A stretch of 64,000 nucleotides of DNA from assembly GCA_945860705.1 (NCBI GenBank), contig CAMART010000015.1:1-64000 (forward strand). The letters are read 5' to 3'. Below are positions 1 to 64,000 of this stretch, one piece after another. A program made the position numbers and the translations under genes. Source of the stretch: Chitinophaga pinensis. Its GTDB lineage: Bacteria; Bacteroidota; Bacteroidia; Chitinophagales; CAMDFR01. The stretch's first letter is position 1. The number at the start of each line of letters is the position of its first letter. The notes below the pieces were generated by a model. That model did no database searches, was not told the DNA's origin, and worked only from the letters and a program-made list of their open reading frames with translations.

Positions 1-33
1 AAAGATTTTAAATGAAATTAAATTTCAAATAAT

Positions 34-66
34 AAAATAGCCAATGAAATATCATTGGCTATTTTT
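34..66 (+). terminator. Intrinsic terminator of an upstream gene
   Basis: A perfect 14-bp stem (arms 34-47 and 52-65, loop AATA) ends in a T-run just before pyrF. It probably ends transcription entering from the left edge; the gene it serves lies outside the window. Confidence 0.75.
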
Positions 67-89
67 ATAAATATTAAATTCAATATATT

Positions 90-908
90 ATGAATAAACA
101 AGAATTAATTTCAACTATTAAAAATAAAAATTCATTTTTATGTGTAGGATTAGATCCTGAATTAGAAAAATTACCTCCTCACCTATTAAGTGAAAAAAAT
201 CCAGTATTAGAATTTAATAAACAAATCATAGATGCGACACATGACCTCTGCGTGGCTTATAAACCCAATACGGCGTTCTACGAGAGCATGGGTGAGAATG
301 GATGGTCTACACTTCATGAAACTGTCGATTATATACCTCAAGATTTATTTACAATAGCAGATGCAAAAAGAGGAGATATTGGTAATACATCCAAAATGTA
401 CGCTAAAGCATTTTTAGAAAATATGGGCTTTGATGCAATCACTGTAGCACCATATATGGGCAAAGATAGTATAACTCCTTTTTTATCTTATGAAAATAAA
501 TGGGCGATTGTATTGGCTTTGACATCAAATGAAGGCTCAATCGATTTCCAAAAAATAGAAGACTCTAAACACACAAAGCTATATGAACAAGTATTAAATA
601 CTAGTAAAAATTGGGGTACAGATGAAAATATGATGTATGTGGTTGGTGCAACAAGAGCGGAGGATTTAGAGAATATTAGAAAAATTATACCAACTCATTT
701 CCTACTTGTTCCGGGTGTTGGTGCACAAGGTGGCAGTTTAGAAGATGTATGTAAATATGGAATGACGGACGAAATAGGATTGCTCATCAATTCGTCTAGA
801 GGAATAATGTATGCTAGCAAAGAAAAAGACTTTGCTCAACAAGCAAGGAAAGAAGCAAAAAAACTTCAAGAAGAAATGAAAATATATCTAGATAAAAGGT
901 TTGGGTAA
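90..908 (+). CDS. pyrF: Orotidine 5'-phosphate decarboxylase, type 2
   Basis: Decarboxylates OMP to UMP, the last step of de novo pyrimidine synthesis, in the cytosol. The 272-residue length and the active-site motif [14 protein letters not shown] (catalytic lysine at residue 93) fit the longer type 2 OMP decarboxylases; the N-terminal LCVGLDPE and the phosphate-loop segment [11 protein letters not shown] also fit a TIM barrel. The gene stands alone behind a terminator and converges with the DUF2059 gene, whose end is 5 nt away. The start ATG has no Shine-Dalgarno sequence, as is usual in Bacteroidota. I am confident of the family. Confidence 0.96.
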
Positions 909-913
909 ATAGT

Positions 914-1366
914 CTATTTTCCCATTTTCTCTTGCAATCTAGTAGCTACTTGCATACCTATTTTTCTTCCCCAAGCTTCTCCAGCTTTCATAGATTCCTC
1001 AGTTACTTTTGAATTATTCTTTTTCATTTTCAATCCTATAGGAGTTTGATAAAATGCAATTAGCTCTCTAAGGTCAGATTCTGTATAGTATTTGTAGTAT
1101 ATGGGCACATACAAATCTACAATATCATCTACTGATATATTACTAAATTCTTTGGCTATATCTTTCCAGTATTCTTTAGGCACTTCTCTGAATGCCTCAT
1201 TATCCTTAAATAAGTCCAACATATTGTCTATGGTAGATTGAAAATTATCTAAAGAACCTGTTTCGGTAAGATATTCTTTTACTAATGCTTTATATTGATT
1301 GGATTGTGCTTTAGCGGTGCAAATAAAGACTACAAGAATAATGATAGATAAGAATAGTTTTTTCAT
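914..1366 (-). CDS. Secreted DUF2059 domain protein
   Basis: A 150-residue protein with a clear signal peptide (MKKLFLSIIILVVFICTAKAQ, cleavage near residue 21), so it is exported to the periplasm. The C-terminal half, around YYTESDLRELIAFYQTPIGLKM, matches the DUF2059 core (a Leu-rich helix, then FYxTPxGxK). The molecular function of DUF2059 is not known. It lies upstream of nothing obvious and shares the minus strand with the next lipoprotein gene, 18 nt away, so the two may be co-transcribed. Confidence 0.8.
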   Translation of the reverse strand: MKKLFLSIIILVVFICTAKAQSNQYKALVKEYLTETGSLDNFQSTIDNMLDLFKDNEAFREVPKEYWKDIAKEFSNISVDDIVDLYVPIYYKYYTESDLRELIAFYQTPIGLKMKKNNSKVTEESMKAGEAWGRKIGMQVATRLQEKMGK

Positions 1367-1383
1367 ATGTATAATTTGATTAG

Positions 1384-1836
1384 TTAATTTATTTTACTTC
1401 CTTTTAATATTTGTTCACTAACATATGTTCTAAAGTTAGCACCTTGTCTTATATATATACTATCATTTTTTATGTATATATTTTGACTGTAGCCTTGATA
1501 AGACCCAGTTGGAGATGATGAGAGTATATATTCATTGTTTTCATTAGCCTCTATAGTTGAGAGATCATAGAATATGGTATCCAATCTTTTAATACTATAT
1601 GATAAATCAATTGTATTATCAGATGATAAAGATTTTGAAATGGTTGAATTAGAAGTAATAGTATCATGTGCTTCCTCTCTGTGCGATGTACCTCCCGAAT
1701 CTGATATTATCACCCAACTATAACTTGTATAAAAAACTTCATATTCTCCACATAAAGGTTTTCTATAATCAATTTTATCTTTACTACAAGATGTAAAAAT
1801 GAAAACTAGAATTATTAAATAGAATAAATATTTCAT
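1384..1836 (-). CDS. Small lipoprotein, unknown function
   Basis: About 150 residues with a lipoprotein signal: hydrophobic LFYLIILVFIFTSC, the cysteine sitting in an FTSC lipobox. I chose the second ATG (position 1836), which gives the usual short MKYL n-region; an upstream in-frame ATG at 1848 would add only MIYR. The mature part is Ser/Thr-rich with beta-strand character and no family that I recognise. It is probably a membrane-anchored surface or periplasmic protein. Confidence 0.7.
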   Translation of the reverse strand: MKYLFYLIILVFIFTSCSKDKIDYRKPLCGEYEVFYTSYSWVIISDSGGTSHREEAHDTITSNSTISKSLSSDNTIDLSYSIKRLDTIFYDLSTIEANENNEYILSSSPTGSYQGYSQNIYIKNDSIYIRQGANFRTYVSEQILKGSKIN

Positions 1837-1860
1837 GCGGTAAATCATAAAGTAAAATTA

Positions 1861-1893
1861 ATAAAAAAAGCTCTCAATAAAAATTGAGAGCTT
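1861..1893 (-). terminator. Intrinsic terminator downstream of ahcY
   Basis: An 11-bp perfect stem (1868-1878 with 1883-1893, loop of four A). Read on the minus strand it is followed by a run of seven T, immediately after the ahcY stop codon. Confidence 0.85.
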
Positions 1894-1915
1894 AATAAAT
1901 TTATATTACTAAATC

Positions 1916-3229
1916 TTAGTATCTATAGTATTCTGGTTTGAATGGACCTTGTGGAGTCACGCCAATATATTTAGCTTGGTCATCACTCAAAATATCTAAC
2001 TCTACTCCAATTTTAGACAAATGTAGTTGTGCTACTTTTTCATCTAAATGTTTAGGAAGTACATATACTTCGTTGTTATAGTTTTTAGAGTTTTGCCATA
2101 ATTCTAGTTGAGCTAATGTTTGGTTTGTAAATGAATTACTCATTACAAATGACGGATGTCCTGTACCGCAACCTAAGTTTACTAATCTACCTTCAGCTAA
2201 TACGATGATATCTTTTCCATCTACATTATACATATCTACTTGTGGTTTGATAGTATCTTTTGTAGAACCATAGTTTTTATTCAACCAAGCCATGTCTATT
2301 TCATTATCAAAGTGTCCGATATTACAAACAATAGCTTTGTCTTTCATTTTTTTGAAATGCTCACCCGTGATGATATTGTAGTTACCTGTAGCTGTTACTA
2401 CGATATCTACCTCTCCTACTACATCTGCCATTTTTTTCACAGCAAAACCATCCATAGCAGCTTGAAGTGCACAGATAGGATCTATTTCAGTAACAATAAC
2501 TCTAACTCCTGAACTTCTCAATGAAGCAGCTGATCCTTTTCCTACATCACCATATCCAGCAACTACAGCAGTTTTACCTGCCATCATCAAGTCAGTAGCT
2601 CTTCTGATAGAATCTACTAAAGATTCTTTACAGCCATATTTGTTATCAAATTTTGATTTTGTAACTGAATCGTTAATATTGATAGCTGGCAAAGGCAATT
2701 TTCCTGCTTTTTGTCTTTCGTATAATCTATGAACTCCAGTTGTAGTCTCTTCAGATATACCTCTGATATCTGCTACTAATTCTGGATATCTATCCAATAC
2801 CATATTTGTCAAATCACCGCCATCATCCAAAATCATGTTTAAAGGTTTTCCACCTTCAAAAGCAAATATAGTTTGCTCAATACACCAATCAAATTCTTGC
2901 TCATTCATACCTTTCCAAGCATATACAGGAATACCTGCTGCTGCGATTGCTGCTGCTGCGTGATCTTGAGTAGAAAATATATTACATGAAGACCAAGTAA
3001 CTTCAGCACCTAGCTCTTTCAATGTTTCTATCAATACTGCAGTCTGAATAGTCATGTGTAAACATCCAGCTATTCTAGCTCCTGCAAGAGGTTGTGTTTT
3101 TCCAAATTCTTGTCTAAGTGCCATCAAACCTGGCATTTCTGCTTCTGCTAAACGGATTTCTTTTCTACCCCATTCAGCTAAAGCCATATCTTTTACCTTG
3201 TAAGATAATTTTGTGTCAACTGTACTCAT
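1916..3229 (-). CDS. ahcY: Adenosylhomocysteinase (SAH hydrolase)
   Basis: Reversibly hydrolyses S-adenosylhomocysteine to adenosine and homocysteine, keeping the methylation cycle running. At 437 residues it is full length. Visible hallmarks: [16 protein letters not shown] near the N-terminus, [15 protein letters not shown], the NAD-binding [13 protein letters not shown], and the conserved C-terminal tail ending in PEYYRY (PxxYRY). It has its own promoter and a strong terminator, so it looks monocistronic. It is divergent from the cobalamin-riboswitch operon, which is suggestive because B12 and the methyl cycle are linked, but no riboswitch is seen on the ahcY side. Confidence 0.97.
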
Positions 3230-3263
3230 AATTTATTTTTTTTAATTGATTTTTAATCGGATG

Positions 3264-3271
3264 CAAAAATA
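3264..3271 (-). promoter_or_regulatory. ahcY promoter -7 box
   Basis: On the minus strand reads TATTTTTG, an exact TAnnTTTG match, 34 nt before the ahcY ATG. Confidence 0.55.
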
Positions 3272-3281
3272 TAGCAATTTT

Positions 3282-3315
3282 TTTGAATAATATAATGTAA
3301 AATCGAATAACTTTG
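3282..3315 (+). promoter_or_regulatory. Promoter of the cobalamin operon
   Basis: TTTG at 3282-3285 and TAACTTTG at 3308-3315 match the Bacteroidota -33 and -7 elements with a 22-nt spacer. The predicted transcription start (about 3322) coincides with the 5' edge of the riboswitch. Confidence 0.6.
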
Positions 3316-3321
3316 TCCCGT

Positions 3322-3500
3322 TAAGGTTCTTAAACGAATAATAGGGAATTTAGTTTAAATCTAAAACTGTACCCGCAGCTGTAATTCAATTTTTGTGTAG
3401 CTATAGATGCACAAAGTTTTTTAGCTCTACATATCCACTGTCAAGTGCACAATGATGGGAAGGATGCTAAAAATTTGAAGAGTCAGAAGACCTGCCTTAG
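3322..3500 (+). ncRNA. Cobalamin riboswitch
   Basis: The conserved cobalamin-aptamer landmarks occur in order: AAGGTTC, then ATAGGGAATTTAG, CTGTACCCGCAGCTGTAA, ATCCACTG, GATGGGAAGG, and the B12 box AGTCAGAAGACCTGCC at 3481-3496. It sits between a promoter and a BtuG-like/BtuFCD operon. In the known class adenosylcobalamin or a related cobalamin represses the downstream genes. A weak AT-rich hairpin at about 3556-3574, followed by T-rich DNA, could be the expression platform; this part is uncertain. Confidence 0.92.
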
Positions 3501-3610
3501 CAATCATGATGTGTATGTGTGTCGGGAAAAACACCTAAACATGATGTAACGACGGTTATTATTTGTTATAATAATTGTGGTTTTTATTTAATTTTATACA
3601 AACAAAAAAA

Positions 3611-5146
3611 ATGAAAAACGTTTTACGTGATGCTTTGGCTATAGCATGCTCAATAATAGCTATGAATTCTTTTGCTCAAAATTCTTATAAAGGCTGTATA
3701 GTGTCTGAGGGCAATAACTTTGGCGCTCCAGGCAATATGGTGAAAATGGCGCACTACTACCCTATCGAAAAGAAATATATTTATTTCGATTCCTTAGCTG
3801 GCGACTTCACCAATGAAGTTTTGTGTGACAAAGCTTACACATATATTCATGTAGGTAATATAGATGCATCAAAAGATTCAGTTTATAAATATGATAGTAA
3901 ATGTCATACTAGATTGAATTCCGTCCAAATTTCTGGATTTCAAAGAATGAAAACTACATCTACTAAACTAATCGCTAGTAAAGGATATGGTGCAGATAGT
4001 AACTATATAGAAATATTTGATAAGAATTCTTTGGTGAAATTGGCTACAATTACGGAAGTAGATCAAGAGTGCAACGGCATTGCTATTAATGGAAATACTG
4101 CATACGTTGCAGTAAATGGCTCTTGGCCAACTTATACTGATAGTGGCACTGTAGCAGTTATAGATATGGCTACAAATAGTTTTGTTAAGTTCATAAAATT
4201 AGATACGAATGCTAAAGTTGTAAATAGGGTTTATTCTATTGGAAATTTTCTATACTGCGAATGCGATTTTGATAAAATAGTCGAGTATAATCTTAGTACT
4301 GATTCATTCATGATTTATCCTGTTGGTGGCATACAAAATACAATTGGTCTATACGGAAACTATATAGGAATAGCTACATACACCAGTATACTTGCATGGG
4401 ATATCACTACTCATACTTCATTAGTTGTTGATTCCTATTTTGGTGATGTGAGCGAATTTAGAGTGAATCCTTTAAATTATGCAAACAGACCAGTGATATA
4501 TAATGATTATTTTAATGGATATGGCGTATTTATGAATACCTTGCCTACCTCTAAAATTGATTCGTTTTTAATTGGTATTGGCAGTGTTTTAGATATTTTA
4601 ATTGATTCAAATAGTGCACCTATATCTGCTAATTATGTTGTTAATTTAGTAAGAGATAACGATACGAATTTTGTTGTAAACTATAGTGATGCTGATGCTT
4701 GTGAAAGGTTAGTTACAAAAATAGTAGCTGGACCAAATAGAATCGGTGCATCAGCAAATCTAGATAGTATGGGTAATTTTAGTTATACCCCTGCTACAGG
4801 ATTAGTAGCTGCTGATACAGTGAGTATAGCAATATACGATATAGCTGGCGATAGTAGCATTTCTAAAATATTTATAAATGTATTTGATCCATTGAATATT
4901 AACGAATTTAATGAAATCTCATTTAGTTTTTACCCTAATCCTAGTAGTGAATATATTAAAATCGAGATGGATAATGCAAAGGATTATTCACTTGACATAT
5001 TAGACTTAATAGGTAATATTGTGATTTCTAAAAATCAAATTGTAAGTAATATCGTAGATATCACTTCATTAAATTCTGGAATGTACTTATTGAGAATCAC
5101 AGACAATAAAGGAAAATCTACTACTAAGAAATTTTATAAAAACTAG
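3611..5146 (+). CDS. BtuG-like beta-propeller surface protein with T9SS sorting domain
   Basis: About 511 residues. A signal peptide ends in NSFAQ. The body (about residues 25-330) consists of repeated short strands with phrases such as GTVAVIDMATNSFVKFIKLD and ECNGIAINGNTAYVAVNG, typical of YncE/DUF5074-like seven-bladed propellers; BtuG, the high-affinity B12 surface protein of Bacteroides, has this fold. A cadherin/Ig-like stretch follows, and the last about 80 residues (SFYPNPSSEY ... LNSGMYLLRITDNKGKS) form a T9SS type A sorting domain. So it is inferred to bind corrinoids at the surface after T9SS export, rather than as a lipoprotein. It is the first gene after the riboswitch. Start chosen at ATG 3611, which gives a clean signal peptide; an in-frame start at 3575 adds 12 unlikely residues. 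Confidence 0.72.
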   Translation: MKNVLRDALAIACSIIAMNSFAQNSYKGCIVSEGNNFGAPGNMVKMAHYYPIEKKYIYFDSLAGDFTNEVLCDKAYTYIHVGNIDASKDSVYKYDSKCHTRLNSVQISGFQRMKTTSTKLIASKGYGADSNYIEIFDKNSLVKLATITEVDQECNGIAINGNTAYVAVNGSWPTYTDSGTVAVIDMATNSFVKFIKLDTNAKVVNRVYSIGNFLYCECDFDKIVEYNLSTDSFMIYPVGGIQNTIGLYGNYIGIATYTSILAWDITTHTSLVVDSYFGDVSEFRVNPLNYANRPVIYNDYFNGYGVFMNTLPTSKIDSFLIGIGSVLDILIDSNSAPISANYVVNLVRDNDTNFVVNYSDADACERLVTKIVAGPNRIGASANLDSMGNFSYTPATGLVAADTVSIAIYDIAGDSSISKIFINVFDPLNINEFNEISFSFYPNPSSEYIKIEMDNAKDYSLDILDLIGNIVISKNQIVSNIVDITSLNSGMYLLRITDNKGKSTTKKFYKN

Positions 5147-5147
5147 T

Positions 5148-6341
5148 ATGTATTTTTCAAGAGTAATATGTTATAATAGAGATGTTTTTTGCAAAGCAAA
5201 AAACATCTCTATATTATTTTTTATTATACTGATTTCTTTTGCATCTTGTAAGAAAAAAAAGAAGACTGAAGTTGAGCCAATCAAAAATATTGGCGCAACC
5301 TACTTAAGTTTAAAATACGCTAAAGGATTTGAAGTAAATTACTACAAAGGATATAAGCAAATAATAGTAAAACATCCATGGAAAAATAGTAAAGAATCTA
5401 TCAATTATTTTATATCTAAAGACAGCAGTTTTATACCAAAAACACTTCATACAAATGACATCGTTTTAATAGAACCAATTGATAAAGTAGCTGTTGTATC
5501 TACTACATATCTGAGTTTTTTGGAAATGATAAATAAAGTAAATAATATAAGTGCTATCAGTTATGCCAAATATGTATACTCACCCAAAATACTAAAGCTA
5601 CATAATGAACAAAAAATAAAAGAAATTGGGTTTGATGAAAATTTGAATTATGAAAAACTACTAGAATCCAAATCAAAACTAGTATTTACATATGCTATAA
5701 AACAACCTAAAGACGAAGCAAAACTAAATAGCTTAGATATAAAGCGAGTAATGGTCAGTGAATATTTAGAAGAAACTCCTCTTGCACAAGCCGAGTGGTT
5801 GTTCTTTTTTGCAGCATTTTTTAATGAAGAAGAAAAAGCAAAAGTTTTATTTGATAGTATAGATAAGCAGTATCTAGCCTTACAAAAAGATATAGCTAAT
5901 TTAGAATCAAAACCAACTGTCATGTGCAATCTACCATTTAAAGGAAACTGGTACTTACCAGGCGGGAAAAGTGTAGCAGCAAGATTTATTGAAGATGCTG
6001 GTGGAAAGTATGTATTTAGTGAAAATAATGAATTTGGTGGTGTGAATATTCCATATGAAAAAGCATACGCACTAGCACTTAATGCTGATTATTTTTTACA
6101 TGTAAATAATTGCAAAAACAAAAAAGAACTTACCTCCGATTTCGATGCGATAAAAAACACCAAAGCTTTTAAATCTAATCATATCTATAATAATAATCTT
6201 CGTATCAACAATCAATCTGCTAATGATTTTTGGGAGAGCGGAGTAGCTCATCCAGATTTAGTGCTTAAAGATTTAATAGAAATATTACATGCCAATTCTC
6301 AAAACAATTATTCATCTTTTTATTATCGAAAAATTGAATAG
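5148..6341 (+). CDS. btuF: BtuF-like cobalamin-binding lipoprotein of an ABC importer
   Basis: A 397-residue class III periplasmic binding protein. The hydrophobic segment ISILFFIILISFASC ends in a lipobox cysteine at about residue 34, followed by a lysine-rich linker. Two lobes with the family pattern are visible (TNDIVLIEP...VVSTTYLSFLEMI; PTVMCNLPFKGNWYLPGGKSVAARFIEDAGGKY; final SAND-FWESGVAHPDLVLKDLIEIL). Riboswitch control and adjacent BtuC and BtuD support cobalamin as ligand; iron siderophore is the main alternative. The start ATG is 1 nt after the stop of the preceding gene. The first codons contain a long perfect hairpin (5177-5211). Confidence 0.82.
   Translation: MYFSRVICYNRDVFCKAKNISILFFIILISFASCKKKKKTEVEPIKNIGATYLSLKYAKGFEVNYYKGYKQIIVKHPWKNSKESINYFISKDSSFIPKTLHTNDIVLIEPIDKVAVVSTTYLSFLEMINKVNNISAISYAKYVYSPKILKLHNEQKIKEIGFDENLNYEKLLESKSKLVFTYAIKQPKDEAKLNSLDIKRVMVSEYLEETPLAQAEWLFFFAAFFNEEEKAKVLFDSIDKQYLALQKDIANLESKPTVMCNLPFKGNWYLPGGKSVAARFIEDAGGKYVFSENNEFGGVNIPYEKAYALALNADYFLHVNNCKNKKELTSDFDAIKNTKAFKSNHIYNNNLRINNQSANDFWESGVAHPDLVLKDLIEILHANSQNNYSSFYYRKIE
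5177..5211 (+). terminator. Terminator-like hairpin inside the btuF 5' coding region
   Basis: A perfect 16-bp inverted repeat (5177-5192 with 5196-5211, loop AAA), followed by TATTATTTTTTATT. It has the form of an intrinsic terminator but lies within codons 11-21 of btuF, encoding part of the n-region of the signal peptide. It could cause partial termination after the propeller gene. Confidence 0.6.
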
Positions 6342-7359
6342 AGGTTTTTTTACATATATAATTATATTGTCACTACTTATAGTTTTATTTCTGATTCATA
6401 TAAGTATTGGCAAAGTAAATTTTTCATTAAGTGATTGGTTATTTTTTTTAAATTATAACGAACCAAGTAATGTACTCTTCAATCAAATAATCATATACAA
6501 TAGAATACCAACTGCACTTACAGCAATACTTGCAGGAGGCGCACTTTCTATAAGTGGTATGCAAATGCAAACTCTTTTTAGAAATCCTGTTGCAGGACCA
6601 TTTGTACTAGGTATCAGTAGTGGAGCTAGTTTATTTGTAGCATTGTTTTTAATGAGTACTGCATTTATAGGTATCACTTTTGTAGATTTCCCCATACTTC
6701 AAAACTCTAGTCTAATACTTTTTGCTTTTTTAGGTAGTTTTATTTTTGCATTATTGATTTTGTACATAAGTCGAAAAGTATCGAGTGTTAGCACGGTATT
6801 AATAGTTGGTTTATTACTTAGTGGCATAGCCAGCGCTATAGTTACTTTATTAGAAAGCATTGCTGATAAAAACGCATTGCAAAGTTTTGTTTTTTGGAGT
6901 TTTGGTTCATTTCAAAACTTGAGCTATGGACAGATTTGTATATTCTTTATTGTAATAATTATAGGCATTATTATTTCGCTTTTCACACTAAAATCCTCCA
7001 ATCTTATCCAAATAAATGATGAGTTTGCAAAGCAAAACGGAGTAAACATCAATAAAATAAAAACGCTTTTAATCATTTCTAGTACATTACTTGCTAGTGC
7101 AGTGACTGCATACTGCGGTCCTATTGCATTCATAGGATTAGCTGTGCCTCACTTATGTAGAACATTATTAAAAACCTCCGATCATATAAAATTATATCCT
7201 TTTGTTTTTTTAATGGGCAGTCTCATTTGTCTTTGTTGTTCTGTAATCATCAATTTACCTTTTATAGAAATCAATATTCCTATAAATGTAATTACTAGTA
7301 TTATTGGTGGTCCTTTAGTAATATATATCATACTCAGTAAACCCATTGAATATAGATAG
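6289..7359 (+). CDS. btuC: FecCD-family ABC transporter permease (BtuC-like)
   Basis: A polytopic inner-membrane permease of up to 356 residues with about 9-10 hydrophobic segments. The FecCD hallmarks are GGALSISGMQMQTLFRNPVAGPFVLGISSGAS near residues 80-110 and CGPIAFIGLAVPHLCRTLL in the coupling region. It imports the ligand delivered by the BtuF-like protein. As annotated from ATG 6289 it overlaps btuF by 53 nt; an in-frame TTG at 6334 would shorten the overlap to 8 nt and still leave the first membrane segment intact, so the start is uncertain. Confidence 0.85.
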   Translation: MPILKTIIHLFIIEKLNRGFFTYIIILSLLIVLFLIHISIGKVNFSLSDWLFFLNYNEPSNVLFNQIIIYNRIPTALTAILAGGALSISGMQMQTLFRNPVAGPFVLGISSGASLFVALFLMSTAFIGITFVDFPILQNSSLILFAFLGSFIFALLILYISRKVSSVSTVLIVGLLLSGIASAIVTLLESIADKNALQSFVFWSFGSFQNLSYGQICIFFIVIIIGIIISLFTLKSSNLIQINDEFAKQNGVNINKIKTLLIISSTLLASAVTAYCGPIAFIGLAVPHLCRTLLKTSDHIKLYPFVFLMGSLICLCCSVIINLPFIEINIPINVITSIIGGPLVIYIILSKPIEYR

Positions 7360-7360
7360 T

Positions 7361-8008
7361 ATGAAAATAAACACAATTTCATGTAAGAATATAAGTCTAT
7401 CATTTGATAATAAAAATATCATTAATGACTTTAATGAAGTATTTGAAATTAATACATTATCAGCTATAAAAGGTCTAAATGGTACTGGCAAAAGTAGTTT
7501 ACTAAAACTAATTACAGGATTAAATTCAAATTATTCGGGCAATATTTTTTATGATGATAAAAATATTAATCAATTCTCTAGTAGAGAAATTTCAAATTGC
7601 GTATCGTATGTAGGCACTAGAAATCATTTCACATTTCCAATAAGTGTAGCCGAACTATTAAATACTGGTAGGTATAATTATCAAAATATTTTTGGAAAAA
7701 TAAGTGAATCAGACCATCAAAATATTTTAACAATAGTAGAAGAAATAGGTATAATGGATTTGTATACTAAAAATGTTCAAAATCTGAGTGATGGCGAGCT
7801 TCAACAAGTGATGATAGCTTTAGCATTAGTAAGAGATACTTCATTTATTATTCTAGACGAACCTACATCATTTCTTGATTATAAAAACAGAGAGAAAATC
7901 TGGAATCTGCTTGTAGCTTTAAAAAATAAAGGAAAAGGAATCATAATCGCTTCGCACGATATTTTTGAAATAGAAAAATATGCAGATAGAATTACTGAAC
8001 TCAAATAA
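7361..8008 (+). CDS. btuD: ABC transporter ATP-binding protein (BtuD-like)
   Basis: The ATPase of the cobalamin-type importer, 215 residues from ATG 7361, 1 nt after the btuC stop (an in-frame TTG at 7346 is less likely). Walker A GLNGTGKSS at residues 38-46, signature LSDGE, Walker B FIILDEPTS, and the switch histidine in IIASHD are all present. The domain is short but complete. It is the last clear member of the riboswitch operon; the AlkB-like gene follows after 9 nt and may be read through. Confidence 0.87.
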   Translation: MKINTISCKNISLSFDNKNIINDFNEVFEINTLSAIKGLNGTGKSSLLKLITGLNSNYSGNIFYDDKNINQFSSREISNCVSYVGTRNHFTFPISVAELLNTGRYNYQNIFGKISESDHQNILTIVEEIGIMDLYTKNVQNLSDGELQQVMIALALVRDTSFIILDEPTSFLDYKNREKIWNLLVALKNKGKGIIIASHDIFEIEKYADRITELK

Positions 8009-8017
8009 TCTATAGAT

Positions 8018-8593
8018 ATGAATCTCCTCCCCTACGATGGCACTGTGTTTTATTTTCAAAAAATATTTTGTCAAATAGATAGTGAAAAAATATTTGAAAC
8101 ACTTTTGAATAGTATAGATTGGAAAAATGATGAGGCTTTTATCTATGGCAAGCATATAATCACTAAAAGAAAAGTAGCTTGGTATGGCGATGAAAATTAT
8201 GAATATAAATATTCAAAAACATCCAAATTTGCCTTGCCTTGGACTTCTGACTTGATAGAGATAAAAAATATAGTAGAAAAATGCACAAATAATTCGTATA
8301 ACTCTTGCTTATTAAATCTCTATCACACCGGTGATGAAGGGATGACTTGGCATAGTGATGACGAAGAAACCATGAAAAAAAATGGTAGTATAGCTTCGGT
8401 TAGTTTTGGTGCATTACGTAAATTCTCCTTTAAGCATAAACAAAGTAAAGAAGTATTATCTCTAGAATTGGAAACCGGAAGTATCTTAGAAATGAAAGAC
8501 AATACACAAACTCACTGGCTTCATGCCTTACCAAAAACAAAAAAAGTATTAATGCCTAGAATAAATCTAACTTTTAGAAGTTTTACTGTTTAA
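8018..8593 (+). CDS. AlkB-like 2-oxoglutarate/Fe(II) dioxygenase
   Basis: A 191-residue protein of the AlkB family, which oxidatively removes alkyl lesions from nucleic acids. The iron ligands are visible as HSD in GMTWHSDDEE and the later His in THWLHALPK; the 2-oxoglutarate-binding arginines are in MPRINLTFR. Length and the LLNLYHTGDEGM lead-in resemble the short bacterial/AlkBH2-3-like group. It follows the ABC ATPase gene by 9 nt, but a functional link to B12 uptake is not evident. Confidence 0.88.
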   Translation: MNLLPYDGTVFYFQKIFCQIDSEKIFETLLNSIDWKNDEAFIYGKHIITKRKVAWYGDENYEYKYSKTSKFALPWTSDLIEIKNIVEKCTNNSYNSCLLNLYHTGDEGMTWHSDDEETMKKNGSIASVSFGALRKFSFKHKQSKEVLSLELETGSILEMKDNTQTHWLHALPKTKKVLMPRINLTFRSFTV

Positions 8594-8676
8594 CAATTCC
8601 TCATATAACTTAACATTTATTAAGTATTTATATATAAATATTTATAAAATGAGTTTTTAACTAAGAATACTTTATG

Positions 8677-8684
8677 TAGTTTTG
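8677..8684 (+). promoter_or_regulatory. Promoter -7 box of the HMG-CoA lyase gene
   Basis: TAGTTTTG is an exact TAnnTTTG match only 8 nt before the ATG at 8693, so the mRNA may be leaderless or nearly so. Confidence 0.5.
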
Positions 8685-8692
8685 TGTCTGAT

Positions 8693-9562
8693 ATGAAACC
8701 CACCCTCAAGATAATAGAATGTCCTAGAGATGCTATGCAAGGACTTAAGGATATCATCCCTACTCAAAAAAAAATAGATTATATCAATTCTCTATTGAAA
8801 GTTGGATTTGACACTATTGATTTTGGAAGTTTTGTATCACCTACAAAAATGCCACAGATGGCAGATACAGAAAAAGTTTTAGCCGGATTAGATTTAACAA
8901 ATACATCTTCCAAATTACTCGCAATCACTCTAAATAAACAAGGAGCTGAAAATGCAGTCAAATTCAAAGAAATAGATTACTTAGGATATCCATTCAGCGT
9001 ATCAGAAACATTTCAACTTAGAAATACCAATAAGTCGATTCTTGAAAGCATACAGTTAGTAAAAGAAATGCTTGATTTATGCGAAGCTAATAATAAAAAT
9101 CTTGTGGTCTATATTTCTATGTGCTTTGGCAATCCTTATGGAGATTCTTACAATTACGAAATAGTATACTATTGGATAAACGAGTTAGTGAAATTAGGAG
9201 TAAAAACCATTTCATTGTCAGATACTGTAGGGGTAGCTACTAATGATGCTATCTCAAGTCTATTTTCTATCTTAATAAACAAGTTTCCCAATATAGAAAT
9301 AGGAGCACATTTTCATACTAGATACGAGACTGGTATTGAGAAAATAGAAGCAGCATATAATGCTGGATGCAGAAGATTCGATGGAGCAATAAAAGGATTT
9401 GGAGGCTGTCCAATGGCTAAAGATGACCTTGTTGGCAACCTACCAACTGAACAATTAATAGACTATTTTCATTCAAAAAACATAGCACTAAATATTAATA
9501 AAAAGCTGTTTGATTTATCATTCGAAAAATCTGGCACTATTTTTAATGATATACACGTTTAG
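8693..9562 (+). CDS. Hydroxymethylglutaryl-CoA lyase
   Basis: Cleaves 3-hydroxy-3-methylglutaryl-CoA to acetyl-CoA and acetoacetate, typically in leucine degradation. About 289 residues with a TIM-barrel HMGL-like pattern: IECPRDAMQG (the catalytic Arg-Asp of the usual PRDGLQ motif), TISLSDTVGVA, the metal-binding IGAHFHT and the mobile loop GGCPMAKDDLVGNLPTE with its active-site cysteine. ATG 8693 was chosen over GTG 8684 because the promoter box covers the latter. It stands alone; no other leucine-degradation genes are nearby. Confidence 0.88.
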   Translation: MKPTLKIIECPRDAMQGLKDIIPTQKKIDYINSLLKVGFDTIDFGSFVSPTKMPQMADTEKVLAGLDLTNTSSKLLAITLNKQGAENAVKFKEIDYLGYPFSVSETFQLRNTNKSILESIQLVKEMLDLCEANNKNLVVYISMCFGNPYGDSYNYEIVYYWINELVKLGVKTISLSDTVGVATNDAISSLFSILINKFPNIEIGAHFHTRYETGIEKIEAAYNAGCRRFDGAIKGFGGCPMAKDDLVGNLPTEQLIDYFHSKNIALNINKKLFDLSFEKSGTIFNDIHV

Positions 9563-9589
9563 TATGACAAAACATACAATTATCAACTA

Positions 9590-10111
9590 ATGAAATATTT
9601 TTATTTTACTTTTTTTTTGGTTCTTTTTTGTAATAATTCGCTTTTTTCCCAAAAAACAGAGGGTATATATCTAGATATGGATGAGCCTATTACAGATACA
9701 ATAGTATATGTAAATATTGACTCAATAAAAAGATTTCAAACAGAAGAAATCACTAATGCATACGTTTTGGACGGGGATGCTTGGTTTTCCAATGACGAAT
9801 TTACTTTAGTAGAAAAACTAAACTTTATCAGCGAGAATAGATCTAAATCTTTTGAGTATTTTTATTTTACAAGAAGTGGCAAAATAGAAGTAAGTACTAA
9901 TATCAGTGATAAAGACGTCAAATTTGCACAAGAAACAAAATTGATTTATGGAGCATGGTTTATAGATAAAGACAAATTAAACATAGTATTAAATGGCTTT
10001 AATTTGATTCATGGAAAATTTGAATACAGAATAGTATATGATTATAAAAAATCAGATAATAATATCAATTTAAAAATAGTTGATAAAAAACTTATAAATG
10101 AAGAAAAATAA
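9590..10111 (+). CDS. Secreted protein of unknown function
   Basis: 173 residues with a signal peptide (YFTFFLVLFCNNSLFSQ). The mature part contains an imperfectly repeated beta-rich pattern and no motif that I recognise. It follows the HMG-CoA lyase gene by 27 nt on the same strand. Probably periplasmic or outer-membrane associated. Confidence 0.6.
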   Translation: MKYFYFTFFLVLFCNNSLFSQKTEGIYLDMDEPITDTIVYVNIDSIKRFQTEEITNAYVLDGDAWFSNDEFTLVEKLNFISENRSKSFEYFYFTRSGKIEVSTNISDKDVKFAQETKLIYGAWFIDKDKLNIVLNGFNLIHGKFEYRIVYDYKKSDNNINLKIVDKKLINEEK

Positions 10112-10178
10112 TAAGCAATATATAATTTGCTTATATCCTAACACGTTACCAACAATAATAAAAGCTAAACATATTTAG

Positions 10179-10209
10179 TTGTAGAATTGATTTAATTCAT
10201 GTAATTTTG
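10179..10209 (+). promoter_or_regulatory. Promoter of the tandem T9SS cargo genes
   Basis: TTG at 10179-10181, a 20-nt spacer, and TAATTTTG at 10202-10209 match the Bacteroidota promoter. The ATG at 10241 lies 31 nt downstream of the -7 box. Confidence 0.6.
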
Positions 10210-10240
10210 ACTAAGAATTAAACTTTCTAATAAACTAAAT

Positions 10241-12133
10241 ATGAAAAAAACTATACTAGCTCTTATTATCGCTATTGGATTTTTACAAAGTTCGTATGCA
10301 CAATGTTCTGGATGTATTATCAATACTGCATGTACTGATGCAACCCCAGGCACAAGGTTGCCAAACCTATGTCCTTCTACTCTACCAAGCGGAACTGTAG
10401 GTATGCCATACTCAGAAGATATTACTATTTGGCTTCCACAGACTTTTACCTATTCTGGAATAGCTATCACTATTTTAAATGTAACAGTTACTTCTGTAAG
10501 TAGTTTACCTGCTGGCTTATCACTAGAAACATCTTTAGGGCCTATTCCTGTTAGTTTTCCAGTGACAAGCGATATGAGACTATGTGCTAAAATATGCGGT
10601 ACTCCTACGGTACCTGGCTCAAGAACTGTACAATTGAATGTAACTGTAGAAGTAAGTACTCCTATAGGAAACCAAACACAAAACCAATCATTCCCATTGC
10701 CAATAACTATTAACGCTCCAGCAGGTGGCAATGCAAGTTTTTCGTTCAATGCAGCTTCTGGATGTGATTCTATAATAGATACATTTAGGGCTCTATTGAC
10801 AAATGCACCTTATCCTGTTAATTACAGATGGGATTTTGATAACGATGGTACAATAGACGACTCAGTTCAAAATCCAGCTCCTATTGTATTTAATACTCCG
10901 GGCGAACATTATGTAAGATTGGTTACCGAATTTTTAAATTATAGAGTTACTCAAATAGCAGTTAATAATCTAAATGACGCTACTTGGTATTGGCATCAGT
11001 TCTGTGGAGATGGTACAGGAGTTACTATTTTTGGTATTCCGCTATATACACAAGTAAGTGATGCAGATATGATTGTACAAATGACTGATGGAACAAATGT
11101 ATATAATGGTCCTGAAATATCTGACAATGACGCGCCTGTATGGAATATTACTCAACCTTTCGATCCTACACCTGGCGTACTTAATTTAAGTTTTCAAGAG
11201 GTAGATCCTGGCATTTGTGGTGGGAATGAAAATGGCGGTGTCGCTACCATTACATTTATAGACGCTCCTAGAACTTATAATTTTGCAACCATCGGAGGCG
11301 AAGGAACTGTATCTGGAAGAGTGAGAATAGAAACTTATGTAGAAAGTACTATTGAAACTATAGATACTATTATTATATATTCTTCTCCAAGTTCACCTAT
11401 TTTAGAAGCAACTAAAGATTCTTTCTGTAGTACAGATTCTACTTTGCTCTATATTTCTTCACCTACTGCAGGCTACTCTATTGAATGGTACAAAGATTCC
11501 GCTTTAATTATTGATGCAAATGACTCTTCACTTTGGGTAAAAGAACAGGGTACTTACTGGGTTAGAATTAGTACGCCTGAAGGATGTTTTGCTTGGTCTG
11601 CAGTAAAAAAAGTATATAGATTTGAAACTCCACCATCATTTTTAAATGTAGTACAAATACCTGGTAGACAATTGGTAAATTCTAATTTTCCAGGAGCTGG
11701 CTATACTATTCAATGGTTTAAAGATGGAGTCGTACTTCCAGGAGCTAATACGCAGATAATTAATACTAATGGTGATGGAAATTATTCTTGTACAGTATAT
11801 AATAATGATTTTCCTTTATGCAATACTTCATCTGCTGGCTTTGCATTTAGCACTGTAGGCATAGATAATTCGGTACAACAAATTGGTAATCTTTCTATCT
11901 ATCCAAATCCAAGCAATGGCACATTTACGCTTTCATTTGATGCTATAGATTCTGAAATGTATAATTTATCTATCACTGATATGATTGGCAACAGTATTTC
12001 AAACACTACTGAATATGCTACGAATGGAAAAATCAATAAAGTATACCAATTGAATCACCTATCAAGCGGACTTTATTTATTAAATATTCAATCAAACAAT
12101 AATTCTATTCAAAAAAGAATTGTAATAAAATAA
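10241..12133 (+). CDS. PKD/Ig-like surface protein with T9SS sorting domain
   Basis: 630 residues. A signal peptide ends in SSYAQ, followed by a Cys-rich start (CSGCIINTACTDA). A PKD-like segment around NYRWDFDNDGTIDDS lies near residue 195, and Ig-like units (GYSIEWYKDS, GYTIQWFKDG) near 415-530. The C-terminal about 85 residues (SIYPNPSNGTFTLSF ... SGLYLLNIQ) are a T9SS type A sorting domain. It is inferred to be secreted or surface-attached. The next gene is a paralog with the same layout, so this is a tandem duplication. The ligand or role is unknown. Confidence 0.78.
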   Translation: MKKTILALIIAIGFLQSSYAQCSGCIINTACTDATPGTRLPNLCPSTLPSGTVGMPYSEDITIWLPQTFTYSGIAITILNVTVTSVSSLPAGLSLETSLGPIPVSFPVTSDMRLCAKICGTPTVPGSRTVQLNVTVEVSTPIGNQTQNQSFPLPITINAPAGGNASFSFNAASGCDSIIDTFRALLTNAPYPVNYRWDFDNDGTIDDSVQNPAPIVFNTPGEHYVRLVTEFLNYRVTQIAVNNLNDATWYWHQFCGDGTGVTIFGIPLYTQVSDADMIVQMTDGTNVYNGPEISDNDAPVWNITQPFDPTPGVLNLSFQEVDPGICGGNENGGVATITFIDAPRTYNFATIGGEGTVSGRVRIETYVESTIETIDTIIIYSSPSSPILEATKDSFCSTDSTLLYISSPTAGYSIEWYKDSALIIDANDSSLWVKEQGTYWVRISTPEGCFAWSAVKKVYRFETPPSFLNVVQIPGRQLVNSNFPGAGYTIQWFKDGVVLPGANTQIINTNGDGNYSCTVYNNDFPLCNTSSAGFAFSTVGIDNSVQQIGNLSIYPNPSNGTFTLSFDAIDSEMYNLSITDMIGNSISNTTEYATNGKINKVYQLNHLSSGLYLLNIQSNNNSIQKRIVIK

Positions 12134-12171
12134 AAACACAAACAATTATTATAAACCTTTATTAAATTATT

Positions 12172-14034
12172 ATGACGAAAAAAATTATTATTTTATGTGC
12201 TTTGTTTTTGGGAATACTTTCTCAATCAAATGCACAATGTACTGGAGCTATTGTTGATTCAGTATGCTTTGCTTCACTTATTGGTGCTGGCGGTGGTATC
12301 TGTAAAGATTCACTTCCAAATGGAATGGCAAATAATTACTATTCTGAAGATGTAAGTTTTGTAATGCCTCCATCTGTAAACATCACTACACCTATTACAG
12401 CTACAGTGACTCTTAGAAGAATAAATATCACAGGCGTAGGTGGTATGCCACTAGGAATTGATTATGCATGTAATAATGGTACTTGTATTTATTTACCTAG
12501 TTCAGGTCAACAACTTGGTGCTATGAGATTTTGTGGTACTCCATTGACTGCAGGGCTTTATACATTGACTGTTTATATTTCTGCAGATGTCACTGTAAGT
12601 GGTATCGGTGATAGAAATGGTGAAGCACAAACCTATACAACTAGACTTAGAATATTACCAGATACAAGTGGTGGCAATGCTACATTTACCCATACACCTG
12701 CTGGAAATAAATATTGTGATACTACAGATATCACATATAATGCAACAATTACTTCATCAAATCCAGTGAAATACAATTGGACATTTGGTAACGGAAATAC
12801 TTCTACACTTCAAAATCCGCCAGCACAAACCTATACTCCTTCTGGTACAGACTATCAAGCCATACTCAATACTACACTCTATTCTTATAGAATCACTAGA
12901 GTACGAGTTCTAGCTACAGATGGTTCTCTATGGAGTGGAGATGTAGGCGAACCTACAACTTTCCTTACTTACCCAGATTTTGTTTTTGCAAATACAACTA
13001 CAGGAAGAGCTACACCTGAAATAGGTAATAATCGAACACCGGATTGGACTGGATTGAGAGATACAATTCCTGTTGGGACTGATTCAATAAGCTTTACGCT
13101 TACAGATATTGATGGTTCGTTATTTGGTCTAGATCCGAATGATTTAGTAGAGGCTGGAAAATTTGGTGTAACACTCGGAACTGTAAACTATATACGTGGA
13201 GGAAACTCACTTCAAATAACTATGGATACGGTACCAACACAAATTTTTAGAGATACATTTACATTTACTGTAAATCCAGCACTTACGTCAGGTATCACTT
13301 CTACATTGATAGATAGTTTTTGTTTCGGTGACTCAACTATTGTATCTGTAAACTACAATGCTACAGATTATACATTGCAGTGGTATAATGATAGTACAGA
13401 AATTCCATTGGCTAATGACTCGTTCATTATATCTTATGGAAATGGCAACTATTATGTGACCATACAAAATAATACTACTCTATGTACTGCTAGTTCTAAT
13501 ATCACTAGTACATATGGTTTTACTGCTCCACCTGCAATTGTAAATATTGTAAATGCAGGGCCAGGACAAATAGCAAATTCAAATTTCCCTGGAGCAGGCT
13601 TTACCATTGAATGGTTTAAAGATGGAGTATTGATACCGGGAGCATCTGGAGTATTATTGACTACTACTGGTGATGGAGTATATACTTGTCATGTATTCAA
13701 TACAGCATTTCCAAATTGCGATGGAACTTCAGGTAACTTTGTTATCACTGGAATCAACGATATAGATAATACACTTGCTACAAATTTAAATATTTATCCA
13801 AATCCAAGTAATGGTAAATTTACTTTATCATTTGAGACATTATCTAATGATAAAGAAGCTACACTTTCTATCAATGATGTGACTGGTAGAGAAGTATATG
13901 CTACTAATCTAAAAATATCGAAAGGTGCAAATCAACTAGAAATCAATGCTAATAATATAGCTAATGGATTATACATAGCTAAATTAAAGGTATCTGGAAG
14001 CACTATTGAAAAAAGATTATTTATAAATAAATAA
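12172..14034 (+). CDS. Paralogous PKD/Ig-like surface protein with T9SS sorting domain
   Basis: 620 residues and the same architecture as the gene before it: a signal peptide ending in QSNAQ, a Cys-bearing start, a PKD-like KYNWTFGNGNTSTLQNP segment, Ig-like FTIEWFKDGVLIPGASG, and a sorting domain NIYPNPSNGKFTLSF ... NGLYIAKLKVSG. The two genes share the phrase NSNFPGAGxTIxWFKDGVxxPGA near the C-terminus, indicating duplication followed by divergence. It is 38 nt downstream, so probably co-transcribed, and a strong terminator follows it. Confidence 0.78.
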   Translation: MTKKIIILCALFLGILSQSNAQCTGAIVDSVCFASLIGAGGGICKDSLPNGMANNYYSEDVSFVMPPSVNITTPITATVTLRRINITGVGGMPLGIDYACNNGTCIYLPSSGQQLGAMRFCGTPLTAGLYTLTVYISADVTVSGIGDRNGEAQTYTTRLRILPDTSGGNATFTHTPAGNKYCDTTDITYNATITSSNPVKYNWTFGNGNTSTLQNPPAQTYTPSGTDYQAILNTTLYSYRITRVRVLATDGSLWSGDVGEPTTFLTYPDFVFANTTTGRATPEIGNNRTPDWTGLRDTIPVGTDSISFTLTDIDGSLFGLDPNDLVEAGKFGVTLGTVNYIRGGNSLQITMDTVPTQIFRDTFTFTVNPALTSGITSTLIDSFCFGDSTIVSVNYNATDYTLQWYNDSTEIPLANDSFIISYGNGNYYVTIQNNTTLCTASSNITSTYGFTAPPAIVNIVNAGPGQIANSNFPGAGFTIEWFKDGVLIPGASGVLLTTTGDGVYTCHVFNTAFPNCDGTSGNFVITGINDIDNTLATNLNIYPNPSNGKFTLSFETLSNDKEATLSINDVTGREVYATNLKISKGANQLEINANNIANGLYIAKLKVSGSTIEKRLFINK

Positions 14035-14078
14035 TCAAATCAAAGAATTCATCATTTAATATCTTAATCATACATGTT

Positions 14079-14108
14079 AAAACCTCTGCTTTGCAGAGGT
14101 TTTTTTGT
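14079..14108 (+). terminator. Intrinsic terminator after the T9SS cargo pair
   Basis: Perfect 11-bp GC-containing stem (14079-14089 with 14093-14103, loop TTT) followed by a T-run. Confidence 0.88.
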
Positions 14109-14183
14109 TTTATATATAACAATTAATAATTAAACTATGATAGATAAATAGAGTAAAATTTTATATATATTTGAATTGTAAAA

Positions 14184-14275
14184 GCGAAACAAGTTATTAC
14201 TAAAACATTCGCCAATCTACCCAATTTTGGGTGGATAGGCGAAACTGAGTTTCGCCTATATACAAGTTATGCGTA
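14184..14275 (+). repeat. Left boundary structure of the cassette-like array
   Basis: Alternating complementary segments: GCGAAAC (14184), TTCGCC (14208), a perfect hairpin AGGCGAAAC/GTTTCGCCT (14237-14257), and an imperfect hairpin CGCC...CCCAATTTTGGG...GGCG (14210-14241). ACAAGTTAT occurs twice (14189, 14262). The right edge GTTATGCGTA (14266-14275) is exactly complementary to TACGCATAAC at 17395-17404, the other end of the first cassette. The layout differs from the three full repeats, so this may be an attachment site, or a degraded repeat. Confidence 0.5.
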
Positions 14276-14290
14276 ATATCGACAAACTAA

Positions 14291-14866
14291 ATGAAAATAA
14301 CTTTAGAAGACATAATTCAATCCATTTATTTATTACCTGAACAAGTATTGAAAGAAGTTTTAGGACATTTTCAACATTTGGAATATCCCAAAAACTATTT
14401 TTTACTCAAAGCGGGCAAACCTTGTAAACATCTATGGTTTATGACAAAGGGCGCTGTAAGATACTTTTATATCAATGACCAAGGAAAAGAAAAGAATACT
14501 TGGTTTAGCTTAGATACACAAATTATTGCGGACACTTCAAGTTTTGTAAAACAAGAACCCTCCGAAGAAAGCATTCAGCTTGTGGAAGATAGTGAAATGT
14601 ATTCCATTGAACATGCAGCTTTACAGTCCTTGCTTCAAAAACATCATTCATTTGCTATATGGTATATTAAGTTGGTGGAGTTACATTATGTATCGCAGAT
14701 TGAGGACAGAGTTGCCGATTTGCAATTTCTTGATGCAAAGCAACGTTATCAAAAATTATTAAACCAGTACCCAGACATTACCAACCGAGTAAGTCTTGGC
14801 AACATTGCCTCTTACTTAAACATCACGCAAGAAACATTAAGCCGAATAAGAGCTGGCAAGTTGTAA
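14291..14866 (+). CDS. Crp/Fnr-family transcriptional regulator
   Basis: 191 residues: an N-terminal cyclic-nucleotide-binding beta barrel (about residues 25-115; FLLKAGKPCKHLWFMTKGAVRYFY) and a C-terminal winged helix-turn-helix with RVSLGNIASYLNITQETLSRIR as the recognition region. No cysteine set of an Fnr iron-sulfur cluster is seen. It is the first gene of the array's first cassette, 87 nt before the hydroxylase fusion, which it may regulate. Base composition is less AT-rich than in the flanking chromosome. Confidence 0.87.
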   Translation: MKITLEDIIQSIYLLPEQVLKEVLGHFQHLEYPKNYFLLKAGKPCKHLWFMTKGAVRYFYINDQGKEKNTWFSLDTQIIADTSSFVKQEPSEESIQLVEDSEMYSIEHAALQSLLQKHHSFAIWYIKLVELHYVSQIEDRVADLQFLDAKQRYQKLLNQYPDITNRVSLGNIASYLNITQETLSRIRAGKL

Positions 14867-14953
14867 TCATTTTTTGATATACATCAAAAGTATTCATTAG
14901 TAAACTTCTCAATTTTGTAGTGAAATTATTAATCGCTATTAAATTGAAGTATT

Positions 14954-16765
14954 ATGACTATAACAACGTTTTTTGAAGACATCATTAACGCATTTAGCGA
15001 ACAATTTAGCTGGTATGCAGGATTTGCATTTCCATTTTTTATCATTTTTTGGATAGTTGGTAAAAAATATTTTAAAAAGATAAGAATTCAGGAAACTGAA
15101 AAAGCTAAATTCCATCATTTCAAACATGATCTTGGCTTTTCTGCGAGTACTTTTCTGATTTTTGCAATTATGGATGTTTTCATTCTTTACTTGGATAGCA
15201 AGGGTTACACAAAAGTATATTTTGACATCAATGAGTATGGCTATTTGTGGTTAGGGCTTAGTTTTTTCATTGCACTCTTTATTGACGATATGTTTTTTTA
15301 TTGGAGTCACAGAGCTATGCACTTGCCTCAGTTTTATAAATTTTTCCATAAAGTACATCACGAAAGCACCGACCCATCGCCACTTACAGCTTTTGCTTTT
15401 CATCCTTCAGAGGCTATAGTTGAATACTTTGTAGCCTTTGTATTGCCTTTTTTGCTTCCACTGAATTTTGGAGTATTAATTACCTGGCAAATATTCTCCA
15501 TGCTTAACAATGTCTTAGGTCATTTAGGCTATGAAGTTTATCCCAAAGGTTGGGTAAAACTGCCATTTCTTAAATTCAAAACAGCCTCAACACACCACAA
15601 CATGCACCACCAATTATTTAATGGCAATTATGCCCTATATTTTACATGGTGGGATAAATGGATGGGCACAGAATTTAAAGACTACGAAACCCGCCACGAA
15701 CAAATCTTTGAACGCAAAAATATCATAAAATCAGCCGGAGGTTTGTATTCCCTTACGGTTTCTGATATTAGGCAAGAAGCAAATGAGGCTTTTACGATTG
15801 AGTTTGGCAATGTTCCAACGGTTTTCAGGGATTTTTCGGCAGGGCAACACCTTACTATTAAAGTTAACATCAAAGGCGCAACACTATATCGAACATTTTC
15901 CATTTCTTCAATTCCCAATAAAGATAATTTTCTGACTTTGACAATCAAAAAAATCAAGGCAGGTAAGGTAACCAATTACTTAGCCGAAAATTTGAAAGTA
16001 GGAGATACCTTAGAAGTTACAGCCCCATCAGGGCAATTTTATCTCAATGCTGAACCAGCTAATCAAAAGCATTATGTAATGATTGCAGGCGGAGGTGGTA
16101 TCACACCCATTTACAGTATGATAGGCACTGTTTTGAAATTCGAACCAAAAAGTAAAATTACTTTGCTTTATGCAAATAGGAATTCTACGAGCATAATTTT
16201 CAAGGAAAAAATTGAACAGTGGAAAAATGAATTTTCTACTCAATTAGAAGTCAAATACTTTTTGAGTGAAGAGGAAAATCCTAAAAATGCTATCAAAGGT
16301 TATATCACAAGAATTTCATTAGAAGAAGTGCTGAAACAACATGGTAAAAGCAAATTAGAATTTTACCTCTGTGGCCCAGAAATTATGACCAACATACTGA
16401 TGGCCGATTTGGCATACTTAGGAGTAGCAAAAGATAAAATTCATCGAGAGTTATTTTTAATCACAGCCCAAACTCAAGAAAGTGCTTCCCAAAAAGCACA
16501 AGTTTCTGCAAAAGTATTCGGCAAAACCTATCAATTTGAAACACAAGAAGGCAAAACCATTTTGCAAAGCGGTATAGAGCAAAATGTTCCATTGCCTTTT
16601 TCTTGTCAAAGCGGACTTTGCGGAATGTGCAAAATGAAATGCACTGAAGGCAAGGTAATGATAAAGAATAACCAGGTACTAACCGAAAAAGACATAAAGG
16701 AAGGGTATATACTGACTTGCCAATCGCTTCCTCAAACGAAAGCAATTACAATTAACAATCCGTAA
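14954..16765 (+). CDS. Sterol desaturase-type hydroxylase fused to ferredoxin reductase and ferredoxin
   Basis: 603 residues in three parts. Residues 1-250: an integral-membrane di-iron hydroxylase (fatty acid hydroxylase/sterol desaturase family) with histidine boxes HRAMH (119-123), HKVHH (132-136) and HHNMHH (214-219). Residues about 262-505: FAD/NAD(P)-binding ferredoxin reductase (RTFSISS for FAD, GGGGITP for NAD(P), CGPEIM near the end). Residues about 515-603: a plant-type [2Fe-2S] domain with CQSGLCGMCKMKC and a later CQS cysteine. The protein therefore carries its own electron chain from NAD(P)H to the di-iron site. The substrate is unknown, presumably a lipid or terpenoid. Confidence 0.88.
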   Translation: MTITTFFEDIINAFSEQFSWYAGFAFPFFIIFWIVGKKYFKKIRIQETEKAKFHHFKHDLGFSASTFLIFAIMDVFILYLDSKGYTKVYFDINEYGYLWLGLSFFIALFIDDMFFYWSHRAMHLPQFYKFFHKVHHESTDPSPLTAFAFHPSEAIVEYFVAFVLPFLLPLNFGVLITWQIFSMLNNVLGHLGYEVYPKGWVKLPFLKFKTASTHHNMHHQLFNGNYALYFTWWDKWMGTEFKDYETRHEQIFERKNIIKSAGGLYSLTVSDIRQEANEAFTIEFGNVPTVFRDFSAGQHLTIKVNIKGATLYRTFSISSIPNKDNFLTLTIKKIKAGKVTNYLAENLKVGDTLEVTAPSGQFYLNAEPANQKHYVMIAGGGGITPIYSMIGTVLKFEPKSKITLLYANRNSTSIIFKEKIEQWKNEFSTQLEVKYFLSEEENPKNAIKGYITRISLEEVLKQHGKSKLEFYLCGPEIMTNILMADLAYLGVAKDKIHRELFLITAQTQESASQKAQVSAKVFGKTYQFETQEGKTILQSGIEQNVPLPFSCQSGLCGMCKMKCTEGKVMIKNNQVLTEKDIKEGYILTCQSLPQTKAITINNP

Positions 16766-16770
16766 CTGAC

Positions 16771-17382
16771 ATGAGAACTTTTTTTTTAATGACTATTTTT
16801 TTATTGGTTGGCGCAAACCTTCGTTCCCAAAATGTACTTGAAGTTCTAGCAGGAAATAAACAAGCTCACTACATAAACTATTTCAATAAAGATTTGGATA
16901 GCACTGCCAAATGGAACTTCTTTAATCTTAATCGTTTTACTGTTAATTACAAAGATAAAGCACTAAACAATGTATCTATTGAAGGACAACTTACCTACCA
17001 ATTCAAGCCATGGATAGGACTGTCAGCAGGAGGAGGCTTTTACGGTGAATTATTTGTTCCAACTATTGGGTTAAGTCTTTCTTACATGAACAAAAAAGAA
17101 GACTTTTTTATTCAAATGTACCCAACAATTGGTTTTGCTGAAGGTCAAGTTGCTCCGAGTGTTTTAGGAATCATTGGATACTCACCAAAATTTAGCAAGA
17201 ATTGGGGGCTTTCTTCACAAATAATATTTTCAGCAGATCCTGTTGAAGCATCTCAAATCATAAGGATAGGGGCTAACTACAAAGATAAAGTTCAATTTGG
17301 TATAGGTATAGACATGCTACAAAACTTTGAGACAAAGAATTTAAATTATAACTTAGGACCCTTTATCAGATTTAACTTCTGA
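16771..17382 (+). CDS. Predicted outer-membrane beta-barrel protein
   Basis: 203 residues with a signal peptide (FFLMTIFLLVGANLRSQ) and alternating amphipathic strands ending in a C-terminal aromatic (PFIRFNF), typical of small outer-membrane barrels. It starts 5 nt after the hydroxylase fusion, so it is co-transcribed and may take part in export or uptake of the same substrate; this is inference. No family name is assigned. Confidence 0.65.
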   Translation: MRTFFLMTIFLLVGANLRSQNVLEVLAGNKQAHYINYFNKDLDSTAKWNFFNLNRFTVNYKDKALNNVSIEGQLTYQFKPWIGLSAGGGFYGELFVPTIGLSLSYMNKKEDFFIQMYPTIGFAEGQVAPSVLGIIGYSPKFSKNWGLSSQIIFSADPVEASQIIRIGANYKDKVQFGIGIDMLQNFETKNLNYNLGPFIRFNF

Positions 17383-17394
17383 CGAGAGAGATAC

Positions 17395-17531
17395 TACGCA
17401 TAACACGGGTTTGGCAAAAGTGGCGGTTCAGTGCTCCGCAGACACATTTGTGGTTAATCAAACATTGGTTCTCCGCATCAACATTTGTGGTGCAAATCGC
17501 CACCTTCGCCAAGCCCGAAACCGTTATGGGC
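17395..17531 (+). repeat. attC-like imperfect palindrome A (137 nt)
   Basis: Outer box TACGCATAAC (17395-17404) and GTTATGGGC (17523-17531). Next stem CGGGTTTGGC (17406-17415) with GCCAAGCCCG (17508-17517), 9 Watson-Crick pairs and one G-T. Inner stem GTGGCG (17420-17425) with CGCCAC (17498-17503). The spacer is 1 nt on the left and AAACC on the right. The large terminal loop carries two copies of a module CTCCGCA...CAACATTTGTGGT. It ends the first cassette and starts the second. Confidence 0.8.
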
Positions 17532-17558
17532 AAGTTTAAACAAAAAAACATATAACAA

Positions 17559-18650
17559 ATGACGGACATTGAATTAACCAAAAATGAATTAAAAAAATTT
17601 TTTGAACTAAATAAAACTCTATTAGTTCTTGATACACCATATGAAAAATGGAATGAATCAGCTGTATTATTTTCGAGTAACGATTCTGTCAAAGGGAAAG
17701 TTTATTTTAAAATCAAGACAATAGAATTCAAATTGAAACATAAGGCTTGGATGCCTTACACAATGTCTGGAATAAGAGACTATAATTCAGAGCATTGGTT
17801 CAAAACACCATTAGATATTGTTAAAAATGGAGAGTTTATTTTCCCATCAGATCAAAATGGAAAATTAATCTACGAGCAAATACCATCTCTTTGTTTAAAT
17901 ATAAAAGAAGCTAAGCAAAATTATATGATAGAATGTGAGCGCAAAAGGCAAGAGGAACTTCGTCTTGCTGAATCTAATCGACTTCAAAAATTGTCCTCCA
18001 ATAAATCTCAGGTGTTATTCGATTTAGATAAAAACAATGATGGCAATGTCGATTTAATAGAAAATGATTTCAATAAACTTTTAAATAAAAACCAAAAAAC
18101 AATTCTTGGTGTAGATTCAAAATACATACATCAATTTGTTAAGGTTTCTAATTTCATCAAAACAAAAAAACAAAATACACAAAAGATTTTCGAGTCAATT
18201 CGAGATACGAGTACACAAGAAGAGTTAGAAGAAAGAGTAGCTCTATTAAAAAATCAAATACACTCCTATGAGCTTTTGGTATTTCACTCGATAAATATGA
18301 TTGGCGCCCTCGTTTCAGAAGACTTAATTACATTCTATGAAATATATGAATCCTTTGACAAACTTGGAATGTTCAATTCAAATTGGGAAAACGAGGTGTC
18401 AGAAAAGCTTACAAATATTGGTGATAAACTAGATGATTTAATGCAATCAATATACAATATGGAACAAAATATCGTGAGTGAATTAAGTCATTTAAGTTAT
18501 GTTACACAAGAATCTTTTGAGGATTTGAATAGATCAGTAACAAGTCAATTAAGAGAAGTAGAATCTTCAATAAACACCAATAATTTATTGACTGGTATTC
18601 AGACTTATCAGTTGTATAAGATTAATAAGAATACAAAGGGAATAAGATAA
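17559..18650 (+). CDS. EF-hand-like, coiled-coil protein of unknown function
   Basis: 363 residues and no signal peptide, so cytosolic. Residues 1-115 form an unrecognised domain; a helical linker follows; a calcium-binding-like loop DKNNDGNVDLIE lies near residue 157; the C-terminal half (about 210-350) is strongly helical with coiled-coil heptads (LEERVALLKNQIHSYELL, TNIGDKLDDLMQSIYNMEQ). Its partner, an HNH nuclease gene, starts 4 nt after its stop. The pair occupies one cassette of the array. A defence role is possible but unproven. Confidence 0.6.
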   Translation: MTDIELTKNELKKFFELNKTLLVLDTPYEKWNESAVLFSSNDSVKGKVYFKIKTIEFKLKHKAWMPYTMSGIRDYNSEHWFKTPLDIVKNGEFIFPSDQNGKLIYEQIPSLCLNIKEAKQNYMIECERKRQEELRLAESNRLQKLSSNKSQVLFDLDKNNDGNVDLIENDFNKLLNKNQKTILGVDSKYIHQFVKVSNFIKTKKQNTQKIFESIRDTSTQEELEERVALLKNQIHSYELLVFHSINMIGALVSEDLITFYEIYESFDKLGMFNSNWENEVSEKLTNIGDKLDDLMQSIYNMEQNIVSELSHLSYVTQESFEDLNRSVTSQLREVESSINTNNLLTGIQTYQLYKINKNTKGIR

Positions 18651-18654
18651 TAAT

Positions 18655-19119
18655 ATGGAAACTGCCGAACTAGATCGTTTAACAAACCTTTTTTATAGCT
18701 TCAAACAAAGAGGTGAAAGACATTTTTCAAAAAAAGAGTTTTTAAATTGGTATTCTGCAAATATAGATTTAGGATGCTATTACTGTGGTTTAGAAATCGA
18801 AACTCAAATTAGTATTATTGAAAGTGGTAAACTAAGTTCAAACCGTTTCTTCACTTACAAATACAAAAACAAAAGTGGGGTAGAAAAATATGGTACTCGA
18901 GGTAAATCTTTCGAAGTAGACAGAAAAAACCCTAAAGGACCTTATTCATCAAGCAATTGTGTACTATGCTGTTATTTTTGCAATAATGATAAAAGCGATG
19001 TTTTTATCTCCGAACAATATTTAAAATTCATAGGCGGAAATAAAGAAAACAAAAAAAACAACCCTCGATATATATACTTAAAATCATTACTGGATAATTT
19101 AAAGCATAAAAATAAATAA
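18655..19119 (+). CDS. HNH-type endonuclease
   Basis: 154 residues. A CYYCG zinc knuckle (about residues 42-46) and a second CCYFCNNDKSD knuckle frame the core EVDRKNPKGPYSSSNCVLCC, the usual spacing of HNH nucleases (xxDRxxP...Y...N...CxxCNxxK). The first histidine of the classical motif is replaced here by Glu/Val before Asp. It probably cuts DNA. It lies 4 nt after the EF-hand/coiled-coil gene, the two forming a two-gene unit. Confidence 0.75.
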   Translation: METAELDRLTNLFYSFKQRGERHFSKKEFLNWYSANIDLGCYYCGLEIETQISIIESGKLSSNRFFTYKYKNKSGVEKYGTRGKSFEVDRKNPKGPYSSSNCVLCCYFCNNDKSDVFISEQYLKFIGGNKENKKNNPRYIYLKSLLDNLKHKNK

Positions 19120-19124
19120 ACCCC

Positions 19125-19154
19125 GCCCATAACAGCGATTACAAATAATTTGGC
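19125..19154 (+). repeat. Truncated attC-like repeat
   Basis: GCCCATAAC (19125-19133), a single A, GCGATT..., then TTTGGC at 19149-19154 resembles only the left half of the full repeats. The right arm with GTTATGGGC is missing. The box is nevertheless complementary to GTTATGGGC at 17523, the start of the same cassette. Confidence 0.6.
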
Positions 19155-19175
19155 AAATAAAAATAGACTTAAACA

Positions 19176-19466
19176 ATGGACATACTTACATTAGCAGGTT
19201 TAACCCTTAATACCATTGGTTCAGTATTCTTGGCTTTTTCATTAAACAGAACGACTAAAATGCTTAACACTTCTGTAACTGCTTTGGAGCACTACAAAGA
19301 TACATATTTAAGTGGTGGTGACGTTCTATCCTTCACTGGAATCGATATTCATAGAAATAGAGCTTTAAAAAATTCACGAATTCTGACAAATATCGGGGTG
19401 ACACTTTTAATATTGGGTTTTGTATTGCAAATTATCAGCTTGACAACAAACCAAACCAGCCCATAA
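19176..19466 (+). CDS. Small two-helix membrane protein
   Basis: 96 residues: membrane helix 1 (ILTLAGLTLNTIGSVFLAFSL), a polar loop of about 45 residues, and membrane helix 2 (ILTNIGVTLLILGFVLQIISL). No family is recognised. The stop codon TAA (19464-19466) lies inside the outer box GCCCATAAC of the following repeat, so gene end and repeat are fused, as in compact gene cassettes. Confidence 0.6.
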   Translation: MDILTLAGLTLNTIGSVFLAFSLNRTTKMLNTSVTALEHYKDTYLSGGDVLSFTGIDIHRNRALKNSRILTNIGVTLLILGFVLQIISLTTNQTSP

Positions 19467-19594
19467 CAGGCGTTTGGCTCAATGGCGGGTGACGTGGTTA
19501 ATTGAACATTCTACCTCGCACCAACTTTTGTGGTGTATTGACAGTTTTGTGCTCCGAAATCCGCCACTGCGCCAAGCGCCAAACCGTTATGGGC
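19459..19594 (+). repeat. attC-like imperfect palindrome B (136 nt)
   Basis: Outer boxes GCCCATAAC (19459-19467) and GTTATGGGC (19586-19594). Stem GGCGTTTGGC (19469-19478) with GCCAAGCGCC (19571-19580). Inner stem TGGCGG (19483-19488) with CCGCCA (19561-19566). Spacers are 1 nt left and AAACC right, the same geometry as repeat A. The terminal loop holds GTGGTTAATTGAACATT, ACCAACTTTTGTGGTG and TTTTGTGCTCCG. Confidence 0.82.
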
Positions 19595-19735
19595 AAGTTT
19601 AAAATACATAGCGGTTCAAAGTAGGCTGACCACCTAAAGTGACAGACAAAAAAGTGGAGACATGAAAACCACTCTAAAAACAGGGAGTATTCTGAAAATC
19701 CATAAGAGTAGGAACAAAATTTAAAAAATAATAAA

Positions 19736-20056
19736 ATGTGTAAAATTTACAGTGGTTCTTCGGGATATACCGTTGTTGCAAGAGTCGAAAATGGTAAAGT
19801 TTATAGCGGATCGTCTGGATATAATGTTATTGCTCGCATTGATGGGACAAAAATATATTCAGGTTCTTCAGGTTATACAGTTTTAGCCCGTGTAGATGGT
19901 GAAAAAATATACAGCGGATCTTCTGGCTACAATGTTATTGGTAGAATCGATGGTCTAAAATGTTATTCTGGTTCTTCTGGGTATACAGTAGCAGCAAGAA
20001 ATGAAGGTTGTGGCGGAATGAGTTTTGCAGCAGGTGCCGCAGCTGCAGCTTTGTAG
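19736..20056 (+). CDS. 18-residue tandem-repeat protein (beta-flower-like)
   Basis: 106 residues, composed of five near-identical 18-residue units, [IV]YSGSSGY[TN]V..AR.[DE]G.K, which alternate T and N at the tenth position, followed by an Ala/Gly-rich tail (GGMSFAAGAAAAAL). No signal peptide. The regular beta pattern fits small propeller-like 'beta flower' proteins known from Bacteroidota as I recall, or a short beta solenoid. Function unknown. It is the only gene of its cassette. A 141-nt leader separates it from repeat B. Confidence 0.72.
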   Translation: MCKIYSGSSGYTVVARVENGKVYSGSSGYNVIARIDGTKIYSGSSGYTVLARVDGEKIYSGSSGYNVIGRIDGLKCYSGSSGYTVAARNEGCGGMSFAAGAAAAAL

Positions 20057-20063
20057 ATAACCA

Positions 20064-20201
20064 GCCCATAACAGCACATTGGCGGATATGGCGGGTGCAG
20101 TGGTAATTAGAACATCTGTGCTTCTAAAGAATTTTAGTGGTAAATTGATAGTTCAATGCTCCTAAGTCCGCCACATCGCCAATCTGCAAAACGTCAGGCT
20201 G
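20064..20201 (+). repeat. attC-like imperfect palindrome C (138 nt)
   Basis: Outer box GCCCATAAC (20064-20072). Stem GCACATTGGC (20074-20083) with GCCAATCTGC (20178-20187). Inner stem TGGCGG (20089-20094) with CCGCCA (20168-20173). Spacers are 1 nt left and AAAAC right. The right box is GTCAGGCTG (20193-20201), not GTTATGGGC, so the last site of the array has a different junction. The terminal loop shares GTGGTAATTAGAACAT and GTTCAATGCTCC with the other repeats. Confidence 0.78.
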
Positions 20202-20618
20202 TGAAAAAACTAAGTTTTATTTTAATTAAGTACTTTTTCTGTTGTATAATCTTTGAGGTGTGATTTGTTTTCGATTTTTGAGCCGTGTTTTTTAGATATA
20301 TATTTTCATCTCAAAAAATATAAACGACCGTTTTAGCTCTAAATAGATTCGTTTAATAAAAATTATAGCCCTCACTCGTCCTCGTTTAACGAAGTATAAC
20401 GAGGATGATATAAACAGCGTTTGTAACGCTTTATTTAAAAATTATATTTATGATTTTCCTCGCTTTAAAAGCGCATCCAGAAACACAGATAAAATGATAT
20501 TAATAATGCCATCCAATATCTTTTCTAATTTCATGTACACTGCTTCGTTTTATTTTATTCTTATAATTGTGAATTATTTTTTCACAATTTATTACGTTAA
20601 AGCGCGACTCTGACGTTA
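20202..20618. other. Gene-free stretch at the right end of the array
   Basis: No convincing ORF on either strand. It contains several short inverted repeats: TCCTCGTT/AACGAGGA (20379-20405), AGCGTT/AACGCT (about 20416-20431) and TTGTGAA/TTCACAA (about 20568-20589). TGTGAAAAAA just right of repeat C is repeated in inverse near 20580. It may be a decayed cassette or the array's junction with the chromosome. Confidence 0.5.
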
Positions 20619-20975
20619 TTATACACTCTGTCCAAAAGTGAGTAAATTATTATCAGGATCAAGTAGTGAAAACTCCATCTGTCCCCAAGGTTTTACTTGA
20701 AGTGAACCATTAGGATGTATCGGTACATTATTGATTAGTAATGATTCATAGTATTCTTTAATATTATCAACACTTATGTATACCTGTCCATAGTTTTGAT
20801 GTATATCCAATTCTTTATATTGAAAAAAATGAATCTGTATTGCATCTTTTTGTAACATGAGATATTCATCAAATACATCACTACCATATAATTCAAAACC
20901 TAATTGATTTTTATAATAATCAGTTGTGATACGTTTATCTCGCATCGGTAGTTTCGGATGTATTTGTATTAGCAT
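20619..20975 (-). CDS. VOC (glyoxalase/bleomycin-resistance) superfamily protein
   Basis: 118 residues, one VOC domain made of two beta-alpha-beta-beta-beta modules: IHPKLPMRDKRITTDYYKNQLGFELYG, then VYISVDNIKEYYESLLINNVPI...GQMEFSLLDPDNNLLTFGQ. The C-terminal DPDNNLLTF is the family's usual ending. Members bind metals, drugs or small metabolites; the substrate cannot be read from the sequence. Its own promoter box is 20992-20999 on the minus strand. Confidence 0.85.
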   Translation of the reverse strand: MLIQIHPKLPMRDKRITTDYYKNQLGFELYGSDVFDEYLMLQKDAIQIHFFQYKELDIHQNYGQVYISVDNIKEYYESLLINNVPIHPNGSLQVKPWGQMEFSLLDPDNNLLTFGQSV

Positions 20976-20991
20976 TTGATTTTTAAGAATT

Positions 20992-20999
20992 CAAAAATA
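20992..20999 (-). promoter_or_regulatory. Promoter -7 box of the VOC gene
   Basis: Minus strand reads TATTTTTG, 16 nt upstream of the ATG. Confidence 0.5.
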
Positions 21000-21011
21000 T
21001 AATAAATAATT

Positions 21012-21422
21012 TTATTGCTTATAAATTCTTACAACTAATTTATTATCAAAACCAAACATGTCATTTCCTCCTTTTTGAGTTCTCAGATAAGTAGAACTAG
21101 AACCTTTTTTACTTTTATATTCAATTGCAAATATTGATTGAGCAAGCCCAAAACTATCTTTTGCTACGATATTATAAGTGATATTTCCTGATAATAATAC
21201 ATATAGTGTTTGGTCTAACTGTTGTAAACTATCGTATGAGATGTAATTATTTAATATAGGAATCTGTCCTTTATATTCATTATTTATATACAGTGATAAT
21301 GGGACGGTATTACTATCAATTGTAGAATAGAAATAATATTCATTGTCTTCTACTTTACTACAATTTGTTGTAAAAAGAGAAATAGCAATAACGGTAATAA
21401 ATAGGAAAAGTAGCTTTTTCAT
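21012..21422 (-). CDS. Small lipoprotein, unknown function
   Basis: 136 residues with a signal LLFLFITVIAISLFTTNC in which the cysteine (residue 21) is the lipidation site. The mature beta-rich domain (about 115 residues) is not recognised. It lies between the VOC gene and the glycan cluster, with its own promoter at 21451-21458. Confidence 0.68.
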   Translation of the reverse strand: MKKLLFLFITVIAISLFTTNCSKVEDNEYYFYSTIDSNTVPLSLYINNEYKGQIPILNNYISYDSLQQLDQTLYVLLSGNITYNIVAKDSFGLAQSIFAIEYKSKKGSSSTYLRTQKGGNDMFGFDNKLVVRIYKQ

Positions 21423-21450
21423 TGTGTTTTTTTTGTTTAGAGTATAACGA

Positions 21451-21458
21451 CAAACATA
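21451..21458 (-). promoter_or_regulatory. Promoter -7 box of the lipoprotein gene
   Basis: Minus strand reads TATGTTTG, 28 nt upstream of the ATG. Confidence 0.5.
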
Positions 21459-21549
21459 AGTATTTATTATTTTATAGAAATATACAAATAGAAATAATAC
21501 TCTAGTGCGAAAAAAAATAATGAAATATTAATTGTTGTCATATATACTT

Positions 21550-22140
21550 CTACTCTCCCCAAACCTTCCTTGCTGTCATCCAGATGATTTTGATGTCTTC
21601 CGTCATGCTATGATTGGCTATATATTTTTGATTGATAAGAAGCTTTGCAGGCATTATTTCTTCTATATAAGTTTTTTCTGGGTCGGTACTTTGGCTGAGT
21701 AGTTCATTTTCTTTGTAGTACTCTAGCGATGCCCAATCAGTGATACCAGGTTGTACATTCAATACACTTCTTTGTGTAGCATCGTACATATCTACATATT
21801 TTTTCACCTCTGGTCTAGGTCCAACTATACTCATATCACCCAGTAGCACGTTGATGAGTTGAGGGAGTTCATCGAGTTTGTATTTACGAATATAATAACC
21901 TGTTTTTGTGATTCTATTGTCTCGCATACCTACGGTGAGCAAACCTTTTTTATCACTATCGGGACGCATACTTCTAAATTTATACAACTTGAATGGTACA
22001 AAATTTTTGCCTATACGCTCTTGAAAATAAAAGACGCCACCTTTGCTTTCGAGTACTATACAAATAGCCAAAAACAAAAACAATGGACTTAAAAACAATA
22101 ATCCAAAAAAGGAAACTACTATATCAAAGAAACGTTTCAT
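21550..22140 (-). CDS. Undecaprenyl-phosphate sugar phosphotransferase (PglC/WcaJ type)
   Basis: 196 residues: a re-entrant N-terminal membrane helix (FFDIVVSFFGLLFLSPLFLFLAICI) and the catalytic core FQERIGKNFVPFKLYKFRSM, with RKYKLDELPQLINVLLGDMSIVGPRPE, diagnostic of monotopic phosphoglycosyl transferases. It starts lipid-linked glycan synthesis by moving a sugar-1-phosphate from a UDP-sugar to undecaprenyl phosphate at the inner membrane. Length matches the short PglC form rather than the long WcaJ form. It overlaps the preceding aminotransferase gene by 1 nt (TAATG), so the two are coupled. Confidence 0.92.
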   Translation of the reverse strand: MKRFFDIVVSFFGLLFLSPLFLFLAICIVLESKGGVFYFQERIGKNFVPFKLYKFRSMRPDSDKKGLLTVGMRDNRITKTGYYIRKYKLDELPQLINVLLGDMSIVGPRPEVKKYVDMYDATQRSVLNVQPGITDWASLEYYKENELLSQSTDPEKTYIEEIMPAKLLINQKYIANHSMTEDIKIIWMTARKVWGE

Positions 22141-23354
22141 TATGCAGATACTGTTTCTGTATAGCTTTTTACAATTGCATCTATTACCGTTTGTATCTGA
22201 TCATCTGTCATAGCATAAAATACTGGAAGACTTATTTCGTTTTCCCAAAGTGCTTTAGATACAGGATAATCCTCCATCACATATCCTCTAATTTTGTATG
22301 CAGTAAGCAGAGGAAGTGGTTTGTAGTGCACATTTACACTTACATCTTTATCAAAAATTTTCTGTATCATATCATTGCGTTTTGGCACATCAAATCCTTT
22401 GATACGCAATAGATACAAGTGATATGAGGTTTCTCTTGCTGCATCTTTATAATGTGGCGTGATAGCCCAATCGTATTTACTAAAAGCTGTAGTATATGCT
22501 TCAAAAATTTCTTTTCTACGTTTGAGAGTTTGACTATCATATCTTTTTAACTCTATCAAACCAATACTAGCAAGTATATCGGTCATATTGCATTTGTAGC
22601 CAGCATCTATCACATCATATTCCCAAGCACCTTTCTGCATTTTGGCAAGCGCATCTTTATTTTGTCCATGTAGTGAATACGTATTTAATTCATTGTACAA
22701 CTCAGTATTATCGTATGGTTTTGGAAGATTGATACAGATACCACCACCTTCAGCAGTAGTTAGGTTTTTTACTGCATGAAAAGAGAATACAGTGAAATCG
22801 CAAGCAGCACCTACTCTTTTACCTTTATAAAAAGCTCCAAAGGAATGTGCAGCATCATTGAGTACTAAAATTCTATTGAGTTTTTTTTGTCTATCAGTAT
22901 TAGCTGTAAAAAGTGCTTGAATAGCAGGCTCATTGACCATACTCATCAGTGCATCATAATTTACCGGAAGACCACCCACATCTACTGGCAAAATCACTTT
23001 AGTTTTTGATGTGATGGCATTGCGAACAGATTCAATATTGATGGTGAAATCTTCGTTTACATCTACAAGTATAGGTTTAGCGCCACAATGTATCACTATA
23101 TTTGCGCTAGCACAATATGTATAAGCAGGCACTATCACTTCGTCTCCAGCTTGTACACCAAACCAATGAAGCAACATCTCAGCTCCTGCAGTCCAACTAT
23201 TTACAGCCAAAAATTTTTCTACACCACAGTATGCAGCTACTTCTTTTTCAAACTGCTTGGTTCTAGGACCAGTAGTAATCCAACCACTTTTGAGAGCGGC
23301 TACTACTTCATTGATTATTTCATCATCTATTCTGGGTGGCGAAAATGGAATCAT
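22140..23354 (-). CDS. DegT/DnrJ/EryC1 sugar aminotransferase
   Basis: 404 residues, a PLP enzyme that transaminates a nucleotide-linked keto-sugar. PAYTYCASANIVIHCGAKPILVDV and the PLP lysine K196 in SFHAVKNLTTAEGGG are typical. The C-terminal part (YHLYLLRIKGF, NVHYKPLPLL, EISLPVFYAMTDDQ) matches sugar aminotransferases making amino-dideoxy sugars. It precedes the PglC-like gene and overlaps it by 1 nt, which fits synthesis of the first sugar of a surface glycan. Confidence 0.9.
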   Translation of the reverse strand: MIPFSPPRIDDEIINEVVAALKSGWITTGPRTKQFEKEVAAYCGVEKFLAVNSWTAGAEMLLHWFGVQAGDEVIVPAYTYCASANIVIHCGAKPILVDVNEDFTINIESVRNAITSKTKVILPVDVGGLPVNYDALMSMVNEPAIQALFTANTDRQKKLNRILVLNDAAHSFGAFYKGKRVGAACDFTVFSFHAVKNLTTAEGGGICINLPKPYDNTELYNELNTYSLHGQNKDALAKMQKGAWEYDVIDAGYKCNMTDILASIGLIELKRYDSQTLKRRKEIFEAYTTAFSKYDWAITPHYKDAARETSYHLYLLRIKGFDVPKRNDMIQKIFDKDVSVNVHYKPLPLLTAYKIRGYVMEDYPVSKALWENEISLPVFYAMTDDQIQTVIDAIVKSYTETVSA

Positions 23355-23872
23355 TCTTCGGTTTTATTTTTATTGATTAATACTTCTTGGTAAATATAAG
23401 GACTTGAATATGAAAATCTAGATTTTGTCTTAATATTTAGTTTGTAGTTTTTTAAAAACTCTTTGAGTAAATAAGCGTACTGATTATATTTTTCATCATT
23501 TATTGCTGATGATTCATTCGCTTTTTTTAAGAAACTAAATGTAAATAAATCAATAATACCGTTGTTTCTACAATAGATTCTATGAAAGCAAGAAGTGTTC
23601 TTTTCCCATTTAAAATCATGTGTTCTCAGAAATGTAGCAAACTCTCTAAACATAGAATTGTATGACATTTGAAATGCTTGTTGCTCTTTAGCACTTTTTA
23701 GTATACTAAGTTTATTATTGTTATTGATAGCTTGAGGATACAACTTGATAAGGCTATCTTCAGCTATTGCATATTTATACATGGTATCTATCGACAGCAC
23801 TATTGTTTGCGCATTGATATCAGCAAAACTAAATAAAAATAATATACTAAAATAAGATAAAAAGTGCTTCAT
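23351..23872 (-). CDS. Secreted protein of unknown function in the glycan cluster
   Basis: 173 residues with a signal peptide (YFSILFLFSFADINAQ). No domain is recognised. It is wedged between two aminotransferase genes and overlaps the next one by 4 nt (ATGA), so it is part of the transcription unit, yet it has its own promoter box just upstream. The association with glycan synthesis may be incidental. Confidence 0.6.
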   Translation of the reverse strand: MKHFLSYFSILFLFSFADINAQTIVLSIDTMYKYAIAEDSLIKLYPQAINNNNKLSILKSAKEQQAFQMSYNSMFREFATFLRTHDFKWEKNTSCFHRIYCRNNGIIDLFTFSFLKKANESSAINDEKYNQYAYLLKEFLKNYKLNIKTKSRFSYSSPYIYQEVLINKNKTEE

Positions 23873-23882
23873 AATTGTTAAA

Positions 23883-23890
23883 CAAAAATA
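23883..23890 (-). promoter_or_regulatory. Internal promoter -7 box in the glycan cluster
   Basis: Minus strand reads TATTTTTG, 10 nt upstream of the ATG of the secreted protein. Confidence 0.45.
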
Positions 23891-23919
23891 AGCTTATCCT
23901 TTGAGAAAAATAGGTAGAA

Positions 23920-25092
23920 TTATGAGATTATTAAATTATCTTTTTCTGATAAAATAAATGCTTTTATTTTTGTTAAATAGGTATTATCTATATTTATACC
24001 AGTTGGAAGATTGATGATATGTTGGCTCAATTTTTCAGCTATAGGATTGCTTCCCCAAGTGTATTGCCATAGCTGATGATCTTTTTCTATAGGATGGATG
24101 GGAGAATTAAACCATTCGCCAAGTTCTATTTTTTGTTCATTGGCTCTCTGTATAAATCCTTTTCTATCTTTTACCAATAAAGGATATTTTAGATATGAAT
24201 GAACATAATCTGCATCTATTTTTTGTATATGAACACCTAGTTTAGCAAAGAATATATCATACTCCTGAGCGATTTTTCTTTGATGAGTTACATACTTATC
24301 TAAATGAATAATTTCTTTTGTACCTACTCTTGCTTGTGCAGTAGACAATCCTTTTAAAAATCCTTTTGGCATGATTGGACGATCTAGTTCATCTCCCTGC
24401 GATGAACCTGTGATAATATTTTTCTCGCTTAACCATCTGTAGGTATTTACTGCGAGCCAATATGTTTGTGGCGTGATGAGGTTTTTTCTCACCCAAATCA
24501 AAGTACTTAAAGTGATATTATCTTTCAAGCTAGGCACTTCTGCATTTGCTTCTATTTCTTGTACTTTCTTAGCTAATGATGCATCATTGATATATGCTAT
24601 ACCACCTATACCTGTTGAGAAAGGTTTATTCCATTGTGTAGAAAAAAATGACGCTTTGAGTAAAGTACCATTGGCTTTGTTTTTATAAAAACCACCCATT
24701 CCATGTGTACAATCTTCTATTACTTCTATCCCATATTTTTGTCCTAGAGCAAGAAGTGTATCTATGTTAGGAGAAAGTCCAAAGGTATTTTGAGCAATGA
24801 TTACTTTAGTTTTTGAAGTGATCGCTTTTTCTACTTGAGCTATATCTATATTATATGTTGAACTTTCTATATCTACGTATACTGGTTTTGCGCCTAAGTA
24901 TATGATAGCATTGGGTACTACTACACAAGTGAAAGCTGGAATAATCACTTCATCATCTTCTCTAACTCCAAGTGCCTTGAGTATAGCATACAACCCTACT
25001 CTTCCCTTCCAAAAAAGAAAAACACGAGCATCATCTACTTTTAAGTAAGATGCTATTGCTTTTTTATATTTTGATAGTTGATTGTTTGACAT
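23920..25092 (-). CDS. Second DegT/DnrJ/EryC1 aminotransferase-like protein
   Basis: 390 residues. The fold-type I pattern is clear (IPAFTCVVVPNAIIYLGAKPVYVD, EDCTHGMGG) and the candidate PLP lysine is K156 in TQWNKPFSTGIGG. It is diverged from the other aminotransferase of the cluster and closer to the group with an FSTQWNK motif. It probably acts on a different keto-sugar, or on an amino sugar precursor. Its ATG is next to the stop codon of the glycosyltransferase gene. Confidence 0.85.
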   Translation of the reverse strand: MSNNQLSKYKKAIASYLKVDDARVFLFWKGRVGLYAILKALGVREDDEVIIPAFTCVVVPNAIIYLGAKPVYVDIESSTYNIDIAQVEKAITSKTKVIIAQNTFGLSPNIDTLLALGQKYGIEVIEDCTHGMGGFYKNKANGTLLKASFFSTQWNKPFSTGIGGIAYINDASLAKKVQEIEANAEVPSLKDNITLSTLIWVRKNLITPQTYWLAVNTYRWLSEKNIITGSSQGDELDRPIMPKGFLKGLSTAQARVGTKEIIHLDKYVTHQRKIAQEYDIFFAKLGVHIQKIDADYVHSYLKYPLLVKDRKGFIQRANEQKIELGEWFNSPIHPIEKDHQLWQYTWGSNPIAEKLSQHIINLPTGINIDNTYLTKIKAFILSEKDNLIIS

Positions 25093-26307
25093 TTATTTAT
25101 TAATTATATCAATAAATTTTTGCGCTATAGCATCATAAGAATGATGATTGATTACATATGATCTTCCATTTTTACCAAGTTCATTTCTTTTGTCCTCTGT
25201 TAAAGCATGCATAGCCAATATCGCATCTTTAATAGCTTCAGGCGATTCTGCTTTACACGAAATTCCACAATTAGCTAATTGTATAGGATCATTTTCTGAT
25301 GAAAACGAATGAATAATCGGCTTTGCAGAATACATATAATCATAAAGTTTATTAGCTGAAATACCAAACTCGTAGAGTGGTTCATCGTTCCATCCAATAT
25401 AGCACGCATCAAATAATTGTAGTGCAGACTGTACTTGTTGTTTTGGTATAGGGTCTATGAAAATGATATTTTTAGCACTTGATACTTTTTCATTAAGTGC
25501 TTCTTTCTCGCCTCCATCACCTATTACTACAAAAAAAATCTCTGGATGATTTTGTAGAAGTAAAACTGCATCTATAAAATAATTCATAGCATTGGAGACT
25601 CCGATTGTGCCTACATAACCAACTATAAATTTATCTTTAGGTATTTGAGCTTGGACTGATGAAGCTAATACTTCAGGATTTTCTACTTCTTCTAATAGGA
25701 TTCCATTGGGGGCATAAAAAAACTTATTTGCTTGCATCCTTTGTGCAATCATGTGTTTATCAGCTCCTGGCAATACAGAACACACATTGTCTGCTTTTTT
25801 GTAAGCGTATTTTTCAAAGAAAGAAAGCAATAGTACTAATGGATGCCATGATGACATTTTTGCTAAATTTTGTATAGTCAAAGGCCATATATCACGAACT
25901 TCAAAAATCAATTTCGCTTGATATTTATCAGCAAAATATTTACCATTAAAAATAGGAAAAAGCGAGGGAGACGATACAATGATTGCATCAGGCTTACTGA
26001 TATTTTTAGTTGGAATAAAATACATACGAAATAAAAACACAAACATATTCCAAAACCTACCTAAGCTCACAGAACGAGCATATGTAGGAACATCAACCCA
26101 ACAGTATTGAATTTGATCTATTGTTTCAAAAGTATAAGTTCCGTTCGTATTAGGTAATTTTTTGTACAGATGCGAATATGAGCCTGAAAATATAATTACT
26201 TCATATCCTTTTCTTACAAATTCTTTGGCTAAGTAATAATGCCTAAACTCCATACCATGTATAGGTGAGCCAACATATTGATTAATTATCCAAATAGTTT
26301 TTTTCAT
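25093..26307 (-). CDS. Glycosyltransferase family 4 protein (WbuB-like)
   Basis: 404 residues, GT-B fold: N-terminal acceptor domain (IINQYVGSPIHGMEFRHYYLAKEFVRKGYEVIIFSG) and C-terminal GT4 domain with VGYVGTIGVSNAMNYFIDA, VVIGDGGEK and FGISANKLYDYMYSAKPII (the EX7E-like nucleotide-sugar site is only partly conserved). The overall pattern resembles WbuB-type N-acetylfucosaminyl or related transferases, which add the second sugar to a lipid-linked amino sugar. First gene of the minus-strand cluster, with a promoter at 26323-26330. Confidence 0.88.
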   Translation of the reverse strand: MKKTIWIINQYVGSPIHGMEFRHYYLAKEFVRKGYEVIIFSGSYSHLYKKLPNTNGTYTFETIDQIQYCWVDVPTYARSVSLGRFWNMFVFLFRMYFIPTKNISKPDAIIVSSPSLFPIFNGKYFADKYQAKLIFEVRDIWPLTIQNLAKMSSWHPLVLLLSFFEKYAYKKADNVCSVLPGADKHMIAQRMQANKFFYAPNGILLEEVENPEVLASSVQAQIPKDKFIVGYVGTIGVSNAMNYFIDAVLLLQNHPEIFFVVIGDGGEKEALNEKVSSAKNIIFIDPIPKQQVQSALQLFDACYIGWNDEPLYEFGISANKLYDYMYSAKPIIHSFSSENDPIQLANCGISCKAESPEAIKDAILAMHALTEDKRNELGKNGRSYVINHHSYDAIAQKFIDIINK

Positions 26308-26322
26308 ACATTAAAATAAGTA

Positions 26323-26330
26323 CAAAGATA
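26323..26330 (-). promoter_or_regulatory. Promoter -7 box of the glycan cluster
   Basis: Minus strand reads TATCTTTG, 15 nt upstream of the GT4 start codon. Confidence 0.5.
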
Positions 26331-26456
26331 TAAGTATAAAGACATAAGTATTGAAAAGGTCTATCCCTTCAAGTGTTTAAATTAATAAACATCAATGAAC
26401 TAAATAATAATATATCGAAAAAGATTTTACTTAAATCTTAATTCTTTATACTTAAA

Positions 26457-27791
26457 TTAAATTTCTCTATTTACATCAAATTGTTCTAGATAGTCAGCTA
26501 CTTTCCTAACGAACATACCACCAAGAGCTCCATCTACTATTCTATGATCATAAGAATGAGATAAGAACATCATGTGTCTGATACCTATGAAATCGCCCTC
26601 AGCAGTTTCTACTACTACAGGTTTTTTTCTGATAGCACCAACCGCCATGATAGCTACTTGAGGTTGATTGATGATAGGTGTGCCCATCACATTTCCAAAT
26701 GTACCTACATTAGTGATTGTATATGTACCGCCAGTGATATCATCTGGAGTAAGTTTATTTGAGCGAGCTCTATTTGCCAAATCATTTACTTTTTTAGCAA
26801 GACCAAGCATATTGAGTTGGTCAGCATTTTTGATTACTGGTACTATCAAATTACCTGTTGGTAATGCAGCTGCCATACCAATATTGATATCTTTTTTAAG
26901 GATAATTTTATCGCCATCAAGTGAACAATTGATATTTGGGAAATCTTTAATTGCTTTAATAATCGCTTCAATAAATATTGGTGTAAAAGTAAGATTTTCA
27001 CCTTCTTTTTGTTTGAATTTGCCTTTCCATTTTTCTCTCCACTGCACTATATTGGTCACATCTGCTTCTACATATGAAGTAACGTGTGGAGATGTTTGTA
27101 CTGATTTTACCATATGCTCAGCTATAAGCTTACGCATACGATCCATTTCTATTATTTCTACATTGCCACCATAAGTATTTGCTGGTGCAGATTTAGGTGC
27201 TTCGTTTGTCACTGAAACTGATGCTACTGGAGTAGAAACCGCAGGTGCAAATGTTGCCTCTACTACTGGAGTAGTAGCTACAGGAGCATTTCCTCTATTT
27301 GCTACAAATGATAAAATATCTTTTTTAGTGACTCTTCCACCACCGCCTGTGCCTGGTATAGCTTCCAATTCACTCATACTTATTTTTTCTTCTTTAGCAA
27401 TATTTAAAACTAAAGGAGAGTAAAATCTATTTGAATCTGCATTGCTTGGTGCTGGAGTTGATGTAGTATTTTGTGTTATAGTTAAATTTGCTACTGTTGT
27501 TGCTGGAACTTCTACTGGAGTAGCAACTGGAGGAGTAGTTACCGTGTTTGATGTTGCGCCACTTTCTATTATAGCTATTGCTTTGCCAATTTCAACAGTT
27601 TCACCTTCTGGAAATAATATTTTTGTAAGAGTACCTGCAAATGGTGAAGGAACTTCACTATCTACTTTGTCGGTTGCTATTTCTAAAACAGCTTCATCAA
27701 GAGCTACTGAATCGCCTTCTTTTTTTAACCATCTAAGTATCTTTGCTTCCATGATACTTTCGCCTAACTTAGGCATAATCAAATCTGCCAT
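26457..27791 (-). CDS. Dihydrolipoamide acyltransferase (E2 of a 2-oxo acid dehydrogenase)
   Basis: About 444 residues from the ATG at 27791 (MADLIMPKLGESI); an upstream in-frame extension of 15 residues is not plausible. An N-terminal lipoyl domain with the modified lysine in EIATDKVDSEV (near residue 41), a Pro/Thr/Ala-rich linker, a peripheral-subunit-binding domain (NRFYSPLVLNIAKEEKISM...GGGRVTKKDIL), and a C-terminal catalytic domain with SYDHRIVDGALGGMF, containing the catalytic His-Asp. The motif resembles branched-chain or pyruvate E2 rather than classical SucB, but the substrate cannot be fixed. No E1 or E3 gene is adjacent. Confidence 0.92.
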   Translation of the reverse strand: MADLIMPKLGESIMEAKILRWLKKEGDSVALDEAVLEIATDKVDSEVPSPFAGTLTKILFPEGETVEIGKAIAIIESGATSNTVTTPPVATPVEVPATTVANLTITQNTTSTPAPSNADSNRFYSPLVLNIAKEEKISMSELEAIPGTGGGGRVTKKDILSFVANRGNAPVATTPVVEATFAPAVSTPVASVSVTNEAPKSAPANTYGGNVEIIEMDRMRKLIAEHMVKSVQTSPHVTSYVEADVTNIVQWREKWKGKFKQKEGENLTFTPIFIEAIIKAIKDFPNINCSLDGDKIILKKDINIGMAAALPTGNLIVPVIKNADQLNMLGLAKKVNDLANRARSNKLTPDDITGGTYTITNVGTFGNVMGTPIINQPQVAIMAVGAIRKKPVVVETAEGDFIGIRHMMFLSHSYDHRIVDGALGGMFVRKVADYLEQFDVNREI

Positions 27792-27815
27792 AATATTTTC
27801 TATTATTTTGAATTG

Positions 27816-27823
27816 CAAAGGTA
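27816..27823 (-). promoter_or_regulatory. Promoter -7 box of the E2 gene
   Basis: Minus strand reads TACCTTTG, 24 nt upstream of the chosen ATG; this supports the shorter start. Confidence 0.5.
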
Positions 27824-27908
27824 AGGAATTTGCCACATAAAAAACTATAAGTGGAAAATGAATTGATAAATGTTGATTAAGTAAAAAATAGGCTATACTA
27901 TTTGTGTG

Positions 27909-29039
27909 TTATTTACCTGCATCTATTTTACAACCTGTTTTTGGATCTACGAAAACAATAGGGTTTTTCTTATCCATGCCAGCTATCCATTGATAGATGA
28001 GCTCTACTCCTTCTTTATGTACTAGATGTCTTCCTAGTTCTGGCATCATCACACCAGGGTTGGTTGAGTTCATTCTATAGTAAATAATAGAAGAATCTGG
28101 ATATCCTGGCACAATATCATACAATCTACCTCCGCTTCCTATACCTGCTGCAACTGGTGACTTATATAGACCTAATTTTGTAGTATTGTGTTCGGTATAC
28201 GTAAGGGTTAATCCACTAGTGCCACCCTGCCCTTCTGGTCTATGACAGTGGCCACAATTTACATCTAAATATGCTAGAGCTCTATCTTGGATAGGGTCAA
28301 TAGGGTCGTCCCATTTGGCTACTCTTGGAGAAGTAGCTGGACATTCCAATCCTTTTAAAATTCCTAATGTAGCCCACATATCTAATTGATTTCTCTTTTT
28401 ACCATCAGTATAAACCATATCGCAATTTATATTTCTAACTTTTGGACCTATTGGTGTTATTTCTTCTTTATTCCAATGACAGCTTTTACATTGGTTTTTA
28501 TTAGGAATGGTGTACTCTACAGTCATCTTCTCCCCTTTTTTATTGATCCATTCTACATGTTTATCACCACCTGCTACTTGCAGTGTTGCATCTGTTTGCT
28601 CTTCATTCCAAATGTATGGAAGTGTCTCCCAACCATCATTTTTATGAATCAATAATCTTGTTTCGATGATTCTTCTTCCTTTTGAAGGATTGCGTTCATC
28701 ATTATAATAAAAAAAGTTTTTAATTATACAACTGCCAACTGGAAAATCTAATACATCTTCTTCCTGATAGGCTACAGTTTTGCCTTTTGGTACATATATA
28801 AATCGGGCTTTTTGTGCGTAATCTGAAAAAAGTGGAGTAATCATTTCATAAGGAACAATTCCAGAATTTGGAGACAAGTTTTTTATATCGTCTTTAAAAA
28901 AATTATATTCACTTAGTTTTTCAAAATTTGGTTTGGAGATATCTAAATGAACTACATTATCTTTTTTGGGTGTACATTCAAATAGAAATAAAATACCTAA
29001 TAATGAAATAATAAAATAAAAAATAAATTTTTTCTTCAT
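27909..29039 (-). CDS. Diheme c-type cytochrome (SO2930/HNE_0200-like family)
   Basis: 376 residues with an N-terminal lipoprotein-like signal (FYFIISLLGILFLFEC). Two heme-c sites are visible: CKSCHW (about residue 186) and CGHCH (about residue 262), with distal ligand candidates such as MMPELGRH. The pattern matches the family called SO2930 or HNE_0200 (TIGR03806 as I recall). It lies 10 nt after the beta-helix lipoprotein gene, which is the usual partner of this family. Electron partner and substrate are unknown. Confidence 0.82.
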   Translation of the reverse strand: MKKKFIFYFIISLLGILFLFECTPKKDNVVHLDISKPNFEKLSEYNFFKDDIKNLSPNSGIVPYEMITPLFSDYAQKARFIYVPKGKTVAYQEEDVLDFPVGSCIIKNFFYYNDERNPSKGRRIIETRLLIHKNDGWETLPYIWNEEQTDATLQVAGGDKHVEWINKKGEKMTVEYTIPNKNQCKSCHWNKEEITPIGPKVRNINCDMVYTDGKKRNQLDMWATLGILKGLECPATSPRVAKWDDPIDPIQDRALAYLDVNCGHCHRPEGQGGTSGLTLTYTEHNTTKLGLYKSPVAAGIGSGGRLYDIVPGYPDSSIIYYRMNSTNPGVMMPELGRHLVHKEGVELIYQWIAGMDKKNPIVFVDPKTGCKIDAGK

Positions 29040-29049
29040 AAAAGACGGA

Positions 29050-30288
29050 TTAGTTTTTGTACCAACTTGGATCTGTAGTCACTGTTACATTGCCTGTTGA
29101 AAATAATGCTGGGTCTACTTTTACATTTTTAAATCCTCCTGCTGCGTCTAGATTGGCAATCATAATAGCTCCATTATTTTTGATTACGACACCTTTACCT
29201 TCTGGTAGATTTCCTGTCTTCATATCTACCATAGCTGGATTGAATATGCCATCTATTAGTATTTCTGGACCATTATTTTGAAATAATTTACCAACCAACT
29301 GTCCCATTTCTCTGGTCATATCTGGTGATTTTGTATCATTTTTATATACATTGTCATGTATAGAAATTGAATGATAAAATGGATCGTACAATGAATCATT
29401 TAATGGTCTACCTAGCATTAAATAACTAATAACTGCTGTACCTACAGTTTTGTGATTTGTGATTCTGTTATTAAAGAACTCCACACCTTCTGTACTTAAG
29501 ATAAAAGAACCTGTACCTGCTGGAACCACTGCTACACTATTTCCCATAGGTGCAAAATTTGGATGATTGTTGTTGAGGATATCATTGTCAAATACTCTTA
29601 CATTTGCTCCTCTTTTTATTGGTACATCTGGCAAATCAAATACGCAGATACCTCCTGTATTATTCTCGCATTTGTTTTTATAAACTTCAGCATTCGTTGT
29701 GTTTTCTATTTCTATTCCTGCTACATTTTCATGTACATAATTATTGCGAACTATTACATTTTTACTTTGTCCTACATAAATTCCTGCATCACTTGCACAA
29801 TAAACTTCGCAGTTTTCTATCATCACATTAGAGCAAGTAACAGGGTATAAAGCATATGAGCCATTCATACTATCTGCACCATTTGTCCAACCTACTGTTA
29901 CATTTCTTACAATGAGTCCATTGCATTCTTGTATTTTAATAATATCTCCTTTGCAATCTGTCATTGTAAATCCTTCTAATAATAAATCATTGCAAGCACT
30001 GATTTTAAAGCCTTCTGGACCTTCTGATTGAGTTTTGAAAGATATTTTTGTTTTATCGGCTCCCTGTCCTTTAAAAGTAATTTTATTGATTTTATCTAAT
30101 GATAATGGCTTACTAAATTCAAAATTGCCCTCTGGTAGTTCTATAATATCCCCTTCTTTAGCAGTAATAAGCTTTTCTTGAAGTTTTGAAACTACTTCTT
30201 CACTCTTCATCGCATTGCTTTTTGGTTTTGTATTACAAGATGCCAAAATCAATGTGATTATGCATAAAAATGAAATTTTTTTAATCAT
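29050..30288 (-). CDS. Parallel beta-helix lipoprotein, partner of the diheme cytochrome
   Basis: 412 residues. A lipobox is seen in ITLILASCN (Cys 18). The rest is made of short repeated rungs (NGLIVRNVTVGWTNGADSMN, CSNVMIENCEVYCASDAGIYV, KNVIVRNNYVHENVAGIEIENTTNAEVYKNKCENNTGGI), characteristic of right-handed beta-helix proteins of the TIGR03805 type. Such proteins have been noted to occur beside the diheme cytochrome family, and here they are 10 nt apart in one unit. Its role is unknown; it is likely an outer-membrane or periplasmic scaffold or polysaccharide-binding protein. Confidence 0.82.
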   Translation of the reverse strand: MIKKISFLCIITLILASCNTKPKSNAMKSEEVVSKLQEKLITAKEGDIIELPEGNFEFSKPLSLDKINKITFKGQGADKTKISFKTQSEGPEGFKISACNDLLLEGFTMTDCKGDIIKIQECNGLIVRNVTVGWTNGADSMNGSYALYPVTCSNVMIENCEVYCASDAGIYVGQSKNVIVRNNYVHENVAGIEIENTTNAEVYKNKCENNTGGICVFDLPDVPIKRGANVRVFDNDILNNNHPNFAPMGNSVAVVPAGTGSFILSTEGVEFFNNRITNHKTVGTAVISYLMLGRPLNDSLYDPFYHSISIHDNVYKNDTKSPDMTREMGQLVGKLFQNNGPEILIDGIFNPAMVDMKTGNLPEGKGVVIKNNGAIMIANLDAAGGFKNVKVDPALFSTGNVTVTTDPSWYKN

Positions 30289-30362
30289 AATAAATAGGTT
30301 GGATGTTTAATTTTATAATAAGATATAAAGTTATAATATTTTAAAAACATTATTAAAAAAAC

Positions 30363-30986
30363 TTATTGAATATTTGATAATTGTTTCAACTTTTTTATTT
30401 GGTTACTTTGTTCTTTTATGATAGTGTTTAATGATTTATATGAAGGTAATTGATCTTTTTGATATTTCTCAATCATAGAAATAGTTGTGGTGATTTTAAG
30501 AATCTGTTGGTATTCATTTAATGAGATATTATTTTTATCAATAGTACTTAATAAATTATAACTCTCTTTTGAGAGTGCTTTGTAATTGTTTTCACTATTA
30601 AAAATCAACCTTTCAACTTTATTTTTTAATAATGTATCGTTTATATTCATTATCATCGAATTTGCATTAGAATAATATTGAGTATTTTTATCAAAAAATG
30701 CATTAAATGGTTCTTTAGATTTATTTTGAGATTTATAATTGTCTTCTATTGATTTTATTAATAGCTGTAAATCTTTATCATTTTTAAGTATTTCATTATA
30801 AAGCTCCTCGACCAGATTATTACTAGCTCTTTTAGATATAGATTCAAGTTCATAACTTTTGTGGTCTTGCAACGCTATTGGAACTTGTTCATTTATTGTT
30901 GGATTGTTTTCTCTTTTTATTTCATTACAAGAAAATAGAGTAATAAAAGTTAAAAATAAAAATATTTGTTTTGTTAATGAACTCAT
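30363..30986 (-). CDS. Helical lipoprotein of unknown function
   Basis: 207 residues. A lipoprotein signal (FLFLTFITLFSC, Cys 20) is followed by a Lys/Asn-rich, mainly helical body with no recognised domain. It stands alone between the beta-helix gene and the divergent YcxB-like gene. Confidence 0.62.
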   Translation of the reverse strand: MSSLTKQIFLFLTFITLFSCNEIKRENNPTINEQVPIALQDHKSYELESISKRASNNLVEELYNEILKNDKDLQLLIKSIEDNYKSQNKSKEPFNAFFDKNTQYYSNANSMIMNINDTLLKNKVERLIFNSENNYKALSKESYNLLSTIDKNNISLNEYQQILKITTTISMIEKYQKDQLPSYKSLNTIIKEQSNQIKKLKQLSNIQ

Positions 30987-31099
30987 GATTTTTTTGATTT
31001 AGTTTTAAAAAAAATGTATAATTTTAAATTTATATCATATGATAAACAAAATGCTATTTAAGCATATTAAATTAACACTTATTAATAGATACAAAAGCT

Positions 31100-31618
31100 T
31101 TGAATAGTATAAAATTTACACATATTACCAATTGGGATTTCTATATAAAAACAACTTTTAAAGTTTTTTTAAAAGGATTGCTAAAACCTCAATTTTTTAT
31201 CCCATTCTTGATAATACTTGCAATAATAATATATGTAAGTATAAATTCGTTAGGTTATAGTTTTAGGTTTATTAGTCCAGTTTCAATATTCATACTCTAT
31301 TTAGTAGTAATGTATCCTTGGAATATTTATAGAAATGCGAAAGCAAATTTTGAGTCATCTGCATCATTAAAAGAAAAACTAGAATATGAGTTTAGTGAAG
31401 AATATTTAATAATAAAAGGGGAATCATTTGAAAGTAAATCTCAATGGAAAAACTATCCAAAAATATTCAAAATTGGAAATGCTCTTCTTATTTATAATAC
31501 AAGACTAACTGCATATTTTATCGACTTAAATCAAATGGATAGCGTAGAAAGAATATATCTGACAGACATGCTAAAACATATTACGATTAGTAATAGGATT
31601 GAAAATAATCTGAAGTAG
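31100..31618 (+). CDS. YcxB-like membrane protein
   Basis: 172 residues. Two hydrophobic helices (FIPFLIILAIIIYVSI, PVSIFILYLVVMYPW) are followed by a C-terminal domain with the YcxB pattern (EFSEEYLIIKGESFESKSQWKNYPKIFKIGNALLIYNTRLTAYFID). The start is a TTG at 31100; no ATG gives a full N-terminus. The family's function is not known. It ends 6 nt before the convergent ATPase gene. Confidence 0.72.
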   Translation: MNSIKFTHITNWDFYIKTTFKVFLKGLLKPQFFIPFLIILAIIIYVSINSLGYSFRFISPVSIFILYLVVMYPWNIYRNAKANFESSASLKEKLEYEFSEEYLIIKGESFESKSQWKNYPKIFKIGNALLIYNTRLTAYFIDLNQMDSVERIYLTDMLKHITISNRIENNLK

Positions 31619-31623
31619 AAATA

Positions 31624-32805
31624 TTAGAAAATATTTCCACCCCAAATAAACTCTTTATATCCACTTGGTGCTGGATTTCGCCCTATTAAATACGTAGTAT
31701 CGATTTCCAATGGCTTTGCTCTTCTATTCAACGTTTTCAAATCAAAATCGCTCGGTGTTTCTTTTACTTCAAAGGCTATTTTTTTATCTAAAATAAAATC
31801 TATCTCTGTACCTGAACTTTTTTCATAGTAATTTAATTCTCCTAATAAATAAAGCTGATTAGCAATTATATTTTCAAAAATAGCACCCGATGAACTCTGA
31901 CCACAAATTTGTAATAATCCATTATCAGTGAAAAATATTTTTTCTTGTTTAGAAATTTCCTTATCAATACCTTTTGTAAAAGGTTTGACGGTTTTTATAA
32001 GATACGTGTGTTCCAACAATAGAATATATTCTTTTACTTTATTTCTATTTACACCTAATAGGCTTGATATTTTTGTATAATCTATCTTAGAGCCTACTCT
32101 ATTTGCAAGTAATAGAATCAACTTATACAATACATCAGATGCGGATAAGTCTCCGAGCAATTTTATATCAAGTTCAATATGTGAATCTAAAATATCTTTT
32201 AGATATTCTATTTTATCTTGTTCATTCTGAGCAAGAATAACCTCAGGAAATCCTCCAAACTTTATATATTCTTCATATAAAATTTTATATTTAGAATAGT
32301 AAATAGGGAGAAATAATTTCATTTTTTCTTTTTGAATTCCTTTAGTATCCACTTCTTTAAAATGTAAAAACTCTTCGAAATCTAAAGGATACATTTCGAA
32401 AATGCGCTTTCTTCCTGCTAAGCTTTCAGAAAAATGATTTTTAAGATAAAACGAACTCGAGCCTGTAACAATAAATTTAGTACCATAATCATCATATAAC
32501 GCTTTGATGATGCTAGCCGAATTCTTTACTTGTTGAATTTCATCAATAGCGATAACGCCTGGAGTAGAAAAATCAAAACCGAGTTGTTCGATTGCACGCT
32601 CTATTTCCTTATAGGAGTCTTGTTGAAAAAGATTTCTATTTTCTATCCTTTCCAAATCTATATATACTTTATTTTTCGTTTTAACTTGAGCCAATAAATA
32701 CTTAAGCGCTGTAGATTTGCCTACACGTCTAAGTCCAGTAATAACAAGTACTTGCTTCTTTTCTAAATGATTTAGTAAGCTTGGGAATATTTTTCTTGTA
32801 AACAT
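31624..32805 (-). CDS. AAA-type ATPase with DUF4143 domain
   Basis: 393 residues. N-terminal ATPase with Walker A GLRRVGKST (about 24-32) and a Walker B-like VIAIDEIQQV followed by a sensor FIVTGSSSFYL; the central and C-terminal parts match DUF4143, ending in the nuclease-like EIDFILDKKIAFEVKE motif (PD-(D/E)XK-like, inferred). Such proteins are common as lone accessory genes in Bacteroidota and are often linked with mobile or defence contexts. It stands alone with its own promoter. Confidence 0.85.
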   Translation of the reverse strand: MFTRKIFPSLLNHLEKKQVLVITGLRRVGKSTALKYLLAQVKTKNKVYIDLERIENRNLFQQDSYKEIERAIEQLGFDFSTPGVIAIDEIQQVKNSASIIKALYDDYGTKFIVTGSSSFYLKNHFSESLAGRKRIFEMYPLDFEEFLHFKEVDTKGIQKEKMKLFLPIYYSKYKILYEEYIKFGGFPEVILAQNEQDKIEYLKDILDSHIELDIKLLGDLSASDVLYKLILLLANRVGSKIDYTKISSLLGVNRNKVKEYILLLEHTYLIKTVKPFTKGIDKEISKQEKIFFTDNGLLQICGQSSSGAIFENIIANQLYLLGELNYYEKSSGTEIDFILDKKIAFEVKETPSDFDLKTLNRRAKPLEIDTTYLIGRNPAPSGYKEFIWGGNIF

Positions 32806-32823
32806 TTTATCGTATTAATAGTA

Positions 32824-32831
32824 CAAAAATA
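32824..32831 (-). promoter_or_regulatory. Promoter -7 box of the DUF4143 ATPase
   Basis: Minus strand reads TATTTTTG, 18 nt upstream of the ATG. Confidence 0.5.
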
Positions 32832-32960
32832 ATACATTTTATAGTATAATTAGATATTATTTTATATTTAATATCGTATAATATGCATAATTTTTATGCT
32901 AATTATCCGATAATTAGTAATAAATTTATATTATATTATTGAATATCAACAATATAATAC

Positions 32961-32997
32961 AAATAAAAAACGCTGATATTTGTAAATATCAGCGTTT
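32961..32997 (-). terminator. Terminator downstream of glnN
   Basis: A 14-bp perfect stem (32968-32981 with 32984-32997), followed on the minus strand by six T. Confidence 0.9.
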
Positions 32998-33016
32998 AGA
33001 AATTAGAATTAAAAAA

Positions 33017-35212
33017 TTATTTTGTAAATAATAATTCTCTATATTTTGGCAACTTCCAACTTTCGTCATCGACTAGTTGTTCTAGTTTATCGCAGTGTTT
33101 TCTTATCAATTCAAAATTTGGAATCACTATATCACAATAAGCTTTTGACTTGTCTGGCATATGATGAATAGTATTTGCTTTTTTACGAGCTTCAATCATT
33201 TTTTCTGTATTGCTATAAATAGCACTTATATGTTCAGATATAGTATCAATAATAGTCATTTGAGTTTTATAAGAAGTAGCTTTTGCACCAATTCCTTTAA
33301 GTCCGGTTACATTTTGAATCAATTTATTTTGGTATTCGATAGCCGATGGAATAACATAATCTAATGCCAACTCTCCTATTAATCTACCTTCAATTTGCAC
33401 TTTTTTTACATAATTTTCATGAAATATTTCATAACGTGCTTCTAGTTCACGCTCATTGAGTATTCCAGTTTTCACTATAGTTTCTTTTGCTTTTTTACTA
33501 ATGAAGAAATCAAGTGCGTGAGGAGTAGTTTTTACATTTGACAAACCTCTTTTTGCAGCTTCTTTAGCCCATTCTGCTGAATAGTTATCCCCTTCAAAAA
33601 CTATATTTCTAGAAGACTCAATATATGTTTTCAATACTTTAAGTACAGCTCCTTCCTTATCATCGCCAGACTTGATATGTTTATCAACTAATATTTTAAA
33701 CTCAGTTAATTGATTTGCCATAATAGTATTTAGTATCATCATAGGCAATGAGCAATTTGCAGAAGAACCTACTGCTCTAAATTCAAATTTATTACCAGTG
33801 AAAGCAAAAGGAGAAGTTCTATTTCTATCAGTATTATCAAGCATTACATCAGGAATACCATTATGTATATTTAATTTTAACTCGTCAGATTTTTCTGTAT
33901 TAAGTTTACCCGATTTTACTTTAGATACTACTTCGTCTAATACTTTTTGTAAATGATCGCCAATAAAAACAGAAATAATAGCAGGTGGAGCTTCGTTCGC
34001 ACCTAGTCTATGATCATTACCTGCAGAAGCAATACAAGCTCTGAGCAAATCAGCATTTTCATGTACTGCTTTTATCACATTAACAAAAAATGTAAGGAAA
34101 AGTAAATTAGTTCTAGGAGTTTTACCAGGACTCAATAAATTTTTACCAGTATCGGTACTCATACTCCAGTTATTGTGTTTGCCACTTCCATTTACTCCAG
34201 CAAAAGGTTTTTCGTGAAGCAATACTTTTAGTTTGTGTCTTTTAGCTACTCTGTCCATTACGTCCATAAGTAATTGGTTGTGATCTACGGCTACATTCAC
34301 TTCTTCAAACATAGGAGCTAATTCAAACTGACCTGGAGCAACTTCGTTATGTCTAGTTCTTATAGGAATACCTAATTGGTGACATTCTTGTTCTAAGTCT
34401 AACATATATTGATAAACTCTATCTGGAATAGTACCAAAATAGTGGTCGTCTAACTGTTGGCCTTTTGCTGGTGCATGACCAATAAGTGTTCTACCACTCA
34501 AAACTAAATCTGGACGAGCATAAAATAGTGCTTCATCTATCAAAAAATATTCTTGTTCCCAACCAAGCGTAGCAACTACTTTAGTAGCATGTCTATCAAA
34601 CATATTTACAACTGGTAAAGCTGCTTGCTCTAAATATGCCATTGATTTTAGAAGTGGTGCTTTGAAATCTAGTGCTTCACCGGTATATGAAATAAATATT
34701 GTAGGAATACAAAGTGTTTTACCATTGCCTCTACCTATTATGAATGCTGGTGAAGAAGGATCCCAAGCCGTATATCCTCTTGCTTCAAAAGTTTGACGGA
34801 TGCCACCGTTTGGAAAAGATGATGCGTCAGGTTCTTGTTGTACAAGTGCATCTCCACCAAATATTTCTATAGATTTAAAATTTTGTGTAGGCATAAAAAA
34901 ACTATCGTGCTTTTCAGCAGTAGCACCTGTGAGCGGTTGAAACCAATGCGTATAAGAATTTGCACCTTTTTCTGCAGCCCAAGTTTTCATAGAAGATGCT
35001 ACTTGGTCTGCTATACTCCTATCTAGTTTTGTACCGTTTTTAATGGCGTTTTTAATACTTTTATATACATCTGATGGCATATAGTTTTGCATCACTTCGT
35101 CATGAAAAACCATACTAGCGAAATAATCAGAAACTTTCACAGATGGTAACTCTACTAATACTTCTTCTCTATTTTGTGCTTGTTGTAAAGCGTGAAAACG
35201 ATTGTTTTTCAT
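33017..35212 (-). CDS. glnN: Glutamine synthetase type III
   Basis: 731 residues, the length of type III glutamine synthetase (about 720-730), typical of Bacteroidota. Ligates ammonia to glutamate using ATP. Conserved parts: GWEQEYFLID, HNEVAPGQFELAP, VNGSGKHNNWSM (ammonia/ATP site), and GNKFEFRAVGSSANCS. It has its own promoter and terminator and is therefore monocistronic; a nitrogen-regulatory gene is not adjacent. Confidence 0.97.
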   Translation of the reverse strand: MKNNRFHALQQAQNREEVLVELPSVKVSDYFASMVFHDEVMQNYMPSDVYKSIKNAIKNGTKLDRSIADQVASSMKTWAAEKGANSYTHWFQPLTGATAEKHDSFFMPTQNFKSIEIFGGDALVQQEPDASSFPNGGIRQTFEARGYTAWDPSSPAFIIGRGNGKTLCIPTIFISYTGEALDFKAPLLKSMAYLEQAALPVVNMFDRHATKVVATLGWEQEYFLIDEALFYARPDLVLSGRTLIGHAPAKGQQLDDHYFGTIPDRVYQYMLDLEQECHQLGIPIRTRHNEVAPGQFELAPMFEEVNVAVDHNQLLMDVMDRVAKRHKLKVLLHEKPFAGVNGSGKHNNWSMSTDTGKNLLSPGKTPRTNLLFLTFFVNVIKAVHENADLLRACIASAGNDHRLGANEAPPAIISVFIGDHLQKVLDEVVSKVKSGKLNTEKSDELKLNIHNGIPDVMLDNTDRNRTSPFAFTGNKFEFRAVGSSANCSLPMMILNTIMANQLTEFKILVDKHIKSGDDKEGAVLKVLKTYIESSRNIVFEGDNYSAEWAKEAAKRGLSNVKTTPHALDFFISKKAKETIVKTGILNERELEARYEIFHENYVKKVQIEGRLIGELALDYVIPSAIEYQNKLIQNVTGLKGIGAKATSYKTQMTIIDTISEHISAIYSNTEKMIEARKKANTIHHMPDKSKAYCDIVIPNFELIRKHCDKLEQLVDDESWKLPKYRELLFTK

Positions 35213-35242
35213 TTTATATATTTTTTATTGATGAAAGATGTA

Positions 35243-35250
35243 CAAAACTA
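35243..35250 (-). promoter_or_regulatory. glnN promoter -7 box
   Basis: Minus strand reads TAGTTTTG, 30 nt upstream of the ATG. Confidence 0.55.
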
Positions 35251-35325
35251 CATTAATTTTTAAAATAAATTAAAAATTTTATAAAAATTGTGTGTAAAAG
35301 CGAAGTTTTGTTAAAAATATTTTAA

Positions 35326-36630
35326 TTATTTTAGATAATATTCTATTTTTTTAGAAATTTTTGTCGAAAAAATTAAAAATGGGAAAATAGAAAGAAATAT
35401 AAGTGCGGGTATTTTATACCTCATCAAGGTACCAAAATTCATAGCTATCAAACCTGATAAAACATATGTAAATAGTATGAAAATAGTAAATGCGATAATA
35501 ATTGCTATAGTTCTATTATCGATAATATCTTTATTTCTAAAAAGTAAATAGATTGATAGCATCAGTAGAATTATGATAAAATAATTTTCTAAAAAAGATA
35601 CTATCATAAATGGATTGCTTATTTCCCATGGAAATGGTCTTAAAAAAGATACTATAAGTGCATTAGGTAATACTTTAAAAATATTCAAATCTGTAGATGT
35701 AGCATCATAAATATTGTAATTACTTTTGACCACAACAGAATTTGTTAATTTAATAGAATTTTGAATTTTAGTATCAATATCATGTTGAATATAATCAATA
35801 TTACCTATAAATATAAGAGCTAATGTTATTACTAAAACATAAATAAATGAAATCATTATAACTCTTTTATATAAAATAAAATCTATTATAAATAATAATA
35901 AAAACACTAATAAAAGGGCAATTGCTATATATATTTTAATAAAGAATAAGAGAAAAACAAACAACAAACTTGTAATTAATAAACTCAACTTTTTATGCTG
36001 TGTAAATTTTACAAAACAATAAAATGATACACCCATTAAAAATAATACAATCGATTCTTTGAGAAGTCCACTACCCCAAAATAAAATTGAAGGCATAAAC
36101 ATTATTGGAAGAAAAATAAGCGGTTTTGGTTTTTGTATAAAAGTATTAACTGCTTTATAAATAGACCATAAACCAGTAAAAGAAAGCAAATTGAATACGA
36201 CACCATGAATCAAAATATCACCTCTAGAAAAAAACCTACATAAAAGGTTTACAATGATAATAAATCGATGATTGTTTTCTAAGGCTAAATCACTACTGAT
36301 AAACCAATGCATTACTTTATCATTGTAAAATAATGCAGTACTAGTCATGTTCTCACGGGTAATAACTTGTATAAAAGCTTTAGGATTCTTTAATAAGCAT
36401 TTATATAGCCAATTGGCATCGTCAAAATATTTATACATATCGGCAGTATTTCTATCTGTATAGTAAAAAGTATATATGTAATAAAAGCCAATGAAGCTAA
36501 GTAATTTCAAAACAAAAGCACTAATAACAAGGTTTTTATTTATATAATCATCACTAAAAAATTTTGATTTATAGACTATTAGAATAGCTATAATGACTAT
36601 AAAAATTGTATATATTTGATTAAATAGCAT
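35326..36630 (-). CDS. Polytopic membrane protein, possibly a glycosyltransferase or polymerase
   Basis: 434 residues with about ten membrane helices and a longer outside loop (DRNTADMYKYFDDANWLYKC and onward) between the second and third. The GSGLLKESIVLFLMG segment is the only notable motif. This layout is seen in EpsG/O-antigen polymerase-like and C-type glycosyltransferases, but no catalytic motif can be named. Last gene of a minus-strand operon beginning at 40482; it follows the YkgJ gene by 1 nt. Confidence 0.6.
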   Translation of the reverse strand: MLFNQIYTIFIVIIAILIVYKSKFFSDDYINKNLVISAFVLKLLSFIGFYYIYTFYYTDRNTADMYKYFDDANWLYKCLLKNPKAFIQVITRENMTSTALFYNDKVMHWFISSDLALENNHRFIIIVNLLCRFFSRGDILIHGVVFNLLSFTGLWSIYKAVNTFIQKPKPLIFLPIMFMPSILFWGSGLLKESIVLFLMGVSFYCFVKFTQHKKLSLLITSLLFVFLLFFIKIYIAIALLLVFLLLFIIDFILYKRVIMISFIYVLVITLALIFIGNIDYIQHDIDTKIQNSIKLTNSVVVKSNYNIYDATSTDLNIFKVLPNALIVSFLRPFPWEISNPFMIVSFLENYFIIILLMLSIYLLFRNKDIIDNRTIAIIIAFTIFILFTYVLSGLIAMNFGTLMRYKIPALIFLSIFPFLIFSTKISKKIEYYLK

Positions 36631-36631
36631 T

Positions 36632-37120
36632 TTATTTATATACTACTTTTAGTTCATCTACTATATGCAATACTGCAGGACATACTATTGTGTTTTTATA
36701 AGTAAGATCCAGTATTTGATACATTCTTTTTCTATCTGTATGTGGATATTCACGGCAAGCAGTTGGTCTATCTTCATATACCATACAATAATTTTCGTGG
36801 TCTAAAAATGGACATGGGGCACTATTCAGCACATAGTCATTATCTTCATCGATGTGCAAATATTGGTTTATGAAATCTTGAACTTTCATTTTTAATCTTT
36901 TAGCTACTCGTTCTATATCTTTTTGATAAAAAATAGGGCTAGTTGTTTTACAGCAATTTGCACAAGCTAAACAATCTATTTTATCAAACGCATCAATATG
37001 TAAGTCATGAAATTGATCATCTAAATCTTTCGGTTTTTTTTTCTTAAGTCTAGCTAAGAATTCTTTATTCTCCTTAGATTTTTGAGTTGCTATTATTTTA
37101 TGTTTTTCTAAATCAATCAT
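36632..37120 (-). CDS. YkgJ-family cysteine cluster protein
   Basis: 162 residues. The cysteine pattern CLACANCCK near residues 54-62, then APCPFLDHENYCMVYEDRPTACREYP, is the zinc/iron-chelating cluster of UPF0153/YkgJ proteins. These are thought to bind a metal or iron-sulfur cluster, function unproven. It lies beside sufE, which may be more than chance. Confidence 0.88.
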   Translation of the reverse strand: MIDLEKHKIIATQKSKENKEFLARLKKKKPKDLDDQFHDLHIDAFDKIDCLACANCCKTTSPIFYQKDIERVAKRLKMKVQDFINQYLHIDEDNDYVLNSAPCPFLDHENYCMVYEDRPTACREYPHTDRKRMYQILDLTYKNTIVCPAVLHIVDELKVVYK

Positions 37121-37131
37121 TATTTAAACTT

Positions 37132-37545
37132 TTATAAAATAGAAGCATACCATTTCATTTTTTCTATCATTGCAGAAAAACCATTACTTCTTTGACTAGT
37201 AAGATGCGAACGCAAATCTAATTTATCTATAAATTCTAAGTTATGATTGATGATAGTGCTTGCTTTTTCTCCGCTCATAACTCTAACTAAAATCGCTACT
37301 AATCCTTTAGTGATAATAGTATTGCTATCTGCTTCAAAAAATATCCTATCATCTTCTTTATATGCTCTAAGCCATACGGTACTTTGACATCCTTTTACGA
37401 TAAATTCATCTTTATGGTATTTTTCATCCAAGGCTGGAAGCGCTTTACCAATACTAATAATATGTTCATACCTATCTAATGAATCTTCTATCCATTCAAA
37501 TTCTTCAATTAGGTCATTTTCTTTTTCTTCAATACTTTGCATCAA
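37132..37545 (-). CDS. sufE: SufE-like sulfur acceptor
   Basis: 137 residues. The persulfide cysteine in VKGCQSTVWL (near residue 53) and the ending RSNGFSAMIEKMKWYA are typical of SufE. It accepts sulfur from the cysteine desulfurase SufS and passes it to the SufB scaffold. No suf operon is adjacent; it overlaps the metallophosphoesterase stop codon by 4 nt. Confidence 0.93.
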   Translation of the reverse strand: MMQSIEEKENDLIEEFEWIEDSLDRYEHIISIGKALPALDEKYHKDEFIVKGCQSTVWLRAYKEDDRIFFEADSNTIITKGLVAILVRVMSGEKASTIINHNLEFIDKLDLRSHLTSQRSNGFSAMIEKMKWYASIL

Positions 37546-39314
37546 TCGTGTTTATTAAAATCAATTTTTATAGGTGGTTCTATCAACATTGGTTCAAGTT
37601 TATCATTAGTAGAAGCACTCATTTTGTTCACATCGACTTTCCAATCACATATTTTATTTATTCCTATTGGATAAATGGTGATTGAATTCTTTGTAATATT
37701 CATTCGTAAAAAATTCTTGTATCCTTCATATTTTAAACTACTAAATGATTCATTATCGTGATTTCCTAAAAATAAATTAGATAATATTAAATGTATACCA
37801 AATATAGTACTTACTGTAATACCACCAACTATTAATATTAATAATTGCAAGATAAGTTTATCTATTGGTTTTGGAAGACCTGAGTGTAGATGCGATACAA
37901 ACCATAAAACAAAATAAAAAACTACAATTTGTACAAAGCCATGTAGTGCACTACAAATGCCATATACATATGGTTTATATTTTAGATTTGTAGGAATATT
38001 GGCTATGTGATACATAAAAATAACCAATAAAATATTGAATGCGAAAAGTATTAAATTATTGATATACAATCTTCCTATTTCAGTGAAAAATTGAGTGAAA
38101 TTGCCCCATTCTATATCGCTTATATAATCAATAAAAGTAGTATTGAGTGTGCCATAACTTTTGCTTTGGATAATCCAAGCTATTAATAAAAATATGGCTC
38201 CTATGTAGATACTAAAAGTTTTATTATTCCATGTAAATAGAAAATTTTTAAATAATAATCTTCTACTCCCCTCTTTTGCTGGGTAGGTTTTTTTAAGTTC
38301 AATATCGCTCTCTCTAATATTTTTTATTTTATTTGGGAGATTATGCGTTGGATGAAGAAATGCACCACCTCCACCACTTGTTATCTTTTGTACTTTTTGA
38401 TTTTTATCTACACATTCATACCTACTATAATGATGTAAGTCGCCTGTAAGTGTAAGTGCATATTCAAATGGTTTGGCAGGATCATTTAAAAATCTATTTT
38501 CAAAATATTGTAGACTTTTATAGCCAGAATTTGTGCCATTTGCAAAGAATACCCAACTAGGCTCTGCGGTACAAATAATTACTTTGCTACCCTTGTTCAT
38601 TTTTTCTTTTATAGATTCAAAATACTCTAATTGCAATTGATCAATATCAGCTTCTAGTTGAATATCGATAGACCAAATCCACCAATCATGAGGTAATTGA
38701 ATAGCAAAATAACTTCTAGTTTGTCGAGTCAACCAATTGCCTATAAATCGTTGTTGGCAAAATATTTTTAGAAAATTTGTAAGGCCATCATACCAATCGT
38801 GATTACCAGGAACGGCATATAAATGAGGATGATCACTAATAGCATCAAAGGGAAAAGCCATTTGATAAGGTCCTTTAAATCTATTTTTATATTCTTCTCT
38901 AGTTGCAGTTGGGTAGACTTGATCTCCACCAAGTATCAAAATTTTTGCTCTAGCTAAAATATTATTATCTATCTCAATACTATCTCTTGAAATCAAATGT
39001 GCCATAGTATATGTACTATCAAATCCATCACCTAGATCGCTCATATAATCTACCCATATTTCATCCTGATTGCTATAATCAAAATTTTCATCTTTATTTG
39101 AAGCAAGCGTACCCATGATTTCACGTTTATCAGCAAATGAACCAAACAGAGTAGAAACTACACTTCTAATACCAGTAGCGGCTAACTGAGGAATATGATA
39201 CCAAGAGACCATCTCTTGAGGTTCAAAAGAATGTATATCATCATTATCAGAAAGAATTAATTTCTGAGGATTAAAAATTATTTTTTTAATATTATCTGCA
39301 TCTAATTTTTTCAT
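37542..39314 (-). CDS. Metallophosphoesterase with C-terminal membrane domain
   Basis: 590 residues. The N-terminal half has calcineurin-like motifs GGDQVYPTA, VPGNHDWYDG and TGDLHHYSRYE, so the metal site appears complete. The C-terminal half has several membrane helices (about residues 365-520) and then a short soluble tail. The usual first D-x-H motif is not obvious in the N-terminal DLGDG region. Likely membrane bound, with the phosphoesterase domain in the cytosol. Natural substrate unknown. It begins 1 nt after the secreted protein gene. Confidence 0.82.
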   Translation of the reverse strand: MKKLDADNIKKIIFNPQKLILSDNDDIHSFEPQEMVSWYHIPQLAATGIRSVVSTLFGSFADKREIMGTLASNKDENFDYSNQDEIWVDYMSDLGDGFDSTYTMAHLISRDSIEIDNNILARAKILILGGDQVYPTATREEYKNRFKGPYQMAFPFDAISDHPHLYAVPGNHDWYDGLTNFLKIFCQQRFIGNWLTRQTRSYFAIQLPHDWWIWSIDIQLEADIDQLQLEYFESIKEKMNKGSKVIICTAEPSWVFFANGTNSGYKSLQYFENRFLNDPAKPFEYALTLTGDLHHYSRYECVDKNQKVQKITSGGGGAFLHPTHNLPNKIKNIRESDIELKKTYPAKEGSRRLLFKNFLFTWNNKTFSIYIGAIFLLIAWIIQSKSYGTLNTTFIDYISDIEWGNFTQFFTEIGRLYINNLILFAFNILLVIFMYHIANIPTNLKYKPYVYGICSALHGFVQIVVFYFVLWFVSHLHSGLPKPIDKLILQLLILIVGGITVSTIFGIHLILSNLFLGNHDNESFSSLKYEGYKNFLRMNITKNSITIYPIGINKICDWKVDVNKMSASTNDKLEPMLIEPPIKIDFNKHD

Positions 39315-39315
39315 A

Positions 39316-40482
39316 TTAGTATCTCATTATCAGACTACAAGTAAACAAATCTTTTACGGCGCCAGCAAAATGTATATTACCGGTATATACTTTATTTGTA
39401 GCATCATATGTCAAGTCATCTATCCAATATTTCCAAGCATCTTGAGGTATAAATTTATCATTAGTTACAATTATTTTTTTAGTAGTATTTTCAATTTTAT
39501 AATCTTGATATGTGAAATTCATAGATTTTGCATGATTTGGTATCCATGTCATTTTTCTAAAAGCATCCTCATCAAATTCTTTGAATACTAATGGATGAAT
39601 ATCAATAATAAAAGAATCTTTGTCGGCAGGAAATGCAAAAGGAAAAGAGATACTACCAACTCTAGGAGAAGTGCTCCATTCTGTAAATCTATTACTTCCA
39701 TCCTTAGTAAATTCAAACAACCACTGTGTTTCATTCGTTTTATTTTGTGTTTCTGGGTTTAAATTCATCCACCAGAGCCACTCATAGGGATGTATTTCTA
39801 CACCACAATGATGATTGCAATCCAAACATAAAGGTCCATAGACTCCCATTGTTGGTAATCTTTCTCCTATATTTGGATGATTATAATTATTTGTAGGACG
39901 AATGGTTGGATAAAACAAGGTGTTTAATGCTAATCTAGAAGCTCTATCTGGGGTATTTTCGCAATGAATTCTATATTGGTGTATAGTTTCATTTGTTGGA
40001 GGAATGAATGGAGGCTTTTGTAGTTCGTCTTTAGAAATTCGTCTGTGTAGTTTTTTAGTGTATTGATATGCGTTCCAGTCTAAGTCAATATATTTCTGAA
40101 GATGAGGTATCAAGTCTAAATTGACATCATACTCTGTATAGTGCTCTTTACCAGACATAGAAAATTCTCTTTTCATAGTTCCTACTACCTTATGCCTGCG
40201 ATAATCTACACTTATCCAATGATAACCAAGTTTATGAATAGCCCAACCAATAAGGAAAAGGCGATGATGCTGGTATTTTTTAGTAATTATAGAATCTAGA
40301 GTATGAGCTTCTACAAGGTCTATAATTTTCTCATTTATTATAGAATCATTTCGGATATCTTCTTTTGATTTTAATAAATATAAATAATCATTATTAATAT
40401 TTGTGTTTTTTACATTTATTTTGAACTGTGCAAAAGAGCACAAACTATAAAATAGAATACAAAGAGTAAAGATTTTTTTCAT
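39316..40482 (-). CDS. Secreted protein of unknown function
   Basis: 388 residues with a signal peptide (FTLCILFYSLCSFAQ). The middle part has a run with NHHCGVEIHPYEWLWWMN and many conserved-looking His and Trp, hinting at a metal site, but no family is recognised. It is the first gene of a five-gene minus-strand operon and directly precedes the metallophosphoesterase. Confidence 0.62.
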   Translation of the reverse strand: MKKIFTLCILFYSLCSFAQFKINVKNTNINNDYLYLLKSKEDIRNDSIINEKIIDLVEAHTLDSIITKKYQHHRLFLIGWAIHKLGYHWISVDYRRHKVVGTMKREFSMSGKEHYTEYDVNLDLIPHLQKYIDLDWNAYQYTKKLHRRISKDELQKPPFIPPTNETIHQYRIHCENTPDRASRLALNTLFYPTIRPTNNYNHPNIGERLPTMGVYGPLCLDCNHHCGVEIHPYEWLWWMNLNPETQNKTNETQWLFEFTKDGSNRFTEWSTSPRVGSISFPFAFPADKDSFIIDIHPLVFKEFDEDAFRKMTWIPNHAKSMNFTYQDYKIENTTKKIIVTNDKFIPQDAWKYWIDDLTYDATNKVYTGNIHFAGAVKDLFTCSLIMRY

Positions 40483-40640
40483 AGAATAAAATTACAAGAT
40501 TTTTTAGATAGAAATAGAAAAAGGTTACAGTTGATATATTAAGTTTATGTATTTTTTAAGCAAGATATACATCAACTATATATTCAATATATCTAATTGT
40601 AATTTTTTAAATTAATAATGGAATAATGCTATATATTTCA

Positions 40641-40648
40641 TAGGTTTG
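40641..40648 (+). promoter_or_regulatory. Promoter -7 box of the BatA-like gene
   Basis: TAGGTTTG, 11 nt before the ATG, implies a very short leader. Confidence 0.5.
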
Positions 40649-40659
40649 TAAAAGAAAAT

Positions 40660-42696
40660 ATGCAATTTGTAAATCCATACTTTTTATTTGCTTTTAGTGC
40701 GCTTGCTATTCCTATCATAGTGCATCTTTTCAATTTTAGAAGATATAAAAAAGTATATTTTTCTAATACTGCTTTTCTAAACGAGCTAGTAGAGGAGACA
40801 AATAACGCTCAAAAACTAAAAAGATTATTAATTCTCTTGGCTAGATGTTTAGTTATTATTTTTCTTGTACTTGCTTTTGCTCAGCCATTTATACCTAAAA
40901 ACGAAAATGTAAAAAAGGGCAAAACTGCTGTAAGTATTTTTGTAGATAATTCTTTTAGTATGCAGTCTACAAGTAGTGATAGGTCTCTTATAGAAAAAGC
41001 AAAAGTATTAGCTACAGATATCGTACAATCTTATGATAATGATGTAAGTTTTCAGTTGATTACTCAATCATTGGAAGGCAAACAACAAAGATTGCTCAGC
41101 AAAGATGATTGTATAGAGCAAATTAAAAATATACAAATTTGCCCATCATCACATTCATTAGAAGAAATAAATAAACGACAGGTAGATGCGTTAAGGATTG
41201 AAAATTTTGATGTAAAAAAAATATACATAGTTTCTGATTTTCAAAAAAATATTGGAAGTATTGAGTCCGATTCTAGTTTTGATATCAATCTTGTAAAAAT
41301 AGATGCACAGGCTCAAAAGAATATTTTTATAGACACTGCATGGCTCGAAAATCCCTTATCTATAGTAGGTCAGAACAATAAGCTTTTAGTAAAAATAAAA
41401 AACGAAAGTACAGAGTCAATAGAAAACCTAAGGATATCTATGACAGTAAATGGTCAACAAAAAGCTATAAGTGATTTATCTATAGAAGCAAACTCATATC
41501 AATTAGATACTCTTGAATTCAATCAAAACACCAAAGAATGGAATAATGTAAAAATAAGTTTGGATGATTTTCCTATTGAATTTGACAATAATTATTATGT
41601 GAGCTTTTATGTCAACGATGCTATACATCTATTAAATCTAGATGCTGGCACTCAAAATAAATATATAAAAGCCTTAAGTAATTTCAATAGCTACTTTAAA
41701 ACCGAACAAAGCAATATTGCTCAAATTGATTATAGCAAATTTTCTACGCAACAATTAATCATACTTAGTAATCTAAAAGACATTAGTAGCGGTTTAAATA
41801 CGGAACTAAAAAAATATCTCGACAATGGAGGAAATATTGCTTTATTTCCAGCTAAAGACGCAAATATTAATTCTATTAATACTTTCTTGCAAAGCATACA
41901 AGCCAGTACATTTAATGGAAACACCGAAATAGTAAAAGAAGTAAAAACTATCAATACAGATGCAAGTTTACTCAATGATATTTTTGAAAATAAAAACCAA
42001 AAAAATATATCATTGCCTAAAACTAATTTTAGTTTTAATAGCAATAATAATCTAGGAAATGCCCAAAAAATTCTGGTATTTGGTGATGGTCAGTCTTGCA
42101 TGACTCAATATCAAGTTGGCAAAGGACATGCCTATATTTTTAGTGTACCATTAGATGCTAGCATTTGTGATTTGCCTATGCATGCTATCTTTGCGCCACT
42201 TATTTTTAAAATGGCTATCGATGGTCAAAATTTTAATGATATTCAATATACAATTGGAACTAAGAAAAGCATACAAATAGCGAATTATTCTACAAAAAAT
42301 GATGAAAATGTATTGTACGTAAAAGGAAATAAGCTTGAATTTATTCCAGAGCAAAGTATGGTAAATAATCAGTTGAATATTTATACTAAAGATCAAATAC
42401 AAAATGCTGGACATTACGATATTTTTAGTAAAAGTACCAATGATAAAATAGGCACTTTTGCAATGAACTATAATAGAAGTGAAAGTCATATGGACTTCTT
42501 AAGCTTGAATGAGCTAGAAGCTATGTATACTGGTAAAAATATAACTATTTATAATGGAAATAGTGGTAACATTTCTCATGCGGTGAAGGAAAATGACCAA
42601 GGTATCTCCTTATGGAAAGTTTGCATTATCTTTGCATTATTGTTTCTGCTTGCAGAGATTTTGTTAATCAGGTTTTGGAAAACATCATCTAACTAA
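40660..42696 (+). CDS. BatA/aerotolerance-type membrane protein with vWA-like domain
   Basis: 678 residues. N-terminal pair of membrane helices with the BatA signature VNPYFLFAFSALAIPIIVHLFNFRRYKKVYFSNTAFL, then KRLLILLARCLVIIFLVLAFAQPFIP. A von Willebrand A-like domain follows (VSIFVDNSFSMQS, a DxSxS MIDAS motif in part), then a CARDB-like beta domain, a GATase-like fold, and a final membrane helix. Roles in oxidative stress or cell-envelope organisation are proposed for the family. It is followed by the dihydroorotase-like gene after 8 nt. Confidence 0.85.
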   Translation: MQFVNPYFLFAFSALAIPIIVHLFNFRRYKKVYFSNTAFLNELVEETNNAQKLKRLLILLARCLVIIFLVLAFAQPFIPKNENVKKGKTAVSIFVDNSFSMQSTSSDRSLIEKAKVLATDIVQSYDNDVSFQLITQSLEGKQQRLLSKDDCIEQIKNIQICPSSHSLEEINKRQVDALRIENFDVKKIYIVSDFQKNIGSIESDSSFDINLVKIDAQAQKNIFIDTAWLENPLSIVGQNNKLLVKIKNESTESIENLRISMTVNGQQKAISDLSIEANSYQLDTLEFNQNTKEWNNVKISLDDFPIEFDNNYYVSFYVNDAIHLLNLDAGTQNKYIKALSNFNSYFKTEQSNIAQIDYSKFSTQQLIILSNLKDISSGLNTELKKYLDNGGNIALFPAKDANINSINTFLQSIQASTFNGNTEIVKEVKTINTDASLLNDIFENKNQKNISLPKTNFSFNSNNNLGNAQKILVFGDGQSCMTQYQVGKGHAYIFSVPLDASICDLPMHAIFAPLIFKMAIDGQNFNDIQYTIGTKKSIQIANYSTKNDENVLYVKGNKLEFIPEQSMVNNQLNIYTKDQIQNAGHYDIFSKSTNDKIGTFAMNYNRSESHMDFLSLNELEAMYTGKNITIYNGNSGNISHAVKENDQGISLWKVCIIFALLFLLAEILLIRFWKTSSN

Positions 42697-42704
42697 AATA
42701 GACT

Positions 42705-43973
42705 ATGCAAATACTACTCAAAAATGCACTTATCATTGATAAATCATCTAGTCATCATTTGAGCAGAAAAGATATTCTTATTCAGCATGGCATCATTACT
42801 AAAATAGATCTTAATATAAATGTTGATGAAGATTGCCAAATCATTACATCTGAAAATCTATGTGTATCAAAAGGTTGGTTTGATTTGAACGCTACAATTC
42901 CTGATCCAGGATTTGAACATAGAGAAGATATTTTGAGTGCCTCTAAAAGCGCATCGTATGGTGGTTTTACGGGTGTGGCTATGATGCCCAACACAACTCC
43001 TTGTGTACATTCAAAAACTGAAATTGAATATATCAATAATAAATCACTAGGTACTATAGTTAATTTTTATCCGATTGGAGCTATCACCAAAAACTGTGCA
43101 GGTAAAGACTTGACAGAAATGCAAGACATGTATGAAAGTGGTGCTATTGCTTTTAGCGATGGAAATCATGCTATACAGAATAGTGGACTATTGCTTAGGA
43201 GTTTAGAATATGTAAAAGCATTTGAAGGAATCATTTTTCATCATCCTGAAGACAATTCTATATCACAAAAAGGACATATGCATGAAGGTGCTATGAGTAT
43301 TCAACTGGGACTACACGCTTCTCCTAGCCTAGCGGAGAGTACTTGTGTTGCTCGAGATTTACATATACTAGAGTATACCAATTCTAGACTACATTTTATA
43401 GATATATCTACAAAAGAAAGTGTAGCACTTATAAAAGAAGCAAAGAGCAAAAATCTAAATATCACTGCTTCAGTCAATGCATATAATATTTTCCTCAATG
43501 CAGACACCTTGATTTCTTTTGATAGCAATCTAAAAGTAAATCCGCCACTTAGAGACATTGAAGATATAAATGCACTCGTAGATGGATTGATAGATGGCAC
43601 TATAGATACAATCACTTCTGCACATCAGCCATTAGATGAAGAATGCAAAAACTTAGAATTTGATTTAGCAGATTTTGGTATGATTGGTTTTGAAACTACC
43701 TATGCTATAGCTAATACAATACTTAAAGAAAAAATGAGCACAGAATCTATCATCGAAAAATTTACTAATGGAGTAGAAAAAGTAATAGGTGAATATTGCT
43801 ATGGAATAGAAGAAGAAAATATGGCTAATATTACTTTTTTTGATCCAGATAAAAGATGGGTGTACAATGAAAATGATATCAAATCAAAATCAAAAAACAC
43901 TCCTTTTGTCGATTATGATTTCATAGGAAAAGTTCTAGGCATTATAAATAAGAAAAAACTAAATATAAACTAA
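42705..43973 (+). CDS. Dihydroorotase-like protein lacking metal-binding residues
   Basis: 422 residues of the type I dihydroorotase family (PDPGFEHREDI...GGFTGVAMMPNTTP, HHPEDNSI, ADFGMIGFETT). Key residues are changed: the HxH of the first strand is replaced by DLNATI, the His of HVST is replaced (IDISTKES), and TDHAPH reads TSAHQP. It is therefore probably non-catalytic, like the pseudo-dihydroorotases that support aspartate transcarbamoylase; a genuine pyrC is expected elsewhere. Regulation is presumably with the BatA-like gene, 8 nt upstream. Confidence 0.85.
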   Translation: MQILLKNALIIDKSSSHHLSRKDILIQHGIITKIDLNINVDEDCQIITSENLCVSKGWFDLNATIPDPGFEHREDILSASKSASYGGFTGVAMMPNTTPCVHSKTEIEYINNKSLGTIVNFYPIGAITKNCAGKDLTEMQDMYESGAIAFSDGNHAIQNSGLLLRSLEYVKAFEGIIFHHPEDNSISQKGHMHEGAMSIQLGLHASPSLAESTCVARDLHILEYTNSRLHFIDISTKESVALIKEAKSKNLNITASVNAYNIFLNADTLISFDSNLKVNPPLRDIEDINALVDGLIDGTIDTITSAHQPLDEECKNLEFDLADFGMIGFETTYAIANTILKEKMSTESIIEKFTNGVEKVIGEYCYGIEEENMANITFFDPDKRWVYNENDIKSKSKNTPFVDYDFIGKVLGIINKKKLNIN

Positions 43974-44004
43974 AAAGATTTTTCCATTATTTATATAAAT
44001 AACT

Positions 44005-44012
44005 TACTTTTG
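44005..44012 (+). promoter_or_regulatory. Promoter -7 box of the DUF4199 gene
   Basis: TACTTTTG is an exact TAnnTTTG match 22 nt before the ATG. Confidence 0.5.
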
Positions 44013-44034
44013 AGAACAACAAAAACCAATAAAT

Positions 44035-44541
44035 ATGAACTCAAGTCCAATTAGAATAGCAATTGTAGGAGCTCTAATAGTAATCATTTATGGATTACTA
44101 CTACACTTTACAGGCAATTCATATAATAAATCATTAACAAATCTTTCTAATATTATTGTAATAGCTACAATTGCTCTTGGAATTTATTTCTTTAAGAAAA
44201 ATGACAATAATGGAGTTATGACTTTCAAAGAAGGATTTTGGGCTGGGATGAGAGCTACTCTTATATTTTCTCTAATTGGTAGTATTTGGATGATTATTTT
44301 TATTAAATTTATTAGTCCAGATTTTATCAATACTATGAAACAAATGCAAATGGACGAAATGATAAAAAAAGGAATGACAGATGAACAAATTGAAGTAGCA
44401 ATGCCAATGATTAATAAATTTATGACATTACCCTTTATGTTTATTATTGGATTTATTACTTATACTTTTATAGGTACGATCACTGCAGCTATATCTAGTG
44501 GTATTATGAAAAATAGATCTTCAGATAGTTTACCCGCTTAA
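44035..44541 (+). CDS. DUF4199 membrane protein
   Basis: 168 residues with four hydrophobic helices and a charged loop (KQMQMDEMIKKGMTDEQIEVAMP) between the third and fourth, as in DUF4199 proteins, which are commonly found near dihydroorotase and GT2 genes in Bacteroidota. The GT2 gene starts 8 nt later. Function unknown. Confidence 0.8.
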   Translation: MNSSPIRIAIVGALIVIIYGLLLHFTGNSYNKSLTNLSNIIVIATIALGIYFFKKNDNNGVMTFKEGFWAGMRATLIFSLIGSIWMIIFIKFISPDFINTMKQMQMDEMIKKGMTDEQIEVAMPMINKFMTLPFMFIIGFITYTFIGTITAAISSGIMKNRSSDSLPA

Positions 44542-44549
44542 AATCAACT

Positions 44550-45491
44550 ATGAATTTATCACTTGTCATACCTTTATATAATGAAGATGAATCTCTTCCA
44601 GAACTCTGTTCTTGGATAGAAAAAGTAATGAATACCCATCAATATACATATGAAATCATACTAATAGATGATGGTAGCAAAGACAAATCATGGAGTGTGA
44701 TAGAAGATTTAAGTTCTAAAAACACCAATATAAAAGGCGTAAAATTTACTAGAAATTATGGTAAATCTGCTGCTTTGTATGTCGGTTTTGAAATGGCACA
44801 AGGTGACGTAGTTATCACTATGGATGCAGACTTACAAGATAGTCCTGATGAGATACCCGAATTATATAAAATGATTTCTCAAGAAGGTTATGACATAGTG
44901 AGTGGTTGGAAGCAAAAAAGATACGATAATGCGCTCACAAAAAATCTTCCATCAAAACTATATAATGCTACGAATAGAGCAATTACAGGCATCAAACTAC
45001 ATGATATGAATTGTGGATTGAAGGCCTATAAAAATGAAGTTATCAAAAGCATAGAAGTATATGGAGAGATGCATCGCTTCATACCTGTACTAGCCAAAAA
45101 TGCTGGCTTTGGTAAGATAGGCGAAAAAGTGGTAAGTCATCAAGCAAGAAAATATGGAGTATCTAAATTTGGATGGGAACGATTTATCAATGGATTCCTA
45201 GACCTACTCAGTGTTACTTTCATGACTCGTTTTGCTAAAAAACCTATGCACTTATTTGGTTCTCTAGGTGTATTGAGTTTTATTATCGGATTTGGAATGC
45301 TTGGCTATCTCACTTTCGAAAAACTGTTTCTCAATACTTACGGTATGACTACCAAACCAAGTTTTTTCTTAGGTATTATGGTTTTGATTATCGGTGTTAT
45401 GTTATTCCTATCTGGCTTTCTTGCAGAACTTATCACTCGAAATGCAACTGATAGAAATCATTATCTGATATCGAAGAAAATAGGAGTTTAA
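44550..45491 (+). CDS. GtrB/DPM1-like family 2 glycosyltransferase
   Basis: 313 residues: GT-A domain (LVIPLYNEDESLPEL, IDDGSKDKSW, and the DxD-containing TMDADLQDSPDEIPEL), MNCGLKAYKNEV, then two C-terminal membrane helices (about residues 230-295). This is the form that makes polyprenyl-phosphate-linked glucose or a similar sugar. It ends at a convergent terminator region. The acceptor and sugar are not known. Confidence 0.9.
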   Translation: MNLSLVIPLYNEDESLPELCSWIEKVMNTHQYTYEIILIDDGSKDKSWSVIEDLSSKNTNIKGVKFTRNYGKSAALYVGFEMAQGDVVITMDADLQDSPDEIPELYKMISQEGYDIVSGWKQKRYDNALTKNLPSKLYNATNRAITGIKLHDMNCGLKAYKNEVIKSIEVYGEMHRFIPVLAKNAGFGKIGEKVVSHQARKYGVSKFGWERFINGFLDLLSVTFMTRFAKKPMHLFGSLGVLSFIIGFGMLGYLTFEKLFLNTYGMTTKPSFFLGIMVLIIGVMLFLSGFLAELITRNATDRNHYLISKKIGV

Positions 45492-45514
45492 TTTTGAATA
45501 TTCAGTATTCCAAA
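45490..45514. terminator. Possible bidirectional terminator
   Basis: TTTTG-AATA...TATTCCAAAA forms a weak hairpin between the converging GT2 and TPR genes, with a T-rich right flank. Low GC makes the call tentative. Confidence 0.35.
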
Positions 45515-45517
45515 ATT

Positions 45518-46654
45518 CTACTTTTTCCTCCTCACAAAATAAACAATTGTTAAAACTATAGCAATCAATAAAAATAAGACTGCAAGTAGTATATAGACCA
45601 ATTGCTCATTGAGAAATAGATTGGTTTTCAATGAACTTATTTTTTCATCAACTTGCTTGCTACTATCTAGTTGTTTAGCCTTTTCTAAATCTTTTATAGC
45701 TAAGTCATATTTTTTTAACTCTTCAAAGCATTTAGCTCTTTGCTCATATACAGCTGCTTTTGAACTATCTAGTGACAGAGATTTTGTATATGCGAAAATC
45801 GCTTGTTCATAGGCTTTTGTCATATAAAATGCACTGCCCTGATTATTATATACTACACTACTACAGCTATCTATTTCTAGTGATTTTTTATAGTAAGGTA
45901 ATGCATTCGTATATTCACCTTTATCATAGAGACAAATAGCTATTCCATTTAATGCTTCAGAACTTGAAGGGCTCAAATCTAATAAAGATTGATAAGTCTT
46001 CAAAGCTTCATTAGTTTTTTTCAATTTGAATAAAGCATCTGCTTTTGTATTGATAGCCGCTACAAAATTTGGATCGATACTTAAAGTATTTTCTGCATAT
46101 TTGAGAGCTTCTTCATACTCTTTATCATTATAAAAAATCAATGCTTTATTGGACAATGCATAAGTATTGATTGGACTAATACTTAGTGCTGTATCATACA
46201 TCAGTGAAGACATAGTAGAATTATTCATTCTATCATAGCAGACTCCTAAAAACACATATGCATTTGAGTTTGATTTTGAAATAAGAAAAGCATTTCTAAA
46301 ATCTTCTAAGGCTTCTTCATAAAAGGTCAATTCCATTTTACATCTACCTAAATTTATCAACGCATCATAACTCTTTGGATCAAGTGCATTAGCTATTTCC
46401 AGATCTGCCATTGCTTTTTCGTATTCCTTTAGTTCGTAGTAGGCTATACCTCTTTCTATATGTACCTCTACATCATTTTCTTTTTTAGAGATTTGAGTAT
46501 CGCATATACTTATTATTTCTGTATATTTTTTTGATTCAAAAAGCGCATCTATTCTTTGTTTGGTAGCTATATCAAATGCAGATACTTTAGTACATAATGT
46601 AAATGAAAGTACTAGAATGCTATATATAAATAAATTGCTTTTAAGAGTATTCAA
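45518..46654 (-). CDS. Secreted tetratricopeptide-repeat protein
   Basis: 378 residues. A signal peptide (IYSILVLSFTLCTKVSAF) precedes about nine TPR units (for example VEVHIERGIAYYELKEYEKAMADLEIA) and a C-terminal membrane helix (LVYILLAVLFLLIAIVLTIVYFV) with a positively charged end. It is probably an anchored scaffold in the periplasm. The start is TTG at 46654, directly behind glyA, with which it is co-transcribed. Confidence 0.82.
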   Translation of the reverse strand: MNTLKSNLFIYSILVLSFTLCTKVSAFDIATKQRIDALFESKKYTEIISICDTQISKKENDVEVHIERGIAYYELKEYEKAMADLEIANALDPKSYDALINLGRCKMELTFYEEALEDFRNAFLISKSNSNAYVFLGVCYDRMNNSTMSSLMYDTALSISPINTYALSNKALIFYNDKEYEEALKYAENTLSIDPNFVAAINTKADALFKLKKTNEALKTYQSLLDLSPSSSEALNGIAICLYDKGEYTNALPYYKKSLEIDSCSSVVYNNQGSAFYMTKAYEQAIFAYTKSLSLDSSKAAVYEQRAKCFEELKKYDLAIKDLEKAKQLDSSKQVDEKISSLKTNLFLNEQLVYILLAVLFLLIAIVLTIVYFVRRKK

Positions 46655-46659
46655 TAGTC

Positions 46660-47928
46660 TTAGTATAAAGGGAATTGTTTCATAAATTCATTCACTTCAT
46701 TTTTTACACGAAGTGTATTAGCTTCATCATCTGCATTCATCAATATACTATCTATCCAATCCACTATTTGATTCATATGATTTTCTTTCATACCTCTAGA
46801 AGTGATAGCTGCAGTACCAATTCTTATTCCTGAAGTGATAAATGGCGACTTATCATCAAAAGGCACCATATTTTTATTGATAGTGATATCAGCTTTTACT
46901 AAAGCATTTTCCGATTTTTTACCACTTATATTTTTATTTCTAAGGTCAATAAGCATCAAGTGATTGTCAGTTCCACCACTCACTATATTATATCCTTTAT
47001 TTGTAAAAGCTTTTGCCATCGCTTGTGCGTTGTCTTTCACTTGCTGAGCATATACTTTATATTCTGGTTGAAGTATTTCAAAAAACGCAACTGCTTTTGC
47101 TGCTATCACATGTTCCAATGGACCTCCCTGTACGCCTGGAAAAACTGCAGTATCCAACATAGCACTCATCATTTTCACTTCTCCTTTTGGAGTAGTATAT
47201 CCCCATGGATTTTCAAAATCTTTTCCCATCACAATCAATCCACCTCTAGGGCCACGTAGTGTTTTATGTGTTGTAGTAGTCACTATATGACAGTGAGGTA
47301 CTGGATCTGCAAGCAACTTAGCTGCTATCAAACCAGCAGGATGCGAAATATCACCCAATAAAATTGCGCCTACTTTATCTGCTATACTTCTAAATCGTGC
47401 ATAATCCCAATCTCTAGAATAGGCACTTGCTCCACATATGATTAGTTTTGGTTTTACTTCTAGAGCTTTGGCTTCTACTTTATCCATATCTATAAGGCCT
47501 GTCTCCTGTTCTACTCCATAAAAATGTGGTTTATAGTTTTGTCCAGAAAAATTAACTGATGAACCATGCGATAAATGCCCTCCATGACTCAAGTCGAAAC
47601 CTAATATATCATCTCCAGGTTTTAGAAAAGAGATCATCACCGCCATATTTGCTTGCGCACCACTGTGAGGTTGTACATTTGCCCAAACAGCACCAAATAT
47701 TTCTTTTGCTCTATCTATAGCTAGTTGCTCGCTTTCATCTACACACTGACAGCCACCATAGTATCTTTTGCCAGGGTATCCTTCTGCATATTTATTGGTA
47801 AGGCACGAACCCATTGCTTCTATCACTTGAGCGCTGGTGAAGTTTTCAGATGCTATCAATTCTATTCCTTCTCTTTGTCTATGAAGTTCTTTATTGATGA
47901 TATTAAATAGTGCAGTATCTCTTTGCAT
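46660..47928 (-). CDS. glyA: Serine hydroxymethyltransferase
   Basis: 422 residues. Interconverts serine and glycine using tetrahydrofolate and PLP, feeding one-carbon metabolism. Hallmarks: [41 protein letters not shown], and the PLP lysine in [17 protein letters not shown]. Promoter box CAAAGTTA (plus-strand sequence) at 47954-47961 reads TAACTTTG on the minus strand. Confidence 0.97.
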
Positions 47929-47953
47929 AATTTGTTTGGTTTTAAATTTAGTA

Positions 47954-47961
47954 CAAAGTTA
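47954..47961 (-). promoter_or_regulatory. glyA promoter -7 box
   Basis: Minus strand reads TAACTTTG, 25 nt upstream of the ATG. Confidence 0.55.
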
Positions 47962-47987
47962 AAGGGTTTCTTGTAAATAATATCTTG

Positions 47988-48017
47988 TTTGTAAATCTAA
48001 TTTTAGAATTATATTTG
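47988..48017 (+). promoter_or_regulatory. Near-consensus promoter of the YeaQ-like gene
   Basis: TTTG (47988-47991), an 18-nt spacer, TATATTTG (48010-48017). This is the best match to TTTG-N19-TAnnTTTG in the window. Confidence 0.65.
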
Positions 48018-48037
48018 CGACCTTAAAGAAACAAAAT

Positions 48038-48316
48038 ATGTGGTCATACATTTCATCCATCATCATAGGCGCTATAGCAGGATGGCTCGGTAGCAAAGTA
48101 GTAAAAGGAGAAGGCAATGGACTTATTGTAAATATTTTTGTAGGAATCATTGGAGGAATTTTAGGAAACTATATCGTAGATATTCTAAATATCACTGCCT
48201 TCAATTTTTTAGGTGATTGGGCTGGAAAGGTGATAACAGGAACTATTGGGTCTATTTTATTGCTTTTAGCACTTCGGTATGTTGGTAGTTTTTTTAAAAA
48301 GAAAGGAAAAAGATAG
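48038..48316 (+). CDS. GlsB/YeaQ/YmgE-like small membrane protein
   Basis: 92 residues, three hydrophobic Gly-rich segments (IIIGAIAGWLGSKVVKGEGNG, VGIIGGILGNYIVDIL, GKVITGTIGSILLLLALRYVG) in the pattern of the transglycosylase-associated/YeaQ family. These are stress-related inner-membrane proteins of unknown mechanism. Divergent from glyA. Confidence 0.82.
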   Translation: MWSYISSIIIGAIAGWLGSKVVKGEGNGLIVNIFVGIIGGILGNYIVDILNITAFNFLGDWAGKVITGTIGSILLLLALRYVGSFFKKKGKR

Positions 48317-48337
48317 CCTCTTTACACAAAAAATATA

Positions 48338-48345
48338 TAATTTTG
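48338..48345 (+). promoter_or_regulatory. Promoter -7 box of a 52-residue membrane protein gene
   Basis: TAATTTTG, 22 nt before the ATG at 48368; supports a real short gene. Confidence 0.5.
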
Positions 48346-48367
48346 AACCACAATAAATAAAAATAAG

Positions 48368-48526
48368 ATGTTAGAAAAAGCAGAATTTTCAAAAGGAATG
48401 TATTGGGGAGTATTCTTATTAGGATTAATAGGATGTATCGCATTTATGGCTTTTGGTAGCCCTTGGTTTTGGACTACACTTCCTTTCTTATTTACTGGTC
48501 TTACTGGTGCTTTAGACGCTATGTAA
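48368..48526 (+). CDS. Short (52-residue) membrane protein
   Basis: Begins MLEKAEFSKGMYWGVFLLG, one or two hydrophobic helices (GVFLLGLIGCIAFMAFG; FWTTLPFLFTGLTGALDAM). It has its own TAnnTTTG promoter box 22 nt upstream and ends 13 nt before the next gene. Short ORF, so easily overlooked; the promoter and composition argue that it is real. Function unknown. Confidence 0.6.
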   Translation: MLEKAEFSKGMYWGVFLLGLIGCIAFMAFGSPWFWTTLPFLFTGLTGALDAM

Positions 48527-48539
48527 AAATTCCATTTTT

Positions 48540-49025
48540 ATGGAACCTCAATTTAAACATTTCGAACCATCATACATTGTTGGTATGCCGTCATTGATTC
48601 ATACATCAAAGATGAAAGAAACAATACCTTTAGTTTGGAATCATTTAAGAGAGTATTTTCATCAAATCTCCAATCTTACCATACCAAATCAATGTATTGG
48701 GTTTGAATATTATCCTGACGACTTTGTTAAAACAGGATTATTTTATTATATGCCATCATATATAGTCAAAGACTTAAGTTCTATACCAAAAAACATGTGT
48801 GGCAAAACTATAGAAGGCGGATTCCATGCTGTTTTTACACATAAAGGAAGTACTGCTATGATATCAAAATCATTTGAATATATATATCACGATTGGCTTA
48901 TCAATAATAAAGAATACGAATTGTCATCCAATTATGATTTTGAATATTATGATAATCGTTTTATGGGAATGTCTGAAGAATCTGAATTGGAGATTTGGGT
49001 GCCTGTAAAAAAAATAGAAGCCTAA
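48540..49025 (+). CDS. GyrI-like/effector-binding domain protein
   Basis: 161 residues that form one effector-binding domain (IVGMPSLIHTSKMKETIPLVWNHL, then CIGFEYYPDDF, GKTIEGGFHAVFTHKGS, and the terminal ESELEIWVPVKK). This is the ligand-binding module of AraC-type Rob/SbmC-GyrI proteins without a DNA-binding domain. It may bind small hydrophobic compounds. It converges with the lipoprotein gene, 1 nt apart. Confidence 0.8.
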   Translation: MEPQFKHFEPSYIVGMPSLIHTSKMKETIPLVWNHLREYFHQISNLTIPNQCIGFEYYPDDFVKTGLFYYMPSYIVKDLSSIPKNMCGKTIEGGFHAVFTHKGSTAMISKSFEYIYHDWLINNKEYELSSNYDFEYYDNRFMGMSEESELEIWVPVKKIEA

Positions 49026-49026
49026 A

Positions 49027-49593
49027 CTATTGACATCTCACTATGAGTGGTGGAAGTTCTAAACTATTGCTAAAATGACCAGCTCTATCCTTTAGTATCA
49101 CATAATAATAAGCCGTATCATATATGCCAGCACCCAATGAGGTACAAGCTATTGTGCTTTTTTTCTTGCAACACATATTGTATTTTTCTATATCTATTTG
49201 GCCTTCTACACTTGGGTTTTGCGGATTGTTTTCGATAAAAGGCATTTGAAAAAACTCTAAGCAACTATCTCTTTTATCTAATAAAAATAAAGACCAAGTA
49301 GGATGATACAAACAGGAAGTACTGGTATCTAGTCTACATAAATCGCAAGGATTGGGTGAAGAATAACTAAAACCTAAATCGCCATCACCATCTTTAAATC
49401 TCACTGTAATCAATAAGCTATCCCCTTGATTGATAGTATCTTTTGAAAACTGAGCAAACTCTATTTCAGGTGTTATAGAATATATAGGATCTTTTTTGCA
49501 AGCATATAAATAAAAAACTATGGATGTTACTAATGGAAAAACCAATAGATAGTACTTACTTTGTAGTATGAAATTATTTTTAAATATTGACAT
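49027..49593 (-). CDS. Lipoprotein of unknown function, Cys-rich
   Basis: About 188 residues from ATG 49593. A membrane/lipobox segment LLVFPLVTSIVFYLYAC ends in the lipidation cysteine. The mature region has a beta-sandwich-like GDSLLITVRFKDGDGDLGF and a cluster of cysteines (CDLCRLDTSTSC, CCKKKSTIAC). Its promoter -7 box (49600-49607) lies inside the first codons of the divergent LuxE-like gene. Confidence 0.65.
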   Translation of the reverse strand: MSIFKNNFILQSKYYLLVFPLVTSIVFYLYACKKDPIYSITPEIEFAQFSKDTINQGDSLLITVRFKDGDGDLGFSYSSPNPCDLCRLDTSTSCLYHPTWSLFLLDKRDSCLEFFQMPFIENNPQNPSVEGQIDIEKYNMCCKKKSTIACTSLGAGIYDTAYYYVILKDRAGHFSNSLELPPLIVRCQ

Positions 49594-50588
49594 CAATAAC
49601 AAATATACGAGAAAGAATCTTTAGTATAAAAGATGAAAATACTTTTAATGAAGTTGCATTGGATATTTTTCAGTATCAATATACAAATAATCCAGTGTAT
49701 CATCAATACATTCAACTACTTAAAACTAATTTAGATTCAATAAATCACTATAGTCAAATCCCTTTTTTGCCTATAGAATTTTTTAAAAGTCAAAAAATAC
49801 TTACTACTGATAAGCCTGAAACTGACATTGCTTTAATATTTGAAAGTAGTGGAACTACTGGTGAGAATACATCTAGACATTATGTGCTCGACCCAAGTTT
49901 ATATATTGAAAGTTTCACAAAAGGATTTGAATATTTTTATGGAGCTATCAAAGACTATCATATATTGGCATTACTTCCCTCCTATCTGGAGCGAGGTAGT
50001 TCTTCTTTGGTTTATATGGTCAATGAACTCATGAAAATATCTGCAAAAGATAAAAATCAATTTTATCTATACGAACATGAAACGCTCTATAATACACTCC
50101 TAGAGCTTGAAGCAAACAAAGAAAAAACATTGTTGATTGGAGTAAGTTATGCATTACTCGATTTTGTAGAGAAATATCAGCCTACACTAAAAAATACGAT
50201 AGTAATGGAAACTGGAGGTATGAAAGGCAAAAGAGAAGAATTAACTAAAACACAACTACATTCTATTCTTAAAGAAAAATTCCATATAGAAAATATACAC
50301 TCTGAATACGGAATGACGGAACTCTTGTCACAGGCTTATTCTAAAGGTGATGGCATCTATCAGTGTGCTCCATGGATGAAAGTAATATGTAGAGAACTCA
50401 ATGATCCATTTCAAAATACAAAAGCAAATCAAGTAGGTAGAATCAATATCTTAGACCTTGCAAATATTCATTCATGTAGTTTTATAGAAACAGCAGACAT
50501 GGGTAAAGTACAAACTGACAATAGTTTTGAAATACTCGGCAGAATAGAAAACGCAATTCTTAGAGGCTGTAATTTGATGATTGGGTAG
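49587..50588 (+). CDS. LuxE/PaaK-type acyl-protein synthetase-like enzyme
   Basis: 333 residues of the LuxE/acyl-adenylating superfamily: IPFLPIEFFKSQ, IFESSGTTGENTSRH (the AMP-binding P-loop-like motif), and EYGMTELLSQAY. It activates a carboxylic acid with ATP; LuxE passes acyl groups to a reductase. Here no reductase is nearby, but a lipid/pigment-type operon begins about 2.5 kb away. The start is TTG at 49587; no ATG is available. Its first 7 nt overlap the divergent lipoprotein gene. Confidence 0.82.
   Translation: MTSITNIRERIFSIKDENTFNEVALDIFQYQYTNNPVYHQYIQLLKTNLDSINHYSQIPFLPIEFFKSQKILTTDKPETDIALIFESSGTTGENTSRHYVLDPSLYIESFTKGFEYFYGAIKDYHILALLPSYLERGSSSLVYMVNELMKISAKDKNQFYLYEHETLYNTLLELEANKEKTLLIGVSYALLDFVEKYQPTLKNTIVMETGGMKGKREELTKTQLHSILKEKFHIENIHSEYGMTELLSQAYSKGDGIYQCAPWMKVICRELNDPFQNTKANQVGRINILDLANIHSCSFIETADMGKVQTDNSFEILGRIENAILRGCNLMIG
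49600..49607 (-). promoter_or_regulatory. Promoter -7 box of the lipoprotein gene, within luxE-like codons
   Basis: Minus strand reads TATATTTG, only 6 nt before the ATG at 49593, suggesting a leaderless mRNA. Confidence 0.5.
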
Positions 50589-50598
50589 CCAGAGAAAT

Positions 50599-52946
50599 TT
50601 AAAACTCCACCTTATAATTAATTACTGGTATAAAACCGAGTCCATAGTTATTAATGGTAGTTTGTTTTTCAAAATCATATCGAGTACTAAATAGATTTTG
50701 CTGATTCGTGATATTCTGAAAATCTACAGAGAGTCTCCAGTTGTATTTTCTTCTATTCATTTTGAAATAAATACCTATATCCCATCTAAAAAATGCCGAG
50801 TATTGCTTGGCAAAAGTCTGTGAAGTATAGTATACTTCTTGATAGCTCTGAGTAGTAGCCGATATATCTAGAGGTGTATATCTATTTCCTCCCATAGTGA
50901 CAAGTCTGGTATTCGCTCCTAGTATCATCTTTTTACGTTTACCAAAATTGAAATCCTTTCCAATAGTGAAATTGATGATATAGTTGCCATTATATCGCGT
51001 ATTGAATTGTTTTTTATTCAACGTAAAATACTTGCTATTAAATAAAGAACTAGTAAATAAAAAGTAGTAATTACGGCTATAATATTTTTCTAAACTGAGC
51101 TCTATACCATAGTTATATCCTTTGCCATTATTGGTAAGCTCTTGTTTGATGAGATCATTATTATAATTTATTATAGAAAAATAATCAGCAGTATCTTTTG
51201 CCACAGGTACCTTATAAAGATATTGAAAATACAATTCTGTTTTAAGTTTTAAATTTGAAATAATAGTCCAGTCATAACTTACTACTGCATGAAAGGATTG
51301 TGTGGGTTTTATTTCTTTATTCCAAGTATTTATAACACCAGAAGCATTTTTTACTTGAGTATAATATAAAGAAAGTGGTTCTACCCTACTGTGCAACCCA
51401 GTTGCAAATGCTATAGATTGATTGGCTTTGATAAAATACTTGATACTCATGCGTGGTTCTATACTTGTATATTTAGATAGATGATGATAGATGACATGCA
51501 AGCCTGTGTTGAATTCTAGCTTATCTTTCCAGTTGTATTTGTTTTGTATAAATGCTTGAAGCATCCAAGTAAGTCCATTATTATCTAGAGTAGATGCAAA
51601 TTGATTATTGATGAAATTGCCTGAAGACAAACTAAAAAATGGCATACTAGCTATGATACCAAATCGATAATTGCTTGATGCAGATTGCTTGTAGTTGAGT
51701 ATAGATTGAGCACGTACAGTCTGGTAGATGATGGTAGATTTACTCAACTTATTTTTTATATAATCTGAAGAAAACGTATCCGCTTTACTTTTGCTCGATT
51801 CGTAGTTGTGCAGTACAGATGAAGTAATATTTACTTTATTATTTTTAAAAAGATACTGATGTTTGATACCAACGATGGAGGTCAAATATGATTCTAGTGC
51901 ATTGACTTTGTCTGAGGTATACTCCCATTGAGTACTATCTTTCTGTGCTTTTTCGCCTGCACTACTCATACCCATAATACCAAAAAAAGTGAAGTTGCCT
52001 GCCTTTTTTGTCTTTGCATAAAAATTGAATGTCAAATCTTGGTAGCTTGGAGTGACAGTATTATCAACTAATTTAATACCTATTTTTTGAAGTAGTGCTA
52101 TAGTTGAGTATCTATATTTTATGAGATACGAACTTTGTTTATTTTTACTCATAGGTCCTTCGCTCATCAGCTCTACGCCTATCACACCTACTTGTACGGT
52201 ATGTTCATATTTTTGCATATTTCCTTTTCGTAGATTGATATCAAATACTCCTGAGCTTGCATTGCCTACATTAGCTGAAAATGCACCAGACATAAAAGTA
52301 GAATTGTCTATCACATTGGATTGAATAATACTGATACCACCACCTGCACTGCCATCTCCACGAGGAAAATGATTGGGATTGCTTACTTCTACTCCTTCAA
52401 TTCGCCACAAAAGTCCCCGAGGATTATTGCCCCGTATCACTATTTCATTGCTCTGCCCATCACTACTAGCAACACCTGCAAAACTTTGCGCCATACGAGT
52501 CAAGTCTCCAAAACCACCTGCATATCTATTACTTTCTTCTATATTGAAACTACGAGCCGATACACTTACCATAGATTCTTTGAGTGCATTCACTGTTTTT
52601 TTATCTGCTATTTCTATAGTAGAGATTGTATTGTTTTTCTCCTCAAGTTCTATATTTAGTATCAATTCTTTAGCTGAGCTCAGTTCAATATTTGATGCAT
52701 AAAAACGCTATATCCAACATAGTTTGCTTTGAGATTGATTCGACCTATGGGTATTTGTGGCATTGTATAAAATCCATTGCTATCTGTAAAAGCGCTTTTT
52801 ATCAATTCGTTTTTGCTGTTATAAACAGATATAGCTACACTCTGAAGCGGAGCAGTACTCACCTTGTCTGTGCAATATCCATGAATATTTTGGGCTATTT
52901 GTGCATGAGTGAAAAATGGAATAAAAAATAAAAAGAGGTATTTCAT
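50599..52946 (-). pseudogene. TonB-dependent receptor broken by a one-base frameshift
   Basis: The N-terminal part (from ATG 52946) has a signal peptide ending in FTHAQ and a carboxypeptidase-regulatory-like domain (IHGYCTDKVSTAPLQSVAISVYN... GYSVF). The frame then closes in TGA (about 52680), while the rest, in another frame, continues as ASNIELSSAKELILNIELEE, a plug domain (RGNNPRGLLWRIEGVEVSNPNHF) and a barrel with C-terminal VINYKVEF. Total length of 2348 nt is two more than a multiple of three. A 5-A run on the plus strand at 52701-52705 is the likely site of the missing base. It could be a true pseudogene, a sequencing error, or a slippery site. Restored, the protein would be about 782 residues and would import an unknown ligand. 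Confidence 0.82.
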
Positions 52947-53087
52947 AGAAGTATAAAAATAATGAAAATACACTAAATGGACAGTTATTATAGAATTTTA
53001 TAATTAATCAATTTAAATAAATATTTTATCTACAATGAATAAATTCATCAAAAAAGATAAACCTATAAATATCAGTTAAGTAAAAAA

Positions 53088-54587
53088 TCACATCCCTCTC
53101 ACTTCACTCAATACTTTATCAATATCTACAAAAGGCATGCAAGTAAGAAAGGCGCTCAATGTCACTCCTAGTATGCCGTGCAGATTGATATCTTGTCCTG
53201 TGAAGTGCATATTTGGCACTTTTGAAACTGTAGGAATATAGGCATTGTATGGCTCATGAATGCTTTTGATATAGCCATACATACTTCCATTTTTTGTATA
53301 TAAATAATCTCTGTAGCTTAATGGAGTAGAACTATCTATATGAAGTATTTTATTTTCTATTTCAGGATACAGTTCTATCAATTTATTTTCGATAATAGTA
53401 GCTTTAGCATCTTTCCAAGCTTCATATGTAGCTCCTCTGCTTATTGTATTTGGCACTATATTTATAGAGTCTTTCCATTCTTCTACTTCGCTATAATCCA
53501 TTATAGTCATGGCACTGATGATATTTTCATCTGTAGATTTTGGCGTAAATATCATTAAATTTTCGGGCCATTTATCAGCATTGTATTGATGATTTACCCA
53601 AGTATTTTCATCTTTAAAATGATATCTATTATAGTTGAAATAAGGCAAGGTTTCTTTTTCTAATATTGCATGAAAAGTAAATGCTCCGATACTTTTCTCT
53701 TGTAGTTCATATTTAGTTTTTACATTTTTGCGAAGTACTTCTTCGCTCAATAAATTATATGTGTATAGTGGCGGTCCATTTGATATTAAATGCTCGCAGG
53801 TATATACATCTCCATCAGCACAAGTGACTGATGAAATCCTATAATTTGAAAGTGTAATAGCACTTACTTCTTTGTTTCGAAGCACTACTCCACCATTTGC
53901 TCTAATATTTCTTACGAGTATATTGGCTATCTGAATGCCTCCATCGGTACACCGCCAAGAGCTTTGTATGTAGCTATTGGTGATCAAGGCATGCACATAG
54001 AGTGGTGTTTTATTAGGTGCTCCTGCATACAGCAAATTATTTCCAACAAGTATGCTTACCAATTTTTTATCTTGAATAATTGATTGAATATATTCTTGTG
54101 TATCTATCAAATGATAAGGCGTATAAAAACTATCTAATTTTGGATTTTGAATATTGTACAACTCTACACTTGCGCAAACTTCTTGTATCTTAGCTATATA
54201 GGTTTGCAATCCAGCGCGTTCTTTAGGAAAATGTACACATAGCTGTTCTACAAAATTTTCGTATCCTTGTGCGAGTTTATATTCATTTTTATCTCCTTCA
54301 AAAGTGATGCAATCAAATCCATCTATGTCAAGCTGATGTAAATTCAACTTATCCATCAAGCCTAAATATTTAAAATATTGATACAAGTTTTGCCCTTTTT
54401 GTAAACCACCTATATAATGTACCCCAGTATCTAATGTAGCTCCTGCCCTTTTATATATTTGGAGTGCCCCACCAAACTGTTCGTTTTTTTCTAATACTAA
54501 AACCTTATAGCCATGCTTGCTCAATAGTTGAGCACAGACCAGTCCTCCTAATCCACTTCCTATGATGATGATGTCTGCAGATTTCAT
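53088..54587 (-). CDS. CrtI/phytoene-desaturase-like FAD oxidoreductase
   Basis: 499 residues. N-terminal FAD-binding Rossmann motif IIGSGLGGLVCAQLLSKHGYKVLVLEKNEQFGGA; a CrtISO/CrtI-like fold with GATLDTGVHYIGG and a C-terminal SGQDINLHGILGVTLSAF. Acts as a desaturase, saturase or isomerase on polyene or isoprenoid-like chains in the known family. Last gene of a minus-strand operon in which adjacent genes overlap by 4 nt. Confidence 0.86.
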   Translation of the reverse strand: MKSADIIIIGSGLGGLVCAQLLSKHGYKVLVLEKNEQFGGALQIYKRAGATLDTGVHYIGGLQKGQNLYQYFKYLGLMDKLNLHQLDIDGFDCITFEGDKNEYKLAQGYENFVEQLCVHFPKERAGLQTYIAKIQEVCASVELYNIQNPKLDSFYTPYHLIDTQEYIQSIIQDKKLVSILVGNNLLYAGAPNKTPLYVHALITNSYIQSSWRCTDGGIQIANILVRNIRANGGVVLRNKEVSAITLSNYRISSVTCADGDVYTCEHLISNGPPLYTYNLLSEEVLRKNVKTKYELQEKSIGAFTFHAILEKETLPYFNYNRYHFKDENTWVNHQYNADKWPENLMIFTPKSTDENIISAMTIMDYSEVEEWKDSINIVPNTISRGATYEAWKDAKATIIENKLIELYPEIENKILHIDSSTPLSYRDYLYTKNGSMYGYIKSIHEPYNAYIPTVSKVPNMHFTGQDINLHGILGVTLSAFLTCMPFVDIDKVLSEVRGM

Positions 54588-57500
54588 TTGCGTTTGGCTA
54601 TATATAGATTATTTGAAGTATTGCTAGACGATTGGTTGAGTTCTAAACTCATATTATTTGATTCAAAAAACTTTTTTAAATCATCAAAAGAAATGAATTC
54701 CATATCATCAAATTTAGCTTTATTAAAACCTAGAAAAGTACTCCACCTCTCAGTCCACTCTGCATTAGTATGTTTTTTATTATTGCTATCTGCTTCTCTT
54801 ATGATGATAACTCCATTTTCATCCAGCATATTGATGCATCTTTTCAATAAGTCAAACTGTTCTTCTTTTTTGATATAATGCAATACATCACTAATTATAA
54901 AAGATGCTTTTTGTGTAAACTCAAAAGTTCTTGCATCGGATTGATGGAAAGTCAAATGTTCATTTTTTGTAGAAACATTATTAGCCACATTTATTTTTTC
55001 TTCATCGAAATCTATTCCTATAATATTTCTATTTGGTGATATTTGATGCGCCAACAAAGCTATATATCCATATCCACAACCGATATCATACAAAGTTTGA
55101 TTTTTAGGAACTAAAGAAAGAAGTTGAGTATATGAGTTAGCCAATTTTAGTTTTATGCGCACATACCATTCTAACCAAGGTGGAGATTTGAGCATATAAT
55201 TTTTCATCACTCTAGGATAAAAATAAGATGGAGTTTCTATTTCTTGTCTTAGCTTTTCAAATTCTTCTTTGAAATATTTGGAGATACGAGGTGTACGTTG
55301 CGAATAGTTTTCGCCGTACGATTGATTATCTGGAGTGATGCGTGGTAAGTATTTGACAGTAGCTTGTCCTGCTTGTTGTAAGAACTCACTTTTGTGATTG
55401 GCATGACCAATTCCATGCAATAATACGGGTACAATATCTAAATTGAATCGTTCTGCTATATAAAATATGCCTTTATGAAAACGTCCTAACTTATTTTGAT
55501 CAAACGAACGGGTACCTTCTGGAAAAGCCATGACATGGTAGCCATCATCTATCATTTTTTTCAATTTGGCTTCACTTGACTCATGACCTTCTTCTACATG
55601 ATAAAAACCTGCCATACGCACCACAAGTGCAAAAGGAGATTTGTTGTACACCCAATCATTGGTAAGCATAATTATTTTTGGGTGAAGCGCTAGAATCACC
55701 AGTATGTCTACAAAAGATGAATGATTAGCAATAATTACTGCTGGTTTTGAAAGAGTTTCATGTACATCATTGATAGTGACTTTTTTCATAGAAATGACTG
55801 TATGTACTAAAGTCCAACAATATTTACTGATACACCAATGATAAAAATATTTAACCGCTTTTATTCTTCCAAAAGGTACGACAGTAATCAAACCAACAAT
55901 AGTAAGAACTATACAACCTATAAAAAAATAACCAAATGCATAAATACTCATCAATGCTTCTGAAAATATAACAGGTACTTTGGCTTTTTCTTTTCTTCTC
56001 TGTACAAAAAAATTGAATAATAAAGGCTGAATAGTATAAGATACCATCACTACAGAACTTATGCCGATAATAGAAATCATAGCGATAGAGCGCATTGCGG
56101 GATGTTTTGCAAATATCAAAACTCCTATACCAACTAATGTAGTGATAGTAGCTAATAGAATAGATGTTTTATATGATTTTATATTGTCTTTTCCTTCGGT
56201 ATATTTTTGTTGTAGACCACTCACTAAAAACACAGAGAAATCATCACCCATTCCAAAGATAAATGTAGAAATGATGATATTAAAGACATTGAATTTGATA
56301 TGAAATAAAGCCATAACACCTAGGGTGATACACCAACTCATCATCATAGGCAGTACGCAGAGTAAAGTCAGTTCTATTCTTCCGAATGAAATCAGTATGA
56401 TGATAAAAACAATTCCGAAAGATAAATAAAGTAATAGATTGAAATTATTAACTAATATATCTACAAACTTTTTTGCCATATATTGCTTATCTACTACTGT
56501 ATGAAATTCATCATTTGCAAAAGCATCGTACACCGATTTCTTATTGTCATTTGGCACTTTCATTAAAGTAACTACTGTGGTCAAGTTTTTAGATTGACTG
56601 ATATAGTCATCTACAAATAAAGTACGAAGTACTTGTTCATCATCCGAATTTAGATAAGAATATTTTCTATTTAGATTGCTTGAAAAAATATCAAATGCTT
56701 CTTTATTGAAACCCATAGCCACTCCTTCTTCTGTGGTTTTTGAAAGTACTCGGTCTTTTTTATCTGCCCAAAACTCATTCCATCTTTTTATTTTTTCATC
56801 TTGTACTTTTTTAGAACTGAGCAGTAAACTGACATTGGTATATTTTGCAATAGTATTGCTTTTTTTGAGTGCTTCTACTTTAGATATTGCTTGGTTATTT
56901 AGGTCAAGTGCTTCATCTAAATTTTTTGCACTTGAAATCAAAAACACATTTTTCAATTTATAATTGCTCAACTGGTCTAAGTGATTTTCTGTATCTGATA
57001 ATGATTTCGGCACATAGCTCATTTGATTTAAGTCAGCTTCAAACTCTACTTTATTCATCACAAATAACGATGCAAAAAAGACTAAAAATAGTGGAATAAT
57101 AATCCAAATTTTCTTATGATAATCATATGATGCAATCGAATCTATGATTGTGTTTTTTTGTGAAATATTTTTTTGCCATTGAAGTATGTGAGGCGTAATC
57201 ACTAAAGAAGAAAGTGTAGTAATCAATATACTGATACCTGCAAAAAGCCCTAAGTCTTTCATAGCATCACTCTCTAAAAATAATAAGCAAAAGAATGCAC
57301 AACTCGTAGTAAGTGCAGTAACTATACTGGGTGTTGTGATATCTCTAATCACCTCTTCTACTGTACCGTGTTGTTTGAAATGCGTGAATATATGTAAGGA
57401 TAGATTGATAGCAATACCCAATAAAATAGAACCAACACCTAGAGCAATAGACGAAACAGTACCTAAAACAAAGTATAAAATACCTAGCGAAACAACAGAA

Positions 57501-58414
57501 CCAAATGCAATAGGAACAAAGAGCAAAAAGAATATCTTGAAATCTCTAAAATAATAAGTAATGAATAAATACAATAAAACTAAAGCAAGTATTGTAGTGA
57601 AAATAATATCTTTTTTTATTTGTCGTGCATTAGCTACACTCACTGCTGTACCTCCAAAATATTCAATTTTTGCTGAAGAATTATTTAACTTAATAGTTTG
57701 AGTGATAGAATTATCTATCGCTTCTATAAGCTTATCATTATAGCCAGTCTTATTACTAGTTGCTTTTGGATGAACAAAAAACAATAGATGCTTTTTGTCT
57801 TTTGAAATGATATATCCATTAGAAGTAATAAAATTTTCATCGAGCTGAAAACTTTTTAGTTTTTCTAAAACTATAGGCACAAAATGTAATGGATCATCTA
57901 CAATACTATTTTTAAGCGCAAATCCTGTAGGTGAAATTAATGCTTTATAATTGTTTTGAATATTGCTTTTTATAGATTCATCAGTAATACATTTTTCTAG
58001 TATTGCATAATCTTTCTCTTCTAAAAACAGTGGTAAATTATTTTGTATAATCTCATATACTTGCATCATAGCCTCTTCTGGCACTTGGTACTCTAGTTGA
58101 CTATAATATTTTTTATAATCATCTATAGATAGTTTATCTACAAGAGTATCGCAATTTTGAAAAAGTATATTTTCATCTATTGTATCTTCTGTGTATATAT
58201 GAACTACTATACGCTCTAGAAATTTGGATTGATTAAAAACTTGATTGATTTCATCGCTTTTCTTATCTGCAGGTATCACGCGTGAAACATCTTCTACAAA
58301 ATTTATTTTACTTGTAAAAAAAATACTTAAAATGGAAAATAAGATTATGAAAGCAAATAAAACTATTTTATGCTTTTGAAAATATTGGTATAATAAGATG
58401 AAAGGTTGACTCAT
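54584..58414 (-). CDS. Trifunctional MMPL transporter / lysophospholipid acyltransferase / SAM methyltransferase
   Basis: 1276 residues in three joined domains. Residues about 1-800: RND/MMPL-type exporter with two sets of membrane helices around extracytoplasmic loops. Residues about 880-1080: PlsC-like acyltransferase with NHSSFVD (HX4D) and FPEGTRS. Residues about 1105-1276: class I methyltransferase with LYDIGCGYGYIAL and NIIGIDFDEE. The same fused family is known as a trifunctional protein near flexirubin-type clusters in Bacteroidota. It likely transports and modifies a lipid-linked polyene. It overlaps its neighbours by 4 nt on each side. Confidence 0.87.
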   Translation of the reverse strand: MSQPFILLYQYFQKHKIVLFAFIILFSILSIFFTSKINFVEDVSRVIPADKKSDEINQVFNQSKFLERIVVHIYTEDTIDENILFQNCDTLVDKLSIDDYKKYYSQLEYQVPEEAMMQVYEIIQNNLPLFLEEKDYAILEKCITDESIKSNIQNNYKALISPTGFALKNSIVDDPLHFVPIVLEKLKSFQLDENFITSNGYIISKDKKHLLFFVHPKATSNKTGYNDKLIEAIDNSITQTIKLNNSSAKIEYFGGTAVSVANARQIKKDIIFTTILALVLLYLFITYYFRDFKIFFLLFVPIAFGSVVSLGILYFVLGTVSSIALGVGSILLGIAINLSLHIFTHFKQHGTVEEVIRDITTPSIVTALTTSCAFFCLLFLESDAMKDLGLFAGISILITTLSSLVITPHILQWQKNISQKNTIIDSIASYDYHKKIWIIIPLFLVFFASLFVMNKVEFEADLNQMSYVPKSLSDTENHLDQLSNYKLKNVFLISSAKNLDEALDLNNQAISKVEALKKSNTIAKYTNVSLLLSSKKVQDEKIKRWNEFWADKKDRVLSKTTEEGVAMGFNKEAFDIFSSNLNRKYSYLNSDDEQVLRTLFVDDYISQSKNLTTVVTLMKVPNDNKKSVYDAFANDEFHTVVDKQYMAKKFVDILVNNFNLLLYLSFGIVFIIILISFGRIELTLLCVLPMMMSWCITLGVMALFHIKFNVFNIIISTFIFGMGDDFSVFLVSGLQQKYTEGKDNIKSYKTSILLATITTLVGIGVLIFAKHPAMRSIAMISIIGISSVVMVSYTIQPLLFNFFVQRRKEKAKVPVIFSEALMSIYAFGYFFIGCIVLTIVGLITVVPFGRIKAVKYFYHWCISKYCWTLVHTVISMKKVTINDVHETLSKPAVIIANHSSFVDILVILALHPKIIMLTNDWVYNKSPFALVVRMAGFYHVEEGHESSEAKLKKMIDDGYHVMAFPEGTRSFDQNKLGRFHKGIFYIAERFNLDIVPVLLHGIGHANHKSEFLQQAGQATVKYLPRITPDNQSYGENYSQRTPRISKYFKEEFEKLRQEIETPSYFYPRVMKNYMLKSPPWLEWYVRIKLKLANSYTQLLSLVPKNQTLYDIGCGYGYIALLAHQISPNRNIIGIDFDEEKINVANNVSTKNEHLTFHQSDARTFEFTQKASFIISDVLHYIKKEEQFDLLKRCINMLDENGVIIIREADSNNKKHTNAEWTERWSTFLGFNKAKFDDMEFISFDDLKKFFESNNMSLELNQSSSNTSNNLYIAKRK

Positions 58415-59601
58415 GCGCTTCTCTCCTTTCTAATAAGCATTAATGAAAAACTTGTAATCAGGTAGCCACCTATAGCCATGATAGATGCAAAAATAGCAGC
58501 ACCGATAAAATATTCAAATCCATATTTTGTAAATAATACTTTCATTCCTACATCTTGTATATCTTTTACTATACTAAACTCTACAAGCGAATTACCTAAT
58601 GCCAATTTGCCACAAATAATACTACAAAAAATAATCCAAGGAATATTGATAGGAATACTGATATTGGATGATGCCAATACTATAACTTTATTGAGTTTCA
58701 TCCAATGTGCTAAAAAACCTGCAACTAACATTTGAAAGCCCCAGATTGGGAATATGCCCATAAATAAACCAAAACCTACTGAAAGAGATTTTACTTGATT
58801 GGATTCATGGCTTGCTATGATTTGTTCTTGCCAAAATTTCTTCATATTTGATTTGAAGTTCAAGAAAAAATTTCGTGGTTTGTACCACAAGAATGCCATA
58901 ATAACCAAATACGAATTTAAAAAACTAATACGTGTAAAGTCTGGACCTTTTCTAAAATGAGATATACGCTCTTCTGCAGGAGGATAATAGACTTCTATTG
59001 GAATACAAATTACATTTACAAAATTCCATGCAGCTTTTACGATTACTTCCACTTCAAACTCATAGCGCCAAGTAAATAAAAATAATTTATCTAATGAAGC
59101 TAGAGGATACAAACGATAGCCACTTTGTGTATCAGGCACTTTAATGCCTGTCTCTAACTCAAACCAAAAATTAGAAAATTTATTACCAAAGCTACTTGTA
59201 CCTGGCACATTCTCTTGGGTCATATTACGTGAACCAATAATGATAGTATTTTTCTCAGTTTCTAGTTTATCTAAAAAGTGAATTAAATCTTTAGCAAAAT
59301 GCTGTCCATCACTATCTATAGTGATAGCATATTGATATCCTTGTTTGTATGCTTCTTTGAATGCAAATCGAAGGGCAGTTCCTTTTCCTTTATTTATATC
59401 AAAATGATGAATTTTCAGATGGGAATATGTTTTTAATATTTCTCTTGTATGGTCTGTAGATCCATCATTAATGACTAATATTTGAGTAGTATATTGTAAT
59501 AAATCATCAATAACTTGTGATACAGTTCCTGCATTATTATAAGTTGGTAATACAACACAGACCTTATTTTTTATGAAGCGTTCTTCTAGGCTTGCATTCA
59601 T
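58411..59601 (-). CDS. Family 2 glycosyltransferase fused to DUF2062
   Basis: 396 residues. Residues 1-235: GT-A domain (CVVLPTYNNAGTVSQVIDD, INDGSTDHTRE, DxD in TIDSDGQHF, MTQENVPGTSSFGNKFSNFWF). Residues about 270-390: DUF2062 with membrane helices (FGLFMGIFPIWGFQMLVAGFLAHW). The sugar may be added to a polyene or lipid. Four-nucleotide overlap with the trifunctional gene and with the dehydratase gene, so these are translationally coupled. Confidence 0.88.
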   Translation of the reverse strand: MNASLEERFIKNKVCVVLPTYNNAGTVSQVIDDLLQYTTQILVINDGSTDHTREILKTYSHLKIHHFDINKGKGTALRFAFKEAYKQGYQYAITIDSDGQHFAKDLIHFLDKLETEKNTIIIGSRNMTQENVPGTSSFGNKFSNFWFELETGIKVPDTQSGYRLYPLASLDKLFLFTWRYEFEVEVIVKAAWNFVNVICIPIEVYYPPAEERISHFRKGPDFTRISFLNSYLVIMAFLWYKPRNFFLNFKSNMKKFWQEQIIASHESNQVKSLSVGFGLFMGIFPIWGFQMLVAGFLAHWMKLNKVIVLASSNISIPINIPWIIFCSIICGKLALGNSLVEFSIVKDIQDVGMKVLFTKYGFEYFIGAAIFASIMAIGGYLITSFSLMLIRKERSA

Positions 59602-59969
59602 AAAGCTATATAGCTACTTTTCATTTTAAAATAAGAATTAGATTCATCTTTTATATGTGCATCACATTTGATTTTAGAATCATTTGTTTGTAGTGATATG
59701 ATGAGTGTGTAATCTATATCTATTCTAGGGTCTATCACTTTCAAAAACTTAATTAGACTAATATTTTCGAGATGAATAGGTTTTTGTAATACTTCACTAA
59801 TTACTTCTTTTACAAGCTGAACCATAGTGACTCCGGGCACTACAGGATTATTTGGAAAATGTCCGATAAATATTTCATGCTGTGCATTGAAGTGCAGTTT
59901 CAATACATATGATTGATTATCATTTTGCTCAATCAGCTGATAATTATAAAATTGCGAACTTAAAAGCAT
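59598..59969 (-). CDS. Hot-dog fold 3-hydroxyacyl-ACP dehydratase-like protein
   Basis: 123 residues. The catalytic motif is IFIGHFPNNPVVPGVTMVQLVKEV, with His and the PGVT turn of FabZ/FabA-type dehydratases, and a conserved LISLQTND strand. The likely role is dehydration of beta-hydroxyacyl-ACP in polyene or fatty-acid-type synthesis. First gene of the operon; divergent from the FAD-dependent reductase gene (64 nt). Confidence 0.82.
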   Translation of the reverse strand: MLLSSQFYNYQLIEQNDNQSYVLKLHFNAQHEIFIGHFPNNPVVPGVTMVQLVKEVISEVLQKPIHLENISLIKFLKVIDPRIDIDYTLIISLQTNDSKIKCDAHIKDESNSYFKMKSSYIAL

Positions 59970-60033
59970 GTGTAAAAATAAAAAATAATACGGATATGAA
60001 CTATATATTTAAAAATATGATAGTTTTACAATA

Positions 60034-61188
60034 TTGAATACTCATTTTGATATAGCTATAATTGGTGCCGGTCCTGCAGGATGTGTTGCTGCACTCACAT
60101 TGAGAAACAGCGGCTTGAAAGTAGCATTAATAGACAAAGATATTTTCCCTAGAGATAAGATTTGTGGGGATGCAATACCCGGGCCAGCTTTTAAAGCCAT
60201 GGAAAAAATCAATCCATTATGGGCTGAAGATATGAAAAAACTGGGTACTAGTTATCTTATCAAAACTGGTCAAGTGACTGCTCCAAATGGCAAAACTATG
60301 AAACTTGATTGGGTCACTTTTTCCTATAATAGCAAAAGAATAGATTTTGATAATTATTTGCTCGAGCTTGTAAAGAAAGAAACGAACACCACTATACTTG
60401 AAAATAAACGCATGCAAGATGTATTACTTGACAACGAAAAAGGAACTTGTTTTTTCACAGATAATACTAATGTAGAGGCATCACTTATCATAGCTTGCGA
60501 TGGTGCCAATTCTGTAGTGAGAAGAAAATTAGCAAAAGAAATCACTAACAATGAACATGCTTGTTCTGCTGTGAGAGCTTATTATAAAGATGTAACAGGA
60601 ATACAAGCTGGTGTAAATGAGTTTCATTTTTTCAATGAATTATTACCTGGTTATTTTTGGATTTTCCCTTTGGATAATGGTTGGGTAAATATCGGTTTTG
60701 GTATTTTACAAAAAAAAATTGCGGGTACAAAAAGACCAGTGAATCTTAGGCATGCACTTAATAAAATAATCACTGAAATGCCAAGTATAGCTCCAAGATT
60801 TGAAAATGCAACAATGATGCATGATATAAAAAGTTTTGGATTGCCTCTAGGTATGCAACAATTCAATATATCTGGCAAGCGATTTATGCTCTGTGGTGAT
60901 GCAGCATCTTTGATAGATCCTCTACAGGGTCATGGAATAGACCATGCGATGAATAGTGGTCATATTGCAGGCTTGCAAGCTATAAAATGCTTTGCTAGTA
61001 AACAGTTCAATGCAGAATTTATGCAAGAATATGACAGAGACGTTTATAAAAAAATAGGTGGGGAATTATCACGAAATACTTTTTTACTTCGACTACTTTC
61101 TAGAGCACCATGGTTATTAAATCTTGTTACAATTATTGGTCAACATCAACGATTTATAGAACGTATAGTTCGATTTTTGAAAATATAA
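60034..61188 (+). CDS. FAD-dependent oxidoreductase (geranylgeranyl-reductase/halogenase-like)
   Basis: 384 residues. FAD-binding motif FDIAIIGAGPAGCVAALTLRNSGLKVALIDKD, GDAIPGPAFKAM near 45-58, and the second dinucleotide motif LCGDAASLIDPLQGHGIDHA. This is the geranylgeranyl reductase family pattern, also used by flavin halogenases. It begins with TTG at 60034 (upstream ATG at 60017 is out of frame). Divergent from the operon, it probably belongs to the same pathway. A tailoring step such as reduction or halogenation is inferred, not shown. Confidence 0.84.
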   Translation: MNTHFDIAIIGAGPAGCVAALTLRNSGLKVALIDKDIFPRDKICGDAIPGPAFKAMEKINPLWAEDMKKLGTSYLIKTGQVTAPNGKTMKLDWVTFSYNSKRIDFDNYLLELVKKETNTTILENKRMQDVLLDNEKGTCFFTDNTNVEASLIIACDGANSVVRRKLAKEITNNEHACSAVRAYYKDVTGIQAGVNEFHFFNELLPGYFWIFPLDNGWVNIGFGILQKKIAGTKRPVNLRHALNKIITEMPSIAPRFENATMMHDIKSFGLPLGMQQFNISGKRFMLCGDAASLIDPLQGHGIDHAMNSGHIAGLQAIKCFASKQFNAEFMQEYDRDVYKKIGGELSRNTFLLRLLSRAPWLLNLVTIIGQHQRFIERIVRFLKI

Positions 61189-61189
61189 A

Positions 61190-62962
61190 CTACCTTGTAT
61201 TGCTATAATCTGGGTCGAATAAATTATAATTGTCATACGATTTCCTATTGTAAAAACTAACTGGAATTTGGTAGTTGAAATTATAATCGCTAATATTATT
61301 GGGATAATACGCAAAACTAACTTCTATAAATCCAAGACCTATATCTGGATTATTGAGCCTAAATCCTACTCCATATGCCTGAGTAAGTTGTCTATTGTAT
61401 AATAATGAGGTATTTGAATTGGAAATGCCAAATACACCAATATCTGCAAATGCAAATAAGCTCAAATTAAATCCTGCAAAAGAATAGGGACAATACACTA
61501 CTGGCTCAATATTTAAAGTATAATTTTGAGAGGAATAAAATGCTCTTTTGTCGCTATATCCGATTATTTGATTGGTACTAAATGGTATTTCTTTTGGCTT
61601 ATTAAAATAAAGTTGCATTTGATTGTATACAAAATATCTACAACTCCATTTTTTGATGTTATATAATGGTGATATATAATTTAGTCGCAGTTTTAAGTCG
61701 AATTCATTATTGTTGTATTGATTAATATAACTTGCAAGTTTTGATTCAATAAATATGTGACCTAATTTTTTTGGATAGATACTATAGTTTACAGCTACAG
61801 CAAAATAGAGTTTGTTTTTCTGTTTTTCAAAATAATCAACCCCTAGACTAATATTTGCATTGAGCCCACGAGGTAGAAAAGAAAATCTATTTGGGTTGAA
61901 AATATTTTTTTCTTTGTAGTAGTTCCAATTAGCTATGCCTATACTAGCTATATAAAATCTTCGAATAAAATAATACTCTCTCTTATCTTTATCTTCTGCA
62001 AATGGACGTTTTGTATATTGATTGACATATGCATTAGCAGATAAAATAATTCTACTAGAGTTCCATGCTTCATTTTTTATCTTTGGATTTAAAGAAAATG
62101 CCAACCAAGTAGTATTTCTAAATAAGTGGTTTTCTCTATTACTAGTACCATCATAATTGATGTTTTGTCTATAAAAATAATTATCAAATCTTCCAGCCCA
62201 TCTAGTTTTTTCTGATACGAAATTTCGCTCCATCTTCCATCCATAATATTGATTTCGTCTATCTAGATATATATCTGGTCCTATCCTAACTCTTGATTTT
62301 TTTATTTGATTCCAATATAAATGCGTTTGATATCTTATTATATTTTTTGCGTCATAGTTGAGTGCTACACTCTGTAACATCTCTATAGGATAACCCAAAA
62401 AACTATTATAATCTATGCCAATACCTATTCTATCGCCAGCTATATCTGGAGAAATGTATCCGCTTAGCTTGTCTTGCATGATCACTTCTACTTTTGCTGA
62501 ACATGAATCTATTTGTATTATTTTTATCAGTATATCTTTATTATGAGGATTGTCTCTTATGTTTTTCTCTGTTTGAGCAAAGATAGACGCCTCTATGATA
62601 TCTCCTTCTTCAAAAAGCAATAATTTGTATGCGTATCTTTTTGGAGTATTAAAGGTAACTTTATTTATAAATTTGGCAAATGAAGACAAGGAATCGTTAG
62701 TAGGCTTATCTACACTTAAACCAACCGGGTCTATAACTTTTACGGTTATTTGATCAATCGTAAGCCCTTCGTATTGTTTATATAATTCTTCCGGTTTTAG
62801 TTTAGTATACTTATCATGTATTTGAGAGAATTCATTGAGTCTGATAGCTAGTTTCTTTTTTAAATCAAAAGTTTTATTCTTGGAGCTAGTAATTTTCTGT
62901 CCACTACAAATAAATGTATGGAGAAATATTATACTAATTACAAAAAATAAATTTTTATTCAA
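61190..62962 (-). CDS. BamA/TamA-like outer-membrane protein
   Basis: 590 residues. Signal peptide ending in HTFICSGQ. A POTRA-like region (about residues 70-150: QITVKVIDPVGLSVDK, TPKRYAYKLLLFEEGDIIEASIFAQTEKNIRDNPH) precedes a beta-barrel of about 16 strands ending in a loop that contains YNFNYQIPVSFYNRK. The POTRA and barrel suggest a BamA/TamA superfamily role in outer-membrane protein assembly or in transport. The start is TTG at 62962. Single gene, ends 2 nt from the convergent reductase. Confidence 0.78.
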   Translation of the reverse strand: MNKNLFFVISIIFLHTFICSGQKITSSKNKTFDLKKKLAIRLNEFSQIHDKYTKLKPEELYKQYEGLTIDQITVKVIDPVGLSVDKPTNDSLSSFAKFINKVTFNTPKRYAYKLLLFEEGDIIEASIFAQTEKNIRDNPHNKDILIKIIQIDSCSAKVEVIMQDKLSGYISPDIAGDRIGIGIDYNSFLGYPIEMLQSVALNYDAKNIIRYQTHLYWNQIKKSRVRIGPDIYLDRRNQYYGWKMERNFVSEKTRWAGRFDNYFYRQNINYDGTSNRENHLFRNTTWLAFSLNPKIKNEAWNSSRIILSANAYVNQYTKRPFAEDKDKREYYFIRRFYIASIGIANWNYYKEKNIFNPNRFSFLPRGLNANISLGVDYFEKQKNKLYFAVAVNYSIYPKKLGHIFIESKLASYINQYNNNEFDLKLRLNYISPLYNIKKWSCRYFVYNQMQLYFNKPKEIPFSTNQIIGYSDKRAFYSSQNYTLNIEPVVYCPYSFAGFNLSLFAFADIGVFGISNSNTSLLYNRQLTQAYGVGFRLNNPDIGLGFIEVSFAYYPNNISDYNFNYQIPVSFYNRKSYDNYNLFDPDYSNTR

Positions 62963-63443
62963 TTAACTATTATTTATAGTTAAATATAATAATTATTTCT
63001 TTTATAAATAAAAATATTTGAACTAACCAGATAAGTCAGAAATGCCTAATGTTTATGCCAATCGTCATTGAATAGTTTTATCTACAAAACAAGTTTGCTT
63101 ATATGCTTTGAACAATGCATCATTAAAATGGTGTGGCAGATAAACTTACAATATATTTAAAATAATATTGCCACACCTTATTTTAATGGGTATAAGTAAA
63201 TGTAGTTTTGTGATAAAAGGATTCAAAGACTTGATTTTTTCCTTCTTTTTTATCAAGAAAAAAGAAGTCGCCAAAGGCAAAAAAATGCATATATACTATT
63301 ATGTATTCTTATTTACAAGTAAATCGTGGTCTAAATTAGTAATCCTGAAAAATATATTCTAAGTATTAATAAATAAACTAATTGATAAATAAAATCCATA
63401 GTACCTTTACGAACTAATTCTATAACTTTTTGGTTTACGCTAT
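62963..63443. other. Gene-free stretch with structured DNA
   Basis: No convincing gene. Holds a large imperfect inverted repeat (63121-63138 with 63169-63189; GGTGTGGCA / TGCCACACC), a TAGTTTTG promoter-like box (63203-63210), and an AT-rich hairpin-like CTTGAT...ATCAAG segment (63230-63257) similar to simple repeats seen between genes of Bacteroidota. A small ORF here overlaps these structures and is unlikely to be coding. Confidence 0.5.
63121..63189. repeat. Imperfect inverted repeat with 30-nt loop
   Basis: CATTAAAATGGTGTGGCA (63121-63138) pairs with TGCCACACCTTATTTTAATGG (63169-63189), 9 bp perfect core. The long loop argues against a simple terminator; it could be a remnant of a mobile element end. 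Confidence 0.55.
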
Positions 63444-64000
63444 ATGAAATTACTACTTTCTTACCTCAATAAATACAGAGGACTCATACTACTAACTTTT
63501 GTTTTCGCAGCTTTTAGTCAAGTTTTTTCGCTACTAGACCCTACTTTTCTTGGAAAACTAGTTATAGATGACTTAGGAAAACACCCACATACATTTACAA
63601 ATGGATTACCTAGAAATACAGAACAATTTATTTGGGGTTTAGCAAAGGCGATAGGAATATTGCTAGGTGTAGCTATGGTCAGTAGAATAGCCAAAGCTTT
63701 TCAGGATTACACTCAAAATGTAATAGTCCAAAGACTTGGAGCCGATATGTATTCAGATGGTTTGAAATATTCATTACAACAATCATTTCAAGAATTTGAA
63801 GATAAACAAAGTGGTCAAACGCTCAATATCATTCAAAAAGTAAGACAAGATTGTGAAAAATTTATTAGTTATTTTTTCAATGTACTCTTTATGGCTGTTG
63901 TAGGTATAATCTTTGTAGGCATAATGGCCTATAAAATCTACCCTCCAATCATTCCTGTCTATATAGTAGCAAGTATTATTTTAGGTATTGCCACTTTTTT
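63444..64000 (+). CDS. ABC-type exporter membrane domain (partial, runs off the window)
   Basis: The frame from ATG 63444 stays open for 185 codons to the window edge. It reads MKLLLSYLNKYRGLILLTFV at the start, then membrane segments (LILLTFVFAAFSQVFSLLDP, GIFLLG-like AIGILLGVAMVSRIAKAF, NVLFMAVVGIIFVGIMAYK). The coupling helix region DKQSGQTLNIIQKVRQDCEKF and the layout fit a type IV exporter such as an MsbA-like or peptidase-less multidrug ABC transporter. The ATPase domain is expected beyond 64000. Start codon is the first ATG of the frame. Confidence 0.82.
   Translation, partial: MKLLLSYLNKYRGLILLTFVFAAFSQVFSLLDPTFLGKLVIDDLGKHPHTFTNGLPRNTEQFIWGLAKAIGILLGVAMVSRIAKAFQDYTQNVIVQRLGADMYSDGLKYSLQQSFQEFEDKQSGQTLNIIQKVRQDCEKFISYFFNVLFMAVVGIIFVGIMAYKIYPPIIPVYIVASIILGIATF

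Follow-up and report, generated by a model that had tools for sequence, protein, structure and literature searches.

Integrons, which elsewhere spread antibiotic resistance, comprise a tyrosine recombinase gene (IntI), an adjacent attI site, a GTT crossover, a promoter near attI and unidirectional cassettes that each end in a palindromic attC site. The cassettes are many and diverse, restriction-modification and other defence genes included. The left box of each attC site is complementary to the start of its own cassette, with which it was formed while the cassette was a circle.

An additional domain around patch III, specific to IntI, is defining for integron integrases (PMC9668308, PMC8138268, PMC2426708) and this insertion is regarded as essential (PMC9668308, PMC8138268). 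Integrons are held to need the insertion, integron searches require it, and by that criterion the Bacteroidota are almost without integrons. IntegronFinder 2.0 recorded one complete Bacteroidetes integron, in Salinibacter ruber; earlier there was only In0, an integrase without attC sites (PMC9024848). Reviews count the Bacteroidota among the integron phyla (PMC8618304) and an older survey, with selection by the IntI patch, lists the Bacteroidetes/Chlorobi group (PMC2426708).

Here we describe a system that has the integron features listed above, the promoter as a candidate, and appears to work like an integron, yet lies outside integrons by the criteria of integrase and core sequence. It is very probably an integron-like system of Bacteroidota in which a non-IntI tyrosine recombinase moves cassettes between attI and attC-like sites at a GTT. 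Our searches of the open-access literature found no description of such a system.

The cassette array and its sites

The window, which is the whole 64,000-nucleotide stretch analysed, lies on contig C15 of a genome in 46 contigs. The initial annotation had read three repeats in it, at 17395-17531, 19459-19594 and 20064-20201, as an integron-type cassette array of the CALIN kind. We found all three repeats at these positions (sites A to C, Table 1). Strong support for an integron-type array comes from the box matches, the orientation, the presence of attI, the linkage to a recombinase and the plasmids that diverge at attI, all described below. The name CALIN fits only in part, since an attI-like module opens the array and another contig carries a candidate integrase. 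The window resembles a CALIN in being an attC-like cluster with no integrase nearby, but an attI-like module at the start of the array is unexpected for a CALIN. In agreement with the initial annotation, a tblastn search found no relative of the recombinase within the window.

Table 1. Features of the cassette array, with positions in the window.
Feature	Position	Strand	Basis
attI-like module: candidate promoter, two short hairpins, crossover GTT (14266-14268)	14163..14268	+	Own-genome alignment
TATATTTG, candidate cassette promoter	14166..14173	+	Fits Bacteroidota -7 box TAnnTTTG
Cassette 1: Crp-type regulator	14291..14866	+	Pfam cNMP_binding 1.2e-12
Cassette 1: fatty acid hydroxylase fused to FAD/NAD/2Fe-2S reductase	14954..16765	+	Pfam PF04116, PF00970, PF00175, PF00111
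Cassette 1: ORF, 203 aa, without family	16771..17382	+	
attC-like site A; right box GTTATGGGC is the start of the next cassette	17395..17531	+	
Cassette 2: ORF, 363 aa, without family	17559..18650	+	
Cassette 2: ORF, 154 aa, CxxC pairs by eye, without Pfam match	18655..19119	+	
Truncated attC remnant (fourth site): left box GCCCATAAC and a few bases	19125..19160	+	
Cassette 2b: ORF, 96 aa; stop codon within left box of site B	19176..19466	+	
attC-like site B	19459..19594	+	
DUF805 RNA (RF03081), cis-regulatory candidate, leader of cassette 3	19649..19718	+	cmscan 67.9 bits, E 2.5e-10
Cassette 3: 6-fold beta flower protein	19736..20056	+	Pfam PF21786 3.5e-16
attC-like site C, end of array; right box degenerate (GTCAGGC)	20064..20201	+	

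Cassette 1 begins at the crossover GTT of the module, and the truncated remnant at 19125-19160 suggests that a deletion fused two cassettes. The array had also been said to differ in composition from its flanks. This difference is present but slight, with a GC content of 34.1% in the array versus 31-32% in the flanks; the sites themselves are at 46-52%. A search of 298 other genomes of the order with the DNA of cassette 2 returned no substantial match. In another genome of the same genus, the orthologue of the gene upstream of the array is followed by another gene, with no array, and the contig ends there. We considered the DUF805 RNA as a common cassette leader and dropped the idea; elsewhere just one DUF805b was present in 139 kb.

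A covariance-model search, as the initial annotation had advised, gave more sites both elsewhere in the genome and beyond it. The first model (A2/R1), built on seven own-genome sites, yielded 87 sites in 23 stretches, and no Rfam family matches the sites. The geometry read from the three repeats was borne out, with paired outer boxes, a 1-nt left and a 5-nt right spacer, a stem of about 10 bp and a GGCGG/CCGCC stem. So were the compensating changes. Aligning the 87 sites showed 94-97% pairing in the two stem helices (17 pairs), compensatory changes at each pair and a covariation score of 0.600, far above that of shuffled (0.160) and slid (0.05-0.08) controls. The sites are imperfect palindromes that fold into a hairpin, like those of integrons, and they probably act as folded single strands.

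In a set of 133 sites, the left AAC and the right GTT mostly lie 115-121 nt apart; the spacer on the left is A in 99%, and the one on the right has C as its last base in 97%. The near-constant length and the 1-nt and 5-nt spacers are unlike integron sites, and so is the core. Its consensus is GTTRNNNGNNA and, as had been remarked for the three repeats, it is not the usual GTTRRRY/RYYYAAC; GTTRRRY fits only 7 of the 133 right boxes.

The most informative detail of the window is the left box of site A. This box, TACGCATAAC, is unlike its own right box, GTTATGGGC, and matches GTTATGCGTA at 14266, where its own cassette starts and where the interval given in the initial annotation begins. We examined 56 pairs of consecutive sites, drawn from 16 loci; left boxes matched their own cassette start at 6.21 of 7 positions versus 3.18 of 7 for their own right box. 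The cassette start was the better match in 52 pairs and the right box in one, with three ties. Independently fetched loci gave 5.4 versus 2.4 matches, with the cassette start favoured 22 to 4. Cassette insertion requires left boxes to match their own cassette start, and palindromic repeats do not; the sites are attC-like recombination sites.

Linkage to a recombinase gene and attI

The initial annotation had also advised a search for a recombinase elsewhere in the genome. Contig C20 carries a tyrosine recombinase gene (L015:9349-10386), which lacks the IntI insertion, followed by a near-copy of window positions 14163-14268 and then by cassettes. One of these holds a regulator and hydroxylase pair similar to that of cassette 1 in the window. 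The genome has five copies of the attI-like module, one on C15 in the window and the others on C13, C20, C12 and C1, and each copy precedes cassettes whose first box matches. An alignment of the five copies shows conservation from TATATTTG to ATATA(C/T)AAGTTA. The single cassette on C1 is, by sequence, a Type III restriction-modification pair. Among the five copies, only that on C20 is accompanied by a recombinase gene. The array in the window is one of several integrase-less arrays of attI and cassettes in this genome, probably served in trans by the C20 recombinase.

We fetched 82 loci, including two plasmid records, by similarity of the recombinase protein alone and looked for sites with a model (R2) that was built from earlier-found sites. 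In these loci, 60 of 61 sites are downstream of the recombinase on the same strand. More than half of the recombinase loci, including copies from the same genus in two genomes (G001 and G003), had no site with this model. Some members of the family may have another role, or their sites may have been missed by the model.

In 19 of 32 loci, a GTT located 40-145 nt past the stop codon agrees at 6 or more of 7 positions with the left box of the first site. Swapped boxes agree as well in 1.2% of cases, and a count of 19 was not attained in any of 2000 permutations. In these 19 loci the predicted attI is adjacent to the integrase gene, as in integrons, but beyond its 3' end and with the gene and the array in the same orientation, which is unlike integrons. 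The attI is typically 77-133 nt past the stop codon of the recombinase, and the sequence ahead of its GTT is typically of the ATATAAACRA type. TAnnTTTG is the Bacteroidota -7 promoter element. Of 21 other loci, 11 have it in the gap that separates the stop codon of the integrase from attI, compared with 1.2 expected and one on the minus strand. Judged by its sequence and position, this box is a candidate cassette promoter.

Two related plasmids of Chryseobacterium (NZ_CP041688.1 and NZ_CP094530.1) share backbone and integrase at about 86-90% identity, with about 90% through the integrase. In this one pair, the alignment ends at ATAAACAAGTT, at locus position 13151 in both, directly past ACATATAAACAAGTT, and the DNA beyond is unrelated. 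Such divergence at the attI GTT is predicted by cassette exchange at attI. This comparative evidence fits a linked recombinase that would carry out attI x attC and attC x attC recombination, as the integrase of integrons does. The NCBI label on one of the plasmid copies is 'site-specific tyrosine recombinase/integron integrase', a broad term that is likewise assigned by the XerA-type model NF040815.

In the mechanism that we propose, a tyrosine recombinase of about 350 residues, with a DNA-binding-like N-terminal domain and without the IntI insertion, would recombine circular gene cassettes. Each cassette would carry one attC-like hairpin site of about 136 nt, and the crossover would be at the GTT common to attC and attI. 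Cassettes would enter at attI in a single orientation, beside the promoter-like TAnnTTTG box, and arrays would extend onward past the 3' end of the recombinase gene, keeping to the direction of that gene.

The recombinase and competing explanations

In nearly all array-linked recombinases that have both motifs, the gap between KGxKxR and HxxRH is 65-66 residues (70 in one). It is 71-74 residues in Bacteroidota Xer and 107 in IntI1 and in the IntI of G021, a relative within the order. The IntI-specific insertion is thus missing from the array-linked recombinases, and the alignment shows the same directly. The match to TIGR02249 is in two pieces and reaches 192 bits versus a cut-off of 265. A quick first tree had IntI inside the array group. 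This was set aside when a careful tree with more outgroups and three IntI sequences disagreed. The careful tree, which resolved the clades but not the deep branches, placed the three IntI in a clade of their own (99/99), with the array recombinases outside it, and Xer of the same order separately (99/92). An AU test did not reject the array recombinases as a single clade (p 0.16) and rejected an exclusive clade of array recombinases and the three IntI (p 0.006).

These results bear on whether the window is a canonical integron that decayed to a CALIN, with standard attC sites and a standard IntI that was lost or is elsewhere in the genome. The overall logic of GTT crossover, hairpin sites and unidirectional cassettes is the same, and G021 has a true IntI (422 bits). 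However, G021 has none of these sites, few right boxes fit GTTRRRY, no match to the site model was found in 200 genomes of Pseudomonadota, the phylum of a Sphingobium, and the motif spacing is far from that of the two IntIs. We consider a decayed canonical integron very unlikely, and on motif spacing, core sequence, tree and AU test we rejected a canonical IntI.

The array-linked recombinases carry about 60 extra N-terminal residues, predicted to form a compact beta-beta-alpha-beta-beta-alpha unit. A search for this domain gave a match in 31 of 32 array-linked proteins and in no Xer or IntI that was tested. Its best profile match is HARP of SMARCAL1 (4o66; E 0.029), and its top match by fold is the same structure, though non-significant (E 0.38). 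Pfam HARP matches 3 of 15 of these domains (best 7e-4). The best HARP match in 60 genomes is directly upstream of the recombinase core of one of them (G034), in the same open frame. Because no match in any of these 60 genomes rose to the curated cut-off, we made no family-level assignment to HARP. The domain seems weakly, and tentatively, HARP-like and DNA-binding-like. HARP binds forked DNA, which by analogy makes it an attractive but unproven idea that the domain helps recognise hairpin sites.

The system is possibly a variant of independent origin. A wider claim is that it is a gene-capture system that arose independently, in which a non-IntI recombinase gained a structure-specific, HARP-like DNA-binding domain that replaces the IntI insertion in recognising folded hairpin sites, and that it is one of the major routes by which cassettes are exchanged among the Bacteroidota. 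We advance this tentatively, as plausible but doubtful.

Another explanation is that a recombinase of a different family assembled the cassettes and that the linked recombinase, for example a Xer-like resolvase, is a mere neighbour. Members of the family are also found where no sites can be detected, and among solved structures the family is closest in sequence to XerA (5hxy), with which, as with XerC and XerD, it shares fold and catalytic motifs. It differs from these in its separate clade, the N-terminal domain, an SPxDxL tail and the linkage to cassette arrays. TnpF-type simple tyrosine-recombinase transposases of Acinetobacter plasmids are 48% identical over the catalytic part, but the match spans only residues 79-345, without the N-terminal domain. 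Against a different catalyst, which we think very improbable, stand the linkage, the constant orientation and the near-constant attI spacing across many taxa, and also the divergence at attI beside the linked recombinase gene; the linked recombinase is probably the catalyst of cassette recombination.

Least probable, and rejected on the box matches, is that the sites are dispersed structured repeats (REP/MITE-like or terminators) between genes co-oriented by chance. They are strongly palindromic and occur at several scattered places in the genome, but their outer boxes match across the cassette and not the hairpin, whereas merely palindromic repeats, with arms complementary along their length and no fixed relation to gene boundaries, would show the opposite; the polarity relative to the recombinase is strict and the plasmids diverge at the attI GTT. 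The initial annotation had said that a cassette array would be refuted by repeats dispersed like MITEs or REPs, with genes neither gained nor lost at the GTT boundary; we tested for this pattern and did not see it.

Distribution and contents of the cassettes

Sites at E <= 1e-4, by model E-values that are rough, are present in 180 of 395 Bacteroidota genomes (about 46%) and in 98 of 171 genera; counts per genome in this survey are lower bounds. In the order of the window, a genome holds up to 39 sites. No sites were found in 17 non-Bacteroidota genomes that encode relatives of the recombinase. If the integron-like reading is true, an overlooked system has its cassettes in about 46% of the Bacteroidota genomes sampled, plasmids included; these cassettes often encode restriction-modification or other defence functions, and at least one has a gene of the streptomycin-adenylyltransferase type. 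Two questions would become testable: which features let a recombinase work on folded DNA, and whether integrons have had more than one origin.

We compared 95 cassettes with a median length of 1183 bp, in which 137 ORFs are co-oriented and 17 opposed. The 93 cassette proteins represent 91 Pfam families, and each family is seen three times at most. Prominent among them are methylases and restriction enzymes (EcoRI, DpnII, AlwI, Eco57I); further proteins are RloB, AAA_21, reverse transcriptase and the one of the streptomycin-adenylyltransferase type.

attI-like modules and a Type III restriction-modification cassette

The attI-like module, which marks the start of an array and carries the crossover GTT, is present in five copies in the window's genome, four of them without an integrase. 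The integrase-linked copy is preceded by a degenerate tandem copy (L015, contig C20). At another copy, in locus L163 (G000:C1:134000-147000, same genome), the module lies on one side of a single cassette and one attC-like site on the other. As judged from its sequence, this cassette (within 2109-7010) holds a complete Type III restriction-modification pair.

attI-like modules and Type III genes in the window's genome
Feature	Locus	Position	Basis
attI-like module	window	14163-14268	
attI-like module	L014	5620-5735	
attI-like module, integrase-linked	L015	10530-10640	
attI-like module	L162	~7440-7540	
attI-like module	L163	~2030-2145	
mod, Type III restriction-modification	L163	2387-4150	sequence
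res, Type III restriction-modification	L163	4155-6740	sequence

Recombinases in other genomes

A true IntI with the IntI-specific insertion (422 bits) was found in G021, a genome of the same order (contig C40, L018:3295-4542), and this genome contained none of the window-type attC-like sites. Members of the array-linked recombinase family in two same-genus genomes (G001:C45, L016; G003:C49, L017) adjoin a murQ-like gene and have no attC-like site nearby. Another member (L106:10001-11020) is on a contig labelled Candidatus Undinarchaeales archaeon, reflecting either transfer or mis-binning.

Mobile elements and regulatory RNAs

In classical integrons, attC is a known target of both IS110-family elements and group II introns. 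The Chryseobacterium plasmid NZ_CP041688.1 carries attC-like sites with identical right flanks; adjoining these sites are a group II intron and an IS110-family element (L069:16299-20700).

Two Rfam cis-regulatory candidates were also observed: a DUF805 RNA within a cassette leader (window 19649-19718) and a DUF805b RNA on an array contig (L060:72-104). These motifs may be part of mobile cassettes. A cobalamin riboswitch is at 3307-3513 of the window (+ strand, 79.7 bits).
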